From assembly GCA_014237715.1 (NCBI GenBank), contig JAAZZG010000004.1, positions 62,001-126,000 of the forward strand: a stretch of DNA of 64,000 bases, given 5' to 3'. Positions 1-64,000 of this stretch are shown in pieces. The notes beneath the pieces are model-generated. The model did not search any database, was not told where the DNA came from, and worked only from the letters and a program-made list of their open reading frames with translations. A program made the translations under genes and the position numbers. Numbering within the stretch: the first letter of the stretch is position 1; each line of letters starts with the position of its first letter. The stretch is from Acidimicrobiales bacterium (lineage in GTDB: Bacteria > Actinomycetota > Acidimicrobiia > Acidimicrobiales > MedAcidi-G1).

Positions 1-131
1 TCTTCGAGGTCGATGACCGCCCCGCTTGGTGCCGACCGGGGAAGCTTGGTCAGCACCTCGGCCCGGTTGCCGGGAGCGAACAGCAAGCTGCGGAGGACGA
101 GGTGTGTCGACGAGCCGGATCCGGGGGCCAT
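1..131 (-). CDS. HpcH/HpaI aldolase / citrate lyase beta-subunit (CitE) family, 5' end only
   Basis: Only the first 43 codons lie in the window; the gene runs off the left edge. Translated from the ATG at 131, the protein begins with a short Gly/Ser-rich stretch and then [17 protein letters not shown] and AVIDLED. This is the opening of the CitE/HpcH fold: the RS(L/x)LF(V/A)P segment is the first strand, and the DLED acidic cluster follows it. Family members cleave or form CoA-thioester or hydroxy-acid C-C bonds (citramalyl-CoA, malyl-CoA or beta-methylmalyl-CoA) in the cytosol; the substrate cannot be told from this fragment. A TAGCGT box ends 7 nt before the ATG, suggesting leaderless transcription. 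The gene lies downstream of addA on the same strand, 54 bp away, with its own promoter box. Confidence 0.75.
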
Positions 132-138
132 GGGGTCG

Positions 139-144
139 ACGCTA
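139..144 (-). promoter_or_regulatory. -10 box of the CitE-like gene (leaderless type)
   Basis: Reads TAGCGT on the minus strand, 7 nt before the ATG at 131, with no Shine-Dalgarno sequence. It fits the TAnnnT-N6-8-start pattern seen at many genes in this window. Confidence 0.5.
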
Positions 145-185
145 CCGACCGGCCCGGAGCGGGACCTGATCGGAGTGGTATTGGA

Positions 186-3100
186 TCAGACGCCGGCCAA
201 CTCGCGGGCGGTGGCACGCACCTCGAGCATCGCTCCAGCCAGGTTGGTGACGTCGACCTCCGTGGTGCCGTCGGTGGCCAGGAAGCAGAGCACGACCCGC
301 CGGACCGGAAGGCCGGTCGACCGCTCAGCGGCCAGGGCGTAGGTGGCGCCCTGCAAGCGGTATCGCTGAGCTTTGGCAGCTAGGGCGTCGGCGTCAGCCA
401 CCGCGTCGGTCTTGTAGTCGACGATTACGAGGCCGGGGCCCTCAGGGCCGTCATCGAGGACGGCCAGGTCGATGTAGCCCTCGATTACCGGGGCATCGGG
501 ATCGTCGTCGACCGGGGCGGCCACGTAGAGCTCTCGCCAGTGGCGAACTTCGGCAGCCAACCGGACCACGTCGGCGGTCAGGCCGGAGCGGACCAGGGCG
601 TCCACGGTTCGGAGATCGCCGAGGACCCCTTCGGCGACGGACCGTTCCCGGACGACCGACGTGGGATCGGTGGTGTCGAAGTCGAGGAGTTCCAGGGCTC
701 CGTGCACGGCCCGTCCGATGCCGGTTCCGTGGCGTCCCACCTCACCTGGTCGGGTCCGGTCTTCGTCGTGGTCCGCTGTGGCCTGTTCAGCGGCCTGTTC
801 GGTAGCCAGGGTGGCCACATGTCCGGCGATCGCGGTGGCCGACACCGTGCTGGGTCGTCCGGCGCGGTCCAGGGCGTGGTAGTGCTCAGCGAGCCACGTC
901 TGGCGATCGGGGAGCGCGCGGCCCGAGGGCACAGCCCTGCCGGGAAGTGTGCCGGTGGTGGAGGATAGGTCGGAGCCGTGGGCGCCGTCGAGCGCCCTGG
1001 CGAGCAGGCGTCCCGGCCCGGGCCGACCGGGCTTTTCGTCATCGATGTCTGTGGCCCGGTGAACCGACACGATGAGGTGGTCTCGGGCCCGAGTGGCGGC
1101 CACGTACAGGAGTCGGATGGCCTCGGCGTCCTGAAACCGGCGGTCGACTGCGTGGGCGGCCTGAAATCCGGACGTCTCGACACCTTCCCGGATACCGATC
1201 TCGATGGACCGGTCGGGGTCGATGAGGAGTTGAACCCCCCGGTCGGACCTCGCGTTGGCAGTCGACATGCCCGAGAGGATGGTGATGGGGAACTCCAAGC
1301 CCTTGGCGCCATGGATGGTCAGGATCCGGACGGCGGCATCGTCGATCTCGGAGAGGACGGTCTCGGCGACCCGGCCCTTCTCGTCGGCCTGGGCGAGACA
1401 CCAGTCAACGAAGCCGCGCAACGAGCCCCCGCCGGCCTCTGCGAAGGCCCGGGCACGGTCAGACAAGAGTCGGACCCGGCGCCAAACGTCGCGGGGCCGG
1501 GTCTCCCCAAAGGCCACCTGCAGTACACGGCGCTCGTCGACTAGGCGTTCCAGGATCCCGGATGGTCCGAGGAGGTGGCGGCATCGGTGCATCTGGCCCA
1601 GCCAGACGAGTCCCGATGCCACGAGCTCGACCGACTGGTCGCCTTCCGGCTGGTCGGACTGGTGGTTCCAGGAGCCGCCATGTTGCACCCGCCAGCGGGC
1701 GAGGTCGTCGTCTCCGCAGCCGAAATGGGACGTGCGGAGTGCCGCCACGACGGCCAGGTCATCAGTGGGGTCGTCGATGGCCCGCAGCACCATGAGTAGG
1801 TCCCGGACCTGAGGCGTGGCGAAGAGCAGGGAGCTGGATTCGGCCCGATAGGGGATACCGGCGGCTTCCAGCGAAATCTCCAGGTCGGGCAGCGAAGTTC
1901 GCGTGGGGAGGAGGATGGCGACGTCACCGAAGCCACATGGGCGCTGGTGGCCGGCACGGTCCTCGACCGTCCATCCCTCGACCACCGCGGTGGTGATGGC
2001 GTCGGCCACGGCATCGGCTTCGAGTTCTCGTAGTCCGGCGGCATCGATGTCGTCGCCCCGGGCGTCCCTTCCGAGAACGGTCACCGCTGGTCCGACAGTC
2101 GCCGCTGGGCGACGGCCGACCAGCGGGGTGTACCCGGGTTGTACCAGTTCGGCTCGCACCGGCCCGTCCTCCGACGAGGGGCCGTCGGACGATGGACCGG
2201 GTCCGATGAGGTGGCCGAAGATGGCGTTGATCCAGTCGATGATCGGCACGGTGGTTCGGAAGTTCTCTGTCAGCGACACGTCGGAGGCGTCCAGCGAGCG
2301 CCTGGCCATCAGGTAGAGGGAGATGTCGGCCCGCCGGAAGCGGTAAATGGACTGCTTGGGGTCACCGACCAGGAACAGGGATCCCGGTACCGGGGAGAAG
2401 CCGTCGAGCTCAGCGTCGGGTGCGGCATCGGGATCGGTCAGCAACAGGGCCAACTCCAACTGCACGGGGTCGGTGTCCTGAAATTCATCGAGCAGGACGT
2501 ACCGGTAACGCTCGTGCAGCCTGGCCCGGACCGCCGGCCCCGCGGCGGGATCGGACAGCAGATCGTGGGCGATGACTAGTAGGTCGTGGAAGGTCAGAGA
2601 GCCCGATCGACGGCGTTCGTCGGCCGCCCGGAGGGTGGCGTCAACCAACTCGGCGAGGATTCGACTGAGCACGCCGCCGGCCGTCGATCGAACGATGTCG
2701 TCCCAGAGGTCGCGGGCCTCGTAGGCGAACTCCCGGATGGTGTCCTTGTCATCACCCCAGTCACCCTTCCGGCCCGCATTGCCGACATTGAGTGACTTTC
2801 GGAAGTCGCCGGTGGAGAGGATCCTCACCATGTCGATCTCGTCGACGGCACCGGTCAGGGCGTCCCGGGCGAAACGGATCCTGGCCAGGCGACGTCGGAG
2901 GTTGTCGTCCTCGTCGAGGTCGTGGTGATCGAGGGCGGTGGCCTGATCCATGAGGTTGATGATGGCCATGACGTCCACCGGCGGGGGTTCGGCTGGTGGG
3001 GTCAGGGGATCGAGGAGGTCCCAGCGGTCATCCAGTTCGCGGGCCAGGTCTCGAAGGTGGGAGAGGCGGACGCCGAGGGCGTCGGCCAGGAGGATGGTCC

Positions 3101-3575
3101 GGGCGAGCGCCTCGTCACCGAGGAGGGAGCGTTGGACATCATCCCACCGGTCGTCGAAGCCGAGCTGGCTCGAGACTTCGTCCAGCAGCTCGAATCCGGT
3201 CGGTAGACCGGCCTCGAGCGGATGCTCGGTGAGGAGGCGCCGGGCGAAGCCGTGGAGCGTAGACAGCGAGGCGAGGTCGACATCGGCGAGGGCGGCTTCG
3301 GCATGCTGGCGACGGATGGGGTCAGCGTCGTGGCGGGACACGTCCTCGAGTCCGCGGCGGAAGCGGTCGCCGAGCTCGGCGGCCGCCCGTTCGGTGAACG
3401 TGATGGCGGCGATCTTCTCGACGGCGACGCCCTCGTCGACCACGAGGGCGATCATCCGCCCGACTAGTGCTGTTGTCTTGCCCGTCCCGGCTCCCGCCTC
3501 CACGAAAAGGTTCTCATCAAGCGAGTGGTCGATCCGGTCGCGATCGGCCTGGTCGCCGGGCGTTGAGCCGGTCAT
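186..3575 (-). CDS. addA: AddA-type helicase-nuclease (UvrD/RecB superfamily 1 helicase with C-terminal PD-(D/E)XK nuclease)
   Basis: The 1129-residue protein has the full set of superfamily 1 helicase motifs. These are Walker A AGAGTGKT at residues 27-34, the Walker B region LLDEFQDTDPVQ, motif III LVGDPKQSIYRFRRAD and motif VI LLYVAATRARDH. A RecB/AddA nuclease domain closes the protein, with GYIDLAVL followed by VDYKTD about 80 residues from the end; the Asp and Lys are the metal and catalytic residues. Such enzymes unwind and resect double-strand breaks to load RecA. The ATG overlaps the stop of the upstream gene (ATGA), so the two are translationally coupled and probably form one complex. 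With a partner that lacks Walker A, the pair looks like AddAB rather than mycobacterial AdnAB, in which both subunits are active motors. Confidence 0.85.
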   Translation of the reverse strand: MTGSTPGDQADRDRIDHSLDENLFVEAGAGTGKTTALVGRMIALVVDEGVAVEKIAAITFTERAAAELGDRFRRGLEDVSRHDADPIRRQHAEAALADVDLASLSTLHGFARRLLTEHPLEAGLPTGFELLDEVSSQLGFDDRWDDVQRSLLGDEALARTILLADALGVRLSHLRDLARELDDRWDLLDPLTPPAEPPPVDVMAIINLMDQATALDHHDLDEDDNLRRRLARIRFARDALTGAVDEIDMVRILSTGDFRKSLNVGNAGRKGDWGDDKDTIREFAYEARDLWDDIVRSTAGGVLSRILAELVDATLRAADERRRSGSLTFHDLLVIAHDLLSDPAAGPAVRARLHERYRYVLLDEFQDTDPVQLELALLLTDPDAAPDAELDGFSPVPGSLFLVGDPKQSIYRFRRADISLYLMARRSLDASDVSLTENFRTTVPIIDWINAIFGHLIGPGPSSDGPSSEDGPVRAELVQPGYTPLVGRRPAATVGPAVTVLGRDARGDDIDAAGLRELEADAVADAITTAVVEGWTVEDRAGHQRPCGFGDVAILLPTRTSLPDLEISLEAAGIPYRAESSSLLFATPQVRDLLMVLRAIDDPTDDLAVVAALRTSHFGCGDDDLARWRVQHGGSWNHQSDQPEGDQSVELVASGLVWLGQMHRCRHLLGPSGILERLVDERRVLQVAFGETRPRDVWRRVRLLSDRARAFAEAGGGSLRGFVDWCLAQADEKGRVAETVLSEIDDAAVRILTIHGAKGLEFPITILSGMSTANARSDRGVQLLIDPDRSIEIGIREGVETSGFQAAHAVDRRFQDAEAIRLLYVAATRARDHLIVSVHRATDIDDEKPGRPGPGRLLARALDGAHGSDLSSTTGTLPGRAVPSGRALPDRQTWLAEHYHALDRAGRPSTVSATAIAGHVATLATEQAAEQATADHDEDRTRPGEVGRHGTGIGRAVHGALELLDFDTTDPTSVVRERSVAEGVLGDLRTVDALVRSGLTADVVRLAAEVRHWRELYVAAPVDDDPDAPVIEGYIDLAVLDDGPEGPGLVIVDYKTDAVADADALAAKAQRYRLQGATYALAAERSTGLPVRRVVLCFLATDGTTEVDVTNLAGAMLEVRATARELAGV

Positions 3576-6500
3576 CGGTCGACCTCCTCGCCTTGGTCTA
3601 CATGTTCGGTTTCGTGTGCGTCTTCAGGGGTCGCCGTCCAGGCATCGAGAAAGTTGGTGGTGATGTGATCCTCGTGGAGGGCCAGCACCGGATGGTTGGC
3701 CTTGCGGGCCCGGGCGGAGCGGACGCGTCGAGCATCGAGACCGTCGGGGGAGCAGTGAAGACACCGGTGGGCTTCCGGCCGGTCGCTCTCTGGTGGGTGG
3801 TGCGGGAAGGCGCCGCCCTCGATGCCCCGGACGATGGAGGAGAGCACCCGTTGGAAGGCGGCGACCACCTCGTCGTCGACCTCGTATCCCAGATGACGGG
3901 AATCGTCGGCCACCTCGCCGAGGAAGGCGTAGGTGGCGTGCCTCGTGGTGCGGCCTTCGGTGGCGGCGGCTAGCGCGTAGATGGGGAGCTGTAGGAACGA
4001 TCCTCCGGGGAAGTAGTCGACGGGGATGTCCTTGTACCGGTCCGGCCGTCCGGTTTTGGCATCGACCACGACGAGGTGGTTGTCGGCGGTCAGGTCCACG
4101 CGGTCGATCGAACCTCGGAAACGCAGGGTGCGGCCGTCGGCGAGGGTGACGATGAGGGCATCCGGACCTCCGAAACGTTGTTCGGCGGCTACGGGGCGAC
4201 TGTCGAACCTGGCTCGAAAGGCCGAGTCCAGGACGAGGAAGTCGTCTAGGTCGGCGGCCAGCCGGTCACGGATGGTGGGCCAGAACCGGGGGTGGGCGGC
4301 TTCACCCCGCGCCTCGGCGTGGTCACATTCCTCGGTCAGGAGCGCGGCACCATGGGCTCGTTGGGCGGCGGTCCACGGATCGCCGTGTCCGGGGAGGGAC
4401 CCGTCGGCGAGGCCGTCGGTCACCAGCCGGTCGAGGACCCGGTGAACGATCGAGCCACGGATCAGCGGGGAGAGGCCGGTCCGCTCCGATGGCTCTTCAA
4501 GCGGCCGGACACCGAGGACGTATTCGGCGAAGAAGGCGAACGGGCAGTCCACCCACTTCTCGAGGCGGGTGGCTGACAGTTCGCCGTCGAGGATAGGGAG
4601 GGTGACGCCGGACAGGTTCCCGTCGAACCGGGTGAAGTCCTTGTCGGCCCGCCGGCCGAGGAGCTCGATTCCCCGGTCGACCACGGCATCGTCACCACGG
4701 AGCCTGTCGACTGCTGGACGGCCGCCACGAACGGCGGTGGCCAGGTCGTATTCCTGAACGGTGGCGGGATCGTCACGGTCGAGGGCGTCGGTGAACGACG
4801 CCACGTGGTCGAACCAGGGTGCGATGAACAGGTCGAGGTCGTCGGATTCGGGTCGGTGGCCGGCCAATTCCTCGAACTCGGCCAGCAGGAGACGTGACAT
4901 CGGCCGGTCACCGGAGCGACGGAGGTCGCCGCGAGGCTGAACGAGGACGATGCGTTCGGCGGCACCGGTGAGGGCAGCGAGGAAGGCGTGGTGTTGGCGG
5001 GCGGCGTGCTCGTGGCGGGTGGGCAGGCCGGTGCGGGCGGCGGTGCGATGGTCGTCGGACAGCAACGGGTCGGCGGGAGGACGGGTCGGCATGGAGCCCT
5101 CTGCGAGACCGACCACGATCACCAGGTCGGCATCGAGGCCGACGGCCCGGTCAATGCCGGTGACCTGCACGCCGATCCCGGTGCGGCCAGCTCGTCCGAG
5201 GGGGCGCCCAAGTTCGGCGGCCAGAGCACCCCGAAAGCTCCGATAGGGCGGATGGGGTTCGATGTTGTCCAGCTCGGACAGGGCATCGAGGATCGCGCCC
5301 ACCTCGTCCAGGGCGAGGAGTTCGTCGGCCGACCAGGACTCATGGGCGGTGGTCCCGCCGAGGTACTGGCGAAGCAGGTCGCGGACGGATCGGCACCGGC
5401 CAGCCCAGGAGTCGTCTTCGGTGAGGCCGTGGAGGGATGCGCAGAGTCGCTCCACGAAGGCGGCCAGTTGTCGGGCTCGTGCGGCCTCGGCCGACAGGCG
5501 GTCGGTCAGCCAGGTTCGGCCCTCGTCGTCGACTTCGGCCACGGTTTCGGCATCGAGTTCGGCGGCCAGGTGGGCGAGGCGATCGGTCCACTCACCAATT
5601 CCGCTGACCACGCCGGCCTGAGCGGCCAGCCGACCCCAGGCGCGTGCCGGTACCAGGTCGTGGTCGGGGTCCCAGAGGGGCACGTCGGCCATCAGGGCGT
5701 CGAGGTCGCTTCGGCGGATCCCCCGATCGGGAAGATCGAGGAGTCCGATCAGGAAGCGTCCGGCGATCGTCTCGTCGAGTCGGTGGACGCCGTTAGCGTG
5801 GAATTCGATGCCTGCAGCGGTGAGCCGCTCCTGGACCAGTCGGGCGTCGTCGGTGGTCGACGGGTGGACGAGGACCATACGGTCCAGCGACGTACCGGCT
5901 CGTGCCGCCTCGATGATCCGTCGGATGGCGTAGCGAACGGACTCGTCCTGTTCTGGGGTGGATGCCACGAGGCACGCGACCCGCGATCCGGCAGGCCCCG
6001 CCTCGGGCGCGTCGACGTCGAGGATCTCGGTCAGGGCAGCAAGGTGGGGGTCGACCGAAACCGATCCGTCCGGGCCGTCGGCGTCACCGACGATGGCGGT
6101 GAGGTGGCCTGTGGTGGCCAACGCACCTACGAGCCGGCGTTCCGAGGCGACGAGCGTGCCGGGTAGGTGGAGGACGACCGGTGGGAGGTCGACCGATCCG
6201 TCGGCGATCCGGGCGGCGGCGACGACGGCCCGTTCGTGCTCATCGTGGAAGGTCGGTTCGAGCCGCTCGACGAGTGCCCGGTGTAGGACGACGAGGTCAG
6301 ACAACGCACCACCGATGTCTGACAGACGGTCGAGAGCTTCGGGGTGGACTTCGCGGAGGTTGCGGTGGGCGGCCATGACGGTGCGTTCCACCGAGGGGTG
6401 GTCGGCCACCGGACTGAAGACACTGGGACGTTCGGCCAGCAGCCGCCGGGTGGCGGCCAACACCACAGCGTCACTGACGGCACGCCGGGCAGCAATATGG

Positions 6501-6760
6501 GGTGAACCGGCCGAGATGCCACGGGCGAGGTCAAGCAGGGTGACGAAGTCGACGGCGGCGAGGCCCGTCGTGCCACCCGTCGTGTTGGCCATGACACTGG
6601 TGGCCGCCAGTCGTCGGCGCAGCGTCACTCCAAGGGAATGGTCGGACACGATCACGGTCACTGGGGTGAGGGGATCTCCACCCTTCGCGTCGCGGATCAC
6701 GCCGGCCAGTACCGCCGTCGCGGGCTGCCCATACCTCGTCCGCAGGATCTTTGTCGTCAT
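3572..6760 (-). CDS. addB: AddB-type subunit: inactivated helicase fold with C-terminal RecB-family nuclease
   Basis: About 1062 residues. The N-terminus (after TTKILRTRYGQ) has the UvrD-like fold's first strand but no GxGKT motif, so it should not hydrolyse ATP as a motor, as in AddB. The C-terminal nuclease is recognisable from RFRGSIDRVD and VVVDAKTGRPDRYKD near residue 900. AddB proteins carry an iron-sulfur cluster on four cysteines; here I see WVDCPF and HRCLHC but no fourth cysteine at the usual spacing. I chose the ATG at 6760 because the protein then begins at the conserved strand; an in-frame GTG at 6796 would add 12 residues that overlap a probable -10 sequence (TATCTT) on the minus strand. 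The gene is first in a two-gene operon with addA. Confidence 0.8.
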   Translation of the reverse strand: MTTKILRTRYGQPATAVLAGVIRDAKGGDPLTPVTVIVSDHSLGVTLRRRLAATSVMANTTGGTTGLAAVDFVTLLDLARGISAGSPHIAARRAVSDAVVLAATRRLLAERPSVFSPVADHPSVERTVMAAHRNLREVHPEALDRLSDIGGALSDLVVLHRALVERLEPTFHDEHERAVVAAARIADGSVDLPPVVLHLPGTLVASERRLVGALATTGHLTAIVGDADGPDGSVSVDPHLAALTEILDVDAPEAGPAGSRVACLVASTPEQDESVRYAIRRIIEAARAGTSLDRMVLVHPSTTDDARLVQERLTAAGIEFHANGVHRLDETIAGRFLIGLLDLPDRGIRRSDLDALMADVPLWDPDHDLVPARAWGRLAAQAGVVSGIGEWTDRLAHLAAELDAETVAEVDDEGRTWLTDRLSAEAARARQLAAFVERLCASLHGLTEDDSWAGRCRSVRDLLRQYLGGTTAHESWSADELLALDEVGAILDALSELDNIEPHPPYRSFRGALAAELGRPLGRAGRTGIGVQVTGIDRAVGLDADLVIVVGLAEGSMPTRPPADPLLSDDHRTAARTGLPTRHEHAARQHHAFLAALTGAAERIVLVQPRGDLRRSGDRPMSRLLLAEFEELAGHRPESDDLDLFIAPWFDHVASFTDALDRDDPATVQEYDLATAVRGGRPAVDRLRGDDAVVDRGIELLGRRADKDFTRFDGNLSGVTLPILDGELSATRLEKWVDCPFAFFAEYVLGVRPLEEPSERTGLSPLIRGSIVHRVLDRLVTDGLADGSLPGHGDPWTAAQRAHGAALLTEECDHAEARGEAAHPRFWPTIRDRLAADLDDFLVLDSAFRARFDSRPVAAEQRFGGPDALIVTLADGRTLRFRGSIDRVDLTADNHLVVVDAKTGRPDRYKDIPVDYFPGGSFLQLPIYALAAATEGRTTRHATYAFLGEVADDSRHLGYEVDDEVVAAFQRVLSSIVRGIEGGAFPHHPPESDRPEAHRCLHCSPDGLDARRVRSARARKANHPVLALHEDHITTNFLDAWTATPEDAHETEHVDQGEEVDR

Positions 6761-6880
6761 CGTGAAGGAAAGATATGGGACCGCTGTGACAGCCACCAGA
6801 CCTAGCTCAGATCTGGTCCCGATCCGTGGCTGGAGGCCCGGTTCCTGATGCCCACTTCTCGTCGAAAGGAGCCCGACCGA

Positions 6881-6886
6881 TAGGTT
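6881..6886 (+). promoter_or_regulatory. -10 box of the acyl-CoA synthetase gene (leaderless type)
   Basis: TAGGTT, 8 nt before the ATG at 6895, with no Shine-Dalgarno at the right spacing for that ATG. It supports starting the protein at 6895 rather than at the longer in-frame start at 6826. Confidence 0.5.
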
Positions 6887-6894
6887 CCGCAGCC

Positions 6895-8460
6895 ATGAGC
6901 GACGACGCTGACCTGAACCTCCATTATCCCGGTCGCTGGGCTGTCGAATCCCCCGATCGTCCGGCCGTCGTTATGGCGGAAACCGGTGAGACCGTGACGT
7001 TCGCCGAACTAGATGCCGAGGCCAACCGCATCTCCCGGGTCCTGCACGGCCTAGGCATTGGGCCCGGTGATCATGTGGCGTTCTGCCTCGAGAATCGCAT
7101 CGAGTTCCTAGCCCTGGCCTGGGGCGCCCACTATGCCGGCTGCTACTACACGGCCATTTCGTCACGCCTGACGGCCGACGAGATCGCCTACATCGTCGAC
7201 GACTGCGGAGCCCGAGCCTTCGTGACATCGCCGTACAAGGCTGACGACGTGGCCGAGATCGCCGCGGCCACCCCGAACGTCGAGGCGCGCTTCTCCATTG
7301 GCGGACCGATTGAGGACCACGCCTGCTTCGAGGACGCGGTGGCCACCCAGTCGGCTGACCCCCTGCCTGACCGCACCGAGGGCCAGGACATGCTCTACTC
7401 CTCGGGTACCACCGGTCGTCCTAAGGGCGTGAAGTCGCCGTTGTCAGGGGCGCCACTGGGCCAGGCCGATTCGATCGCGGCGATGGCCGAGGCCCTGTTC
7501 GGGGCCACGCCCGGGTCGGTGTATCTGTCGCCGGCACCGCTGTACCACGCCGCTCCGCTCCGCTTCTGCCTGGGCGCCCACCGACTGGGGTGCACGGTGG
7601 TGGTCATGGAGCGATTCGACGCCGAGGGGGCACTGGCGGCCATTCAGAACCATGGCGCCACGTGGAGCCAGTGGGTGCCGACCATGTTCGTCCGGATGCT
7701 GAAGCTGCCTGACGAGGTACGGGCCGCCTACGACTTGTCGACGCTCGGTTCGGCGATCCACGCCGCGGCGCCCTGTCCGGTCGACGTGAAGCACCGGATG
7801 ATCGAGTGGTGGGGTCCGGTGCTTCACGAGTACTACGCGGGCACCGAGGGCAACGGCCTGACGTACACCAACTCGGTGGACTGGCTGGCCCATCCGGGCA
7901 CGGTTGGTAAGGCCCTGTTGGGCGAGGTGCTGATCCTCGACGACGACGGCAACGAGGTGCCGACCGGCCAGGAGGGTGGCGTCTACTTCCGGGGCAACTC
8001 GGACTTCGAGTACCACAACGATCCGGAGAAGACCGCCGACGCCAAACTGCGGCCCGACACCAGCACGCTGGGTGACGTAGGTCGACTTGACGAGGACGGC
8101 TACCTCTTCCTGACTGATCGCAAGGCGTACATGATCATCTCCGGGGGGGTGAACATCTACCCGCAGGAGGCCGAGAACATCCTGACCATGCACCCCGCAG
8201 TGTTTGACGTGGCCGTCATCGGTGTGCCCAACGAGGACTTTGGCGAGGAAGTCAAGGCGGTCGTCCAGCCGGTTGACCCGGCCGCCGCCGGACCGGAGCT
8301 GGCCGCCGAGCTGGTGGCCTTCTGCCGGTCGCAGCTGGCCGACGTGAAGTGCCCGCGCAGCGTGGACTTCCGTGACGAACTGCCCCGTCACCCCACCGGG
8401 AAGCTCTACAAGCGCCTCCTCAAGGACGAGTACTGGGCAGGCCACCAGTCCCGCATCTGA
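6895..8460 (+). CDS. AMP-dependent acyl-CoA synthetase / ligase (FadD-like)
   Basis: A 521-residue ANL-superfamily adenylating enzyme. It activates a carboxylate as acyl-AMP and transfers it to CoA. The phosphate-binding loop YSSGTTGRPKG, the YAGTEG motif, the hinge-region GDVGRLDEDGYLFLTDR and the C-terminal PTGKLYKR with the catalytic lysine are all present, so it should be active. The acyl specificity (fatty, aryl or short branched acid) cannot be read from the sequence; the domain order resembles mycobacterial FadD proteins. The stop overlaps the next gene's ATG (TGATG), so it is co-translated with a PhyH-type dioxygenase, which suggests that both act on the same lipid-like or CoA-linked substrate. 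It is divergent from addB. Confidence 0.85.
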   Translation: MSDDADLNLHYPGRWAVESPDRPAVVMAETGETVTFAELDAEANRISRVLHGLGIGPGDHVAFCLENRIEFLALAWGAHYAGCYYTAISSRLTADEIAYIVDDCGARAFVTSPYKADDVAEIAAATPNVEARFSIGGPIEDHACFEDAVATQSADPLPDRTEGQDMLYSSGTTGRPKGVKSPLSGAPLGQADSIAAMAEALFGATPGSVYLSPAPLYHAAPLRFCLGAHRLGCTVVVMERFDAEGALAAIQNHGATWSQWVPTMFVRMLKLPDEVRAAYDLSTLGSAIHAAAPCPVDVKHRMIEWWGPVLHEYYAGTEGNGLTYTNSVDWLAHPGTVGKALLGEVLILDDDGNEVPTGQEGGVYFRGNSDFEYHNDPEKTADAKLRPDTSTLGDVGRLDEDGYLFLTDRKAYMIISGGVNIYPQEAENILTMHPAVFDVAVIGVPNEDFGEEVKAVVQPVDPAAAGPELAAELVAFCRSQLADVKCPRSVDFRDELPRHPTGKLYKRLLKDEYWAGHQSRI

Positions 8461-9320
8461 TGGGGCAGGGTCCGGTCACCGACGAGCAGGTCCAGGCGTT
8501 CGCCGATGACGGCGTGGTTTGCCTTCGGGGGGCCTTCGGACCCGACTGGATCGAACCGCTTCGACGGGGCATGGACCGGGCGTTGGCCGGGCCGTCTGAG
8601 CGACGCCGCATCTGGGACGCCGACGACCGGGGCGGTACGACCACCTACGACAACCAGTGCTGGCTGCACGTGCCGGAGTACCGGGACTTTGCCGAGCATT
8701 CACCAATGGCGGAGATCGCCGGTCGGCTGCTGGGTGCCTCCGCGGTCAACTTTTTCTTCGACGCGGTGTTCGTGCGAACCGCCGGGGTCCGGTTCCGGAC
8801 GCCGTTCCACCAGGACGAGCCGTACTGGTCGGTCGAGGGGTTCGACACCTGTTCGGCGTGGATGCCGCTGGTACCGGTGGCCCGGGAGAGCGCGTTGGAG
8901 TTCGTCCGGGGCTCGCATCGCTGGGACCAGCGGTACCGACAGGAGAACTTCGGGGTCCTGACCGGCGACGACCGCGACCAGGTCCGGTACGGGGTCGCCG
9001 ATGACGGCCGGGTCCCTTTCCCCGACATCGAGGGGGACCGCGACGCCTACGAGATCCTGGGCTGGGACATGGAACCGGGCGACGTGACGGTGTTCAACGC
9101 CCGGATCATCCACGGTGGCTCAGGAAACCTGGCGCCCGACCGTGAGCTGAAGGTGTTCAACACCCAGTGGCTGGGCGACGACGTACGGGTGGCCTTCCGC
9201 CCGGAGGGCATGGACCCCGACCACCGCGAGGTAATGGAGGCCGCCGGGCTGGGCCACGGCGACCGCATCACCTCCGACCTTTACCCGGAACTGTGGCGCC
9301 GGGAGCCAGCGCCGGCCTGA
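8460..9320 (+). CDS. Phytanoyl-CoA dioxygenase (PhyH) family Fe(II)/2-oxoglutarate oxygenase
   Basis: The 286-residue protein has the double-stranded beta-helix iron ligands of the PhyH family: HQD in PFHQDEPYW (first His and Asp), the distal His in ARIIHGGSGN, and a following Arg in DRELKVFNTQW expected to bind 2-oxoglutarate. Family members hydroxylate acyl-CoAs, betaines or secondary metabolites next to a carboxyl group. The ATG overlaps the stop of the acyl-CoA synthetase, which favours a CoA-thioester or related lipid substrate, but this is inference. It converges on ino1 with 12 bp between them and no clear terminator hairpin. Confidence 0.85.
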   Translation: MGQGPVTDEQVQAFADDGVVCLRGAFGPDWIEPLRRGMDRALAGPSERRRIWDADDRGGTTTYDNQCWLHVPEYRDFAEHSPMAEIAGRLLGASAVNFFFDAVFVRTAGVRFRTPFHQDEPYWSVEGFDTCSAWMPLVPVARESALEFVRGSHRWDQRYRQENFGVLTGDDRDQVRYGVADDGRVPFPDIEGDRDAYEILGWDMEPGDVTVFNARIIHGGSGNLAPDRELKVFNTQWLGDDVRVAFRPEGMDPDHREVMEAAGLGHGDRITSDLYPELWRREPAPA

Positions 9321-9332
9321 TCGCCAGCCGTA

Positions 9333-10637
9333 TCAGCCGACCTCGGAGTGGGTGACGGGCTCTTCGCCCATCCACTCTCGCAGGGTGTTCTTCAGCTTGG
9401 TCTGCTGGATGAACAGGTCATGCTCGGGGCCGGCCTCGGTGGCGGCCTGCGGGGCCTTCAGGTAGAAGGACAGCCACTCCTGGACGCCCGACTGGCCGGC
9501 CCGGTGGGCAAGGTCCAAAAAGAGCGCCAGGTCCAGCACGATTGGTGCGGCCAAGATCGAGTCGCGACAGAGGAAGTCGACCTTGATCTGCATCGGGTAC
9601 CCCATCCATCCGAAGATGTCGATGGCGTCCCAGCCTTCCTTGTTGTCGCCACGCGGCGGGTAGTAGTTGATCCGCACGACGTGGTCGATGTTGCCGTAGA
9701 GGTCGGGGTAGGACTCGGGCTGGAGGATGGTGTCCAGCACGCCCAGCTTCGACACTTCCTTGGTCTTGAAGTTCTCCGGGTCGTCGAGGACCTCGCCGTC
9801 CCGGTTGCCCAGGATGTTGGTGGAGTACCAGCCACGCAGGCCGAGCATGCGGGCCTTGAAACCGGGGGCCAGCAGTGTCTTCATGAGCGTCTGGCCGGTC
9901 TTGAAGTCCTTGCCGGCGATCGGCACGCCACGGCGGGCGGCCAGCTCGATCATGCAGGGCAGGTCAACGCTCAGGTTGGGGGCACCGTTGGCAAACGGTA
10001 CGTCGCTCATGAGCGCCGCGTACACGTAGATCTGGCTGGGGGAGATGTTCTCGTCACCGTCACGCAGGCCGGCCTCGAAGGCCTCGACGTTGTCGTGGAC
10101 CGCGCTGGCCTCCTGGTAGGCCTCGGTCGAACCACACCAGACCATGACCAGGCGGTCGCACTCGTTCTCGATCCGGAACCGCTCGATGTCGGCGATGAGG
10201 GCCTGGGCCTGGTCCCACTTGTTGGACTCGGCTTTGACGCGGGTGCCTTCGAGCTTCTTGACCCAGCGCTGGTCGAACACGGCGTCCATGGTGACGATGC
10301 CCTCCAGCTCAGCTGAGACGGGTGCGAGGTCCTTGTCCTCCAGCACGCCACAGGTGCGGGCGGCTTCGAGCACATTGGGCGAGATGGGATCCCAGCCGCC
10401 GAACACCAGGTCGTCGAGCTCAGCCAGTGGCACGAACTCCCGGATGAGGGGATTGCGATCGGCGTCGCGGTTGCCCAGTCGGATATGGGCCATCTGGCTG
10501 ACCGACCCGATGGGTGCGGTGAGGCCCTGGCGGGCGGCGATGACGCCGGCGATGAAGGTGGAGGCCACGGCGCCCATTCCGGGGGTCAGGACCCCGAGGC
10601 GGCCAGTGGCGGGTGCGATGTCAAGAGGGTTGCTCAT
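9333..10637 (-). CDS. ino1: myo-Inositol-1-phosphate synthase
   Basis: The NAD-dependent enzyme converts glucose 6-phosphate to 1L-myo-inositol 1-phosphate, the first step to phosphatidylinositol, mycothiol and other actinobacterial inositol compounds. The 434-residue form has the Rossmann start GVLTPGMGAVAST, the conserved GKDFKTGQT around the catalytic lysines, STNILGNRDG, and a C-terminal KVDFLCRDSILAAPIVLDL segment. These are diagnostic for the large (non-archaeal) INO1 class. I start at the ATG at 10637 (SNPLDIAP), which removes 14 non-conserved residues of a longer in-frame reading. A Rv2466c-like protein at 36.1 kb, which in Mycobacterium depends on mycothiol, fits a need for inositol, although no mycothiol biosynthesis gene is in the window. 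The gene is divergent from a LysR regulator. Confidence 0.92.
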   Translation of the reverse strand: MSNPLDIAPATGRLGVLTPGMGAVASTFIAGVIAARQGLTAPIGSVSQMAHIRLGNRDADRNPLIREFVPLAELDDLVFGGWDPISPNVLEAARTCGVLEDKDLAPVSAELEGIVTMDAVFDQRWVKKLEGTRVKAESNKWDQAQALIADIERFRIENECDRLVMVWCGSTEAYQEASAVHDNVEAFEAGLRDGDENISPSQIYVYAALMSDVPFANGAPNLSVDLPCMIELAARRGVPIAGKDFKTGQTLMKTLLAPGFKARMLGLRGWYSTNILGNRDGEVLDDPENFKTKEVSKLGVLDTILQPESYPDLYGNIDHVVRINYYPPRGDNKEGWDAIDIFGWMGYPMQIKVDFLCRDSILAAPIVLDLALFLDLAHRAGQSGVQEWLSFYLKAPQAATEAGPEHDLFIQQTKLKNTLREWMGEEPVTHSEVG

Positions 10638-10678
10638 GGAGAGAAGCATAAGGAAGTAGAAATGGTTGTGCAGTATCA

Positions 10679-10693
10679 TTCAGAAAGACTGAA
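10679..10693. promoter_or_regulatory. Probable LysR-type operator between ino1 and the LysR gene
   Basis: TTCAG-AAAGA-CTGAA is a perfect inverted repeat of 5 bp arms and contains T-N11-A, the core of LysR-type binding sites. It lies in the 79-bp divergent gap, 24 bp before the regulator's start and 42 bp before ino1's. Function inferred from position and symmetry. Confidence 0.6.
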
Positions 10694-10716
10694 GTCTCCA
10701 ACAGGAACCCGCATCT

Positions 10717-11592
10717 GTGGACGATCCAATCCTCCCCAATCTCACCGTGCAGCAGCTGGAGTACCTGGTGGCTGCCGCCGCATCTCCCACCCGCGCCGCG
10801 GCTGCTGCTGCCCTCAGCGTCACCCCCTCGGCACTCACCCAGGGACTGGCCGAGTTGGAGCGACGGGTCGGTGTCCCCCTGTTCGAACGCCACGGCCGCC
10901 ACACCCGGCTCCGACCCCAGGCCACCGAGGTGCTGGCCCACGCACGCCGTGTGGTGGCCGAGACCCGCGACCTGGCCCGATGGGCGGAGACACGGCGGAC
11001 CGGGGCGGCCGGCGTTGTCCGGTTGGGCACCATCGACGCGGTGGCCGTTCACTACCGAGCCGAGGCCATCCGCCGGCACCGTCGGGCCGTCCCGGGTCTG
11101 GACCTGCGGCTAACCGTCGCCCCATCCGGTGCGCTGTTCGACGCCCTCCTGGTCGGCGACCTGGACCTGGTGGTGTGCGTGGAGCCGACCGGACCGATCG
11201 CCGGGGTAGCGATGTCGCCCTGCCTCGACGAATCGCTTTACGCCTACGCCCCGGACGGGGCCCACGGAAGACCACCTGAGGAGTGGGGCCCCTGGGTGAC
11301 CTATCCCCGGGGTTCACATACCCGCGAGGTGATCGCCGCAGGGTTGGCTGCCCTCGGGGCACCGTTCGCAGTAGTCGCCGAGTCGAACCAACCGGAGGTA
11401 CTCCGCGAGATGGTCCGGCTGGGCATGGGCTGGGCCGTGTTGCCGGCCGCTCAGGCAGAGGCGGGAGTCGAACCGTTGGCCCGGGTACGCCGGCGACCGG
11501 TCGGGGTCCGCCATCTCGTGGTGGCCCGCCGGGCCGACGTGGCATCAGATGCGGCGGTCGACGCGTTGGCCGCCGCTCTTACCAGTGGATGA
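10717..11592 (+). CDS. LysR-family transcriptional regulator
   Basis: A 291-residue regulator. The N-terminal winged helix-turn-helix reads LTVQQLEYLVAAA with SVTPSALTQGLAELERRVGVPLFERHGR, the classic LysR DNA-binding signature. The remainder is a LysR substrate-binding fold (VRLGTIDAVAVHYRAEAI, then LLVGDLDLVVCVEP). Translation probably starts at the GTG at 10717. The gene is transcribed away from ino1, and a T-N11-A palindrome sits between them, so it probably controls ino1, itself or both; the co-inducer is unknown. The alanine-rich DNA-binding segment (AAAAAALSVTP) is typical of high-GC genomes. Confidence 0.85.
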   Translation: MDDPILPNLTVQQLEYLVAAAASPTRAAAAAALSVTPSALTQGLAELERRVGVPLFERHGRHTRLRPQATEVLAHARRVVAETRDLARWAETRRTGAAGVVRLGTIDAVAVHYRAEAIRRHRRAVPGLDLRLTVAPSGALFDALLVGDLDLVVCVEPTGPIAGVAMSPCLDESLYAYAPDGAHGRPPEEWGPWVTYPRGSHTREVIAAGLAALGAPFAVVAESNQPEVLREMVRLGMGWAVLPAAQAEAGVEPLARVRRRPVGVRHLVVARRADVASDAAVDALAAALTSG

Positions 11593-11660
11593 CCGGTGGC
11601 CAGGGCCAGGCATCTCACCTGCGGCATCTCACCCCTGATACGTGACGGCAGGGTTCCCTC

Positions 11661-11720
11661 TCCACCGGTACGCTTCGGCCACCGGATCCGCGACGGTTGA
11701 AATCGTGGCCAACCGGTGGA
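11661..11720 (+). other. Potential structured leader or operator upstream of glyA
   Basis: TCCACCGG at 11661-11668 can pair with CCGGTGGA at 11713-11720, enclosing GGCCAC (11677-11682) paired with GTGGCC (11705-11710). A second CCACCGG copy at 11679-11685 could compete for the same CCGGTGG (11713-11719), so two exclusive folds are possible. It does not match the ZTP, THF, glycine or SAM riboswitch consensus that I can recall. It could instead be a protein-binding DNA repeat. I saw nothing else in the 179-bp gap between the LysR gene and glyA. Confidence 0.35.
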
Positions 11721-11771
11721 CACGTCCCATTCTGCGAGACCCAACCTCGCGCCGACTTAAAGGTGTTCCCC

Positions 11772-13013
11772 ATGGCCTGGCCTGTTTCTCGCGATGACGA
11801 ACTCTTCGGCTACATCGACCAGGAGGTTGAGCGGCAGAACACCACGTTGCAGTTGATCGCCTCGGAGAACTTCGCGTCTCCGGCCGTGCTGGAGGCCAGT
11901 GGGTCTGTCCTGACCAACAAGTACGCCGAGGGCTATCCCGGCAAGCGGTATTACGGCGGGAACGTCCACGTGGACGAGGTAGAGGACCTGGCTCGTGAAC
12001 GGGTCAAGGCCCTGTTCGGCGCTGACCACGCGAACGTCCAGCCCCACTCGGGCGCCAACGCCAACATGTCGGTGTACCAGGCCCTCCTCGACCCGGGTGA
12101 CACTGTCCTGGGCCTCAGCCTCGACCACGGTGGCCACCTCACCCACGGGTCGCCGGTCAATGCCAGCGGGAAGCTCTACGACTTTGTGTCTTACGGGCTG
12201 ACGGGCAGCGACGAGCGCATTGACATGGATCAACTGCGAGACCAGGCCCGGGCGGCCCGCCCCAAGATGATTGTGGCCGGAGCGACGGCCTACCCCCGGA
12301 TCATCGAGCCGGCCCCCCTGCGCGAGATCGCCGACGAGGTCGGCGCACTGCTGATGTTCGACGCCGCTCACATCGCCGGCCTCATCGCTGGCGGCGTGCA
12401 TCCCAACCCGGTGCCGTACTGCGACATCGTCACCTTCACCACCCACAAAACCCTTCGTGGTCCGCGTGGCGGGTGCATCCTGAGCCGTGAGGAGTACGCG
12501 GCGGCCATCGATAAGTCGGTCTTCCCCGGCTCTCAGGGTGGTCCGTTGGAACACCACATAGCGGCCAAGGCTGTGGCGTTCCGTGAAGCGGCTGACCCAT
12601 CGTTCGCGGGCTACGCCCGCCAGATCGTGGCCAATGCGTCGTCGCTGGCCGCCGCCCTGGTCGGTCACGGTTTTCGTCTGGTCACCGGCGGGACCGACAA
12701 CCACCTGATGGTCGTTGACCTACGGACCTTCGATGCCGAGGTGACTGGAGCGGTGGCCCAGAACACGCTGGACCGGGCGGGCATCGTCCTGAACAAGAAC
12801 ACCGTGCCCGATGACCCGCGTTCACCGTTCGTGACCAGTGGCGTGCGGATCGGCACCCCGTCGACCACCACCCAGGGGATGGTGGAGGCCGAGATGGCCG
12901 AGATTGCGAACCTCATGGTGCGGGCCCTTCGGGGCCGGGACGACGAGGCGGAGATCGCTGCGGTGCGGGCCGATGTCAACGCCCTCTGCGCACGCTTCCC
13001 CGTCTACGTCTGA
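11772..13013 (+). CDS. glyA: Serine hydroxymethyltransferase
   Basis: The PLP enzyme interconverts serine plus tetrahydrofolate with glycine plus 5,10-methylene-tetrahydrofolate, feeding one-carbon metabolism. At 413 residues it is standard length. Recognised signatures are [30 protein letters not shown], the PLP-lysine segment [14 protein letters not shown] and the C-terminal [13 protein letters not shown] start at the ATG at 11772, which follows AAAGG with an 8-nt spacer; a longer in-frame reading from 11697 adds non-conserved residues. It is followed after 93 bp by the wecA-like gene with its own likely start signals. Confidence 0.95.
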
Positions 13014-13014
13014 G

Positions 13015-13039
13015 CTGGTCGGGACCTCACCGGGACCAG
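13015..13039 (+). terminator. Possible terminator hairpin after glyA
   Basis: CTGGTC (13015-13020) pairs with GACCAG (13034-13039) around a 13-nt loop, just after the glyA stop. There is no U-tract, so efficiency is doubtful. Confidence 0.3.
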
Positions 13040-13106
13040 GTCGTGCCAATGGGTCGTTACATCAGTCGGCCAGCCGGACAGGCCGTCGGAGAGGGATCCT
13101 GACCCC

Positions 13107-14264
13107 GTGCCCGGGATCGTTCCCCACCTGATTGTCGGCGCGGTGGCCGCCCTGGCCACTGCCGCGGCCACGCCGGTCGTCCGTCGGTTCGCCGTCGGTT
13201 CCGGGCTGGTGGTGGCGCCCGACGAGCGGAGCGTCCACACGGCTCCTACACCGTCTCTCGGCGGACCGTCGATGCTGGGTGGGTTGCTGGCCGGCGTCCT
13301 GACGGCGTGGATGGTCGGCGACTTCTCCGAGGTGTTCGCCGCCCCGACGGAGATGCTGGGTGTGGTTTCGGCCGCCGTGGTGATCTGCGTGGTGGGGGTG
13401 ATCGATGACATTCGACCCGTCTCGCCCCCGGCCAAGGTGGCTGGCATGGTGCTGGCCGGCAGCGTCCTGTCGCTGACCGGTGTGTCTCTAGTCGTCCTGC
13501 GCATCCCGTTTCTGGACGTGGTCCTACTGTCTCCGGACCTTTCGGCGCTGCTGACTGTGGTGTGGGTGGTGCTCTTGGTCAACGCCTTGAACCTCATCGA
13601 CGGCCTGGATGGGCTGGCGGCAGGGATTGTGGGCATCGCCGCTGCGACCTTCTTCCTTTACGCACTGCGCCTGGGCGACGAGGGCCTCCTGTTTGAGGGC
13701 AACCCGGGGTCGGTGCTGGCGGTCATTGTGGTGGGGATCTGTGTGGGGTTTCTGCCCCATAACGTGCATCCGGCGCGGATTTTCATGGGCGATGGTGGGG
13801 CGATGCTTTTGGGTCTTCTCATGGCCGCGTCGACGGTGTCGGTGGGTGGTCGGACCGAGGCGGCGTTCAGCGGCCAGTCCTTCTTCTTCTTCGCTCCGGT
13901 GTTCATACCGGTGGTAATTCTTGGGGTTCCTTTGTTCGACCTGGCCTTCGCCGTGGTGCGTCGGGCCGCCACACCAGGCGTGCGGGTAACGGCGGCTGAC
14001 AAGGACCACCTTCACCACCGCCTACTGAGGCTGGGTCACGGCCACCGGCGTGCCGTGGTGATTCTCTGGGGTTGGAGTGCCCTGCTGTCGGGATTTGTGT
14101 TGTGGCCCACCTACTCGGGCAACGGCGACGCCATTGTCCCCATGGGCATCGGAGCCATTGGCCTCCTCCTGTTCACCGTGCTGCATCCCCGGTTTCGGTC
14201 ATCGACCGAGCCCCTCTCTGAGGAACCCTTCTCTGGAGAGCCCGTACCGGAGGAACAGGTGTGA
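13107..14264 (+). CDS. wecA: WecA/TagO-type polyprenyl-phosphate sugar-1-phosphate transferase
   Basis: A 385-residue polytopic membrane enzyme of glycosyltransferase family 4. It moves GlcNAc-1-phosphate (or a related sugar) from UDP to a polyprenyl phosphate, starting the linkage unit of cell-wall glycans. The diagnostic motifs are present: the VVGVIDDIRPVSPPAK aspartates, NALNLIDGLDGLAAG, FMGDGGAMLLG and the cytosolic histidine motif KDHLHHRLLRLGHGHRR. About ten hydrophobic segments are seen, and a charged tail rich in Glu and Pro follows. It begins at GTG 13107. Its place directly upstream of the ATP synthase genes repeats the rfe/wecA-atp order known in Mycobacterium, which supports an actinobacterial origin. 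The stop overlaps a GTG reading into the next gene (GTGTGA). Confidence 0.88.
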   Translation: MPGIVPHLIVGAVAALATAAATPVVRRFAVGSGLVVAPDERSVHTAPTPSLGGPSMLGGLLAGVLTAWMVGDFSEVFAAPTEMLGVVSAAVVICVVGVIDDIRPVSPPAKVAGMVLAGSVLSLTGVSLVVLRIPFLDVVLLSPDLSALLTVVWVVLLVNALNLIDGLDGLAAGIVGIAAATFFLYALRLGDEGLLFEGNPGSVLAVIVVGICVGFLPHNVHPARIFMGDGGAMLLGLLMAASTVSVGGRTEAAFSGQSFFFFAPVFIPVVILGVPLFDLAFAVVRRAATPGVRVTAADKDHLHHRLLRLGHGHRRAVVILWGWSALLSGFVLWPTYSGNGDAIVPMGIGAIGLLLFTVLHPRFRSSTEPLSEEPFSGEPVPEEQV

Positions 14265-14287
14265 CGGATTGGGCGCGCGGTAACGGG

Positions 14288-14316
14288 TTGTCCGCGGGGG
14301 ACTTGGTGATTAGATT
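14288..14316 (+). promoter_or_regulatory. Candidate promoter of the ATP synthase operon
   Basis: TTGTCC (14288-14293), a 17-bp spacer and TAGATT (14311-14316) form a good sigma70-type promoter in the 161 bp between the wecA stop and the first atp-cluster ATG. Transcription would begin about 100 nt before that ATG, so wecA and atp can be expressed separately. Confidence 0.5.
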
Positions 14317-14425
14317 CACAAGCGCGTCCGGCGACTGTCGTCGTTGGACCGATCTGCACGACGACCCGTACCAGGATCGGTACGCCCGGGGGTTCGATGG
14401 GACCCGCCGGCGGAGGATTCCCCCG

Positions 14426-14695
14426 ATGGCCAACGACGAGACGCGCGAGATGCGACAGGGATTCGGCGACGCGTTCGCCGCGGCCTTTGAACTAGCGGTC
14501 ACGCCGGCCATCTTTGGTTTCCTGGGTTGGCTGCTGGACGGTCGCCTCGGCACCACCCCTATATTCACCATTGTCTTTACTGTCGTGACACTGGCCTACG
14601 CCTCCTACCGACTGGCCCACAGCTACGGCGAGAACCTGGAGTTGGCCCGCGCCGAGCGCCGGGCCGCCTGGCAGGCCGAGGGTCCGCTGCTGTGA
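14426..14695 (+). CDS. AtpZ/AtpI-like small membrane protein of the ATP synthase operon
   Basis: An 89-residue protein with a polar N-terminus (ANDETREMRQGFGDAF), two membrane segments around residues 19-55 and a charged helical tail (ENLELARAERRAAWQ). Small two-helix proteins at this place belong to the AtpZ / F0F1-ATPase subunit I group. They are thought to help assemble the c-ring or bring in Mg2+ or Ca2+. The ATG at 14426 starts right before the conserved part. A GTG at 14261, overlapping the wecA stop, gives a 144-residue version, but its extra 55 residues are Arg-rich and would include the promoter region. Its stop overlaps the next GTG (GTGA), so the two are coupled. Confidence 0.65.
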   Translation: MANDETREMRQGFGDAFAAAFELAVTPAIFGFLGWLLDGRLGTTPIFTIVFTVVTLAYASYRLAHSYGENLELARAERRAAWQAEGPLL

Positions 14696-15132
14696 ACGAC
14701 GCTGCCCCAGTGAACGAGCTCGAATCCTTGGATCCTGCCACCGAGACGGCTATCGCCCGTGACCTGACCCGACGGGCGATCTGGGTCGCTCCGGCCTTCC
14801 TGCTGGTCGGCTTGCTCGGCTGGGGCCTCGACGGCCTTCTGTCGTCGGCACTGGCCCTCGTGCTGGTGGCCGTCAACTTCCGTCTGGGTGCAGCGATCAT
14901 CACCCGGGCCGCACAGATCTCCATCAACGCTCTGTACGGCGCCGTCCTCGGTGGCTATGTGGCCCGTCTTGCCCTGATGACTGCCGTCGTGCTGGTTGTC
15001 AAGGCCGTCGGCCTGCTGGCCACAGTGCCGTTCGCCATCACCCTGCTCGTCACCCACCTCGGCCTTCTGGCATGGGAATCCCGGCACGTCGCCATGACGC
15101 TCGCCGCTCCCGGCCTGAAGCCCACCAAGTAG
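14692..15132 (+). CDS. atpI: ATP synthase subunit I (AtpI) family membrane protein
   Basis: A 146-residue protein with four predicted membrane helices (AIWVAPAFLLVGLLGWGLDG; ALALVLVAVNFRLGA; ALMTAVVLVVKAVGLLATV; FAITLLVTHLGLLAW). This size and topology, immediately before atpB, fits AtpI/UncI, an accessory factor for c-ring assembly that is not part of the mature enzyme. It starts at GTG 14692, overlapping the previous stop by GTGA. A long in-frame upstream reading exists but would run through the preceding gene in another frame. Confidence 0.7.
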   Translation: MNDAAPVNELESLDPATETAIARDLTRRAIWVAPAFLLVGLLGWGLDGLLSSALALVLVAVNFRLGAAIITRAAQISINALYGAVLGGYVARLALMTAVVLVVKAVGLLATVPFAITLLVTHLGLLAWESRHVAMTLAAPGLKPTK

Positions 15133-15156
15133 ATCCCCACAGGAGAAGCGCTCCAC

Positions 15157-15924
15157 GTGAACGTGCTCGCACTCGACTTCCCACCGGTCAGTCACCTCTT
15201 CGAGTGGCCCGACATCTTCTTCAGTGGGACCGCCTACGCCATCAACAAGACGGTGTTGATCTATCTGGCAGCCGTGGTGATCACCGCGGCCATCTTCCTG
15301 CTGGCCGGCCGCAAGACTGGTTCGCTGGTTCCGGCCGGCATCCAGCACGTCGCCGAGTCCGGCGTGACCTTCATCGAGGAGTCGGTGGTCATGGAGACCA
15401 TCGGCGAGGAGGGCAAGAAGTTCATGCCCTTCCTGACCACGATGTTCTTCTTCATCCTCTTCTCGAACATCTTCGAGGTGATCCCGGGCATTCAGTTCCC
15501 GGCCAACAGCCGGATGGCCATCCCCATCACACTGGCGCTCGTCGTGTGGGTCATCTACAACGTCGTGGGCATCCGCTCCCAGGGCCTCGGCGGCTACCTG
15601 AAGAACTCGCTCTTCCCCCCGGGCGTGCCCGTGGCCCTCTACCTGATCGTGACGCCCATCGAGCTGGTGTCGACCTTCATCGTGCGGCCCTTCTCGCTCG
15701 CCATCCGGCTCTGGGCCAACATGGTCGCCGGCCACCTCCTGCTGGTCACCTTCGCCGTGCTGACCCATACCCTCTGGTCGTCCACCTACGTCGGCGCCGT
15801 GGCCCCCTTCGCCATGCTGGTCATGATGACCGGCTTCGAGATCCTGGTGTCGGTCCTGCAGGCCTTCATCTTCACGATCCTGACCGCCGTGTACATCGGC
15901 GGCTCCCTCCATCCCGCACACTGA
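15157..15924 (+). CDS. atpB: F-type ATP synthase subunit a
   Basis: The 255-residue stator membrane subunit forms the two proton half-channels against the c-ring. The conserved helix PFSLAIRLWANMVAGHLLL has the essential Arg (RLWAN). The second conserved segment near the end, GFEILVSVLQAFIFTILTAVYI, carries the Glu and Gln of the half-channel. It starts at GTG 15157 with a strong ACAGGAGAA Shine-Dalgarno 12 nt upstream. Confidence 0.93.
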   Translation: MNVLALDFPPVSHLFEWPDIFFSGTAYAINKTVLIYLAAVVITAAIFLLAGRKTGSLVPAGIQHVAESGVTFIEESVVMETIGEEGKKFMPFLTTMFFFILFSNIFEVIPGIQFPANSRMAIPITLALVVWVIYNVVGIRSQGLGGYLKNSLFPPGVPVALYLIVTPIELVSTFIVRPFSLAIRLWANMVAGHLLLVTFAVLTHTLWSSTYVGAVAPFAMLVMMTGFEILVSVLQAFIFTILTAVYIGGSLHPAH

Positions 15925-16032
15925 GTCGGATCCGGTTCGGGTACAACTGATCGCCGTCCACCACCCGGTGGGCACGAAAATCCCTATTAACAACACAAGT
16001 CTCCGGACCGGAAACACCGGCTGGGTGCATGA

Positions 16033-16308
<276 letters not shown>

Positions 16309-16364
16309 TCGCCAATTCCGGCATCACACATCAGCGAGACCCTTCGAACAGAGAGACGACACCC

Positions 16365-17075
16365 ATGAACAACCGACGGACCCGCCTGCTGGTGGCCCCG
16401 CTGTTCGCCCTTCTGGGGCTCGTGGCCTTCGCCGGCCCGGCCTCGGCATCGGGTGAGAGCGTGGGTGCCTGTATGGCCCACCATCTCGACGAGGCGGTCG
16501 AGGCGAACCACGGGGATCTACATGAGACCCTCGAGGACCACCACGTCCAGGACGAGTTGGAGAAGTGCTTCGAAGCACCCAGCCCGATCCTGCCGGAGCT
16601 AAACGAGGTCATCTGGGGCGGTTCCGCCTTCCTGATCCTGTTCGTGCTCATGGTCAAGAAGGGCTTTCCGGCCGTGAAGGGCGCGATGGACGCCCGGGCC
16701 GAGAAGATCCGGAGTGACCTCGACGCCGCCGAGCAGGCCAGGACCGACGCCCAGTCCGTCCAGGCCGACTACGAGGCACGTCTGGCCGATTCCAAGTCCG
16801 AGGCTTCGCGCCTCATTGACGAGGCCCGAGGAGCAGCTGACCAGGTCAAGGCCGACCTGATGGCCCGCCACGAGGCGGAGCTCGCCGACCTTCGGACCCG
16901 GGCAGCCGCTGACATCGAGTCGTCGCGGGCCCAGGCCATTGCCGACCTCCGGGCCGAGGTGGCCGGGATCGCCCTCGGTGCCGCCGAGCGTGTGGTCCAG
17001 TCCAGCCTCGACGCCGAGGTGCAGGGCCGTCTGATCGACGCCTACATCGACGAGGTGGCCGGCAGCAATGGCTGA
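16365..17075 (+). CDS. atpF: F-type ATP synthase subunit b with signal-peptide-like N-terminal extension
   Basis: At 236 residues it is about 70-80 longer than a usual b subunit. Residues 1-28 look like a cleavable signal peptide (RR, then a hydrophobic core, then GPASASG). Residues 29-78 are a hydrophilic segment with Cys36 and Cys68, rich in His and acidic residues, expected outside the membrane. The normal b-subunit membrane helix is at about 82-98, followed by the long alanine/charged coiled coil that holds delta and F1. It overlaps atpH by 8 nt. Unlike Mycobacterium, b and delta are separate genes here, not a b-delta fusion. Confidence 0.9.
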   Translation: MNNRRTRLLVAPLFALLGLVAFAGPASASGESVGACMAHHLDEAVEANHGDLHETLEDHHVQDELEKCFEAPSPILPELNEVIWGGSAFLILFVLMVKKGFPAVKGAMDARAEKIRSDLDAAEQARTDAQSVQADYEARLADSKSEASRLIDEARGAADQVKADLMARHEAELADLRTRAAADIESSRAQAIADLRAEVAGIALGAAERVVQSSLDAEVQGRLIDAYIDEVAGSNG

Positions 17076-17598
17076 CCCGATGGTGTCCGGCTACGCCGAC
17101 GCATTGTTCGCCGTCGCCGCGGCAGAGGGCGACCTCGCCACGGTGGAGGACGAGTTGTTCCGTTTCGCCCAGGCCCTCCGGTCTGACGGTGAGCTGAGCT
17201 CGACCCTGGCTGACCAGAGCGTGCCGGTGTCCCGTCGCCAACAGGTCGTCGAAGACCTGCTGGGTGGGAAGGCCTCGGCCACCACGACGGCCCTCATCTC
17301 TATGGTGGTCGGTGCCGGTCGAACCGCCGAACTTCCCGCCATCGTGGATGCACTGGTCGAACGCAGCGCCGCTTCACGCAACAAGGCCGTGGCCACCGTG
17401 CGATCGGCGGTCGATCTGACCGCCGACCAGCGGGACCGCCTGGCCGCCGCCATCAATACCCGTACCGGCAAGGCCGTCGAGATCAAGGTCGTCATCGACC
17501 CGACGGTCCTCGGCGGCGTAGTCACCGAGATCGGCGACGACATCATCGACGGCAGCGTCCGACGCCGCCTGAACCAGCTTCGCGAGAGCTTCCGCTAG
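17068..17598 (+). CDS. atpH: F-type ATP synthase subunit delta
   Basis: The 176-residue peripheral-stalk protein links the b dimer to the top of the alpha-beta hexamer. The N-terminal helical bundle begins [16 protein letters not shown], and the C-terminal signature is [21 protein letters not shown] with VRRRLNQL. Its ATG lies inside the end of atpF, indicating translational coupling. Length and motifs are canonical and nothing suggests the b-delta fusion of mycobacteria. Confidence 0.93.
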
Positions 17599-17642
17599 GC
17601 CCCGGCCAGCGGCATACGAGCCAGAGACGAGAGAGACACACC

Positions 17643-19259
17643 ATGTCCGAACTCACGATCAACACGGCGGACATCGCCGAAGCGATCCGCAAGAACCTCG
17701 ACGGGTTCACCCCCAGCCTTGAACAGAGCCAGGTCGGTCGGGTCCTCGAGGTCGGCGACGGCATCGCCCGCGTGTCGGGTCTGCCCGACGCGGCGGTCAA
17801 CGAGCTGCTCCAATTCGAGAGCGGCACGTTCGGTCTCGCCCTGAACCTCGACGAGGCATCTATCGGTGCGGTGGTCCTCGGCGAGGTCGACGACATCGAG
17901 GAGGGCCAGACGGTGCGGGCCACCGGCGACATCCTGTCGCTGCCCGTTGGCGACGGCCTCCTGGGACGCGTCGTCAACGCCCTCGGCGAGCCGATCGACG
18001 GCAAGGGCCCGTTGACCAACACCCAACAGCGACGCATGGAGATCCAGGCGCCGGGCATCATGGGTCGCAAGCCCGTTCACGAGCCGATGCAGACCGGCAT
18101 CAAGGCCATTGACTCGCTCATACCGATCGGCCGTGGCCAGCGCGAGCTGATCATCGGCGACCGTAAGACCGGCAAGACGACGATCGCCATGGACACGATC
18201 ATCAACCAGGCCGGTCAGGGCATGAAGTGCGTCTACGTGGCCATTGGCCAGAAGGCGTCCACCGTGGCTCAGAACGTGGCCGTGCTCGAGGCCCACGGGG
18301 CCATGGAGTACACCGTCGTGGTGGTCGCCCCTGCGTCAGACCCGGCACCGTTCAAGTACCTCGCCCCCTACGCCGGCTGCGCCATTGGCCAGCACTGGAT
18401 GGACAACGGCCAGCACGCCCTGGCCGTCTACGACGATCTCTCCAAGCAGGCCGAGGCCTATCGACAGATGTCGCTGTTGCTGCGCCGCCCGCCGGGCCGC
18501 GAGGCCTACCCGGGTGACGTCTTCTACCTGCACAGCCGTCTGCTGGAGCGGGCCGCCAAGCTCAGCGATGAGCTGGGAGCCGGTTCGATGACGGCTCTGC
18601 CGGTCATCGAGACCAAGGCTGGTGACGTCTCCGCGTTCATTCCGACCAACGTGATCTCGATCACCGACGGCCAGATCTTCCTCCAGGACGATCTATTCAA
18701 GTCAGGTGTGCGTCCCGCCGTGGACGTCGGCATCTCGGTGTCACGCGTCGGCTCGGCCGCCCAGGTCAAGGCCATGAAGAACGCCGTGGGCACGCTCAAG
18801 TCCGATCTGCAGCAGTTCCGTGAGTTGGAGGCCTTCGCGGCCTTCGGTTCGGACCTGGATGCCGTATCACAGGCCCAGCTGGACCGGGGCTACCGCCTCA
18901 CCGAACTTCTCAAGCAGGGCCTCAACTCGCCGCTGCTCGTCGAGGAGCAGGTCGTGTCGATCTGGGCCGGTACCCGGGGTCACCTCGACGGAGTCGACGT
19001 CTCCGATGTCGGCCGCTTCGAGGGCGAACTCCTGGACTGGTTCCGGACCCGTCACGCAGACGTGCTGGCCGGCATCAGCGAATCGGGAAAGATCGCTGAC
19101 GAAGACGCCTTCGATGCGTCCATCGCCGCATTCGCCGAGCAGTTCGAGGGCTCGGTGGCCGGCGGTTCGACACCCGATGCGGAGTCGACCGACACCGCCT
19201 CGACCCTCGTCGACGCCGATACCACGCTCCCCGAAGAGGACATCTCGGAGACCGAGTGA
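17643..19259 (+). CDS. atpA: F-type ATP synthase subunit alpha
   Basis: The 538-residue non-catalytic nucleotide-binding subunit. Walker A is GDRKTGKT at 172-179 and the family signature [17 protein letters not shown] lies in the second half. It extends about 25-30 residues beyond a typical 510-residue alpha. The extra tail ([18 protein letters not shown] and on to PEEDISETE) is acidic, low-complexity and probably disordered. In Mycobacterium a C-terminal alpha extension is known to restrain ATP hydrolysis; whether this acidic one does so is unknown. The 44-bp gap after atpH holds GAGACGAGAGAGAC as a purine-rich ribosome-binding region. Confidence 0.95.
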
Positions 19260-19340
19260 ACCTCGCGACCGGCCCGCAGGGCATCCCGGCGTTTCGTCCC
19301 ACTGTCTGGACACACGTCCCGACCGTGATTGGAGCCCGTG

Positions 19341-21735
<2,395 letters not shown>

Positions 21736-21742
21736 GCCGACC

Positions 21743-22135
21743 ATGACGTTCCAGGTTGAGCTGGTCTCCCCGGAGGCCATCTCATACAGCGGCGAGGCTG
21801 AGATGGTTATCGCCCGGACGCTCGAGGGTGGCGACATCGCCTTCCAGCCAGGTCACGTTCCATTCATCGGCGTGTTGGCCGTCTGGTCGGTCGACGTGAT
21901 CCGTCCCGATGGCGACCGCGACACCATTGCCGTACACCAGGGTTTCGTCCAGGTAGCTGGCACGAAGGTCAGCATCCTGTCCGACGTGTCGGAGTCTGCC
22001 GCCGACATCGACGTGGCCCGTGCCGAGGCGGCGAAGTCGTCGGCCGAGCAGGCGTTGACTGCCGACCGGGACGACGAGGACGCTGCGGGTGCCCTGCACC
22101 GGGCTGAACTACGCCTCCGGGTGGCCGGCGCCTAG
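21743..22135 (+). CDS. atpC: F-type ATP synthase subunit epsilon
   Basis: A 130-residue subunit that couples the shaft to the c-ring. The N-terminal beta-sandwich contains VELVSPEAISYSGEAEMVIA and PGHVPFIGVL, and a C-terminal helical hairpin (DVARAEAAKSSAEQAL; AGALHRAELRLRVAG) can inhibit hydrolysis in related enzymes. It is the last gene of the operon and begins 7 nt after atpD. A hairpin follows its stop. Confidence 0.92.
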   Translation: MTFQVELVSPEAISYSGEAEMVIARTLEGGDIAFQPGHVPFIGVLAVWSVDVIRPDGDRDTIAVHQGFVQVAGTKVSILSDVSESAADIDVARAEAAKSSAEQALTADRDDEDAAGALHRAELRLRVAGA

Positions 22136-22138
22136 TTC

Positions 22139-22157
22139 CCCGTCCGCCTTGGACGGG
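22139..22157. terminator. Bidirectional terminator between atpC and glpX
   Basis: CCCGTCC (22139-22145) pairs perfectly with GGACGGG (22151-22157) around a 5-nt loop in the 28-bp gap between two convergent genes. No long U-run, as is common for actinobacterial hairpin terminators. Confidence 0.6.
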
Positions 22158-22163
22158 CGAGAC

Positions 22164-23153
22164 TCAGTAGACGGGCGAGAACTCTTCGAGCTTGTCCAGC
22201 GCGTGGTGGGCGTCGATCATGCGCACCGTGCCGGACTTGGAGCGCATCACCAATGACTGCGTGTGGGCCGCTCCTGACGTGTAGTGGACGCCCTTGACCA
22301 GATCGCCGTCGGTGATCCCGGTCGCCGAGAAGAAGCAGTTGTCGCCGGCTACCAGGTCGTCGGTTCCCAGCACCCGGTCCAGGTCGTATCCGGCCTCGAC
22401 AGCTGCCGTGCGCTCGTCCTCGTTCCGGGGCCACAGCCGACCCTGGATGGCGCCGCCCATGCACTTGAGTGCGGCAGCCGAGATCACGCCCTCCGGGGTG
22501 CCGCCGATGCCGAACAGCACGTCGGCACCCGAGTTGGGCCACGCGGTGGAGATGGCACCGGCCACGTCACCGTCTGGAATGAGGCGGATGCGGGCTCCGG
22601 CGGCCCGGACCTCGTCGATCAGGTTGTTGTGGCGGTCACGATCCAGGATCACCGCGGTGAGGTCCCGGACGTCCTCGCGCTTGGCCTCGGCGATGCGCCG
22701 CAGGTTCTCGGCGGGCGAGGCGGTGATGTCTATGACGTCGGCGCATTGCTGCCCGACGGCGATTTTCTCCATGTAGACGCATGGCCCGGGGTCGAACATG
22801 GTGCCCCGGTCGCTGACCGCGATGACCGCGATGGCGTTGGCTCGGCCCAGCGAGGTCAGCGTGGTGCCGTCGATGGGGTCGACGGCGATGTCGGCGGCCG
22901 GCGGCTGGCCGTTACCGATCCGCTCACCGTTGTAGAGCATTGGGGCTTCGTCCTTCTCGCCCTCACCGATGACCACGATGCCGTCCATGGTGACGGTGTC
23001 GAGGACGTGGCGCATGGCGTCGACCGCCGCGCCGTCGGCGCCCTCCTTGTCGCCGCGGCCCATCCAGCGTGAGGCGGCCAGGGCGGCGGCTTCGGTGACC
23101 CGGCAGAGGTCGAGGGCGAGGTTCCGGTCGGGCACCTGAGCGTCTTCGGTCAT
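22164..23153 (-). CDS. glpX: Fructose-1,6-bisphosphatase, class II
   Basis: The gluconeogenic enzyme dephosphorylates fructose 1,6-bisphosphate to fructose 6-phosphate, and is the only FBPase type in many actinobacteria. At 329 residues it matches the GlpX family: [22 protein letters not shown] and [12 protein letters not shown] hold the metal-binding Asp and Glu residues, with [21 protein letters not shown] downstream. The start at 23153 ([13 protein letters not shown]) follows a TAGGTT box by 8 nt; eight extra residues of a longer reading would include that box. The gluconeogenic role fits a cell using acids, amino acids and C1 units rather than sugars. Confidence 0.93.
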
Positions 23154-23161
23154 GGGTCGGG

Positions 23162-23167
23162 AACCTA
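23162..23167 (-). promoter_or_regulatory. -10 box of glpX (leaderless type)
   Basis: TAGGTT on the minus strand, 8 nt before the glpX ATG at 23153; no Shine-Dalgarno lies between. Confidence 0.5.
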
Positions 23168-23221
23168 CCCCCGCCATCGGGTGAGCGGGAGACCGGCAGC
23201 CGGGGTCGTCGGCCGGGGTGG

Positions 23222-23227
23222 CACACT
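23222..23227 (+). promoter_or_regulatory. Weak -10-like box before the zinc-ribbon protein gene
   Basis: CACACT, 6 nt before the ATG at 23234. It keeps the second A and last T of the TAnnnT pattern but not the first T. Confidence 0.3.
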
Positions 23228-23233
23228 TCCGTC

Positions 23234-24022
23234 ATGGCATGGTGCTTCCAGTGCGGTATCGACTACAGCCCCGGGGTCGAGGACTGTGTCGAGTGCGGTG
23301 TAACCCTGGTGGACGAGCCGCCGGCCGACGCGGCCGAGGTGGGATCGTCCGACGAGGACCAGCTCGCCTACGAGTTGCATGAGTGGGCCGGCGAGAGTCG
23401 CCGCATCCTGGATCAGGATCTGACCGCAGCGGGCATCGCCCACGCTTGGCAGGGCGCCACGCTCGTGGTGCGGGTCGCCGACGAGGACGCCGTGGATCGG
23501 GCGGTAGAGGGGGCCGAGGATGCGGGCGGTCCGGCGATCGAGCCGGGCGTGGAGACGGTGGCCTACGAGGTCGACGGGTGGGCGGCCGACGAGCAGTCGG
23601 CGTTCAGTGATCTTCTGGTGCGCCTCGGCGTGCCCCACGAGTTCGACGCCGACGGTGACCTGGTGGTGCGGGCTGCCGACGAGGACGCCGTGGAGACGGC
23701 ACTGGACGCCTTCCAGGCCGGGTCCGACGAGCGACCCGAACTCGAGGGCCTCGACGCCAACGGCCTCCTCACCGACGTGTTCGTGGCCTGTGATCGACTG
23801 AAGCGAGACGCCCGCGACTTGTCGGCCATCGAGCGGCTGATCGGCCTGGCCCCGGTGCTGGTCGGCCATCGACCACCGTTCGGCATCGACGGCCAGCTGT
23901 GGAACGCACTGGGTGAACGCACCACCGGCCTGGTCGACCTGCTGGGCACCGGCGACCCGGAACCCGCCGAGGTCTCCGGCGTGGCCGGTGAACTGGCCGG
24001 GGTGCTCCGCCAGATGACCTGA
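23234..24022 (+). CDS. Unknown protein: N-terminal zinc ribbon plus two tandem ~50-residue repeats
   Basis: A 262-residue acidic protein with no family I can name firmly. Cys4-x2-Cys7 and Cys18-x2-Cys21 form a treble-clef or zinc-ribbon head. Two homologous units follow, about 46-94 and 111-161: each has a Y-E-(L/V) start, an aspartate-rich helix, a (G-I/V)-(A/P)-H turn, an LVVR strand and ADEDAV(D/E) then A. The units resemble the small DUF2007-type putative signal-transducing fold, which also pairs a short strand with an (I/V)P turn; this is a guess. The C-terminal 100 residues are helical. It is likely leaderless and is followed by two hairpins. No partner is apparent; glpX is divergent. 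Confidence 0.7.
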   Translation: MAWCFQCGIDYSPGVEDCVECGVTLVDEPPADAAEVGSSDEDQLAYELHEWAGESRRILDQDLTAAGIAHAWQGATLVVRVADEDAVDRAVEGAEDAGGPAIEPGVETVAYEVDGWAADEQSAFSDLLVRLGVPHEFDADGDLVVRAADEDAVETALDAFQAGSDERPELEGLDANGLLTDVFVACDRLKRDARDLSAIERLIGLAPVLVGHRPPFGIDGQLWNALGERTTGLVDLLGTGDPEPAEVSGVAGELAGVLRQMT

Positions 24023-24025
24023 TCC

Positions 24026-24071
24026 CCGACACCGTCGACACCCTTTGACCCTCGGCACCGTCGGGTGTCGG
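24026..24071 (+). terminator. Long-loop hairpin after the zinc-ribbon protein gene
   Basis: CCGACACC (24026-24033) is complementary to GGTGTCGG (24064-24071), beginning 4 nt after the stop codon. The 30-nt loop makes it a weak terminator candidate. Confidence 0.3.
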
Positions 24072-24091
24072 CCCTGTCGAAGTTGCATCGA

Positions 24092-24105
24092 CCCCACTCG
24101 TGGGG
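24092..24105 (+). terminator. Short GC hairpin upstream of the small ABM-like protein gene
   Basis: CCCCAC (24092-24097) and GTGGGG (24100-24105) form a 6-bp stem. It may be a terminator for the gene before it, or a leader element for the ATG at 24159. Confidence 0.3.
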
Positions 24106-24158
24106 GATCCTCGTCGCCCGGTCGGGATCGGCCCGGCGGGACAACGGAAGGCGGGCCC

Positions 24159-24440
24159 ATGGGGTTCATCCAGATCATGGAGTACGAGCAGGGTTCGGCC
24201 GAGGCGCTCGCGGACATCCAGAACTATGCAGAGTCGGCGGGTGACGAGATCACCGTGCGACGGGTCACCGTGTGCAGCGACCGTGACAAGCCGGGTGTGA
24301 CGGTGGCGATCGCCGAGTTCGATTCCTGGGAGTCGGCCAAGGTCAACGACGAGCAGGAAATCACCCAGGAGGGCGCTGAGAACGCTCCCGATGACACCTC
24401 CTACCGGAACCTGGACGTGGTCGGCGTAGTCGAGATGTGA
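24159..24440 (+). CDS. Small unknown protein, possibly a dimeric alpha-beta-barrel fold
   Basis: A 93-residue protein with an alternating pattern of a strand (FIQIMEYEQG), a helix (EALADIQNYAESAG), strands (VRRVTVCSDRDKPG and VTVAIAEFDSWESA) and a terminal strand (LDVVGVVEM). This layout matches small ferredoxin-like or antibiotic-monooxygenase-type domains, but no catalytic motif is visible. The ATG at 24159 is preceded by CGGAAGG. Longer in-frame starts reach back through the hairpin region and read as Arg/Gly/Pro-rich filler. It converges on the desaturase gene with 29 bp between. Confidence 0.6.
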   Translation: MGFIQIMEYEQGSAEALADIQNYAESAGDEITVRRVTVCSDRDKPGVTVAIAEFDSWESAKVNDEQEITQEGAENAPDDTSYRNLDVVGVVEM

Positions 24441-24469
24441 GTTGGCGGCCCCGGTAGGGGCCACCGAGA

Positions 24470-25447
24470 TCAGGCGGCGACGGTTTCGGCTGACCGCAGC
24501 GCCTTCCACAGCGAGCGGTAGGTCGGCCACTCCAGATCGCCCAAGTAGCCGTCGTCCACCAGTGCCTCGTGCAGACGGGGGAGGTTGCGGTACGGCACCG
24601 TCATGTCGGCGTGGTGGGCCAGGTGGTAGCCCACGCTGAACGGCACCATCACCAGGCGGGCCACCAACGACTGGTGCACGTGGTGGGTGGTGCGTCGCCG
24701 GTCGGCCGAACGGGTCATGCCGCCGTGTTCAGCAATGGCCCGGATCCGGTTGAGGCCCTGGTAGAGGGTGGCCCACGGAAGCACCCACAGCAGTAGGTAC
24801 AGCCACGGATGGCCGGCGCCCCAGAAGGCGGCCAGCACAAGGGCCTGCCCGGCCAAGAACCAGTAGGTGAGTCGCCGGTGACGTGTCTCGCCGAGCCGTT
24901 GGAACCGGGGCCGCACGATCCGAAAGGCCGAGACACCAGTCAGGTCCCGACGGTGCTTGCGCCGCATCGACGCCGTGGTGATCGGATACCGGGCGTAGAG
25001 CCCGAAATCAGGCTCCTTCGGGCCGAACTCGTCTCGATGGTGGTGGATGTGGCCGATCCGATAGCCGTGGCCGCCGGTGCCGAAGGTCAGCCAGCCAATG
25101 AGGTTGATGCCGACCAGGTCGTTGATTCGACGTCCGGAGAAGAGCACCCGGTGGGCGGCCTCGTGGTGGAGGATGAACAATCGGTTCTGGGCAATGGGCA
25201 TGAGCAGAAACGCCGCCACCCACGAGGCAGGGTGGGTGGCAGCCACGGCGGCGACCACCACGGCCACCGGGAAGAGCACGGAGCCGACCACGGTCAGGGC
25301 GTTGCGGGCATTGGGCACGGTGCGCAGCGAGTCCCGGAACGCCCCCCTCGGGCGACCATCGGGATGGAGTCGATCGCTGCCAGCAAACGGAGCCGGCGAG
25401 GGCGCCATCCCCCCGGTCATCGACGCCACGGCCGCCTCATGTCCCAT
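24470..25447 (-). CDS. Membrane fatty acid desaturase / hydroxylase family protein
   Basis: A 325-residue integral membrane di-iron enzyme. Three histidine boxes are present: HHEAAH at 94-99, HIHHH at 133-137 and HLAHH near 277-281. They bind the two irons that activate O2. Hydrophobic stretches at about 50-86, 110-122 and 200-235 complete the usual desaturase topology. Related proteins desaturate acyl lipids or hydroxylate or ketolate carotenoids and sphingolipid-type chains, so the exact reaction is open. It starts at the ATG at 25447, 6 nt after TACGCT. It is divergent from an alpha/beta hydrolase, sharing a 62-bp promoter region. Confidence 0.85.
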   Translation of the reverse strand: MGHEAAVASMTGGMAPSPAPFAGSDRLHPDGRPRGAFRDSLRTVPNARNALTVVGSVLFPVAVVVAAVAATHPASWVAAFLLMPIAQNRLFILHHEAAHRVLFSGRRINDLVGINLIGWLTFGTGGHGYRIGHIHHHRDEFGPKEPDFGLYARYPITTASMRRKHRRDLTGVSAFRIVRPRFQRLGETRHRRLTYWFLAGQALVLAAFWGAGHPWLYLLLWVLPWATLYQGLNRIRAIAEHGGMTRSADRRRTTHHVHQSLVARLVMVPFSVGYHLAHHADMTVPYRNLPRLHEALVDDGYLGDLEWPTYRSLWKALRSAETVAA

Positions 25448-25453
25448 GGGTTG

Positions 25454-25459
25454 AGCGTA
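25454..25459 (-). promoter_or_regulatory. -10 box of the desaturase gene (leaderless type)
   Basis: TACGCT on the minus strand, 6 nt before the ATG at 25447. Confidence 0.5.
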
Positions 25460-25497
25460 CCGATGGGCGCCCTCCGGGGTCGGATCAGAGCCCCGGC

Positions 25498-25503
25498 TAC
25501 CCT
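25498..25503 (+). promoter_or_regulatory. -10 box of the alpha/beta hydrolase gene (leaderless type)
   Basis: TACCCT, 6 nt before the GTG at 25510. Together with the minus-strand box 39 bp away it forms a compact divergent promoter. Confidence 0.5.
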
Positions 25504-25509
25504 CAACCG

Positions 25510-26103
25510 GTGTCTCGCTCCCTGCCGGTCTCCCCGTCGGTCTCCGGACTGTTCCTGACCCCCGGTGCCGGCAGTGACCGCAACCAGACGGGTCTGCTCG
25601 CCCTGGAGGAGCGCCTGGCTCCGCTCCCTGTCGAGCGCATGGATTTTCCGTACCGGAAGGCCGGAAAGCACTTTCCCGACCGGGCGCCTGTGTTGGTGGA
25701 GGCCGTACGCGATGGCGTGGCTGACATGGCCGCTGCTCGAGGAGTCGATCCGTCCCGCCTCGTGCTGGGAGGTCGCAGCATGGGGGGACGGATGTGTTCG
25801 ATGGCGGTCGCTGAGGGGCTCCCGGCAGCCGGTCTGGTGCTCATCTGCTACCCGCTCCACCCACCAAAGAAGCCGGAGAACCTCAGAGTCGAGCACTTCG
25901 GCGCCATTGATGTGCCGTGCCTCTTCGTGTCCGGCGACCGCGACGAGTTCGGGTCGCCCGACGAATTCGATGCCCATCTGGACGCCATTTCCGGCCCGGT
26001 CACCGTGGTACGCCTGGCCGGCAGACGTCATGACCTGAAGGGCGCCGACGAAGCGGTGTGCGACGCCGTGGGCGACTGGCTAGAAAATTTGCGAAGTAGT
26101 TGA
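25510..26103 (+). CDS. Alpha/beta hydrolase (KANSL3/TEX30-type small hydrolase)
   Basis: A 197-residue compact alpha/beta hydrolase. The opening GLFLTPGAGSDRNQTGLLAL, the nucleophile elbow GGRSMGGRM, the acid region LFVSGDRDEFG and the terminal His in AGRRHDLKG match the small family annotated as TEX30/KANL3-like or dienelactone hydrolase-like. The three catalytic residues (Ser, Asp and His) all seem present. The substrate is unknown. It starts at GTG 25510 with a leaderless-type box. The stop codon lies within a tandem repeat (26087-26135) that may belong to the next operon's control region. Confidence 0.8.
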   Translation: MSRSLPVSPSVSGLFLTPGAGSDRNQTGLLALEERLAPLPVERMDFPYRKAGKHFPDRAPVLVEAVRDGVADMAAARGVDPSRLVLGGRSMGGRMCSMAVAEGLPAAGLVLICYPLHPPKKPENLRVEHFGAIDVPCLFVSGDRDEFGSPDEFDAHLDAISGPVTVVRLAGRRHDLKGADEAVCDAVGDWLENLRSS

Positions 26104-26135
26104 GGGAATCATTTGCGTAGGAGTTGAGGGAATCA
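26087..26135. repeat. Two tandem 24-bp units upstream of the Mo-hydroxylase operon
   Basis: The units at 26087-26110 and 26111-26134 differ at two positions; both contain ATTTGCG and GTTGAGGGAATC. They span the end of the hydrolase gene and the start of the 88-bp gap. A separate 8-bp pair, TAGAAAAT, flanks them at 26081-26088 and 26148-26155. Likely regulator sites, but this is inferred from position only. Confidence 0.6.
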
Positions 26136-26153
26136 GCGGCGCCGAACTAGAAA
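26124..26153 (+). promoter_or_regulatory. Candidate promoter of the Mo-hydroxylase operon
   Basis: TTGAGG (26124-26129), an 18-bp spacer and TAGAAA (26148-26153). The -35 lies within the second tandem repeat, so a protein bound to the repeats could control it. Confidence 0.4.
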
Positions 26154-26191
26154 ATGGGTTCGATAGATGGCGCGTCCAGAGGGACGCGCTG

Positions 26192-27079
26192 ATGAAGGGA
26201 CGCCAGATGAGATACGCCGCTCCGGCGACGGTTGATGAAGCCCGGACGCTGTTGTCGGATAATCCCGGCTCGCAGGTCTTCGCCGGCGCCACCGACCTCG
26301 TTCCCCAGATTCGAGCCGGTCGTCCGTCGCCGTCGATGGTGGTCGACCTCAAGCGAATCGATCGACTGACCGCTGTGCTCCACGAAGGTGGGCAGTGGAC
26401 GATCGGCGCGGCGACACCGACCGCTGACCTCACCCGTAACGCCGAGTTCACCGCCATGTTCCCGGGGCTGTCCGAAGCCGCCGGCCTAATCGGTTCCGAC
26501 CAGATCCAGAACCGGTCGAGCCTGGGTGGGAACCTGGCTAACGCCTCACCGGCCGCCGACTCGGTGCCTGCGCTGATCGCCAATGCCGGTCAGGCCGTCA
26601 TCGCTTCCGGCGACGGAACCCGGACCGTGCCAGCGGCTGAAATCGCCACCGGTCCTGGCCGCACGTCACTCGCCGACGGCGAGTTCATCATCGAGTTCAC
26701 CTTGGACGACCCCCCGGCCGGCACCGGCGACGCCTACCTCCGGATGATCCCGCGCACCGAGATGGACATCGCCATCGCCGGCGCTGCGGTGCGTCTCACC
26801 ATTGCCGACGGCACGGTGAGCGACGCCACCGTTGTACTCGGGGCGGTCGCCCCGACCGTCGTCGTCGTGACTGATGCCGAAGCCGCTCTGGTCGGTGCCG
26901 CCCTGGATGGTGGCCGGTTCGACGACGCAACCCTTGATGCGGTGGCCGCCGCAGCGTCCGCAGCCTGCGATCCCATCGACGACAAACGGGGCACCGTCGC
27001 TTATCGGCGTCAGGTGGCCGGCGTACTGGCCAAGCGGGCCGCAACCGTCGCGGCTGAACGCGCACAGAACGGAGCCTGA
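26192..27079 (+). CDS. Molybdenum hydroxylase FAD-binding medium subunit (CoxM/XdhB-like)
   Basis: A 295-residue FAD subunit that passes electrons from the Fe-S protein to the acceptor. The FAD-binding pair is AGATDLVPQIRAG near the N-terminus and QIQNRSSLGGNLANASPAAD in the middle; the C-terminal CO-dehydrogenase flavoprotein domain follows. ATG 26192 has GAGGG at good spacing. ATG 26207, which begins directly at the conserved MRYAAP, is an alternative. First gene of a medium-small-large operon, the order used by CO dehydrogenase and many aerobic Mo-hydroxylases. Confidence 0.88.
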   Translation: MKGRQMRYAAPATVDEARTLLSDNPGSQVFAGATDLVPQIRAGRPSPSMVVDLKRIDRLTAVLHEGGQWTIGAATPTADLTRNAEFTAMFPGLSEAAGLIGSDQIQNRSSLGGNLANASPAADSVPALIANAGQAVIASGDGTRTVPAAEIATGPGRTSLADGEFIIEFTLDDPPAGTGDAYLRMIPRTEMDIAIAGAAVRLTIADGTVSDATVVLGAVAPTVVVVTDAEAALVGAALDGGRFDDATLDAVAAAASAACDPIDDKRGTVAYRRQVAGVLAKRAATVAAERAQNGA

Positions 27080-27084
27080 GATAC

Positions 27085-27582
27085 ATGTCTTCAATGAAGA
27101 GGTCAAGAACCCACGTGACCTGCACGGTCAACGGCGACGAGGTCGACTTCCTGGCCAGCGACGACACGTCGCTGCTTGACGCCCTACGCGACGAGCTCGG
27201 CCTCACCGGAGCCAAGGAGGGCTGTGGCACCGGCGACTGCGGGGCCTGTTCGGTCCTCGTGGACGGTCGGGTCAACTGTTCCTGTCTGATGTTCGCCCCT
27301 GAAGCCGAGGGGTCCGACATCGTGACCGTCGAGGGCATAGCGCAGGGCGACCAGCTCCACCCGCTTCAGCAGACATTCCTGGAGGGTGCGGCCCTGCAGT
27401 GCGGAATCTGTACACCCGGATTTCTCGTGTCGGCCAAGGCCCTGCTCGACGAGAACCCGGATCCCACCGAGACGGAGATCCGCTACGCGCTGGCCGGCAA
27501 CCTCTGCCGGTGCACGGGCTACGACAAGATCGTCCGATCCGTCCAGGAGGCTGCGGTGCAGTTGAGGGGAGCAACCCGATGA
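27085..27582 (+). CDS. Molybdenum hydroxylase 2Fe-2S small subunit (CoxS/XdhC-like)
   Basis: The 165-residue subunit carries two [2Fe-2S] clusters. The plant-ferredoxin type uses Cys47, Cys52, Cys55 and Cys67 in EGCGTGDCGACSVLVDG and the following NCSC. The second uses Cys106, Cys109, Cys141 and Cys143 in QCGICTPG and NLCRCTGY. All eight are present, so an intact electron relay from the Mo site to FAD is expected. Five nt separate it from the FAD gene, and its stop overlaps the large-subunit ATG. Confidence 0.92.
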   Translation: MSSMKRSRTHVTCTVNGDEVDFLASDDTSLLDALRDELGLTGAKEGCGTGDCGACSVLVDGRVNCSCLMFAPEAEGSDIVTVEGIAQGDQLHPLQQTFLEGAALQCGICTPGFLVSAKALLDENPDPTETEIRYALAGNLCRCTGYDKIVRSVQEAAVQLRGATR

Positions 27583-29801
27583 CCGTCACAGAGGATCGTC
27601 CGAACTACAAGTGGGTCGGCACCCGACCCATCCGACCCGACGGCTACGACAAGGTGGTCGGGAAGGCCCGCTTTGCGGCCGACCTGAACCTCCCGGGGCA
27701 GCTGCATGCGGCGATCCTCCGGTCGCCTCACGGCCATGCCCGCGTCCTGTCCATCGACACCACGGCGGCCGAGGCGATGCCCGGCGTGAAGGCCGTGGTG
27801 ACTAGTGCCGACTTCCCGGAACTGGACGCATCCAACCCCGAACGTGACGTGGCGGAGAACCTCATGGCCCGTGGCGTGGTGCTGTACGTCGGCCACGCGC
27901 TGGCCGCGGTGGCCGCGTCCACCAAAGCTGAAGCGGCGGCGGCCGTGGCGGCCATCGAGGTCGAATACGAGTTGCTGCCGGTGGTGCTGAGCCTCGACGA
28001 GTCCATGGCCGAGGGCGCGCCGTTGGTCAATGAGCACAACGTGACCATGTTCGTCGAGAGTGACGGACCGTCCAACCTTGCCACGGTCAACGCCCTCGAG
28101 CGTGGCGATGTCGACGCGGCCTTCGAGGCGGCCGACCTGGTCGTCGAGCGCGAGTTTGAGACCGCGTGGGTCCATCAGGGCTACATCGAGCCCCACGCTT
28201 GCGTGGTCGACGTCGGGCTGGACGGCAAGGCCGACATCTGGGCGTCGTCCCAGGGCCACTTCCGTGTCCGGTCCCAGACCGCCGCGGTCCTCGGTTGGGA
28301 CACGGCCCGCGTCAAGGTGACCCCGGCCGAGATCGGCGGTGGGTTCGGTGGCAAGACCACGATCTACCTCGAGCCGGTCGCCGTACGACTGTCCGAGAAG
28401 TCGGGCCGTCCGGTGAAGATCGTGATGAGCCGCGAGGAGGTCCTGAGGGCCACCGGTCCGGCACCGGCGTCCAAGGCCAGAGTCCGGATCGCTGCCACCA
28501 ACGACGGCGAGCTCACGGCCATCGAGGGTTGGTTGGGCTACGCCGTGGGGTGCACCAACGACATGGCCGGCTTTATCGGCGCCATGTCGGTGGCTTCCTA
28601 CAAGTTCCCCAATCTGAAGCTTGAGGCCACCGCTTCGCTCACCAACACGCCCAAGTCGGCTGCCTACCGGGCACCGTCGGCGCCCCAGGCGGCGTTCGCG
28701 ATCGAGTCGGTCATCGACGAGATCGCCCAGCAGCTCGACATGGACCCCATCGAACTGCGGCTCAAGAACGCCGTGGTCGAAGGCGACCCCACGGCCATGG
28801 GCATGCCCCATCCCCGGATCGGTTTCGTGGAGTGCCTCGAGGCCATCCGCGAAAGCGACCACTACCGGTCGCCGGTACCGGAGGGCGCTGCCCGGGGCAT
28901 CGGAACGGGCTTCTGGTTCAACATCGGTGAGCAGTCCAGCGCCACGGTCAACCTCAACGAGGACGGCACGGCCACGGTGATCACCGGAAGTCCCGACATC
29001 GGCGGGAGTCGGGCATCGATGGCGCTAATGGCCGCCGAGGAGTTGGGCATCGACGTACACCGCATCACCCCGGTGGTGGCCGACACCGAATCCGTCGGTT
29101 TCACCGATGTGACCGAGGGCAGTCGGGCTACCTTCGCCACCGGCATGGCCGTGGTCAACGCCTGCCGCGAGCTCATTGACGAGCTCAAGGCCCGGGCGGC
29201 GACCATCCTCGGCGTCGATGCTGACGCTGTCGACTGGCTCGACGGCGAGGCCGTTGCCGACGGCAAGGATCCACTGTCGCTGGCCGCCATCACCGCCAAG
29301 GCCAAGGGCACCGGTGGTCCCCTCACGGTGACGGCATCGCTCAACGCCGGTGGCGCCGGTCCGTCCTTCGCGGTGCACTGCTGTGACCTCGCGGTCGACG
29401 AGGAGACCGGACAGGTCACCATCCTCGGATACACCGCAGCCCAGGACGCGGGGACGGCGATCCACCCGAGCTACGTCGAGGGTCAGATGCAGGGTGGAAC
29501 GGTTCAGGGAATCGGCTGGGCGTTGAACGAGGAGTACATCTACGACGACGAGGGCTCCATGGAGAACGCCAGCTTCCTCGACTACCGGGTTCCGGTGGCG
29601 TCCGATCTGCCGATGATCGGGACGATCATCGTCGAGGTTCCGAACCCCGCCCATCCCTACGGGGTTCGTGGTGTGGGCGAGACGGGCATCGTCCCCCCGA
29701 TGGCCACCATCGCCAACGCCATCAGCCGTGCCACGTCGGTGCGGATGACCTCGCTGCCCATGTCACCGCCCAAGATCCTGGCGGCCCTCGACGACCGCTG
29801 A
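27579..29801 (+). CDS. Molybdenum hydroxylase large subunit (xanthine dehydrogenase / aldehyde oxidase / CoxL family)
   Basis: The 740-residue catalytic subunit binds molybdopterin cytosine dinucleotide or a related cofactor. It has GGGFGGK at 253-259, the active-site loop AYRAPSAPQ at 362-370 and the catalytic glutamate, Glu701, in GVGETGI. The loop is not the AYxCSFR of true aerobic CO dehydrogenase (form I), nor the AYRGAGR of form II. It should therefore hydroxylate an organic substrate (purine, N-heterocycle, aldehyde or acyl-CoA) of unknown identity. It is translationally coupled to the Fe-S subunit. A MoaD-like gene follows after 10 nt, so a dedicated cofactor step is bundled with it. 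No CoxD/CoxF-type maturation genes are nearby. Confidence 0.9.
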   Translation: MTVTEDRPNYKWVGTRPIRPDGYDKVVGKARFAADLNLPGQLHAAILRSPHGHARVLSIDTTAAEAMPGVKAVVTSADFPELDASNPERDVAENLMARGVVLYVGHALAAVAASTKAEAAAAVAAIEVEYELLPVVLSLDESMAEGAPLVNEHNVTMFVESDGPSNLATVNALERGDVDAAFEAADLVVEREFETAWVHQGYIEPHACVVDVGLDGKADIWASSQGHFRVRSQTAAVLGWDTARVKVTPAEIGGGFGGKTTIYLEPVAVRLSEKSGRPVKIVMSREEVLRATGPAPASKARVRIAATNDGELTAIEGWLGYAVGCTNDMAGFIGAMSVASYKFPNLKLEATASLTNTPKSAAYRAPSAPQAAFAIESVIDEIAQQLDMDPIELRLKNAVVEGDPTAMGMPHPRIGFVECLEAIRESDHYRSPVPEGAARGIGTGFWFNIGEQSSATVNLNEDGTATVITGSPDIGGSRASMALMAAEELGIDVHRITPVVADTESVGFTDVTEGSRATFATGMAVVNACRELIDELKARAATILGVDADAVDWLDGEAVADGKDPLSLAAITAKAKGTGGPLTVTASLNAGGAGPSFAVHCCDLAVDEETGQVTILGYTAAQDAGTAIHPSYVEGQMQGGTVQGIGWALNEEYIYDDEGSMENASFLDYRVPVASDLPMIGTIIVEVPNPAHPYGVRGVGETGIVPPMATIANAISRATSVRMTSLPMSPPKILAALDDR

Positions 29802-29811
29802 GGCTGCCGGG

Positions 29812-30057
29812 ATGCCCCGCGCCCATCTGATGTCGGATCATCGTCGCTTCACCGACGGTGAGGCCGTGATCGAGGTTGAAGGGGCCACGGTCGGTGCGGT
29901 GATCGCCGAACTCGAGCGTCGCTACCCGGGTCTCGGCGACATGCTCACCAACGCCTCCTCGGCCGGGGTGAACGGGGTGATCCACGCCGAGCCGGAGTAC
30001 CTCGCCATTTCCCCGGACACCGACGTCTACTTCGTGGCGCCCCTCACTGGCGGTTGA
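29812..30057 (+). CDS. MoaD/ThiS-family sulfur-carrier protein
   Basis: An 81-residue beta-grasp protein ending in Gly-Gly (APLTGG), the tail that is adenylated and thiocarboxylated to deliver sulfur. The core VIEVEGATVGAVIAELERRYPG and DTDVYFVAPLTGG matches MoaD, the small subunit of molybdopterin synthase. It lies 10 nt after the Mo-enzyme large subunit, so it probably serves cofactor synthesis, though a related sulfur-carrier role is possible. Its 3' end overlaps the convergent MFS gene by 14 nt. Confidence 0.8.
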   Translation: MPRAHLMSDHRRFTDGEAVIEVEGATVGAVIAELERRYPGLGDMLTNASSAGVNGVIHAEPEYLAISPDTDVYFVAPLTGG

Positions 30058-31693
30058 TCTCCTCCGGTGGCGCATCACCCGGGTTGAGGGTCTCGAGTTC
30101 GACTCGGGCCGTCTCCGGGAACCAGCCCAACACCAGTGCTGCAGCGAGGACGGGACCGACGGCCACCACGAGGAACGCCGGCCCGTAGGACCCGAACCGG
30201 TCGCTGAGCATGCCGACGATGATCAGGCCGGTGGCGCTGCCGGCCACCCCGAGGGTCACGATCAGACCGTTGGCCCGGGCCCGATTGCGGGTCGAGAACA
30301 GCTCTGGTCCGTAGACGCCCAGGGCGACGGTCAGCGATCCGATCACCGTTCCTGCCACGCTGCTGGCCCACAGGGCGGCGCCGGTCGAGTGGTAGGCCAG
30401 CACCATGAAGGCTGTGCCGCCGAGGAGGCCGATGGCCCCCACTGGCCGTCGACCACGGGTGTCGGCCAGTCGACCGGCCACGAAGATTCCGATGCCGGCC
30501 GGCGTGCTCGTGAGCAGCGTGAAGATGGTGATACCGACCGCCGAGTATCCCCGGTGGTCCTTGAGGAAGTCGTTCTGGAACTGGCTGGCTGGAGCGGCGA
30601 ACACCAATAGCAGGAACGACGCCACGGCCAGCAGCGCCAGGCGTCGCCCTTCGATCCGTCGTCGGCCCCCATTCGATGAACCAGGTGCCCGGCGGTCAGA
30701 TTCCTGGCCACCGTGGGACCGGCGGTCGAGGGAGTTGGCGGTGAACCGGAGCGACTCGGGCAGGCGGCGCCCGACGACCATCAGCGCCGGGATGGCCAGC
30801 AGCGGGACGAGGTACACGGCCCGCCACGCCCTCGGGTCGAGGTCGGCTACCGGCAGGACCCAGACGGCCATGCCGGCGCCCAGCGCGGCACAGAGGGTCA
30901 GCACGCTGACTCCGTAGGCCCGGGCTCCTCGGGGAAGTTCCTCGGCGGCGAACACCCCGATGAGGATGCCCATGCCCATGGTGAGCCCCCGGGCCACCAG
31001 CTGGCTACCACCCAAGAACCAGAGGTCAGTCGAGGCCGCACCCAGTCCGGTGGCCAGGACCGCGGCTATTGCAGTGACCACCAGAACGGACCGGCGACCT
31101 TTCCGGTCGGCGAGAAACACGACGGCGAGGGCCACCACGATCCCCAGACGGACCACGGCCAGCGTGATCCCCTGGGCGGTGTCACTCCGTCCGAACTCGT
31201 CACTGGCGAAGGTGATGGTCTGGGTGATGACTGTGCCCAGGTAGCCGTCGACCACCTGAATGCACGCCAGCAGCGAGAGCACCGCGGCGGCCCGGGCATC
31301 GAGACGGTCTGGCGGCGCCCACCAGGGGGTCTGGCGGCGGCCCACGGCGCGCCGGAGGGGCCAGGCGAACAGCGGCCGCCAGGGTCCGACGGCCGCTCGG
31401 TGCTCGATGGTCTCGACGACCCGGTGCTGGCCATCGGCCACCCGGTCGATCACGAGTCGACGGTCCCAGTGTGTGAAGGGCCCGTGATCGATGACGAAGT
31501 GGTCGGTGCCGGTGACGCGTTCGCAGACCAGGTCGTCGCGGATGGTGCGGAGTTGGGCGAGGCCCTCGTCGTCCACCTCATGGACCACCACCGTTCTGGC
31601 GATCCGGCCGGCTGGCCCATAAGCCTGGGGCGTGCTGGTGCTGATGGCTGCCCTCCGGTCGCCCGAAGCATCCACCCTACCGATGGGGGCCAT
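30044..31693 (-). CDS. MFS transporter with an extra N-terminal soluble domain
   Basis: A 549-residue protein. Residues about 115-535 form a 12-helix sugar/metabolite-type MFS transporter: the cytosolic loop FLADRKGRRSVLV between helices 2 and 3, its second-half counterpart VAGRLADTRGRRPVGA, and PETARVELETLNPGD at the end. Residues about 30-112 are soluble and contain VVVHEVDDEGLAQLRTIRDD and FTHWDRRLVIDRV, then HRVVETIEHRAAVGPWRPLF; the strand pattern resembles a truncated SRPBCC (START-like) lipid- or ligand-binding fold. Such a fusion might sense or hand over the transported ligand; this is a guess. The ATG at 31693 overlaps the murA -10 box, so the two divergent promoters are intertwined. 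Downstream it converges with the MoaD gene. Confidence 0.8.
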   Translation of the reverse strand: MAPIGRVDASGDRRAAISTSTPQAYGPAGRIARTVVVHEVDDEGLAQLRTIRDDLVCERVTGTDHFVIDHGPFTHWDRRLVIDRVADGQHRVVETIEHRAAVGPWRPLFAWPLRRAVGRRQTPWWAPPDRLDARAAAVLSLLACIQVVDGYLGTVITQTITFASDEFGRSDTAQGITLAVVRLGIVVALAVVFLADRKGRRSVLVVTAIAAVLATGLGAASTDLWFLGGSQLVARGLTMGMGILIGVFAAEELPRGARAYGVSVLTLCAALGAGMAVWVLPVADLDPRAWRAVYLVPLLAIPALMVVGRRLPESLRFTANSLDRRSHGGQESDRRAPGSSNGGRRRIEGRRLALLAVASFLLLVFAAPASQFQNDFLKDHRGYSAVGITIFTLLTSTPAGIGIFVAGRLADTRGRRPVGAIGLLGGTAFMVLAYHSTGAALWASSVAGTVIGSLTVALGVYGPELFSTRNRARANGLIVTLGVAGSATGLIIVGMLSDRFGSYGPAFLVVAVGPVLAAALVLGWFPETARVELETLNPGDAPPEEINRQ

Positions 31694-31696
31694 ACT
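31691..31696 (+). promoter_or_regulatory. -10 box of murA (leaderless type)
   Basis: CATACT, 6 nt before the GTG at 31703. Its first three bases are the complement of the divergent MFS gene's ATG. Confidence 0.4.
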
Positions 31697-31702
31697 GAGG
31701 GA

Positions 31703-33010
31703 GTGGGAAGCGACGGTGACGCCACTGCGGACGTGATCCGAGTCCGCCGATCAGGCTCGCTGCAGGGATCGGTCCGGGTGGCCGGCGCCAAGAACTCGGC
31801 GTTGAAGCTGATGGCGGCCGTCGTGCTGGCCCCGGGTCGCCACACCCTGCGAAACGTCCCCCGGATCGCCGACGTGACCCTCATGGCCGAACTCCTGGAA
31901 CGTATGGGCGCCCGTGTCACCCGAGGGACCGACGAGCCCGACGTGGTGACCATCGAAGTGCCCGACGAGATGGTGCCTGAGGCGCCGTACGACCTGGTGG
32001 AAAAGATGCGGGCGTCGATCGTGGTGCTGGGCCCGCTGCTGGCCCGCTTTGGTGAGGCTCGCGTATCGGTGCCCGGTGGCGACGATTTCGGTCATCGTCC
32101 CATCGACATGCACCTCCGAGCGCTGGAGGAACTGGGCGCCACGTTCACCACCAGCCACGGGGTGATCGAGGGTCGGGCCGAGCGACTCCTGGGGACACGG
32201 ATCCTGCTGGAGTACCCGAGCGTCGGGGCGACCGAGAACCTCCTCATGGCTGCGGTGACGGCCAAGGGCACGACGGTCATCGACAACGCAGCCCGGGAGC
32301 CTGAGATCGAGGACCTGGCAGCCTTTCTAGTGGGAATGGGCGCAGACGTGTCCGGTGCCGGCGGATCGACCATCACCATCGAGGGCGTGGAGCGCCTCCA
32401 CCCGGTGGAGCACACCGTGGTTCCCGACCGGATCGAAGCGGCTACCTACCTGGCTGCCGTGGGGCTGGCAGGAGGGTCGATTGCCATTGAGGGAGCACGG
32501 GCCGACCATATGGAGATGCTGCTCGACAAACTGGGCGCCATGGGCCTGCGGGTCGACGACGGAGGCGACCGCCTGTGGGTCACCGCCCCCGAACGTCCCG
32601 GCCGGTTGACCTCGGTGGACGTGGCGACGCTGCCCTACCCGGGCGTGGCGACCGACTACAAGCCACTGCTGGTGGCGTTGCTCTCGGTAGCCGACGGGGT
32701 GGGCATCCTCACCGAGAACGTGTTCGCCGGTCGGTTTCGATACATCCCCGAACTGGTGCGGATGGGTGCCGATATCCGAGTGGAAGGCCACCACGCGGTG
32801 GTGCGGGGCGTCGAGACGTTGTCCGGCGCACCGGTGCGGGCACCCGACATCCGGGCCGGAGCGGCGCTCGTGGTGGCCGGCCTGGCCGCCGAGGGCGAGA
32901 CACTGGTGGCCGACGCACATCATGTGGCCCGCGGCTATCAGGACCTGGTGGGCAATTTGGCCCGACTGGGGGCCGACGTGGCCCTCGTGCCGGGGGTTGG
33001 CGGAGGCTGA
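31703..33010 (+). CDS. murA: UDP-N-acetylglucosamine 1-carboxyvinyltransferase
   Basis: The first committed enzyme of peptidoglycan synthesis; it adds enolpyruvate from PEP to UDP-GlcNAc. About 435 residues. The substrate loop VAGAKNSALKLMAAVVLAPG contains the KN pair, and SVPGGDDFGHRPIDMH and YKPLLVALLSVADGVGILTENVF are conserved family segments. In most bacteria the PEP-binding catalytic residue is Cys in a short loop; here the equivalent SVPGGDDFGHRPID carries Asp, as in mycobacterial and other fosfomycin-resistant MurA, so intrinsic fosfomycin resistance is expected. A long in-frame reading extends upstream through the MFS gene and is a shadow; GTG 31703 has the leaderless box. Confidence 0.92.
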   Translation: MGSDGDATADVIRVRRSGSLQGSVRVAGAKNSALKLMAAVVLAPGRHTLRNVPRIADVTLMAELLERMGARVTRGTDEPDVVTIEVPDEMVPEAPYDLVEKMRASIVVLGPLLARFGEARVSVPGGDDFGHRPIDMHLRALEELGATFTTSHGVIEGRAERLLGTRILLEYPSVGATENLLMAAVTAKGTTVIDNAAREPEIEDLAAFLVGMGADVSGAGGSTITIEGVERLHPVEHTVVPDRIEAATYLAAVGLAGGSIAIEGARADHMEMLLDKLGAMGLRVDDGGDRLWVTAPERPGRLTSVDVATLPYPGVATDYKPLLVALLSVADGVGILTENVFAGRFRYIPELVRMGADIRVEGHHAVVRGVETLSGAPVRAPDIRAGAALVVAGLAAEGETLVADAHHVARGYQDLVGNLARLGADVALVPGVGGG

Positions 33011-33029
33011 GCGGCCGGATCAGTCGCGG

Positions 33030-33182
33030 TCAGTCAGCGTCGGGTTCAGTGGGCCCACCCATGCGACGGGCCCGACGGTCGGCCAGCCAGAGGATGCCGG
33101 CGACCAGCGCCAGCGGTCCGGCGACCAGCGCGATCTCGTCCCAGCCTCCCTGATGGGCGGTCAGCAATGGCAGCGGAGGCAT
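33030..33182 (-). CDS. Small single-helix membrane protein (50 residues)
   Basis: A short ORF, absent from ordinary length cut-offs. It encodes a Pro/Leu-rich N-terminus, HQGGWDEIA, one hydrophobic helix at about 16-34 (IALVAGPLALVAGILWLAD), a positively charged RRARR cytosolic anchor and an acidic end PTEPDAD. The membrane helix followed by basic residues predicts N-out topology. A TAGGAT box lies exactly 6 nt before the ATG, the same leaderless signature as ligA, which supports real expression. It fills the gap between murA and the NifU-type gene on the opposite strand. Function is unknown; similar tiny GGWDE-type membrane proteins seem familiar from this bacterial group, from memory only. 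Confidence 0.65.
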   Translation of the reverse strand: MPPLPLLTAHQGGWDEIALVAGPLALVAGILWLADRRARRMGGPTEPDAD

Positions 33183-33188
33183 CGGTCG

Positions 33189-33194
33189 ATCCTA
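33189..33194 (-). promoter_or_regulatory. -10 box of the 50-residue membrane protein gene (leaderless type)
   Basis: TAGGAT on the minus strand, 6 nt before the ATG at 33182. Confidence 0.5.
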
Positions 33195-33241
33195 CGGGGA
33201 CATCTTCGGGCACCCGGGGTGGCACCGAGGGCCGGTCCTGC

Positions 33242-33247
33242 GAGACT
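33242..33247 (+). promoter_or_regulatory. -10-like box before the NifU-type gene
   Basis: GAGACT, 6 nt before the ATG at 33254; keeps the A and final T of TAnnnT. The same hexamer and spacing occur before the NadD-like gene. Confidence 0.35.
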
Positions 33248-33253
33248 GGAGCC

Positions 33254-33586
33254 ATGTCGATCGACGTGGCCCCCGATACGGGCATCGACGGGCTGCGGGC
33301 CCGGGTGGAGAAGGTCATCGAGGTGATCCGTCCGGCCATCCAGGCCGACGAGGGAGACATCGTGCTCCACGAGGTCGACGAGGCCACCGGCGAGGTTTCC
33401 GTCGAGCTGGTGGGGGCGTGCGTGACCTGCCCGGCGTCGGATCAGACGCTCAAGGCGGGCATCGAACGGATTCTGAAGGACCGGGTGGACGGCGTGACGT
33501 CGGTGCAGAACGTGGGTGCCACCCTGGCTGGCGATGGTCCCATCGGCGCCCCGGATCCTGACGAGGGCACGCCGGTCAGTTTGTAG
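33254..33586 (+). CDS. NifU C-terminal-domain iron-sulfur carrier protein
   Basis: A 110-residue protein built almost entirely of the NifU-like domain: helix GLRARVEKVIEVIRPAIQAD, DEGDIVLHEVD, and the cluster-binding CxxC in ELVGACVTCPASDQTLKAG. It can assemble or deliver [4Fe-4S] clusters to targets such as the dehydratase IlvD or the Mo-hydroxylase Fe-S subunit. The acidic tail PDPDEGTP is unstructured. The downstream enoyl-CoA hydratase gene begins at its stop codon. Confidence 0.85.
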   Translation: MSIDVAPDTGIDGLRARVEKVIEVIRPAIQADEGDIVLHEVDEATGEVSVELVGACVTCPASDQTLKAGIERILKDRVDGVTSVQNVGATLAGDGPIGAPDPDEGTPVSL

Positions 33587-34380
33587 TGGCGACGAACGAA
33601 TCCCGGACCGGGGTACTGCTCCGCGTTGAACACCGCGACGACGGTGTGGTGGTGGCCACCCTCGACCGTCCCAAGGTCAACGCGCTCGATACCGCGCTGC
33701 TGCGTGAGCTCGAGGCGTTCGCTCGCACGTGCATCGACGATCCACCGGGCGCCGTGGTCATCACCGGTGCCGGTCGGATGTTCGCAGCCGGTGCGGAGCT
33801 GGCTGTCTTTGCCGATCCCGCCCTGCGGCCCGGTCAGGCCGACGCCTTCCGTGACGCCTTCGGTGCGGTGGAACGCATTCCGTGTCCGACCATCGCCGCG
33901 GTCAACGGCTTGGCCCTCGGTGGTGGAGCGGAGCTGGCCTGGTGCTGTGATCTTCGAATCCTCGGTGAGGGTTCGGCTTTCGGACAGCCTGAGGTTCTGC
34001 TGGGGATCATCCCCGGCGGAGGTGCCACCCAGCGCCTGACTCGCCTCGTGGGGCGGGCAACAGCCAAGCGCCTCATCTGGGGCGGTGCCGCGGTGAAGGC
34101 CGCCGAGGCGCTCGCTCTCGGTCTGGCCGACGAGGTGGTGGGCGACGATGAGATCCTTGATCGGGCATGTGCCCTGGCCGCCGGTTATGCGGCGGGACCC
34201 CGGGTGGCTATCCGGGCCGCCAAGCGAGCCATCGATGGGGGCGTGGACATGACGCTGGCCGACGGGGTCGACCTCGAGCTGGAACTGTTCCTGGAGGTCT
34301 TCGAGACCAATGATGCGCGGGTGGGCGTCGAGTCGTTCTTCGAGCACGGACCTGGGAAGGCGCACTTCACGGGTTCCTGA
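33586..34380 (+). CDS. Enoyl-CoA hydratase / isomerase (crotonase) family protein
   Basis: A 264-residue crotonase-fold enzyme. The oxyanion-hole residues are in MFAAGAELAVFAD and in NGLALGGGAELAWCCDLRI, and a Glu in FGQPEVLLGIIPGGGATQRL fits the catalytic position. The fold handles CoA thioesters, adding water to or isomerising the enoyl group. The GTG start shares its G with the preceding stop (TAGTG). The next gene, 74 bp on, is a DMSP-lyase-family cupin. In DMSP degraders a crotonase-type hydratase (AcuH) turns acryloyl-CoA into 3-hydroxypropionyl-CoA, so a link is conceivable but not shown. Confidence 0.85.
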   Translation: MATNESRTGVLLRVEHRDDGVVVATLDRPKVNALDTALLRELEAFARTCIDDPPGAVVITGAGRMFAAGAELAVFADPALRPGQADAFRDAFGAVERIPCPTIAAVNGLALGGGAELAWCCDLRILGEGSAFGQPEVLLGIIPGGGATQRLTRLVGRATAKRLIWGGAAVKAAEALALGLADEVVGDDEILDRACALAAGYAAGPRVAIRAAKRAIDGGVDMTLADGVDLELELFLEVFETNDARVGVESFFEHGPGKAHFTGS

Positions 34381-34440
34381 GGCTTCGCCGGTTCCTGAGA
34401 TCGACGTGTTGGGTGTCCGTCGCCGGAGGCCTGCCGGGTG

Positions 34441-34446
34441 TACGTT
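34441..34446 (+). promoter_or_regulatory. -10 box of the cupin gene (leaderless type)
   Basis: TACGTT, 8 nt before the ATG at 34455; indicates transcription separate from the crotonase gene. Confidence 0.45.
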
Positions 34447-34454
34447 GCCGCGCC

Positions 34455-35090
34455 ATGGCCGCCCCGTTCATCGAAGCGTTGTCCGTGTTCGCCGCCTCCG
34501 AGGGCGCCCGTGATCCGGACCTGACCCGACCTATGGCGCTCCTGACTGATGCGCTTCTTCGGGTGATGCCGACGGCAGGGCGGGGACCCCAGCCAAGCCA
34601 GGAGGTCGTCGACCGACACCTGGATGGCGCTCTGGCCGCGGCAGTCGGAACGGCGGGGGAACTCATCGGCTCCGTCGTACACGAGGTGGGTTGGGCCAAG
34701 CCGTACCCCGAGTACGCCGGTGAGCCCGACATGGATGCCATGCGGGCCAACTATTCGTACGCCCCGATCATCGGGAGCGCCACGGACGCCATCTCCGGCG
34801 GGGCGGTTGCTGCGCCGTACCTGAGCGATGAGGTGTTTGTCGGGCTGGTGTTGCAGGGTCCGGATTGCGACTATCCGTCGCACGTCCACAAGTCCGAGGA
34901 AATCTTCTGGGTGGCCGCGGGCACGTCGGACTGGCAGAAGGGCGACGTCTGGCGAGTCGAGGAGCCTGGTGGGGTGATCCACCACGAATCGGGGGTTCGG
35001 CACGCCACGGTGACCCGGGACAGGCCGTTGCTTATGTTGTTCGCGTGGGTGACTGACCCGGGTTGCATTCCGGTCATTGTCCGGCGCTGA
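34455..35090 (+). CDS. DMSP-lyase-family cupin protein, with Phe in place of the metal-binding Tyr
   Basis: A 211-residue protein with a helical N-terminal half and a C-terminal cupin barrel. The metal site reads H143-x-H145-x3-E149-x-F151 with His183 34 residues after the Glu. This reproduces the spacing of the DddK/DddQ/DddW dimethylsulfoniopropionate lyases (as I recall for DddK, H-x-H-x3-E-x-Y and a distal His at +34). Flanking features also match: VGLVLQGP, DYPSH, AAGTSDW, IHHESGVRHA and a C-terminal Leu-rich strand ending in W. The normal Tyr at the E-x-Y position is Phe151 here; Tyr140 sits where the other catalytic Tyr is expected. A lyase making DMS plus acrylate is possible, but a changed substrate or reaction is just as likely. 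Confidence 0.6.
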   Translation: MAAPFIEALSVFAASEGARDPDLTRPMALLTDALLRVMPTAGRGPQPSQEVVDRHLDGALAAAVGTAGELIGSVVHEVGWAKPYPEYAGEPDMDAMRANYSYAPIIGSATDAISGGAVAAPYLSDEVFVGLVLQGPDCDYPSHVHKSEEIFWVAAGTSDWQKGDVWRVEEPGGVIHHESGVRHATVTRDRPLLMLFAWVTDPGCIPVIVRR

Positions 35091-35095
35091 ACCTG

Positions 35096-36058
35096 ATGTC
35101 GGAATCATTGCCGGGAGGCGAGTTCGAGGCCTGTCACCGGCATCCGGAGAATCGGGCCGGAGTGCGCTGTCAGCGGTGCAACCGTCGGATCTGTGCGCTG
35201 TGCATGCACACGGCATCGGTGGGCTTCCACTGTCCGGACTGCGTAGGCGGCTCGAGGACGCGACGACGCGAAAGGTCCAGTCCGATCCGTCCGGTGGGGG
35301 CGCGCCCTACGGGGCGGCGAGTCGCACAAGTGCGGGTCGGTCCGGTGGAGGGGCCACCAGCCACCCTGGCGCTGGTTGCCCTAAACGTCGCGGCGTTCCT
35401 GGCCACCGTCTTTCTGGGCGGCTCGGGAGGTGGCAGCATCTACGACCGGTTCGCCTCCGGCGGCGGGATGGTCACCGTCGACCACGGTCTGCTGGGCATC
35501 GGCCGGTCGGGGCCGTTCCTCATCGGCGTGGCCGAGGGGGAGTGGAGTCGTCTGCTCACCGGTGGCTTCCTGCATGCCGGCCTTCTCCACCTCCTGGTCA
35601 ACATGTTCCTGCTGTGGATGCTGGGTCGCCAGCTGGAGGCCGTACACGGTCCGGGTCGTTATGCCGGCCTGTACCTGGCGTCGTTGCTGGCCGGCTCGTT
35701 CGGGGTGATGCTGCGCGACCCTCAGGCCCTCACGGTGGGCGCATCGGGTGCCGTGTTCGGCCTCATGGCCGCGGCAGTGATCCACCAACTCCGGCGAGGG
35801 ATCAACCCGTGGGGGACGGGGCTGGGAGGCCTGCTCCTGGTCAACGTGGTATTCACCTTCGGCCGGCCTGGGATCAGCATCGGTGGCCATCTGGGTGGAT
35901 TGGTAGGCGGTGCGTTGGTGGCGTGGATGGTCGACACCGTCGAGCGTCGGGACATACCCCGGGTGCTGGTCGCCGCGCTGCCCTGGGCGGTGGCGATCGC
36001 GTTCGCCGCCGGTTCGGTGTGGGCGGCCGGACGTTGGTGGGACCCGGTGCTGCGTTGA
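35096..36058 (+). CDS. Rhomboid-family intramembrane serine protease with N-terminal zinc-binding domain
   Basis: A 320-residue protein. Residues 11-50 hold a B-box-like zinc head (Cys13, His16, Cys25, Cys28, Cys33, Cys36, His45, Cys46, Cys49). A basic linker leads to six or seven membrane helices. The Ser-His dyad is Ser217 in TVGASGAVFGL and His265 in SIGGHLGGLVGG; LLHLLVNMFLLWMLG carries the conserved Asn of the oxyanion hole. It should cleave membrane proteins within the bilayer. Zinc-headed rhomboids of this shape are common in actinobacteria. The ATG at 35096 begins 5 nt after the cupin stop; whether they are co-transcribed is uncertain. Confidence 0.88.
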   Translation: MSESLPGGEFEACHRHPENRAGVRCQRCNRRICALCMHTASVGFHCPDCVGGSRTRRRERSSPIRPVGARPTGRRVAQVRVGPVEGPPATLALVALNVAAFLATVFLGGSGGGSIYDRFASGGGMVTVDHGLLGIGRSGPFLIGVAEGEWSRLLTGGFLHAGLLHLLVNMFLLWMLGRQLEAVHGPGRYAGLYLASLLAGSFGVMLRDPQALTVGASGAVFGLMAAAVIHQLRRGINPWGTGLGGLLLVNVVFTFGRPGISIGGHLGGLVGGALVAWMVDTVERRDIPRVLVAALPWAVAIAFAAGSVWAAGRWWDPVLR

Positions 36059-36084
36059 GCTCGTCCTCGGGGGACGATCGCGTG

Positions 36085-36792
36085 ATGGACGAACAATCAT
36101 CGAACCAGTCGGCCGTCGGACCACCAGATCTGGAGTTCTTCTGGGACCCGGTGTGTCCGTTCGCCTGGCAGACGTCACGCTGGCTGCGACGGGTGGCAGA
36201 CCTTCGGGAACTGACTGTTGAGTGGCGGTTCATCAACCTGTCGATCCTCAACGAGGAGCGCGACTACGACGCCGAGTTCCCCGAGGGCTATCGGGAGTCA
36301 CACGACCGGGGACGCCGCATGCTGAGGGTGGCGGCCTCGGTGCGTGCCGCCGAGGGGACCGCCGCGATGGATCGGCTCTACCGGGCGTTCGGCGAGACGA
36401 TCTGGCACCGGGTGATGGACGAGGGCGCCGACTTCCGCGCCGATGTGGCCACACCGGACCACATTGCCAATGTGTTGGAACGGGCGGGTTTCGATCCGGC
36501 CCACGGCGACGCGGCGACCGACCCCTCGTGGGACGCCGAACTGCGGGCCGAGACCGCCGAAGCGGTGGGCCGCACGGGTGATCAGGTGGGGACGCCGATC
36601 ATCACCTTCGGGCCTCCCGACGGTCCGTCGATCTTCGGGCCGGTCATCTCGTCGGTTCCCGACTCTGACGAGGAGTGTCTGGCGCTGTACGACGCCACGG
36701 TCACCCTGTGCGGGTTCAACACGTTCTCCGAACTCAAGCGCAGCGCCCGGCCACGGTTGGACCTACCGGTCATGACCGGGCGTTCCGGTTAA
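36085..36792 (+). CDS. DsbA-fold protein of the Rv2466c (mycothiol-dependent reductase) family, CPFA active site
   Basis: A 235-residue thioredoxin/DsbA-fold protein. FFWDPVCPFAWQTSRWLRRV, INLSILNEERD, GTPIITFG and SIFGPVISSVP correspond closely to Rv2466c, a mycothiol-dependent reductase that activates nitro-drugs. Rv2466c has a CPWC dithiol; here the motif is CPFA, so the nucleophilic Cys24 stays while the second Cys is Ala27, giving a monothiol site. A DsbA-type protein-oxidation role is unlikely, since no signal peptide is seen. It starts at ATG 36085, 26 nt after the rhomboid stop, and is probably in one transcript with it. It converges on a methyltransferase gene. Confidence 0.8.
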   Translation: MDEQSSNQSAVGPPDLEFFWDPVCPFAWQTSRWLRRVADLRELTVEWRFINLSILNEERDYDAEFPEGYRESHDRGRRMLRVAASVRAAEGTAAMDRLYRAFGETIWHRVMDEGADFRADVATPDHIANVLERAGFDPAHGDAATDPSWDAELRAETAEAVGRTGDQVGTPIITFGPPDGPSIFGPVISSVPDSDEECLALYDATVTLCGFNTFSELKRSARPRLDLPVMTGRSG

Positions 36793-36836
36793 CTCCGACC
36801 ATCTTCCGCGACGGGGTACCGGCTCGGCTACCGGTG

Positions 36837-37601
36837 TCACGTGGTGTCGGCTCGACGCCACGTGCTCACGTGATGCGACGAGTCGTTGGAGAATGGGGTG
36901 CCCCGCCAGTCCTCGGTTCGGTCGACCCGCTCCAGCCCGGCGACGGCCGCCATGGTGTCGAGTTGGTCCGGGGTGGCGTAGCGCAACAGGTACGGGAAGA
37001 ACCGGTTTCCGGCCGCCGTCATCACGATCCGCTGCCCGGTGATGGTCTGGGCAGCCTTGTCGGTGGCCACCACGTCCAGCATCACCCGGTCGATGGATAC
37101 GTCGCGGACCGATACGCCGTCGTGGGCGTCGGGAGCTGGCACGAACGCCTCAAGCACGAACCGGCCTCCAGGGGCCAACGTCTCGGCCACGCCGTACATG
37201 CATGCCTGTTGGGTCGCCTCGGTGGTCAGGTTGAAGAACGTGTTGAAGCCCACCAGTACCACGTCGAATCCTGTGCCCGCGATGGTCGGATCGGCCATGT
37301 CGCCAGCGACCAGAGTGAGCCGGTCAGCTCCCGGCTTGGCCATGAGGCGGTCCAGCATCGACGGTGAGGCATCCAGCCCGGTGACGGCCAGGCCCCGGTC
37401 GGCCAGCGGGAGGGCGAGTCGGCCGGTGCCGACGCCTAATTCCAACACGGTGCCCGCCGGCCCGGCGAGGGTGTTGACCCGGTCAGCTACCTCGCCGGGG
37501 GATCCAATCTGGGTGAGGGCGATCCCGCCGTCGGCGCCGTACCACTCGTCGTAGACCTCGGCCATGGTCTCGCCGTAGGTCTCGCTGTCGTACCCGTCCA
37601 T
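36837..37601 (-). CDS. Class I SAM-dependent methyltransferase
   Basis: A 254-residue Rossmann-fold methyltransferase. The SAM-binding motif I is TVLELGVGTGRLALPLADRG, followed by VTGLDASPSMLDRL (acidic residue that binds the ribose), LVAGDMADPTIAG and APGGRFVLEAF. The acceptor is not identifiable. The start at the ATG at 37601 begins at the conserved DGYDSETYGETMAEVYDEWY; a longer in-frame reading upstream overlaps the divergent cysteine desulfurase gene. It shares a 75-bp divergent region with that gene; CAGACT lies 7 nt before its ATG as a weak -10. Confidence 0.85.
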   Translation of the reverse strand: MDGYDSETYGETMAEVYDEWYGADGGIALTQIGSPGEVADRVNTLAGPAGTVLELGVGTGRLALPLADRGLAVTGLDASPSMLDRLMAKPGADRLTLVAGDMADPTIAGTGFDVVLVGFNTFFNLTTEATQQACMYGVAETLAPGGRFVLEAFVPAPDAHDGVSVRDVSIDRVMLDVVATDKAAQTITGQRIVMTAAGNRFFPYLLRYATPDQLDTMAAVAGLERVDRTEDWRGTPFSNDSSHHVSTWRRADTT

Positions 37602-37663
37602 AATCGAGAGTCTGGAGGATGGATCGGCAGACTCCAATAGGGACCCGTGGACCGGGTCGGCCG

Positions 37664-37669
37664 TAGCCT
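37664..37669 (+). promoter_or_regulatory. -10 box of the cysteine desulfurase gene (leaderless type)
   Basis: TAGCCT, 7 nt before the GTG at 37677. Confidence 0.5.
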
Positions 37670-37676
37670 TGACGCC

Positions 37677-38891
37677 GTGGGAGTGGAGCTGACGAACGAG
37701 ATTTCCCAGAAACGGGTCTATCTGGATCATGCGGCCAGCACGCCGGCTCGGCCCGAGGTGGTGGCCGCCATGTTGCCCTGGCTGGCCGACCACCCCGGCA
37801 ACCCGTCGGGCTCCCATGCCGCGGCCCGGGAGGCCCGGCGGGCGGTCGACGACGCTCGCGACCATGTGGCCGTCCTGGTGGGGTGCCTACCGGGTGAGGT
37901 GGTCTTCACCTCTGGGGGGACCGAGGCCGACAACCTGGCTGTGGACGGCGTGGTTCGGGCCACCGGTGGCCTGCCGGTGTGCAGCGCGGCCGAACATCCG
38001 GCGGTGCTGGAGCCGGTGCGTGACGCCGGCGGGATGGTGGTGCCGACCGACGCCGGTGGCCGCATCGACCTCGAGGCCCTGTCCGAGGTGCTGGCCTCGG
38101 TCGACGCCTCCTCGGTGGCCGAGGCCCCGGAGACGGGGATCGCCCTGGTGTCGGCCATGGTGGCCAACAACGAGACTGGAGCGGTGACCGACATCACCGC
38201 GGTGGCCGCGGTGGTGGCCGAACATGCGCCCGACGCCGTCGTGCACACCGATGCCGTGCAGGCCACCGCATGGCTGGACCTGCCCGCGGCGGTCCATCGG
38301 GCCGGGTTGGTCAGCATCACCGGCCACAAGTTCGGCGGCCCCAAGGGCGCCGGCGCACTGGTAGTGCGGGCTGGGGTGCCGTTGGTGCCCGTCCTACGGG
38401 GTGGTGGGCAGGAACGTGAACGGCGTAGCGGGACCCAGAACGTGCCGGCCATCGTGGGCCTTGGCGAGGCAGCCCGTCTGATGGTCGTCGAGCGTGACGC
38501 CAGTTGCCAGCGGGTCGGAGCCCTCCGGAACCGGCTGGAGGACGGGCTGGTGGAGGCCGTCGGCGGAGCCCGTCGGACGGTGCCCGACGGAACCCCCCGG
38601 ACCCCCGGGGTGGCCCACCTGTGTTTCGACGGCATCGAGAGCGAAGAGTTGTTGTTCCTGCTCGAACGGGACGGAATTGCGGCCAGCGCCGCGTCGTCGT
38701 GTGCCAGCGGGGCCCAGGAACCGTCGCCGGTCCTGGCTGCCATGGGCATCGACCGGGTGACGGCAGCGGGATCGCTGCGACTGTCCCTGGGGTGGGCCAG
38801 TACCGGCGCTGACGTGGACCATGCCCTCGCCGTCGTCCCGGCGGCCGTGGAGCGACTTCGGGCCCACGCCCGTTCGTTGCAGTCCAGATGA
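37677..38891 (+). CDS. Cysteine desulfurase (IscS/NifS family)
   Basis: The PLP enzyme removes sulfur from cysteine as an enzyme persulfide. About 404 residues. VYLDHAASTPARPEV is the NifS opening; FTSGGTEADNLAV, AAEHPAVLEPV, HTDAVQATAW and the PLP-lysine GHKFGGPKGAGAL follow; the persulfide Cys is in ASAASSCASGAQEPSPVL. Its stop overlaps the ATG of mnmA, so the sulfur probably goes to tRNA 2-thiolation. The iscS-mnmA pairing occurs in many actinobacteria (Rv3025c-Rv3024c in Mycobacterium). Confidence 0.92.
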   Translation: MGVELTNEISQKRVYLDHAASTPARPEVVAAMLPWLADHPGNPSGSHAAAREARRAVDDARDHVAVLVGCLPGEVVFTSGGTEADNLAVDGVVRATGGLPVCSAAEHPAVLEPVRDAGGMVVPTDAGGRIDLEALSEVLASVDASSVAEAPETGIALVSAMVANNETGAVTDITAVAAVVAEHAPDAVVHTDAVQATAWLDLPAAVHRAGLVSITGHKFGGPKGAGALVVRAGVPLVPVLRGGGQERERRSGTQNVPAIVGLGEAARLMVVERDASCQRVGALRNRLEDGLVEAVGGARRTVPDGTPRTPGVAHLCFDGIESEELLFLLERDGIAASAASSCASGAQEPSPVLAAMGIDRVTAAGSLRLSLGWASTGADVDHALAVVPAAVERLRAHARSLQSR

Positions 38892-40000
38892 CCGACCAGA
38901 GCCACGCCGTGTCCGACCCGATGGGAACGCCGGACGGCGGGCCGACCGGGCCGGTGATGGTGGCCATGTCGGGAGGCGTCGACTCGTCGGTGGCCGCCGC
39001 CCTGCTTCGCGACGTCGGCCATGAGGTGGTGGGGGTGACCCTTCGCCTGTGGGGTGGAGAGTCCGACTCGGGGTGCTGCGCGGTGTCCGACGTCGACGAT
39101 GCCCGTCGGGCGGCGGACGCCCTGGGGATCGAGCACCACGTGTTCAATCTGGGTGATGACTTCGAGCGTGACGTGGTGGCGCCCTACGTGGCCGCCCACG
39201 CGGCGGGTCGCACTCCGAACCCGTGCGTGGAGTGCAACCGGCACCTCAAGTTCAACCGACTCCGGCACCGGGCCTCCGCTCTCGGCTTCGATCGGATAGC
39301 TACCGGGCACCACGCCAGGATCGTCCAACGGCGCGACGGCACCCGCCGTATCGCCCGGGCCGTCGACTCGGCCAAGGACCAGTCCTACGTGCTGCACATG
39401 CTCGACCAGTCACAGTTGGCCGGACTGCTACTACCCATAGGCGACCTGAGCAAGGACGAGGTCCGGCGCCGCGCTGCGGCCATCGGACTCCGGACGGCCG
39501 ACAAGCCCGACAGTCAGGACGTGTGCTTCATCACGCGGGCCCACGGTCGGGAGGACTTCTTGGGTCGACGTATCCCGCTGACGCCCGGCCGGGTGGTGGA
39601 CGGATCCGGCGCCGATGTCGGTGCGGTTGACGCGATGGAGTTGGTGACCATTGGCCAACGTCGGGGGATGGCCCTGGCTGGTGGTGGCGCCCCCCGTTAC
39701 GCGGTGGCCGTGGACCTTCCAACGGCCACCGTGACCGTGGGGTCAGCCGCCGATCTGCTGGTCGACGAGACTCCGGTTGAGAGCCTGGTCTGGACCGGGG
39801 ATCACGTGGATCCGGGCGGACTGGCGGCACAGACGAGCGCCCACGGGACGGCCGAACCGGTGACGGTGCACGCCAGTCTGGAGAGGTGTCCGGACCGATG
39901 GCAGCTGCGGTGGGCCCGACCCCACCGTCGGGTGGCGCCCGGCCAGAGCGTGGTGTTCTACGAGGGCGACGAGGTGGTCGGCGGAGCGACGGCCGCCTGA
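38888..40000 (+). CDS. mnmA: tRNA-specific 2-thiouridylase MnmA
   Basis: It installs the 2-thio group on uridine 34 of tRNAs for Lys, Glu and Gln. 370 residues. The ATP pyrophosphatase loop is AMSGGVDSSVAAALL; Cys in TPNPCVECNRHLKF and Cys in DSQDVCFIT are the catalytic pair that takes up persulfide sulfur; GHHARIV and SAKDQSYVLHML are conserved. The C-terminal beta-barrel ends in VFYEGDEVVGGATA. The first 20 residues before the PP-loop are variable. It overlaps the cysteine desulfurase gene by 4 nt, so donor and user are made together. A hairpin follows the stop. Confidence 0.95.
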   Translation: MTDQSHAVSDPMGTPDGGPTGPVMVAMSGGVDSSVAAALLRDVGHEVVGVTLRLWGGESDSGCCAVSDVDDARRAADALGIEHHVFNLGDDFERDVVAPYVAAHAAGRTPNPCVECNRHLKFNRLRHRASALGFDRIATGHHARIVQRRDGTRRIARAVDSAKDQSYVLHMLDQSQLAGLLLPIGDLSKDEVRRRAAAIGLRTADKPDSQDVCFITRAHGREDFLGRRIPLTPGRVVDGSGADVGAVDAMELVTIGQRRGMALAGGGAPRYAVAVDLPTATVTVGSAADLLVDETPVESLVWTGDHVDPGGLAAQTSAHGTAEPVTVHASLERCPDRWQLRWARPHRRVAPGQSVVFYEGDEVVGGATAA

Positions 40001-40021
40001 CCTGTTCAGCTCACTGACAGG
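40001..40021. terminator. Hairpin between convergent mnmA and a membrane protein gene
   Basis: CCTGTTCAG and CTGACAGG pair with one bulged base around a 4-nt loop, in the 30-bp intergenic gap. Probably acts on both strands. Confidence 0.45.
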
Positions 40022-40030
40022 CAGCCCGTT

Positions 40031-40987
40031 TCAGCCCACTGGCAGGCGACGTCGGGCCGCTTCGGCCAGGACCACGTCGGGACGGACCGGGGAACATAGG
40101 AAAGCCTCGATGGCCTGTACCTCAATGGCGGGCGTTTCAGCCCCGCCACGGGACTTGGCGGGCAGGATGTCATGGGGCTGACGGCAACGGACCTCGAGGG
40201 CCAGCCCCCGTGCCTGCTGGGTGAAGTCACGGGCACCGGTGTGGGCCGCCGCGGCGCCGAGCTGGTCCAGTCCGGCCCTCTGGAGAAGGGTGGGCTCGGC
40301 GAGGGCCAGGTGGTCGTGGAGGACGAATCCGGCGGGCACCAGCACGATCCAACGGCGGACCAGCCGGTGCAGCGACCGGAGGGAGAGAACGGCCAGCGGG
40401 AGACCGGCGGCGGTGACCAAGGCTCCGGGCACCCACCGGGAGTGCAGGAGGAGGACCGGGCCGACGGTCGCACCTGCGACGGCCACAGCGGTGGCCAGGG
40501 GGCCGAGGACTAGAACGACCGGACCGGGCGCCCGCAACAGGAAGCGGCGCTCGTCGCCGTACGAGGCGCCGTCCACGAACCGGTCGGCCACCGGAGCGGC
40601 GAATGAGGTCAGGACAACGAGGACCCCGGCAAGGAGTGCGAAGCCGGTGTGCACGAGGTCGTCGGTAACGGTGGCGCTCCATACGGCGAGAGCGGCGACG
40701 CCCGGACCGCCGAGGCGCAGCACGGTCAGGGTCACGGGCAGCGGTACGAGGGTGGCCGTCAGGCAGAGCGCCCAGCAGATCCAGAGCGCCGCTGAGGTAG
40801 CCGAACGCGGCCCCGGGTCCATGCCATGGAGGGCATCGGCGACGGCGGGACCGATCAGGATCGGGAGGAGCACCCAGACGGCTCGCAGGCCCGATACGTC
40901 AAGTCGCTCGGCGCGGCGTCCCGGGTGGTCGTCCGACCGCGACGAGGCCACGGAGGAAACCAGGGAAGGAAATGAGCGTCGAGCCAC
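40031..40987 (-). CDS. Unknown polytopic membrane protein
   Basis: About 318 residues with no family I recognise. A basic N-terminus leads into six or so hydrophobic segments (for example AVWVLLPILIGPAVADAL, LWICWALCLTATLVPLPVTL, ALLAGVLVVLTSFAAPVA and VVLVLGPLATAVAVAGATVG). The C-terminal ~90 residues are soluble: LHDHLALAEPTLLQRAGLDQ and an AIEAFLCSPVRPDVVLAEAARRR tail. I prefer the GTG at 40987, 6 nt after TAGCGT; a GTG one codon earlier is equivalent. It is divergent from ligA, with both promoters in a 57-bp gap. It lies between the mnmA and ligA genes found near one another in Mycobacterium. Confidence 0.65.
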   Translation of the reverse strand: MARRSFPSLVSSVASSRSDDHPGRRAERLDVSGLRAVWVLLPILIGPAVADALHGMDPGPRSATSAALWICWALCLTATLVPLPVTLTVLRLGGPGVAALAVWSATVTDDLVHTGFALLAGVLVVLTSFAAPVADRFVDGASYGDERRFLLRAPGPVVLVLGPLATAVAVAGATVGPVLLLHSRWVPGALVTAAGLPLAVLSLRSLHRLVRRWIVLVPAGFVLHDHLALAEPTLLQRAGLDQLGAAAAHTGARDFTQQARGLALEVRCRQPHDILPAKSRGGAETPAIEVQAIEAFLCSPVRPDVVLAEAARRRLPVG

Positions 40988-40993
40988 CACCCC

Positions 40994-40999
40994 ACGCTA
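40994..40999 (-). promoter_or_regulatory. -10 box of the membrane protein gene (leaderless type)
   Basis: TAGCGT on the minus strand, 6 nt before the GTG at 40987. Confidence 0.45.
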
Positions 41000-41032
41000 G
41001 GGCCCGCTCCGGAGCCTGTCGCGGGCCCTCGG

Positions 41033-43120
<2,088 letters not shown>

Positions 43121-43182
43121 CCCACTGATCAGTTGGCCCACCGAGCGGCTGGTTGGCGGAGTGGCTGGGGCCCGTCCCCGGG

Positions 43183-43596
43183 TCAGCCGTCGACCCGGAA
43201 GCACCAGTCGATGGTGGCGGTGCGGTCGGTGTTGCGGACCGGCCAGTAACGCACCGTGGCGCACACCTCCTGAGAGGGGAGTCGCTCGAGGGCCAGGCCG
43301 GCGTCGGGTCGGAAGATCACCGAGTTCAACGCCTTCTCGACCCTCTGCTGGTCGAAGGGGATGGCGGTGCCACCGATGTGGACGATTTCGCCCACCCAGC
43401 CGGCAGCGAGGATGGCCCCCACGTTGGCCTGGGGCAGGACGGTGTCCCCCCGAGCGGGTAGGAGCTCAGACACGGCCGGATTGGTCGACACCGATACGTC
43501 GCCGAGGTTCTCGCTGGGTAGCAGGGCGGCCAGCACCAGCACGCCCACGCCGAGACCCATGAGCACGCTGATGACGAGGGCACGGCGTCGGGTCAC
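43183..43596 (-). CDS. Unknown membrane-anchored small protein
   Basis: A 137-residue protein. The first 28 residues (RRR, then ALVISVLMGLGVGVLVLAAL) form a signal anchor. The rest is expected outside the cytoplasm: a strand-rich domain with VGEIVHIGGTAIPFDQQRVEKA and two cysteines in QEVCATVRYWPV and IDWCFRVDG that could form a disulfide. I recognise no family. It starts at GTG 43596 with TAGCCT 6 nt upstream. It is divergent from the PASTA kinase, with a 43-bp gap and two mirror-image promoter boxes, so both may serve cell-envelope functions. Confidence 0.65.
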   Translation of the reverse strand: MTRRRALVISVLMGLGVGVLVLAALLPSENLGDVSVSTNPAVSELLPARGDTVLPQANVGAILAAGWVGEIVHIGGTAIPFDQQRVEKALNSVIFRPDAGLALERLPSQEVCATVRYWPVRNTDRTATIDWCFRVDG

Positions 43597-43602
43597 GGGC
43601 GC

Positions 43603-43608
43603 AGGCTA
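43603..43608 (-). promoter_or_regulatory. -10 box of the anchored protein gene (leaderless type)
   Basis: TAGCCT on the minus strand, 6 nt before the GTG at 43596. Confidence 0.5.
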
Positions 43609-43627
43609 TCCATAGGGTCCGGACGGG

Positions 43628-43633
43628 TAGCCT
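43628..43633 (+). promoter_or_regulatory. -10 box of the PASTA kinase gene (leaderless type)
   Basis: TAGCCT, 6 nt before the GTG at 43640; identical in box and spacing to the divergent gene's promoter 20 bp away. Confidence 0.5.
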
Positions 43634-43639
43634 CCGGGG

Positions 43640-45607
43640 GTGACCGACGGATTCACCGACGGGGCCCCCGCCGGCCCGGGCGGCGCCATGCCCGCGCCAG
43701 GCCGGATGCTGGGTGGCCGATATCGCCTGGGTGGCGTCATCGGCACCGGCGGCTCGGGCACCGTGTACCTCGCCGACGACTTGTCGCTGGGGCGCCAGGT
43801 GGCCGTCAAGGTGCTCCATTCCTCGCTGGTCGGAGACCAGGCGTTCGTCGAGCGGTTCCGGGCCGAAGCCCGTCTGGTGGCCTCGTTGGCCGACCCCCAC
43901 GTGGTGGCCATCTACGACTGGGGGGTCGACGGGCAGGCCTACCTGGTGACCGAGTACCTGGGTGGTGGCAGCCTCCGCAGCATCCTGTCGTCGGGTCGCA
44001 CGCTCACGCCGTCTCAGATGCTCATGGTGGCCCTCGAGGCCTGTCGGGCACTCGACCATGCGCACCGTCAGGGCATCATCCACCGGGATGTCAAGCCGGC
44101 CAACCTGCTCTTCGGACAGGACGCCCGCCTGCGTATTGCCGACTTCGGTCTGGCCGACGCCCTGACCGGCTCTGCCAGCCGGGAGTTGTTCGGCGGAGGC
44201 GGCGTGATCGGCACGGCACGGTACGCCTCGCCCGAGCAGGCCCAAGGCCATCCGTTGGACGGTCGTTCCGACGTCTACGCCCTCGCCCTCTGCATGGTCG
44301 AGGCGGTGACCGGCCACCTCCCCTTCGTGGCTGACACCATTGCCGACACGCTCGCAGCCCGCGTGGGGCAGAACGTCCCCATTCCCGAGGCCCTCGGACC
44401 GCTGGTGCCGGCGGTGGCCAGTGCCGGCACCGCTGATGTGGAGAACCGCCCGTCGGCCCGTGAACTGGGCCGCCTACTACTCGACGTGGCTGGGCGGATG
44501 TCCCGACCCGAGCCACTGCCCCTCGTGGGTCCCGGCGAGGTCGGCGCCGCTCCGATGCCCGGCGAGGCCGAACATGGAGCGCCGTCGGTGTTCACCGATC
44601 CCGGTCCGGCCACCCGGGCCCATTCCCCGATCCAGGCCCATTCGCCCGTCCTCGGACAGACACCTGCCCGGGCGGCGTCCCCGGTCCGGCCTCGACGCCG
44701 CCGCTGGCGGGGGGCCCTGCTGGTCGCCACCCTCCTGGTCGGTGCGGTGGTGGGCGTCAGTGTGCTGTTGTCGGCCGGCCGCACGACCACCCGGGCCGTT
44801 CCGGCTCTGGTGAACACCTCGGGTGACAGCGCACGGTCGTTGCTCACCGAACTGGGCTGGTTGGTCGAGGAGCGCTACGACCGCCGGGACGACACCCTCG
44901 AGGGCCAGGTGTTGTCCATGCAGCCGGCCGGCGGTGCCCGACTGGAGGCCGGCGAGACGGTGGTGTTGGTGGTTTCGCTCGGTCCGGCTCGGATGCCGGT
45001 GCCCGACGACCTGGTCGGCGTAAGCCTCGAGGAGGCGGGTCGTCGTCTCGACGATGCCGGCCTGACGTTGGGCACGGTGTCGACCCAGAAGGACGAAGCC
45101 ACGGCGGCCGGTCTGGTCATCTCGGTTACAACCATCGACGAGACGGTGCCCCAGGGTTCTGCGATCGACCTGTTGGTGTCCGGTGGACCGTTGCCCCGGG
45201 TGGTGCCCGAGGGCCTGGTGGGCCTGATGCCAGCCGACGTGGTGGCCGAGCTGATCACCCTGCGTCTGGCCCCCACCATGGGCGAGGAGTACGACGAGTG
45301 GGTGGCCGCCGGACGGGTGGCGCGTGTCGAGCCGGTCGGCGGAACCCGGATCGAGGTCGACGACGACGTCCGCGTGGTGGTCTCCCTCGGCGCCGAGCCC
45401 CGAGCCGTGCCGTCGATGGAGGGCCTGTCACTGGCCGCAGCCGAGAGTCGCCTGGCTGCCTCAGGCTTCCGCAGCGTGGTCGTCGAGGGCCTACCCGACG
45501 GAGACGATGTGGATCGAGCGTTGCAGGTCGTGGTGTCCCAGACGCCGTCGGCCGGCCGGCGCGAGATGCCGAGTACCACGGTGACACTCGTGGTCAGTCC
45601 GGCCTGA
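43640..45607 (+). CDS. PknB-like Ser/Thr protein kinase with four PASTA domains
   Basis: A 655-residue transmembrane kinase. The cytosolic kinase domain has the glycine loop IGTGGSGTVYLADD, Lys57 in VAVKVL, the catalytic HRDVKPANLL (Asp150), DFG at 168-170 and an activation segment ending in YASPEQAQGHPLDGRSDVYA. A Pro-rich juxtamembrane region precedes the membrane helix at about 358-379. Four PASTA repeats (about 385-655), which bind muropeptides or lipid II in this family, form the outside part. It probably senses cell-wall status. No partner phosphatase or SEDS protein is nearby; ligA and gatCAB flank it. It begins with a glycine/proline-rich 20-residue extension. Confidence 0.93.
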   Translation: MTDGFTDGAPAGPGGAMPAPGRMLGGRYRLGGVIGTGGSGTVYLADDLSLGRQVAVKVLHSSLVGDQAFVERFRAEARLVASLADPHVVAIYDWGVDGQAYLVTEYLGGGSLRSILSSGRTLTPSQMLMVALEACRALDHAHRQGIIHRDVKPANLLFGQDARLRIADFGLADALTGSASRELFGGGGVIGTARYASPEQAQGHPLDGRSDVYALALCMVEAVTGHLPFVADTIADTLAARVGQNVPIPEALGPLVPAVASAGTADVENRPSARELGRLLLDVAGRMSRPEPLPLVGPGEVGAAPMPGEAEHGAPSVFTDPGPATRAHSPIQAHSPVLGQTPARAASPVRPRRRRWRGALLVATLLVGAVVGVSVLLSAGRTTTRAVPALVNTSGDSARSLLTELGWLVEERYDRRDDTLEGQVLSMQPAGGARLEAGETVVLVVSLGPARMPVPDDLVGVSLEEAGRRLDDAGLTLGTVSTQKDEATAAGLVISVTTIDETVPQGSAIDLLVSGGPLPRVVPEGLVGLMPADVVAELITLRLAPTMGEEYDEWVAAGRVARVEPVGGTRIEVDDDVRVVVSLGAEPRAVPSMEGLSLAAAESRLAASGFRSVVVEGLPDGDDVDRALQVVVSQTPSAGRREMPSTTVTLVVSPA

Positions 45608-45668
45608 GCCGTATCGTTCTTCCGGCCTTTCATCTCGCCGTCCAACCGTCCCCGACGAGGCTCCTCCG

Positions 45669-45971
45669 ATGACCGAACGCATCTCCAGAAGTGACGTGGC
45701 CCATGTGGCCAACCTGGCCCACCTGTCGTTGACCGATGACGAACTCGAGGCCTTCACCGGCCAATTGGCCGACGTGCTGGACCACGCGGCCGACCTCGAG
45801 GCCCTGGACCTGGACGACGTGGAGCCGATGATTCATCCGCTGCCGCTGCGAAACGTGCTGCGCCCCGACGTGGTTGGTGCGACCAGCGACCGGTCCGAGG
45901 TGCTGGCCTGTGCGCCGTCGGTGGAGGATGAGCAGTTCCGCGTCCCGCCGGTGCTGGGTGAGGCCCCGTGA
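45669..45971 (+). CDS. gatC: Asp-tRNA(Asn)/Glu-tRNA(Gln) amidotransferase subunit C
   Basis: A 100-residue stabilising subunit of the GatCAB complex. [20 protein letters not shown] and [19 protein letters not shown] are the family signatures. It starts 61 nt after the kinase gene and overlaps gatA by 4 nt, forming a tight gatC-gatA-gatB operon. Confidence 0.93.
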
Positions 45972-47482
45972 GCGGCCCAATGAGCAGCCCCGTGGAGACC
46001 ACGGCACAGAACCTGGCCGCCGACGTCCGCTCGGGCGCCCGGTCGGCCAGAGCGGTGCTCGAGGAGCACCTGGTGGTCATCGAGTCCCGCGATGACGAGG
46101 TGCACGCCTTCAACCTGGTGCTGGCCGACGAGGCTCGCGCGTCGGCCGACGCCGTTGATGCCCGGGTAGCCAACGGCGAGGACCCGGGCCCATTGGCCGG
46201 CGTCCCCGTGGCGTTGAAGGACAACCTGTGCACCCGCGGGGTGCCCACCACCTGCTCGTCGCGGATCCTCGAGGGGTGGCGACCGCCCTACGACGCCACG
46301 GTGGTCGAACGCCTCGTTGCGGCCGGTGCGGTGGTGGTCGGCAAGACCAACCTCGACGAGTTCGCCATGGGCAGCTCAACGGAGAACTCGGCGTTCGGGG
46401 CGACCCACAATCCGTTGGACCTGACGAAGGTCCCCGGAGGGTCGTCCGGCGGCTCGGCGGCCGCGGTGGCCGCCGGATTCGCGCCGCTGGCCCTCGGCAG
46501 CGACACCGGCGGGTCGATCCGCCAGCCCGCCGCGCTGTGCGGCGTGGTCGGCGTCAAGCCAACGTACGGGGCGGTGTCCCGCTACGGGTTGGTGGCCTTC
46601 GCCTCCAGCCTCGACCAGATCGGCCCGTTCTCCCGCACGGTGGCCGACTCGGCGCTCGTGCTGGAGGTCATCGGCGGCCACGACCGTCGCGATTCCACGT
46701 CCATCCACGAACCCGCACCCGACTTACGTTCGGTGCTGGACCGCGGCGTCGAAGGCCTGCGCATCGGGATCATCGAGGAACTCTCAGGAGACGGTCTCGA
46801 GGGCATTGCCGGCGATGTCCGGGCCCGCCTGCACGAGGCAGCCGCCGCGTTGGAGGCGGCCGGGGCCACGGTGGCCACCACCTCGGTCCCGTCGACGGTG
46901 TACGGCCTGTCGGCGTACTACGTCGTGGCCCCCGCAGAGGCTTCATCGAACCTGGCCCGATACGACGGCGTGCGGTTCGGCCTCCGGGTCGACGCCCCCA
47001 CCTCAGGAGACATGCACGCCGCTACCCGCACCGCCGGATTCGGCGACGAGGTGAAGCGTCGGATCATGCTCGGCACCTACGCCCTGTCGGCCGGGTACTA
47101 CGACGCCTACTACGGCAAGTCGCAGAAGGTCCGGACGCTGCTCGCGGACGACTTCGCCCGGGCCTACGAGGAGTTCGACCTGCTGCTCAGCCCAACGGCG
47201 CCCACCACGGCCTTCCCGATCGGCGAGAAGACGGCTGATCCCATGACCATGTACCTCAACGACGTATGCACTATCCCGTCGAACCTTGCCGGACATCCCT
47301 CGATGTCGGTGCCCTTCGGCGTGGGCGACGACGGCATGCCGATAGGCGTGCAGGTGTTGGCCCCGGCAACCGGCGAGCCAACCATGTTCCGGGCCGCCGC
47401 GGTCCTCGAGGCCTCCGCCCCTCCGGGACACCCGGCCGTGGGTGGATCCGTGACCGGGCCGACCGGGGGAGCGACCGCATGA
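45968..47482 (+). CDS. gatA: Asp-tRNA(Asn)/Glu-tRNA(Gln) amidotransferase subunit A (glutaminase)
   Basis: The 504-residue amidase-signature subunit frees ammonia from glutamine for transamidation of mischarged Glu-tRNA(Gln) or Asp-tRNA(Asn). The Ser-cisSer-Lys triad is visible: Lys in [20 protein letters not shown], cis-Ser in [16 protein letters not shown] and the nucleophilic Ser in [19 protein letters not shown]. It starts at GTG 45968 (overlapping gatC); an ATG at 45980 is an alternative. Its stop overlaps the gatB ATG. Confidence 0.95.
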
Positions 47483-48924
47483 GCGACGACGCAGCCACCG
47501 AGATCGTCCCCGGGTGGGAGACGGTCATCGGCCTGGAGGTCCATGCCGAGCTGGCAACGGCCACCAAGCTGTTCTGCGATGCCCCGAACCAGTTCGGCGG
47601 CGAGCCCAACACCAACATCGATCCGGTGTCGCTGGGCCTGCCGGGCTCACTACCCGTGCTCAACGAGCAGGCGGTGGAACTGGCTATCCGGGTCGGCCTG
47701 GCCTTGCACTGCCGTGTGCAGCGTTCGGTGTTCGCCCGGAAGAACTACTTCTACCCGGACATGCCGAAGGATTTCCAGATTTCCCAGTTCGACCTGCCCA
47801 TCAACGAAGAGGGCTGGCTGGAGTTAGCCGATGGCCGACAGGTGGGCATCGAGCGAGCACACCTCGAGGAGGACACTGGCAAGAGCACGCACGTGGGTGG
47901 TGGCGGTCGGATCCACGAGGCCGGCCACTCGCTGGTCGACTACAACCGGGCTGGCGTTCCACTCATTGAGATCGTGGGCGCTCCCGACCTGCGTTCGGCT
48001 GAGGACGCCCGTGCCTATGTCAGCGAGCTTCGGTCGATCCTGGTGGCCATCGGCGCGTCGGACGGAAAGATGGAGGAGGGATCGATGCGGGTGGACTGCA
48101 ACGTGTCGGTCCGGCCCATGGGCGATCCCGAGTTGGGAACCCGCTGCGAGGTGAAGAACATCAACTCGCTGCGCTCGCTGGGACGAGCAATCGTCTACGA
48201 GTCCCGACGTCAGGTTGACCTCATCACCTCCGGTGACCGAGTCGAGCAGCAGACCCGCCACTGGAACGAGGACGAGGGTCGCACCCACAAACTCCGCTCC
48301 AAGGAGGAGGCGTACGACTACCGGTACTTCCCGGAGCCCGATCTGGTGCCCCTGGATCCGTCCGTCGAGTGGATCGAATCGGTGCGTTCCGCCTTGCCCA
48401 TGCTGCCCCGGGAGCGTCGCCACCGCCTGGCCGACGCAGCCGGCGTGGACACGGCCACTGCGTCGTTGACCGTCGAGCGGGGAATGGACGACCTGGCCGT
48501 GGAGGCCCTTGCCGCCGGAGCCGACGCGGGCCGGGTGCTGGTCCACATCGAGAACAACCTGGCCGACGGGTCGGGTTTGTTGACCGCGGCGGCGTTCGCT
48601 TCGCTGGTGGCCATGGAGGTCGGCGGCGACCTGACGGCCACCCAAGCCAAGACCGTCCTGGCGGTTCTGGTGGTCGACGGCGGCGAGCCGGCCGAGGTGG
48701 CTGCAGGCATGGGATTCGAAGCCATGGACGACGGCGCCCTGGAGGCCATCGTGGACGGCTTGATTGCCGAGTACGACGAGGACTGGGCTGCCTTCACCTC
48801 GGGCGACGACAAGGAACGCAAGAAGAAGTCGGGCTTTTTCGTCGGCCAGATCATGAAGGCCACCAACGGTCAGGCCGATGGTCGAGCCGTCAACGAACTG
48901 CTGGCCCGCCGGGCCAACGGGTAA
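47479..48924 (+). CDS. gatB: Asp-tRNA(Asn)/Glu-tRNA(Gln) amidotransferase subunit B
   Basis: The 481-residue kinase/transamidase subunit phosphorylates the misacylated aminoacyl group and binds t[45 protein letters not shown]-type [13 protein letters not shown], and [16 protein letters not shown] are conserved, with the helical YqeY-like tail at the end ([19 protein letters not shown]). The presence of GatCAB implies that the organism lacks a direct GlnRS and/or AsnRS pathway. A hairpin follows the stop. Confidence 0.95.
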
Positions 48925-48930
48925 CTACCC

Positions 48931-48948
48931 GGGCGCCAGTTGGCGCCC
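48931..48948. terminator. Bidirectional terminator between gatB and the MATE gene
   Basis: GGGCGCC (48931-48937) and GGCGCCC (48942-48948) form a perfect 7-bp stem around AGTT. It lies in the 33-bp gap between convergent genes. Confidence 0.65.
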
Positions 48949-48957
48949 AATCAGCGG

Positions 48958-50277
48958 CTAGCGCTCGGCGCCCACCACCTGCCAGCGATCGCCGATGAAG
49001 CGGAGACCCAGCAGGATCGACCTAGCGGCCATGAAGAGCCAAATGGCCCCCCAGAGCCAACCGATCCCCAGGTCGGCCTGACGCCCGAGCACCATGACCG
49101 CGGCGGCAGCGACCGCCGAGCCGGCCATGGCCCGAGCCATGAACCGCTGGTCTCCCGCTCCGATAAGGACGCCGTCCAGGGCGAAGGCCACACCCCCGAG
49201 CGGCGCCATGACGGCCACGTGGACCAGCAGGAATCCGGCTAGGGCCACCACAGCGGGATCCTCGGAGAAGATGCCCGCCACCGGCGTCCGGACAGCCAGC
49301 AGGACAACACCGAGGGCCATGCCCATGCCCACCGACCAGGCAATGACCCGACGTCCGATCGAGATGGCGCGGGCCACGTCCCCCGCGCCGAGGCGTTCGC
49401 CGACCATGGCCTGGGCGGCAATGGCCACCGCGTCCATCGTCAGCGCGGTGACCATCCACACCTGGAAGGCCACCTGGTGGGCGGCCACGTCGACCCGACC
49501 GATCCGGGTGGCCACCGAGGTGCCGATCAGGAACGTCCCGGTGAGCGAGAGGTTTCGCACCAGCAACTGTGTGCTGACGGTGAGGAGTCGGCCGATGGAT
49601 CCCAACCGGGGGGCCAGCGACGCGTGGCGTCGACGGACGTCCCGTCCGATCCAGGTCAGGTAGCAGGCGGCTCCCACCCACTGGGCGACCACCGTGGCGA
49701 CCGCCGAGGCGCCGATGCCCCGATCCAGGCCGAGGATGAGGACCAGTTCGAGGACCAGGTTGAGTAGGGCGGTACCCACGGCCACCTGTAGGGGGCGCAC
49801 GGTGTCCTTGAGGCCCCGGAGGTAGCCCACCCCGGCCATCATCAGGAGCATCGCCGGGGCACCCAGCAGGCTGGTCCTCAGGTAGATGGAGGCCTGTTCG
49901 GCCACGTCGCCCGAGGCGCCCAGCCCGGACACGATGGCGTCGGTCGACAGGGTTCCTACGACGGCCAGCAGCACGCCGAGGGCCAGGGCCAGCCACAGAC
50001 CCTGGATGGCCTGGTCGGCCGCCCGCCGACTCTCTCCGGCGCCGGTCAGACGGGCTACGGCCGCCGTGGTCCCGTAGGCGAGGAATACACACAGTCCGTA
50101 GCCGAACAGCAGGGCGCCGGACGCCACGCCGAGGCCGGCCAGAGGAGCGGTTCCCAGACGGCCCACCACGGCCGTGTCGGCCAGCACGTACAGGGGCTCG
50201 GCGATCAGCGCTCCGAGGGCCGGAACGGCCAGGGTGAGGAGTTCTCGGCCGTCGGCCGAGAGGCGGGTGGAGAACAT
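48958..50277 (-). CDS. MATE-family efflux transporter (DinF/NorM type)
   Basis: A 439-residue protein with 12 predicted helices in two similar six-helix halves. [27 protein letters not shown] is the MATE opening, with [20 protein letters not shown] as its second-half counterpart and [20 protein letters not shown] in between. Such carriers export cationic drugs or metabolites against Na+ or H+; the substrate is unknown. It starts at ATG 50277, 6 nt after TAGTCT on the minus strand, and is divergent from ilvD (46-bp gap). Confidence 0.88.
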
Positions 50278-50283
50278 CAGCGG

Positions 50284-50289
50284 AGACTA
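50284..50289 (-). promoter_or_regulatory. -10 box of the MATE transporter gene (leaderless type)
   Basis: TAGTCT on the minus strand, 6 nt before the ATG at 50277. Confidence 0.5.
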
Positions 50290-50309
50290 CGACCGTGGCA
50301 GGTGGCGCC

Positions 50310-50315
50310 TAGCCT
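50310..50315 (+). promoter_or_regulatory. -10 box of ilvD (leaderless type)
   Basis: TAGCCT, 8 nt before the ATG at 50324. Confidence 0.5.
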
Positions 50316-50323
50316 GCATACCC

Positions 50324-52018
50324 ATGACGGATGCCACCCACGGGGGGATGAAGCCCCGAAGCCACGAGGTCACCGACGGTCCGAACCGGGCGCCAGCGCG
50401 CGCCATGCTCCGGGCGGTCGGCATGACCGAGGACGACTTCTCCAAGGCCCAAGTGGGCGTGGCCTCGTCGTGGAACGAGGTAACTCCCTGCAACATCCCG
50501 TTGGAGGCACTTGCCAAGCGGTGCAAGGAGGGGGTCTCCGAAGCCGGGGGCTTCCCGCTGGAGTTCAACACCATTGCCGTGTCCGACGGCATCTCCATGG
50601 GCCATGAGGGCATGCGGGCCAGCCTGGTGAGTCGTGAGATCATCGCCGACTCGGTGGAGGCCGTGATGCACGCCGAACGCCTCGATGCCTTCGTGAGCTT
50701 CGCCGGCTGTGACAAGTCGCTCCCGGGGATGCTCATGGCAGCGGCCCGGATCAACCTGCCGTCGGTGTTCGTGTACGGCGGTTCGATCATGCCCGGCGAA
50801 CACACCGACGGTTCCAAGCTGGACATCGTGAGCGTGTTCGAGGCCGTGGGCGCCCACGCAGTGGGTGGCATCGACGATGCTGAACTGCTGGCCATCGAGC
50901 GCAATGCGTGTCCGACCATTGGCAGCTGCGCCGGGATGTTCACCGCCAACACCATGGCGTCGGTCGGTGAGGCCATCGGAATGTCGCTGCCTGGATCGGC
51001 CTCGGCCGCCGCGGTTGACAAGCGTCGGGCCGACGTGGCGTTCGCCAGCGGCCACGCGGTGATGAACCTGCTGCGAGAGGGCATTCGACCCCGCCAGATC
51101 ATGACCCGGGCCGCCTTTGAGAACGCCATCGCCGTGGTGATGGCCCTCGGAGGCTCGACGAACGCCGTGCTCCACCTCATGGCCATCGCCTTCGAGGCCG
51201 GGGTCGAGCTCGAACTCGAGGACTTCAACCGGGTGGCCGCCAAGGTTCCCCACCTGGCAGATACGAAGCCGCACGGGAAGTACCACATGGTCGATATCGA
51301 TCGGATCGGTGGGGTTCCGGTGGTCATGCAGATGCTCCACGACGAGGGCCTGCTTCACGCCGACGAGGTCACCGTCACCGGGAAGACGGTGGCCGAGAAC
51401 CTGGCCATGCTGGACGTCCCGGCCCCCGATGGTGACGTGATCCACGCCTTCGACGATCCGATCAATGCTCTGGGTGGCCTGGCCATCCTCCGCGGGTCGT
51501 TGGCTCCGAAGGGGTCGGTGGTCAAGGTGGCCGGCCTCGACTTCGACCGCTTCGACGGTCGGGCCCGGGTGTTCGACGGTGAGGACGCGGCCATGGCCGC
51601 CGTCCTGGACGACCGTATCGAGGGCGGTGACGTGGTGGTCATCCGCTATGAGGGCCCCAAGGGTGGTCCGGGCATGCGCGAGATGCTGGCCATCACCGGG
51701 GCCATGAAGGGCGCCGGACGGGGCGGCGATGCGGCGCTCATCACAGACGGTCGGTTCTCCGGCGGCACCCACGGGTTCTGCGTGGGTCACGTTGCCCCGG
51801 AAGCCGTTGACGGTGGTCCGATCGCCCTCGTGGCCGAGGGTGATCGCATCGTCATCGACGTGGTGGCCCACACCATGGACCTGATGGTCGATGACGCCAC
51901 GCTGGCTGAGCGTCGGGCCAACCTGAAGCCGTTCGAACCCCGTTACACGTCGGGGTTTCTGGCCAAGTACGCCGCACTCGCCCAGGGGGCCGAGAAGGGC
52001 GCCGTCACCCAGGCGTGA
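50324..52018 (+). CDS. ilvD: Dihydroxy-acid dehydratase
   Basis: The Fe-S dehydratase for the third common step of isoleucine and valine synthesis. 564 residues. The cluster cysteines lie in [19 protein letters not shown] and [20 protein letters not shown], and another conserved stretch is [18 protein letters not shown]. The ATG at 50324 fits the DAD start and follows a leaderless-type box by 8 nt; longer in-frame readings lie in the MATE promoter. It is near, but not joined to, the ilvBNC operon 0.8 kb downstream, with an unrelated minus-strand gene between. Confidence 0.95.
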
Positions 52019-52040
52019 TTCCCGGTTGCCGGACCGCCGG

Positions 52041-52574
52041 TTACCGGATCTCCCACCACAGCCCGGAGTGTCGGGCGGCCGACAGGGCCATCCAGGGGGC
52101 GCCGGCCACCGCATCGCTGGACGACTGGCGAGCCACCCAGCGGGGGACCGAAAGTTCCACCTCCGGTGGGACCGTCAATCCGTCCCGCGGGGCCACCGCA
52201 CAGATCGGGAGGCGTTCGAGGGCGCGATCCATCGCCGCCGCCGGCTCAGCTTCCGGGCCGCCGTAGAAGGTGGGGTCATGGAGCTGGTGCCACTTGTCGG
52301 CACCCATGATGACCACGTCGTAGCCGTCGGCGATGTCGGCCACCAGGCGTGCGTCGGTCGCCTCGGCGGCTAGCCACCGATGGTCGGCGACTACCGAGTG
52401 AAGCACGGTCAGACGATCGTCCACGTCGGTCCGCCCATCGTCCTTGCCGAGCGGGCGTCTTGACACCGTCCAGATGACCCGGTCGAGCCGATGGTGGCGC
52501 AACGCGGCATGGGCGATGGCCAGATGGGCCAGGGTGGGAGGATCGAAGGACCCCGGCTGAACCCCGGTTCGCAT
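52041..52574 (-). CDS. Nicotinate-mononucleotide adenylyltransferase-like (NadD-type) nucleotidyltransferase
   Basis: A 177-residue HIGH-type nucleotidyltransferase. GVQPGSFDPPTLAHLAIAHAAL holds the nucleotide-binding GSFDPPTxAH (a GxFxPxHxGH variant with the second His), and VIWTVSRRPLGKDDG and VVIMGADKWHQLHD follow the NadD pattern. It lacks an obvious SxTxxR motif at the end, where WVARQSSSDAVAG appears instead, which could reflect a divergent or different substrate. The start at ATG 52574 is preceded 6 nt upstream by GAGACT. It stands between ilvD and the ilv leader, on the opposite strand. Confidence 0.7.
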   Translation of the reverse strand: MRTGVQPGSFDPPTLAHLAIAHAALRHHRLDRVIWTVSRRPLGKDDGRTDVDDRLTVLHSVVADHRWLAAEATDARLVADIADGYDVVIMGADKWHQLHDPTFYGGPEAEPAAAMDRALERLPICAVAPRDGLTVPPEVELSVPRWVARQSSSDAVAGAPWMALSAARHSGLWWEIR

Positions 52575-52580
52575 GAGTCA

Positions 52581-52586
52581 AGTCTC
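52581..52586 (-). promoter_or_regulatory. -10-like box before the NadD-like gene
   Basis: GAGACT on the minus strand, 6 nt before the ATG at 52574; weak match to TAnnnT. Confidence 0.3.
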
Positions 52587-52598
52587 CCATGCCTGAGG

Positions 52599-52628
52599 TT
52601 GTGGTCCGAGGTGCCACTGGCGCATAAT
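52599..52628 (+). promoter_or_regulatory. Promoter of the ilvBNC leader
   Basis: TTGTGG (52599-52604), 18-bp spacer, CATAAT (52623-52628). The expected mRNA start is at or just before the ATG of the leader peptide at 52637, so the peptide may be translated from a leaderless end. Confidence 0.55.
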
Positions 52629-52636
52629 TGCTAATC

Positions 52637-52690
52637 ATGCAGATCGATCCCACCTCCCTTGCCCGCATCCGGGTAGTCGTACTGCCGTAG
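52637..52690 (+). CDS. ilvB leader peptide (17 residues)
   Basis: ATG to TAG encodes MQIDPTSLARIRVVVLP. Seven of the 17 residues are Ile, Leu or Val, with Ile-Arg-Val-Val-Val-Leu clustered right before the stop. This is the makeup of branched-chain attenuation leaders of actinobacterial ilvBN operons: stalling at the Val/Ile/Leu codons when charged tRNA is low changes downstream RNA folding. It lies 213 nt before ilvB, ahead of a perfect terminator hairpin. It is too short for normal ORF calling. Confidence 0.85.
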   Translation: MQIDPTSLARIRVVVLP

Positions 52691-52737
52691 GCACGCGCCC
52701 CGCCCGCATACGGTGGGTCCCAAACGGTTGCGTGCCT
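52689..52737 (+). other. Leader RNA stem 1 of the ilv attenuator
   Basis: AGGCACGC (52689-52696) pairs with GCGTGCCT (52730-52737) over a 33-nt loop. Its left arm overlaps the leader-peptide stop codon, so the ribosome position decides whether it forms, and its right arm abuts the terminator. The loop has GGTGGG (52712-52717), able to pair with CCCAC (52744-52748) of the terminator, a candidate antiterminator. The exact switch is not resolved by eye. Confidence 0.6.
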
Positions 52738-52771
52738 CGACCTCCCACAGTGGGAGGTCGTTTCCACTTTT
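52738..52771 (+). terminator. ilvB attenuator terminator
   Basis: CGACCTCCCAC (52738-52748) and GTGGGAGGTCG (52750-52760) form a perfect stem, in practice 8-9 bp around a short loop, followed by the U-rich TTTCCACTTTT. A strong intrinsic terminator between leader peptide and ilvB. Confidence 0.85.
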
Positions 52772-52776
52772 CAGCC

Positions 52777-52824
52777 CAGTTCATAAATCAGTTCAGATAC
52801 CAGACCAGATACCAGCCCAGACAG
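52777..52824 (+). repeat. Four tandem 12-bp repeats in the ilvB 5' untranslated region
   Basis: Units begin at 52777, 52789, 52801 and 52813, reading CAGTTCATAAAT, CAGTTCAGATAC, CAGACCAGATAC and CAGCCCAGACAG (CAGnyCAnA core). The array is C/A-rich and little able to fold, and ends 25 nt before the ilvB ATG. Between the array and the ATG there is no strong Shine-Dalgarno. Confidence 0.75.
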
Positions 52825-52849
52825 CCTTCCCCCCAGATCCGAGTTCGAC

Positions 52850-54592
52850 ATGGCCACAGAAGAAATGGACGGCGGTAGAGCCCTCATCCGTGCCCTCGAG
52901 GAAGAGGGCGTGGACGTCATGTTCGGCCTGCCAGGTGGGGCGATTCTCCCGGTCTACGACCCGATCATCGACTCGTCTATCCGCCACGTCCTAGTCCGAC
53001 ACGAGCAGGGCGCCGGCCACATGGCCGAGGGCTATGCCCATGCGACGGGGCGCCCGGGCGTGGCCATGGTGACCAGCGGCCCAGCGGCCACCAACATCGT
53101 CACGCCGCTGTGTGACGCCTACCTCGATTCGGTGCCCATGGTCGTGGTCACCGGCCAGGTCCCGTACGCGGCGATCGGCACCGATGCTTTCCAGGAGTGC
53201 GACACGACGGGAATCACGCAATCGATCACCAAGCACAACTTCTTGGTCACCGAGGCTCAGGACATCCCGCGGACCATCAAGGAGGCGTTCCACATCGCCA
53301 CCACGGGTCGACCGGGTCCGGTGCTGGTGGACATTCCCAAGGACATCGTCGACCCCGCCAACCCCCGATCGGCCATGACATGGCACGGCGACGTCGAGAT
53401 GGACCTGCCCGGCTACCACCCGCAGACCGCGGTCGACCTCGCCCTCATCGCGGCGGCCGCGGGCCTGATCCGGGCCGCCGAGCGCCCGGTGCTCTACGTG
53501 GGTGGCGGAATCCTCAAGGCGCGAGCCGCCGATGCGTTGCGAGCCCTAGCTGAGTTGACTGGCATCAGCGTGGTCACCACGCTCATGGCTCGGGGTGCCT
53601 TCCCGGACAGCCATGAACTGTGTCTAGGCATGCCGGGCATGCACGGGAACTACACGGCGGTCACCGCCATGCAGGAGTCCGACCTGCTCATCACCCTCGG
53701 CGCCCGGTTCGACGACCGGGTGACCGGAAAGCTCGACGGGTTTGCCCCCGAGGCGAAGATCATCCACGTCGACATCGATCCCGCCGAGCTGGGCAAGGTG
53801 CGGCGGCCCGACGTGGCCATTCAGGGCGATGTCCGGGTGGCCATCGAGGCACTGGTCGACGAACTGTCGGGCAACGGCACCGGTGACGCCGACCGGTCGG
53901 CCTGGAGGTCGCGGATCAGCGGTTGGCAGGAGCGCTACCCGCTGGCCTACGAACCGTGGGCTCCCGGCGAGCCGTTGAAGCCCCAGTACGTCATCGAGCG
54001 TCTCCGTGACGCCACCCCGGACGACACCATCGTGACCTCCGGCGTGGGTCAGCACCAGATGTGGGCCAGCCAGTACTGGACCTTCGACCATCCCTACACG
54101 TGGATCAACTCGGGTGGGCTCGGGACGATGGGCTTCTCCATTCCGGCGGCCATCGGGGCCAAGGTGGCTTTCCCGGACCGGGAGGTGTGGGCCATCGACG
54201 GTGACGGCTGCTTCCAGATGACGGCTCAGGAACTGGTCACGGCCACCGTCGAGAACATTCCCATCAAGGTGGCGCTGCTAAACAACTCCTACCTCGGCAT
54301 GGTTCGCCAGTGGCAGGAGATGTTCTACGACGAGCGCTACTCCGAGGTCTCTCTCTCGTCCGACGTTCCCGACTTCAAGATGTGGGCCGAGTCGATGGGC
54401 TGCGTGGGCATCCGGGTCGACGACCCCGACGAGGTCGACGTGGCCATCGCCAAGGCCAACGAGGTCGACGATCGGCCGGTGGTCATCGACTTCCGGGTGG
54501 CGGCATCCGAGAAGGTCTTCCCGATGGTGCCGTCGGGTGCCAGCAACTCCGAACTTATGGTGCCCGGGTTCCAGGAAGGGCAGCCCCGATGA
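52850..54592 (+). CDS. ilvB: Acetolactate synthase large (catalytic) subunit
   Basis: The ThDP- and FAD-dependent enzyme makes acetolactate or acetohydroxybutyrate, the first common step to valine, leucine and isoleucine. 580 residues. Glu52 in LVRHEQGAGHMAEGYA is the ThDP-activating residue; GDGCFQMTAQEL and LLNNSYLGMVRQW form the ThDP-binding motif; residues ALITLGARFDDRVTGK-like LLITLGARFDDRVTGK lie in the FAD region. It is controlled by the attenuator upstream. Its stop overlaps ilvN. Confidence 0.95.
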   Translation: MATEEMDGGRALIRALEEEGVDVMFGLPGGAILPVYDPIIDSSIRHVLVRHEQGAGHMAEGYAHATGRPGVAMVTSGPAATNIVTPLCDAYLDSVPMVVVTGQVPYAAIGTDAFQECDTTGITQSITKHNFLVTEAQDIPRTIKEAFHIATTGRPGPVLVDIPKDIVDPANPRSAMTWHGDVEMDLPGYHPQTAVDLALIAAAAGLIRAAERPVLYVGGGILKARAADALRALAELTGISVVTTLMARGAFPDSHELCLGMPGMHGNYTAVTAMQESDLLITLGARFDDRVTGKLDGFAPEAKIIHVDIDPAELGKVRRPDVAIQGDVRVAIEALVDELSGNGTGDADRSAWRSRISGWQERYPLAYEPWAPGEPLKPQYVIERLRDATPDDTIVTSGVGQHQMWASQYWTFDHPYTWINSGGLGTMGFSIPAAIGAKVAFPDREVWAIDGDGCFQMTAQELVTATVENIPIKVALLNNSYLGMVRQWQEMFYDERYSEVSLSSDVPDFKMWAESMGCVGIRVDDPDEVDVAIAKANEVDDRPVVIDFRVAASEKVFPMVPSGASNSELMVPGFQEGQPR

Positions 54593-55101
54593 ACGTCCAT
54601 GAGGCGGAGCACCGCTATCACACGCTGGTCGTGACCGTTGAGAACAAGTCCGGCGTGCTGGCCCGGGTGGCGTCGCTGTTCGCCCGTCGGGCCTTCAACA
54701 TCGAGTCGCTCGCCGTGGCGCCCACCGACGACGAGGACATGAGTCGGATCACCGTAGTGGTCGACCTTGAGTCGGCCCCGCTCGACCAGATCGTCAAGCA
54801 GTTGGACAAGTTGGTGAACGTTGTCGAGATCCGCGAACTAGCTCCGGGCCAGGCCGTAGAGCGCGAGCTGATGCTGGTCACGGTGACCGCCGAGCCGGAC
54901 CGTCGCGATGAGATCGTGGAGCATCTGGACCGGGCCGGCGGCAAGGTCTTGAGCCTAGGTACCGATCGTATGATGTTGTCGCTCGTCGGTCCGCCTCGCC
55001 GGGTCGACGAATTCGAGGACCTGCTCCGCGAGTACGGCATCATCGAGTTACAGCGAACGGGCCGGGTGGCCCTACCCGTCCTCGATGACGCGCTGGACTG
55101 A
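54589..55101 (+). CDS. ilvN: Acetolactate synthase small (regulatory) subunit
   Basis: The 170-residue subunit with an N-terminal ACT domain: TLVVTVENKSGVLARVASLF and RRAFNIESLAVAPTDDED are the valine-binding segments that allow feedback inhibition. The C-terminal half (ELMLVTVTAEPDRRDEIVEH) activates the large subunit. It overlaps ilvB by 4 nt; a longer in-frame reading overlapping ilvB is a shadow. Confidence 0.94.
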   Translation: MNVHEAEHRYHTLVVTVENKSGVLARVASLFARRAFNIESLAVAPTDDEDMSRITVVVDLESAPLDQIVKQLDKLVNVVEIRELAPGQAVERELMLVTVTAEPDRRDEIVEHLDRAGGKVLSLGTDRMMLSLVGPPRRVDEFEDLLREYGIIELQRTGRVALPVLDDALD

Positions 55102-55195
55102 ACCTTCTTCCGAACACCCGCTCTGAAATTCCATTTTCCCGATAGCCAGACCGATACGGCCGTGAGGCCGACCGACCACAAGACAGGAGAATCCA

Positions 55196-56227
55196 GTGGC
55201 GAACATCTACTACGAGAATGACGTCGACCGTTCAGCGATCGCGGAACGCAAGGTGGCCATCCTCGGCTACGGATCCCAGGGCCACGCACATGCCCTGAAC
55301 CTGAAGGAGTCGGGCATCGACGTATGCGTCGGCCTGCGTGACGGCTCGTCGTCGGCTGCCAAGGCGTCGGAAGCCGGGCTCGCCGTGAAGTCCCTGTCGG
55401 ACGCCTCGGCATGGGCCGACGTGATCATGATCCTGTTGCCCGACACCGATCAGGCGGCGGTCTACGAGGAACACATCGCTCCCAACCTGTCAGCCGGTGA
55501 CGCCTTGGCGTTCGCCCACGGGTTCAACATCCGCTTCGACCTGATCGCCCCGCCGGCCGACGTCGACGTGATCATGATCGCTCCCAAGGGTCCCGGCCAC
55601 CTGGTGCGTCGGACCTACGAGGAGGGCGGCGGCGTGCCGTGCCTCATTGCGGTGGAGCAGGACCCGACCGGTGGCGCCAAGGCCCTCGCCCTGGCGTACG
55701 CCGATGGCGTGGGTGGTGCTCGGGCCGGAGTCATCGAGACCACGTTCACCGAGGAGTGCGAGACCGATCTGTTCGGCGAGCAGGTCGTGCTGTGTGGCGG
55801 AATGACCGAACTGGTTCGGAGCGCCTTCGACACGCTCGTTGACGCCGGCTACCAGCCGGAGATCGCCTACTTCGAATGCCTCCACGAGCTCAAGCTGATC
55901 GTGGACCTCATGTACGAACAGGGCATCGGCGGCATGCGCTACTCGGTGTCGGACACCGCCGAATACGGCGACCTGTCCCGTGGGCCGCGGGTCGTCAACG
56001 ACGACGTCCGGGCCACCATGAAGCAAATCCTCACAGAGATCCAGACCGGCGTCTTCGCCGATGAGTGGGTCGCTGAGGCCCACGGTGGTCGTGAGAACTT
56101 CTACCGCCTCGAGGAAGAGGGCCGCGAGCACCGCATCGAGAAGGTCGGTTCGGAGCTGCGGGCCATGATGCCGTGGATCAGCGCCGGCAAGGTCTCGGTC
56201 CAGGACGCCTCCGGCGGCCAGGGGTAG
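55196..56227 (+). CDS. ilvC: Ketol-acid reductoisomerase, class I
   Basis: It isomerises and reduces acetolactate with NADPH and Mg2+. 343 residues, the short class I form. The Rossmann loop is [17 protein letters not shown]; the Mg-binding and knotted domain includes [14 protein letters not shown] and [15 protein letters not shown]. It starts at GTG 55196 behind ACAGGAGAATCCA, the same ribosome-binding sequence as atpE. The 94-bp gap after ilvN has a small CGGCC-GTGA-GGCCG hairpin (55157-55170) and an AT-richer part, so an extra promoter is possible. With IlvD and IlvBN it completes the common pathway in this region. Confidence 0.95.
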
Positions 56228-56234
56228 CAAGACC

Positions 56235-57101
56235 TCAGAGGGAGCGCATCAACCGTTCTACGGCGTCGCCGAGGGGCGTGTTGGGTTCGGCTAGGTCGAG
56301 GATGACGTCGAAGTGGTTTCGCCCGGCGACCTCCAGCATGGAGACCGTCGTACCGGCCGCTTCGAGATGTCGGCCGAAGGCGTTGGACTGAGCCTTGAAC
56401 TCCGAGGTCTCGTCGGAGCCGTGGGCGACGAGGGTGGACGGGGAGCCGGTGACATCTATCAGCAGCGGACTGTTTCGCCGGGCCGTGTCCGGGTCGAGGC
56501 CGAGTCGGTTGTTGACAGCGGTCCCGATCAGTGGTTCCAATTCGTAGATCCCCGACACCAGGGCCAGCCCGGCGACGTCGGTCCCACCCGGGTCGGCGGC
56601 CACCATGGCCGCTAGGTGGGCTCCGGCCGAATGGCCGGCCAACACGATCCGGTTAGCGTCCAGGCTCAGGGCCTCGGCCCGGGCCGCGAGGGTGCGAACG
56701 GCTCGACGACACTCGTCGACAATCCGGTCGAGTGGAGCGTCGGGAGCCAGGGTGTGGTCGATGGCCGCGTAGCTCCAGCCTTGAGCAATACAGGCGGCCG
56801 TCGGAAAGCGCGACTCGACGCGTGACAGCTCCTGCCAGTAACCGCCGTGGATGAACGCCAGGAGTGGCGCCGGACGGTCACCTCCGAGTGCCATGACGTC
56901 GATGACATGGGCCTCGTCGTCGCCGTACCGGACGGTGGTGGTCGATGCCGTCGGATGGTCGCCGGCCCGGGCCCATGCGGCCTCGCTGGCCCGTCGGTAT
57001 TCAAGGATGTAGGTCTGGTAATCACCGTTGGGGAGGCATGAACTAGGGGAGTACTCCCGCTGCCGGTCGACATCGGCCATGGACGCCCAGCGAAGGGTCA
57101 T
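56235..57101 (-). CDS. Alpha/beta hydrolase, probable N-formylkynurenine formamidase
   Basis: A 288-residue esterase-fold enzyme. The oxyanion motif HGGYWQEL, the nucleophile elbow LAGHSAGAHLAAMVA, Asp in VAHGSDETSEF and the terminal His in RNHFDVI complete the triad. This layout matches eukaryote-like arylformamidases (KynB-type II). The opposite-strand neighbours haaO and kynU and the divergent MarR regulator make hydrolysis of N-formyl-L-kynurenine the best guess; a general carboxylesterase cannot be excluded. ATG 57101 is taken; an ATG seven codons on is also possible. Confidence 0.75.
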   Translation of the reverse strand: MTLRWASMADVDRQREYSPSSCLPNGDYQTYILEYRRASEAAWARAGDHPTASTTTVRYGDDEAHVIDVMALGGDRPAPLLAFIHGGYWQELSRVESRFPTAACIAQGWSYAAIDHTLAPDAPLDRIVDECRRAVRTLAARAEALSLDANRIVLAGHSAGAHLAAMVAADPGGTDVAGLALVSGIYELEPLIGTAVNNRLGLDPDTARRNSPLLIDVTGSPSTLVAHGSDETSEFKAQSNAFGRHLEAAGTTVSMLEVAGRNHFDVILDLAEPNTPLGDAVERLMRSL

Positions 57102-57140
57102 GCCGATTTCTCGATGGTTGGGGACGCAGGTTGCCTATCC

Positions 57141-57152
57141 ATTCGTATGAAT
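57141..57152. promoter_or_regulatory. Probable MarR operator in the kynurenine divergent promoter
   Basis: ATTCGTATGAAT is a 12-bp near-perfect palindrome (ATTC/GAAT arms) in the 65-bp gap between the formamidase and the MarR gene, right before the latter's -10. It suggests negative autoregulation and control of both directions. Confidence 0.5.
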
Positions 57153-57153
57153 C

Positions 57154-57159
57154 TATTCT
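57154..57159 (+). promoter_or_regulatory. -10 box of the MarR / kynurenine operon (leaderless type)
   Basis: TATTCT, 7 nt before the ATG at 57167. It favours this start over the in-frame ATG at 57131, which lies upstream of the palindrome. Confidence 0.5.
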
Positions 57160-57166
57160 CCATTCG

Positions 57167-57652
57167 ATGCCTGGCTGCTCGACCGCTTTGACGCCGGACT
57201 TCCTGGACCGGTACCTCCCGTACCTTCTCCGTAAGGCCGACCAGACCCTCTCGGCGCCGTTCTACGCGGTGCTCGCCCGGGCCGGGGTGGCCCGGTCTGA
57301 GTGGCGTCTGCTCTCGGTACTGCAGGATCTCGGGGACCTGCGCGTCGCCGATCTGGCCGTCGCGGCGCTCAGCCCCCAACCCACGGTGACCCATGCCCTT
57401 CGCAGGCTGGAGGATCGGGGCCTGGTAACTAAGACCGTCGACGGCGACGATCGGCGACAACGGGTAGTGGCTCTCACGCCCGCCGGTTCCACTTTGACCA
57501 GAGCGCTCATTGCCGATGCCACACTGTTGGAGGGTGAGGCGCTGGCTGGAGCGGACGGGCTCGAAGAGCTGGCCCAACGGCTGCGGGGCCTCACCAGCTT
57601 CTTGGAGTCCCTGGCCGCCACGGCGGTGGACGATGAGGTGTGGGTCGGATGA
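57167..57652 (+). CDS. MarR-family transcriptional regulator
   Basis: About 161 residues, with the MarR winged helix: RSEWRLLSVLQDLGDLRVADLA and SPQPTVTHALRRLEDRGLVTKT, then the wing DGDDRRQRVVALTPAG. It heads the haaO-kynU operon and faces the formamidase gene. Likely a repressor released by kynurenine, anthranilate or hydroxyanthranilate; MarR proteins commonly bind such aromatic acids, but the ligand here is inferred. It is 40 nt before haaO. Confidence 0.85.
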   Translation: MPGCSTALTPDFLDRYLPYLLRKADQTLSAPFYAVLARAGVARSEWRLLSVLQDLGDLRVADLAVAALSPQPTVTHALRRLEDRGLVTKTVDGDDRRQRVVALTPAGSTLTRALIADATLLEGEALAGADGLEELAQRLRGLTSFLESLAATAVDDEVWVG

Positions 57653-57692
57653 GGCGATCACCACGACTAGGGACGAACAGGAGAAGGCTGAC

Positions 57693-58247
57693 ATGACCGA
57701 TTACGACCCGGACCCCGGCGAGCGTCGACCGTTCAACCTCAATGCCTGGATCCGAGACCACCGTGAGGACCTCACGCCGCCGGTCGCAAATAAGCAGATC
57801 TGGCGGGACGTCGACATGATCGTGATGATCGTCGGCGGGGGAAACCAACGCAACGACTTCCACGATGACCCGCGGGAGGAGTTCTTCCACCAACTCCGGG
57901 GTGATATGGACCTCGTGATCTGGTCCGAGGAGGGCACGGCACCGTTCCACATGCCGATCCTCGAGGGCGAGGTGCACCTGCTCCCGGCCGGTATCCGCCA
58001 CTCTCCCCAGCGTCCCGACCCTGACTCGATCGGCCTGGTCGTCGAGTACCAGCGTGCACCCGGTGAGATGGATGGGTTCGAGTGGGCCTGCTTCGAGTGC
58101 GCCCACGTGGTCTACCGGGTGGAGGTCCAACTCCAGGCCATCGACGAGGACCTGCCGCCGCTCTTCGCGGCCTTCGACGCCGACGAGGCAGCCCGAACCT
58201 GTCCCAACTGTGGAGCGATCCATCCGGGGACCGGAGCCAGATTGTGA
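57693..58247 (+). CDS. haaO: 3-Hydroxyanthranilate 3,4-dioxygenase
   Basis: The iron cupin opens the ring of 3-hydroxyanthranilate to 2-amino-3-carboxymuconate semialdehyde. 184 residues. The iron ligands His57, Glu63 and His95 keep the spacing (+6, +38) of the well-known bacterial enzyme. The C-terminal rubredoxin-like site is Cys in ACFECAHVVY and CPNCGAIHPG. An AGGAGA Shine-Dalgarno is 8-9 nt before the ATG. The stop overlaps the kynU start (GTGA). Confidence 0.93.
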   Translation: MTDYDPDPGERRPFNLNAWIRDHREDLTPPVANKQIWRDVDMIVMIVGGGNQRNDFHDDPREEFFHQLRGDMDLVIWSEEGTAPFHMPILEGEVHLLPAGIRHSPQRPDPDSIGLVVEYQRAPGEMDGFEWACFECAHVVYRVEVQLQAIDEDLPPLFAAFDADEAARTCPNCGAIHPGTGARL

Positions 58248-59506
58248 GCCCCACCGTGATGCCATCCGTGGACTCGTCGACTGCCAGCGAACTGGACGCG
58301 GCCGATCCGCTGGCCCACCTGAGGGACGAGTTCGAGGTCCCCGACGGCATCTACCTCAACGGCAACTCACTGGGTGCGCTTCCCCACTCGGCTCGGACGG
58401 AGGTTGGCGACGAGATCGACCGGTGGGCCGACCTGGGAGGTCGGGGCCACTTCTCGGGGGCCTCGGCGTGGGCGACCTACCACGGCCTCCTAGCCGGAGG
58501 GCTGGCCGCCCTGGCTGGTGCCCACGTCGACGAGGTGGTGGCCATGAATTCGCTGACCGTCAACCTTCACCTGTTGCTGGTCAGTTTCTACCGGCCGACC
58601 CCCGATCGCCACAAGGTCCTCATCGAGGAGCACGCTTTCCCATCGGACCACTTCGCCGTGGAGTCGCAGATCCATCAGCGGGGCTTCGATCCGGAGACGT
58701 CGTTGGTCACCGTCGGGCCGCGCCACGGTGAGGAGACGCTCCGGGCCGAGGACCTTCTGGCGGCCATCGCCGAGCACGGTGAGGAACTGGCCGTTGTGCT
58801 CCTCCCTGGCGTCCAATACTTCACGGGCCAGGTAGTACCCATGGCCGAGGTCGTGGTCGCCGGGCACGAGGTGGGTGCCCTGGTCGGCTTCGACCTGGCC
58901 CACGCAGTGGGCAACATCGAACTCGACCTCCACGACTGGGGCGTCGATTTCGCCGTCTGGTGCTCATACAAGTACCTCAACGGTGGCCCTGGGGCTGTGG
59001 GCGGGGCCTATGTCCACCGACGCCACGTGGATGACGGGGACTTCCCCAGATTCCTGGGCTGGTGGGGAACGGATCCGGCGACGCGGTTCCAGATGGCGAA
59101 CCGGTTCGAGCCGATTCCCACGGTGGAGTCGTGGCAACTGTCCAACGCCCCAATTCTGGCCATGGCGCCGCTGAGGGCCTCGCTTGACGTCATCGACCGG
59201 GCCGGCGGCATATCGGCGTTGCGGAGGAAGTCGGAACTCCAGATTCGATATCTGGATCGTCGACTGGCCGAGTCCTTAGCCGGTCGGGTCGTGAGCCTCA
59301 CCCCGGCGGCCATGAACCAGCGGGGATGCCAGCATGCGCTGAGGATCGTGGGGGGCGACGGCCCGCAGGTGTTTCGGATGCTGGCCGAAGAGCGGGTGGT
59401 CTGTGACTGGCGTGAGCCTGACGTGATCCGGGCCGCCCCGGTGCCGCTCTACAACTCGTTCACTGACATCGACCGATTCGTCGACCTGCTCGACGGGATC
59501 GTGTGA
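58244..59506 (+). CDS. kynU: Kynureninase
   Basis: The PLP enzyme cleaves kynurenine or 3-hydroxykynurenine to (3-hydroxy)anthranilate plus alanine. About 420 residues. YLNGNSLGALPHSAR, FSGASAWATYHG, the PLP Lys in WCSYKYLNGGPGAVGGAYVH and FLGWWGTDPATRFQMANRFE are the kynureninase signatures. GTG 58244 overlaps haaO; an ATG at 58259 is possible. Its stop overlaps the aldehyde dehydrogenase GTG, so haaO, kynU and the next gene are translationally coupled. Confidence 0.93.
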   Translation: MSPTVMPSVDSSTASELDAADPLAHLRDEFEVPDGIYLNGNSLGALPHSARTEVGDEIDRWADLGGRGHFSGASAWATYHGLLAGGLAALAGAHVDEVVAMNSLTVNLHLLLVSFYRPTPDRHKVLIEEHAFPSDHFAVESQIHQRGFDPETSLVTVGPRHGEETLRAEDLLAAIAEHGEELAVVLLPGVQYFTGQVVPMAEVVVAGHEVGALVGFDLAHAVGNIELDLHDWGVDFAVWCSYKYLNGGPGAVGGAYVHRRHVDDGDFPRFLGWWGTDPATRFQMANRFEPIPTVESWQLSNAPILAMAPLRASLDVIDRAGGISALRRKSELQIRYLDRRLAESLAGRVVSLTPAAMNQRGCQHALRIVGGDGPQVFRMLAEERVVCDWREPDVIRAAPVPLYNSFTDIDRFVDLLDGIV

Positions 59507-60957
59507 GGCTGGAGCAGTTGATGATGACCTATCCGGAGTCAAAGTTGTACATCGACGGTGCCTGGCGGGCGACTGGCGAGGGCCTACCCATCATGGACCC
59601 GGCGACCGAGGCTGTCATCGGACAGGTGCCTGTCGCCAGTGCAGCTGACCTCGACGATGCCCTGGCTGCCTCGGCAGCCGGGTTCGAAGTGTGGCGCCGG
59701 ACGCCGCCTCGCGACCGGGCCGCCCTGATCCGATCAGCGGCCACCCTGCTGCGTTCCCGGCAGGATGAGATCGCCTACGCCATCACCCTTGAGCACGGCA
59801 AGCCGTTCGCCCAGTCGCAAAGGGAGGTCATTCGAGGCGCCGAGTTCTTCGAATGGGACGCCGGTGAAGCCATGCGCACCTACGGCCGGGTCATTCCCAG
59901 CGGCCCGGGTGTCAAGCACGTCGTGCACCACCAGCCGATTGGTCCGGTAGCCGCATTCTCACCGTGGAACTTCCCTATGAGCCAGCCAGCCCGCAAGGTG
60001 GCCGGCGCTCTGGCCTCGGGGTGCTCGATCATCCTGAAGGCGGCCGAGGAGACCCCAGCCGGAGCCATGCACATCGTTCAGGCGTTCCACGACGTGGGGC
60101 TCCCACCGGGTGTGCTCAACCTTGTCTACGGAATTCCGGACGACATCTCGCAGCACCTCATCGTCAGCGACGTGATCCGCCTGGTGGCCTTCACCGGCTC
60201 TTCCTCGGTCGGACGCCACCTCACCGGGCTCGCGGCCGACCACATGACACCGGTCATGATGGAACTGGGTGGACACGCACCGGTGATCGTGTGCGAGGAC
60301 ACTGATGTCGACGCGGCGGCCGCCAGTTCGGCGGCACGGGCCATGCGCAACACTGGCCAGGTCTGCACCTCGCCGACCCGCTTCTTCGTCCACCAGGCCG
60401 TCTACGACCGGTTCCTCGACGGGATCACCCGCCACTGCGCGTCCATTGTCGTAGGCGCGGGTATGGAGCACGGCGTCGAGATGGGGCCGTTGGCCAACAA
60501 CCGGCGCCTTGCCACCGTGACCGACCTCGTGGCCGATGCCTGCGGCACCGGGGCGATGCTGACCACTGGAGGCCATCGCATCGGGGAGACCGGCTACTTC
60601 TACGAGCCGACGGTGCTGGCCGACGTCGGCGACGACGCCCGGATCATGCGCGAGGAGCCCTTCGGGCCGGTGGCCATCGTGAACTCCGTCGACTCGCTGG
60701 ACACGGCGATCGAGCGGGCCAACGCGGTCCCGTTCGCCCTCGCCGCCTACGGGTTCACCAACCGGGCCGACTACATGGACCGCATGGTCGACCAGGTCGA
60801 GGCGGGCAACCTGTCGATCAACACGCTGGAGGCATCCCTCCCGGAGACCCCGTTCGGTGGCATGAAGTCCAGCGGCTATGGCCGGGAGGGTGGGACGGAG
60901 GGCCTCCACCACTACCTGACGGTCAAGAACGTCTCCCAAAGCATCCCCATCGTCTGA
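59503..60957 (+). CDS. Aldehyde dehydrogenase, probable 2-aminomuconate-6-semialdehyde dehydrogenase
   Basis: A 484-residue NAD(P)-dependent dehydrogenase. The catalytic Glu is in MMELGGHAPVIV and the nucleophilic Cys in RNTGQVCTSPTRFFVH; PWNFPMSQPARKVAGAL and FTGSSSVGRHL complete the cofactor-binding set. Within the aldehyde dehydrogenase family it resembles succinic- and aminomuconic-semialdehyde types. Coupling to haaO and kynU points to oxidation of 2-aminomuconate semialdehyde, or of the HaaO product directly. The GTG start overlaps the kynU stop. Confidence 0.85.
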   Translation: MRLEQLMMTYPESKLYIDGAWRATGEGLPIMDPATEAVIGQVPVASAADLDDALAASAAGFEVWRRTPPRDRAALIRSAATLLRSRQDEIAYAITLEHGKPFAQSQREVIRGAEFFEWDAGEAMRTYGRVIPSGPGVKHVVHHQPIGPVAAFSPWNFPMSQPARKVAGALASGCSIILKAAEETPAGAMHIVQAFHDVGLPPGVLNLVYGIPDDISQHLIVSDVIRLVAFTGSSSVGRHLTGLAADHMTPVMMELGGHAPVIVCEDTDVDAAAASSAARAMRNTGQVCTSPTRFFVHQAVYDRFLDGITRHCASIVVGAGMEHGVEMGPLANNRRLATVTDLVADACGTGAMLTTGGHRIGETGYFYEPTVLADVGDDARIMREEPFGPVAIVNSVDSLDTAIERANAVPFALAAYGFTNRADYMDRMVDQVEAGNLSINTLEASLPETPFGGMKSSGYGREGGTEGLHHYLTVKNVSQSIPIV

Positions 60958-60977
60958 TTGGTATCGGGAGAGGGGAC

Positions 60978-61931
60978 ATGGATCACTCAAGGGCCAACGC
61001 CAAGGACCACGCCCGCCAGTACATGAAGGGCATCTGGGCAGCCGCTCTCACACCGTTCACCGAGGACCTTCGGGTCGACGAGGACGGCTTCCGGGAGAAC
61101 GTCCGATACTGGACCGAGGACCTCGAGATCGAGGGCGTCTTCGTCTCCGGGAAGCAGGGTGAGTTCTTCTCGATGTCGGTTGACGAACGGAAGCGGTCGT
61201 TCGAGTTGGCTGTTGAAGCCACAGCGGATCGGGGCCGGACAATCATGTCCTGCTCTGACCAGAACCTGGACGTCGTCCTGGACCTGGCCCGTCATGCCGT
61301 CGATGTGGGTGCCGATTGGATCGTGGTCCACGCACCGACGCTGCACTTCCACACCGAGCGGGACGAGGCACTGGTCGGCTACTACCGGACGATCGCCGAG
61401 CAGGTCGACATCGGGATCGCCCTGTGGAGCCACCCCGACAGCGGCTACCTCATGTCACCGGACCTATGCAGCCGCTTGGCCGACATCGAGACCGTGGTGG
61501 CCATCAAGTACAGCGTGCCGCGGCCGATGTACTCGGAACTGACCGCCCTGGCCTCAGACCGCATCCAGGTGAGCACGGCGTCGGAGGTGGAGTGGTTAGA
61601 CAACGTCCTCGAACTGGACTGGCGGTTGTACCTCTGCTCCTCGCCGCCGTTCCTGCTTCAGACGGCGTCCGACCGGCGTATGCACGACTACACACAGGCG
61701 GCGTTTGCCGGACGGGCCGACGAGGCACGGTCAATCAGCGCCAGTCTCGAGCCGGTGCGGGCCGCCCTCAGGGATACCCGGCCACCGGATAAGCCCCACG
61801 CTCACCAGAAGTACTGGCAGGAACTGCTGGGTCAGGTGGGCGGCCGCGTCCGTGCGCCGCTACTGGAGTTAACCGAGGAGGAGAAGCGGGCCACCCGCGA
61901 GGCGTTCGAGGAGTGCGGGCTGGAACTCTGA
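60978..61931 (+). CDS. Dihydrodipicolinate synthase (DapA) family protein with atypical active site
   Basis: A 317-residue class I aldolase-fold protein. The Schiff-base Lys177 is in ETVVAIKYSVPRPMYSEL. Other DapA landmarks are altered: the pyruvate-binding GTTGE is GKQGE (58-62), and the segment that normally has the catalytic Tyr (LYN) reads ALWSHPDSGY (148-157), so the Tyr is Trp150. A true DapA is therefore unlikely. It closes the kynurenine operon (20 nt after the dehydrogenase, with GGGAGAGGGGA before the ATG) and might cleave or decarboxylate a later C6 intermediate; this is inference. It converges on a thiolase gene, 8 bp away. Confidence 0.7.
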   Translation: MDHSRANAKDHARQYMKGIWAAALTPFTEDLRVDEDGFRENVRYWTEDLEIEGVFVSGKQGEFFSMSVDERKRSFELAVEATADRGRTIMSCSDQNLDVVLDLARHAVDVGADWIVVHAPTLHFHTERDEALVGYYRTIAEQVDIGIALWSHPDSGYLMSPDLCSRLADIETVVAIKYSVPRPMYSELTALASDRIQVSTASEVEWLDNVLELDWRLYLCSSPPFLLQTASDRRMHDYTQAAFAGRADEARSISASLEPVRAALRDTRPPDKPHAHQKYWQELLGQVGGRVRAPLLELTEEEKRATREAFEECGLEL

Positions 61932-61939
61932 GCGGTAGT

Positions 61940-63142
61940 TCAACTCAGGCGCTGCACGACCATGGCCATGCCCTGGCCGCCGCCCACGCACATGGACTCG
62001 ACGCCGAACTCCTTGTCGGAGTCCTCGAGGCCGTTGAGCAGTGTGGTCATGATGCGGGCACCGGTCATGCCGAACGGATGGCCCAGGGCAATGGCCCCAC
62101 CGTTCACGTTCAGCTTGTCTAGGTCGATACCGACCTCGTCGGCCGACGGCAGGACCTGAGCAGCGAAGGCCTCGTTGATCTCGAACAGGTCGATGTCGGC
62201 GGCGGTCATGCCGGCCCTGCTGAGAGCTTGACGGATGGCTTCGATGGGGCCGAGGCCCATGATCTCGGGGCTGAGAGCCGACACGCCGGACGAGATGATC
62301 CGGGCCAACGGTTTGATGCCCAACTCGGCAGCTCGGGTGTCGCTCATGACGACCACCGCGGCGGCGCCGTCGTTGAGCGGACAGGCGTTGCCGGCCGTGA
62401 CGGTGCCGTCGGGGCGGAATACCGGCGAGAGCTGGGATACCTTCTCGTAGGTGGTGCCGGCCCGGATGCCGTCGTCGGAGCTGAATACCGAGCCATCGGG
62501 CAGGGTGTAGGGCGTGATCTCACGTTCGAAGAAGCCGCGGACCTGAGCGGCCTCGGCGCGGTTCTGGGAACGGACGCCCCACTCGTCCTGGGCCTGACGG
62601 GATACGCCCTTGTGCTCGGCCACGTTCTCGGCTGTCTGGCCCATGGCGATGTAGATGTCGGGCAAACCGTCGGGATCGGCCCAGGCGCCCGTGCCCTCAC
62701 CGGTCCGACCCGCGGTCCGGGCTTCGGCGTCGGCGAAACGGGCGTTGTGGGAGCCGGTGTCCGCTGCACCGAACTGGAAGCGGCTGACGCACTCCACGCC
62801 ACCGGAGACGAAGGCGTCACCCTCGCCGGCCCGGATGGCATGGGCGGCCATGCGGATCGTCTGGAGCGACGATGAGCAGTACCGGTTCACAGTGGTGCCC
62901 GGCGCGTCGAGGCCGGCCAGCAGGCTGGCCACCCGACCCAGGTTGTAGCCCTGCTCGCCGCCCGGCTGGGCGGTACCCCAGATGACGTCCTCGATCTGGT
63001 CACGAGGCAGTTCGGGCACCTTGGAGAGCACGTCGTCGATGATGAAGGCGGACAGGTCGTCGGGACGGGCCTCGACGAGGCCGCCCTTTCCGGCCCGCCC
63101 GATGGCGGTGCGACTGGTGGCGACGATGACGGCTTCAGCCAT
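61940..63142 (-). CDS. Acetyl-CoA acetyltransferase / thiolase
   Basis: A 400-residue thiolase. The acyl-binding Cys is in [16 protein letters not shown], the general-base His in [17 protein letters not shown] and the second Cys in [13 protein letters not shown]. These are all present, so it should condense or cleave acyl-CoAs. It belongs to the FadA/AtoB-like group; physiological chain length unknown. AGGAG lies 9 nt before the ATG at 63142; an in-frame longer reading of 18 residues is not conserved. It may feed acetyl-CoA units from catabolism, or lipid turnover with the acyl-CoA synthetase at 7 kb. Confidence 0.9.
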
Positions 63143-63278
63143 GGGACTGGGCTCCTGCTCGATGGGGATCGGGTCCGGTGGGTTACCGGCCGGCAAGCCG
63201 ATTCTACCCGTGGCCTTGGGTGCCGGCCCCAGCCGGGCTGGACCGTTGCGATGGGGACCGGATTGCGTGCCTTCGGGC

Positions 63279-63935
63279 TCAGGCCCGCCGGACCAGCGTC
63301 AGCCCGTCGCCGACGGACAGCATGACCACCTCGACCCGGTCGTCGGCGACGATCCGGTCGTTGAGCGTCCGAAGCGCCACGGTGTCGTCGTCGTGGGCCG
63401 TCGGGTCGAGCACCTTGCCGGCCCACAGGACATTGTCGATGGCCAACAGGCCGTGAGGTGAGAGGCGGGGGACGAGTTCCTCGTAGTAGGCGAGGTAACC
63501 GGTCTTGTCGGCATCGATGAAGGCGAAGTCCACCACCGCGTCGCCCAGCCCCTTCAGTGTCTGAAGCGCCGGGGCGATGACCAGGTCGATCCGGTCGTCG
63601 ATACCGGCCATGGCCCAGTGGGTCCGGGCGATAGCCGTCCACTCGTCGGACACGTCACAACACAAAAGGCGAGCGCCGGGAGGCAACGCTCGGGCAATGG
63701 CCAACGACGACGAGCCGGTGAAGGTCCCGACCTCGACCGCCAGAGTGGGGCGGATGGCCTGCACCAGCGTGGAGAGCAGAGCGGCCTGGTCGTCGGCCAC
63801 CTGCATCCGGGCCCACGGACCGAGTGCTGCTGTTGCCTCGGTGAGCGACCGACGGACCGGGTCGGCTGGAGTGGTGTGGGCGATGACGTAGTCGTGGAGT
63901 GCGTCATCCAGAAAGAAGGATCGATGGTCGGCCAT
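63279..63935 (-). CDS. Class I O-methyltransferase (catechol/caffeoyl-CoA OMT family)
   Basis: A 218-residue methyltransferase. The SAM motif AVEVGTFTGSSSLAIARALP, the metal- and substrate-binding FAFIDADKTGYLAYYEELVP and LLAIDNVLWAGKVLDP match the divalent-metal-dependent small O-methyltransferases that act on catechols and similar phenols. GAGGAA lies 6 nt before the ATG. The acceptor is unknown. It is the last gene; the 65 bp to the window edge hold nothing else that I can name. Confidence 0.87.
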   Translation of the reverse strand: MADHRSFFLDDALHDYVIAHTTPADPVRRSLTEATAALGPWARMQVADDQAALLSTLVQAIRPTLAVEVGTFTGSSSLAIARALPPGARLLCCDVSDEWTAIARTHWAMAGIDDRIDLVIAPALQTLKGLGDAVVDFAFIDADKTGYLAYYEELVPRLSPHGLLAIDNVLWAGKVLDPTAHDDDTVALRTLNDRIVADDRVEVVMLSVGDGLTLVRRA

Positions 63936-64000
63936 ATGCGCTTCCTCAGCGACTGTCGGTACCGCTACGCAGCACCCGTCCGGGACGGTATTTGGTGAAC

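Follow-up and report, generated by a model that had tools for sequence, protein, structure and literature searches.

Genes of the kynurenine locus

The window, a 64,000-nucleotide stretch of a metagenome-assembled genome (MAG) of an Acidimicrobiales bacterium, carries the genes considered here between positions 56235 and 61931. The first of these (56235..57101, minus strand) encodes an arylformamidase-like alpha/beta hydrolase (PF20434/PF07859) with an HGGYWQ motif, a candidate N-formylkynurenine hydrolase. A locus comparison found that this gene adjoins the cluster in several relatives too; it is divergently transcribed and thus lies outside the operon formed by the other genes. On the plus strand, a MarR-family regulator (57131..57652, PF12802/PF01047) is followed by haaO (57690..58247), an arrangement in which the MarR gene sits immediately 5' of haaO and which is found at many Acidimicrobiia loci. 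HaaO, the 3-hydroxyanthranilate 3,4-dioxygenase, was identified by NF009763 (233 bits, cut-off 220), TIGR03037 (210 bits, also above cut-off), and PF06052, and the kynureninase gene kynU (58265..59506, plus strand) by TIGR01814 (405 bits versus a cut-off of 246). A short plus-strand spacer with a GGAG element resembling a ribosome site (59507..59520) separates kynU from an aldehyde dehydrogenase (ALDH) gene on the same strand, which ends at 60957 and probably starts at 59521. The ALDH is SSADH/KGSADH-like (PF00171, 498 bits), and its closest solved structures are KGSADH and SSADH. The last gene (60978..61931, plus strand) encodes an atypical protein of the DHDPS/NAL superfamily, named DapX here, which is predicted to be a Schiff-base lyase based on PF00701, a lysine at position 177, the motifs GKQGE and LWSHP, an AF2 model, and conserved linkage.

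The first-pass annotation, which was made from sequence alone, had reported the hydrolase, HaaO, KynU, ALDH, and DapA-fold protein, and all are present; it did not mention the MarR regulator, and the hydrolase gene, which it grouped with the others, is not part of the operon. Its claim that the operon ends in the DapA-like gene holds for the window genome, whereas in the congeners the operon ends in an L-aspartate dehydrogenase (AspDH) gene, which is mostly kept. In addition, KMO and TDO genes (∼2.2 kb) occupy the kynU-ALDH junction in the congeners L001, L002, L003, and L005. Searches of the window genome, which is 92.6% complete, did not find TDO, KMO, ACMSD, or AspDH, so the claimed absence of the first three held. 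Based on the arrangement in the congeners, part of this absence is a derived loss, and it is likely, within the limits of an incomplete MAG, that TDO, KMO, and AspDH were lost from the window genome. With TDO and KMO gone, the route presumably starts from imported 3-hydroxykynurenine or 3-hydroxyanthranilate, unless part of it has been lost.

DapX is a distinct family within the DHDPS/NAL superfamily

DapX matches PF00701 with 94 bits, but scores only 83 bits against TIGR00674 (DHDPS, cut-off 206) and 57.8 bits against TIGR00683 (N-acetylneuraminate lyase, NAL, cut-off 382). The AF2 model (pLDDT 88) is a TIM barrel that superposes on DHDPS/NAL folds with a Z of ∼33 and 2.1-2.2 Å over 290 residues (Foldseek, VIA-align). 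DapX shares this fold and the Schiff-base lysine with DHDPS (DapA) and NAL, with an identity of ∼22%; Lys177 is invariant in 90 of 90 DapX sequences and aligns with the catalytic Lys of NAL. The remainder of the active site differs. The Thr44-Thr45 pair of the GTTGE motif corresponds to Lys59-Gln60 in DapX (GKQGE, residues 58-62), the catalytic Tyr133/137 of the YNxP motif corresponds to Trp150 (LWSHP, residues 149-153), Arg138 is missing, and there is a two-residue insertion at the Tyr107 loop.

The first-pass annotation had noted that GKQGE and LWSHP replace GTTGE and LYN motifs, and this held. LWSHP is found in 89/89 DapX homologs and GKQGE in 86/89, so the two motifs are signatures of the family and not chance occurrences. 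The family, whose members are annotated merely as "dihydrodipicolinate synthase family protein," is isolated and is conserved in Acidimicrobiia as well as Alphaproteobacteria, at 61-85% identity. The active-site residues and the curated cut-offs rule out an ordinary dapA or NAL. It should be noted that, because Trp150 replaces the catalytic Tyr and Lys59-Gln60 replace the GTTGE threonines, retro-aldol chemistry is not assured for DapX, and it is possible that the enzyme is a decarboxylase or deaminase instead.

Genomic partners of dapX and the distribution of ACMSD

Every dapX genome (34/34) encodes HaaO, including those where haaO is not adjacent to dapX. AspDH is present in 31/34, the window genome being among the three without it, as compared to 0/5 relatives that have haaO and lack dapX. 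Within the 89 dapX loci, ALDH was found in 75, haaO in 72, AspDH in 69, and kynU in 30, and the gene lies within 250 bp of dapX in 60/89 loci for ALDH and 47/89 for haaO. In a separate classification by aldehyde oxidizer, 78 dapX loci have ALDH only, 10 have only a molybdenum hydroxylase directly upstream of dapX, none has both, and five have neither; in the ten, the xanthine-dehydrogenase-family Mo subunit stands in for ALDH. The proximity of an aldehyde oxidizer gene to dapX is compatible with either order of reaction. In a class sample of 296 genomes, dapX was confined to the haaO-positive set (3/8 versus 0/288; Fisher 1.3e-5, or 5e-4 without the window's own genome), with the caveat that the co-occurrence counts are not phylogenetically independent.

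The dapX, ALDH, and haaO genes are adjacent in Acidimicrobiia and Alphaproteobacteria, and the dapX-haaO association is kept in two phyla. An annotated Rhizobium plasmid carries a contiguous dapX-haaO-AspDH-SSADH module, along with a PnbB-domain protein and a flavin reductase as the feeder of 3-hydroxyanthranilate. From these data it is clear at the sequence level that HaaO, an aldehyde-oxidizing enzyme (ALDH or Mo subunit), DapX, and AspDH form a strongly linked module. The module occurs, in part on plasmids, in Acidimicrobiia, Rhizobiales, and Rhodobacterales, and cultured and plasmid-bearing carriers include Bosea, Rhizobium, and Phaeobacter. In Acidimicrobiia it is fed by KMO/KynU and at two Rhizobium loci by a 2-nitrobenzoate-type pair, so its input is 3-hydroxyanthranilate. 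KynU, beside which the first-pass annotation had proposed to look for conservation of the DapA-like gene, is ruled out as the key partner by the locus counts, and many Rhizobiales dapX loci lack kynU; the constant partners are HaaO, the aldehyde oxidizer, and AspDH.

The AspDH of the module is of the NadX type (NF009828, 229 bits versus a cut-off of 177) and is related to the solved L-aspartate dehydrogenases of A. fulgidus and T. maritima. Because it is tied to dapX and occurs mostly in genomes without NadA, it is probably catabolic and not NAD-biosynthetic.

No ACMSD ortholog was detected in any of the 34 dapX genomes, whereas 4/5 haaO-positive relatives without dapX have one. The best match to an ACMSD query in the dapX genomes has 37% identity and 169 bits, as compared to 234 bits for human ACMSD. 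The window genome has eight Amidohydro_2 genes, none of which is matched by bona fide ACMSD at E 1e-10, and an ACMSD gene outside the locus was rejected on this ground. Likewise, AmnD, 4-oxalocrotonate decarboxylase, hydratase, and aldolase were absent from the surroundings of dapX in all 89 loci; two haaO-positive, dapX-negative relatives of the same family (L118/L119) carry these genes and a complete classical meta route. The first-pass annotation had claimed that AmnD and hydratase/aldolase are absent, which held for the surroundings of dapX. It had also proposed that its reading would be refuted if the missing steps were encoded in another operon and dapX were not conserved beside kynurenine genes; this check was run and did not refute it, since the pairing of dapX with haaO persists in two phyla and ACMSD is found in 0/34 genomes.

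A proposed alternative lower pathway for 3-hydroxyanthranilate

Our current hypothesis, which we hold by a modest margin and for which the chemistry is inferred without activity data, is that DapX is a catabolic enzyme dedicated to an alternative lower 3-hydroxyanthranilate pathway, one that takes the place of ACMSD, 2-aminomuconate deaminase, and the meta-cleavage steps of the classical route. In this pathway, HaaO would open the ring of 3-hydroxyanthranilate to form ACMS, and the aldehyde would be oxidized ahead of any decarboxylation to give 2-amino-3-carboxymuconate, which would also block cyclization to quinolinate. Lys177 of DapX would then form a Schiff base at C2, water would be added at C4, and retro-aldol cleavage of the C3-C4 bond would yield malonate semialdehyde and oxaloacetate (or iminosuccinate). 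AspDH would capture iminosuccinate and reduce it to aspartate; since iminosuccinate also hydrolyzes spontaneously, AspDH would be dispensable, as in the window genome. The first-pass suggestion that the DapA-like protein performs an unreported step is supported by genomic linkage, with no enzyme activity shown. The substrates it had put forward (2-aminomuconate, 4-oxalocrotonate, and 4-hydroxy-2-oxovalerate) are corrected by inference to 2-amino-3-carboxymuconate or ACMS as the likelier candidates.

Several points count against the model. No enzyme dedicated to malonate semialdehyde was evident in the module, AspDH is missing from three of the dapX genomes, and ALDH might act on malonate semialdehyde rather than on ACMS.

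One alternative is that DapX is a Schiff-base decarboxylase/deaminase that binds 2-amino-3-carboxymuconate at C2 and releases the C3 carboxylate and ammonia to give 4-oxalocrotonate (2-oxo-3-hexenedioate), so that ACMSD and AmnD are replaced in one step and the later steps fall to ordinary genes elsewhere. Decarboxylating lyases, such as 5-keto-4-deoxyglucarate dehydratase, exist in the superfamily and set a precedent, and the dapX clusters miss exactly ACMSD and the Rid/AmnD gene. However, every dapX locus searched also lacks 4-oxalocrotonate decarboxylase, hydratase, and aldolase, and the strong link to AspDH is not accounted for, which leaves this alternative unlikely. We also consider it improbable that DapX acts on ACMS before oxidation, forming oxaloacetate/iminosuccinate and malondialdehyde, with ALDH or the Mo hydroxylase then oxidizing this C3 aldehyde, the product being malonate semialdehyde or malonate. 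The similarity of ALDH to KGSADH/SSADH, enzymes of short semialdehydes, speaks for this order, and gene order does not fix reaction order; yet reactive malondialdehyde would be released and ACMS would be left free to cyclize.

It is similarly doubtful that the window locus is a decaying remnant in which, with TDO, KMO, and AspDH gone, the rest makes no working pathway. The congeners do hold KMO, TDO, and mostly AspDH in the same place, and none of them was found elsewhere in the window genome. However, the remaining frames are all intact and closely spaced, the spacer ahead of ALDH is clean and has a GGAG element, and HaaO, KynU, ALDH, and DapX are 72-89% identical to their nearest relatives (L001-L007); moreover, this reading bears on one genome and not on the function of the DapX family. 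Lastly, a role in NAD synthesis, in which the ACMS made by HaaO cyclizes to quinolinate while AspDH/DapX provide or channel precursors, is very unlikely: NadA is absent from the window genome and, with it included, from 12/17 dapX genomes tested, and AspDH is annotated as NadX-like, but without NadA, AspDH cannot feed the known NadA route, quinolinate formation has no role for ALDH or DapX, and the uptake transporters and LysR/MarR/FCD regulators of many clusters that lack TDO/KMO/KynU suggest catabolism of external aromatics.

3-Hydroxyanthranilate is taught as having one catabolic exit, via ACMSD and 2-aminomuconate. A DapA-like step in its catabolism was not found in the open-access literature searched, which did not cover most subscription-journal papers or any preprints. 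We regard it as slightly more likely than not, with the chemistry inferred, that Acidimicrobiia, Rhizobiales, and Rhodobacterales share an undescribed route for 3-hydroxyanthranilate, which would hence also serve tryptophan, kynurenine, and 2-nitrobenzoate-type compounds. In this route, the product of ring cleavage is oxidized, a new DHDPS-superfamily lyase splits it into oxaloacetate/iminosuccinate and malonate semialdehyde, and AspDH saves the nitrogen as aspartate. If true, this would be a second exit that avoids ACMSD and a new activity for the well-studied DHDPS superfamily; pathway reconstructions would be corrected and genomes carrying the module read differently, and the model could be tested with four soluble proteins.

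The proposed chemistry resembles that of the hydratase-aldolases NahE/PhdJ of the same superfamily, namely Schiff-base formation with an alpha-keto/imino acid, water addition to a conjugated double bond, and retro-aldol cleavage. DapX would differ in that its ring-cleavage substrate carries an additional carboxylate and that oxaloacetate, not pyruvate, is released. NahE/PhdJ were not among the matches listed in the DapX sequence and fold searches, which is no evidence against a similar mechanism. The classical bacterial route consists of HaaO, ACMSD, AMSDH, AmnD, 4-oxalocrotonate decarboxylase, and DmpE/F/G-type steps. The dapX clusters have in common with it the entry (TDO, formamidase, KMO, KynU, and HaaO) and the ring-cleavage product ACMS, whereas ACMSD, Rid/AmnD, and the lower meta genes give way to ALDH (or the Mo hydroxylase), DapX, and AspDH.

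Gene content and the DapX family

The cluster at 56235-61931 opens on the minus strand with an arylformamidase-like alpha/beta hydrolase bearing an HGGYWQ motif and continues on the plus strand with genes for a MarR regulator, HaaO, KynU, an aldehyde dehydrogenase (ALDH), and the atypical DapA-fold protein DapX (60978-61931). HaaO and KynU scored above the curated cut-offs of their family profiles. DapX is a member of PF00701 that scored 83 bits for DapA (cut-off 206) and 58 for NAL (cut-off 382). The flanking genes, apparently ilv upstream and a thiolase downstream on the opposite strand, are likely unrelated.

DapX belongs to a separate family whose members are tightly conserved. When 84,980 species genomes were scanned, 456 relatives were recovered; the top 80, at 72-85% identity, belong to Acidimicrobiia, Bosea, Mesorhizobium, Aminobacter, Rhizobium, Nitratireductor, Gemmobacter, and others. 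In a sample of 398 Pseudomonadota genomes, dapX was present in 10, always at ≥61% identity, with no further match down to an E value of 1e-40. Across 90 sequences, Lys177 (the predicted Schiff-base lysine), Lys59, Trp150, Ser151, His152, His118, Arg182, and Arg292 never vary; LWSHP (first residue L, I, V, or M) and KYS occur in 89/89 homologues and GKQGE in 86/89. AF2 predicts a TIM barrel of the DHDPS/NAL type (pLDDT 88) that is approximately equidistant from all solved superfamily members, with Z near 33 and identity near 22%. Alignment with NAL shows that Lys-Gln replaces the Ser-Thr of GSTGE and Trp replaces the catalytic Tyr, whereas the Schiff-base Lys is kept. Plasmid annotation names the gene only as "dihydrodipicolinate synthase family protein". 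We also found dapX in 47 plasmid records; one, a 78-kb Phaeobacter inhibens plasmid typed as conjugative, carries AspDH (aspartate dehydrogenase), dapX, TRAP and TTT transporters, kynU, SSADH, and haaO.

Association with 3-hydroxyanthranilate breakdown

The evidence that DapX is part of 3-hydroxyanthranilate (3-HAA) breakdown, where it replaces the branch of ACMSD (the decarboxylase of 2-amino-3-carboxymuconate semialdehyde, ACMS), is strong. Among 89 dapX loci, ALDH is found in 75, haaO in 72, and AspDH in 69, with kynU, KMO, and TDO in 30-35 each. haaO was found in each of the 34 dapX genomes tested, including those in which it is not adjacent, and in a class-wide sample of 296 genomes the three with dapX fall inside the eight with haaO above cut-off. 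AspDH is present in 31/34 dapX genomes versus 0/5 relatives with haaO and no dapX. These counts lack phylogenetic independence; the same association is seen in two phyla, with differing gene orders.

In most relatives with haaO and no dapX, textbook genes occupy the place of the module (HaaO, aldehyde oxidizer, DapX, and AspDH). Two loci from the window's family (L118, L119) encode haaO-ACMSD-kynU-KMO-TDO and a Rid protein, together with 4-oxalocrotonate decarboxylase-like and 2-keto-4-pentenoate hydratase-like genes, acetaldehyde dehydrogenase, and 4-hydroxy-2-oxovalerate aldolase; L119 ACMSD scores 440 bits to Pseudomonas-type ACMSD structures. In two others (L120, L122), ACMSD and a Rid protein are encoded close to haaO. 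The fifth (L121, genome G281) has haaO-kynU-KMO with neither dapX nor ACMSD, and could conceivably represent a quinolinate/NAD route. No ACMSD orthologue was found in any dapX genome tested (0/34; best match 37% identity, 169 bits).

Across 93 dapX loci, ALDH is present in 78, while in 10 (L068-L071, L079, L111-L114, L138) dapX is immediately preceded by a molybdenum (Mo) subunit gene of the xanthine-dehydrogenase family, with a gap of at most about 20 bases or an overlap. The two never co-occur (0/93), and neither is found in five loci, three of them on short contigs. The alternation of two unrelated oxidizers beside DapX implies that the module includes an aldehyde oxidation.

The input of the module is likely 3-HAA. 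Acidimicrobiia supply it via TDO/KMO/KynU, and in Bosea-type loci the module is accompanied by genes for an ABC transporter and an arylformamidase-like hydrolase. A Rhizobium plasmid locus (L139), in which dapX, haaO, AspDH, and a gene annotated "NAD-dependent succinate-semialdehyde dehydrogenase" stand side by side, and the related L062 encode a flavin reductase and a PnbB-domain protein of the hydroxylaminobenzoate lyase/mutase type (L139:7032-8779, fused to an FMN reductase domain; L062:6134-6793). Genes of the PnbB/flavin reductase type are known for conversion of 2-nitrobenzoate to 3-HAA, and the 2-nitrobenzoate route converges on HAO, ACMSD, and AMSDH (PMC10143591). This pair may thus be a nitro- or hydroxylamino-benzoate feeder. 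Separately, a glutamine-synthetase-family protein adjoins haaO in Rhodobacter-type loci (L113:717-2138, L114:17466-18824; Pfam-tested in L113 only) and could possibly gamma-glutamylate an aromatic amine. A fumarylacetoacetate-hydrolase-family protein lies near the module at L138:1702-2610; oxaloacetate is a substrate of some enzymes in this family.

Probable gene loss in the window's genome

The first-pass annotation described the cluster as lacking ACMSD, AmnD, hydratase/aldolase, TDO, and KMO. Searches of this genome (2.33 Mb, 75 contigs, 92.6% complete) did not find TDO, KMO, ACMSD, AspDH, or NadA; the search for AmnD, 4-oxalocrotonate decarboxylase, hydratase, and aldolase was limited to dapX loci and found none there. 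dapX is present in 7/17 genomes of the genus, this one counted. The gene order at L001 is formamidase-like hydrolase (divergent), marR, haaO, kynU, KMO, TDO, ALDH, dapX, AspDH, and KMO and TDO lie between kynU and ALDH in nearest relatives L001-L003 and L005-L008; L004 has just ALDH-dapX-AspDH in this position. Where congeners hold KMO and TDO (cf. L001 6242-8462), the window shows a clean spacer of 14 bases that includes a GGAG element (59507-59520), and AspDH after dapX is likewise missing. Because congeners keep KMO/TDO at the spacer site, part of the absence is likely a derived loss in this lineage; an assembly effect is less likely. As a side observation, NadA is lacking in 12/17 dapX genomes tested, this one counted, and present in 12/14 control genomes.

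Proposed reaction and comparison with known systems

The exact reaction is inferred chemistry, which we favor with only moderate confidence. ACMS, HOOC-C(NH2)=C(COOH)-CH=CH-CHO, self-cyclizes to quinolinate (PMC10143591). Oxidation of its aldehyde would give 2-amino-3-carboxymuconate, which would be unable to cyclize in the same way. Formation of a Schiff base between a lysine and C2 would activate the conjugated chain, water would add at C4, and retro-aldol cleavage of C3-C4 would release malonate semialdehyde and oxaloacetate imine; the extra carboxylate may account for Lys59. Iminosuccinate/oxaloacetate as the product would explain the AspDH link, and AspDH would be dispensable because iminosuccinate hydrolyzes spontaneously. 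The two main alternatives remain possible and cannot be separated from this proposal by sequence alone: DapX could catalyze decarboxylative deamination to 4-oxalocrotonate, or cleavage could precede oxidation.

The earlier suggestion of an unreported DapA-like step is supported as far as the tie of DapX to 3-HAA breakdown, with its reaction only inferred. In the open-access literature searched we found no account of 3-HAA catabolism with a DapA-like or AspDH-linked step, and a fungal study retains the ACMSD route (PMC7842363). The chemistry proposed for DapX is that used by the NahE/PhdJ hydratase-aldolases, which belong to the same superfamily.
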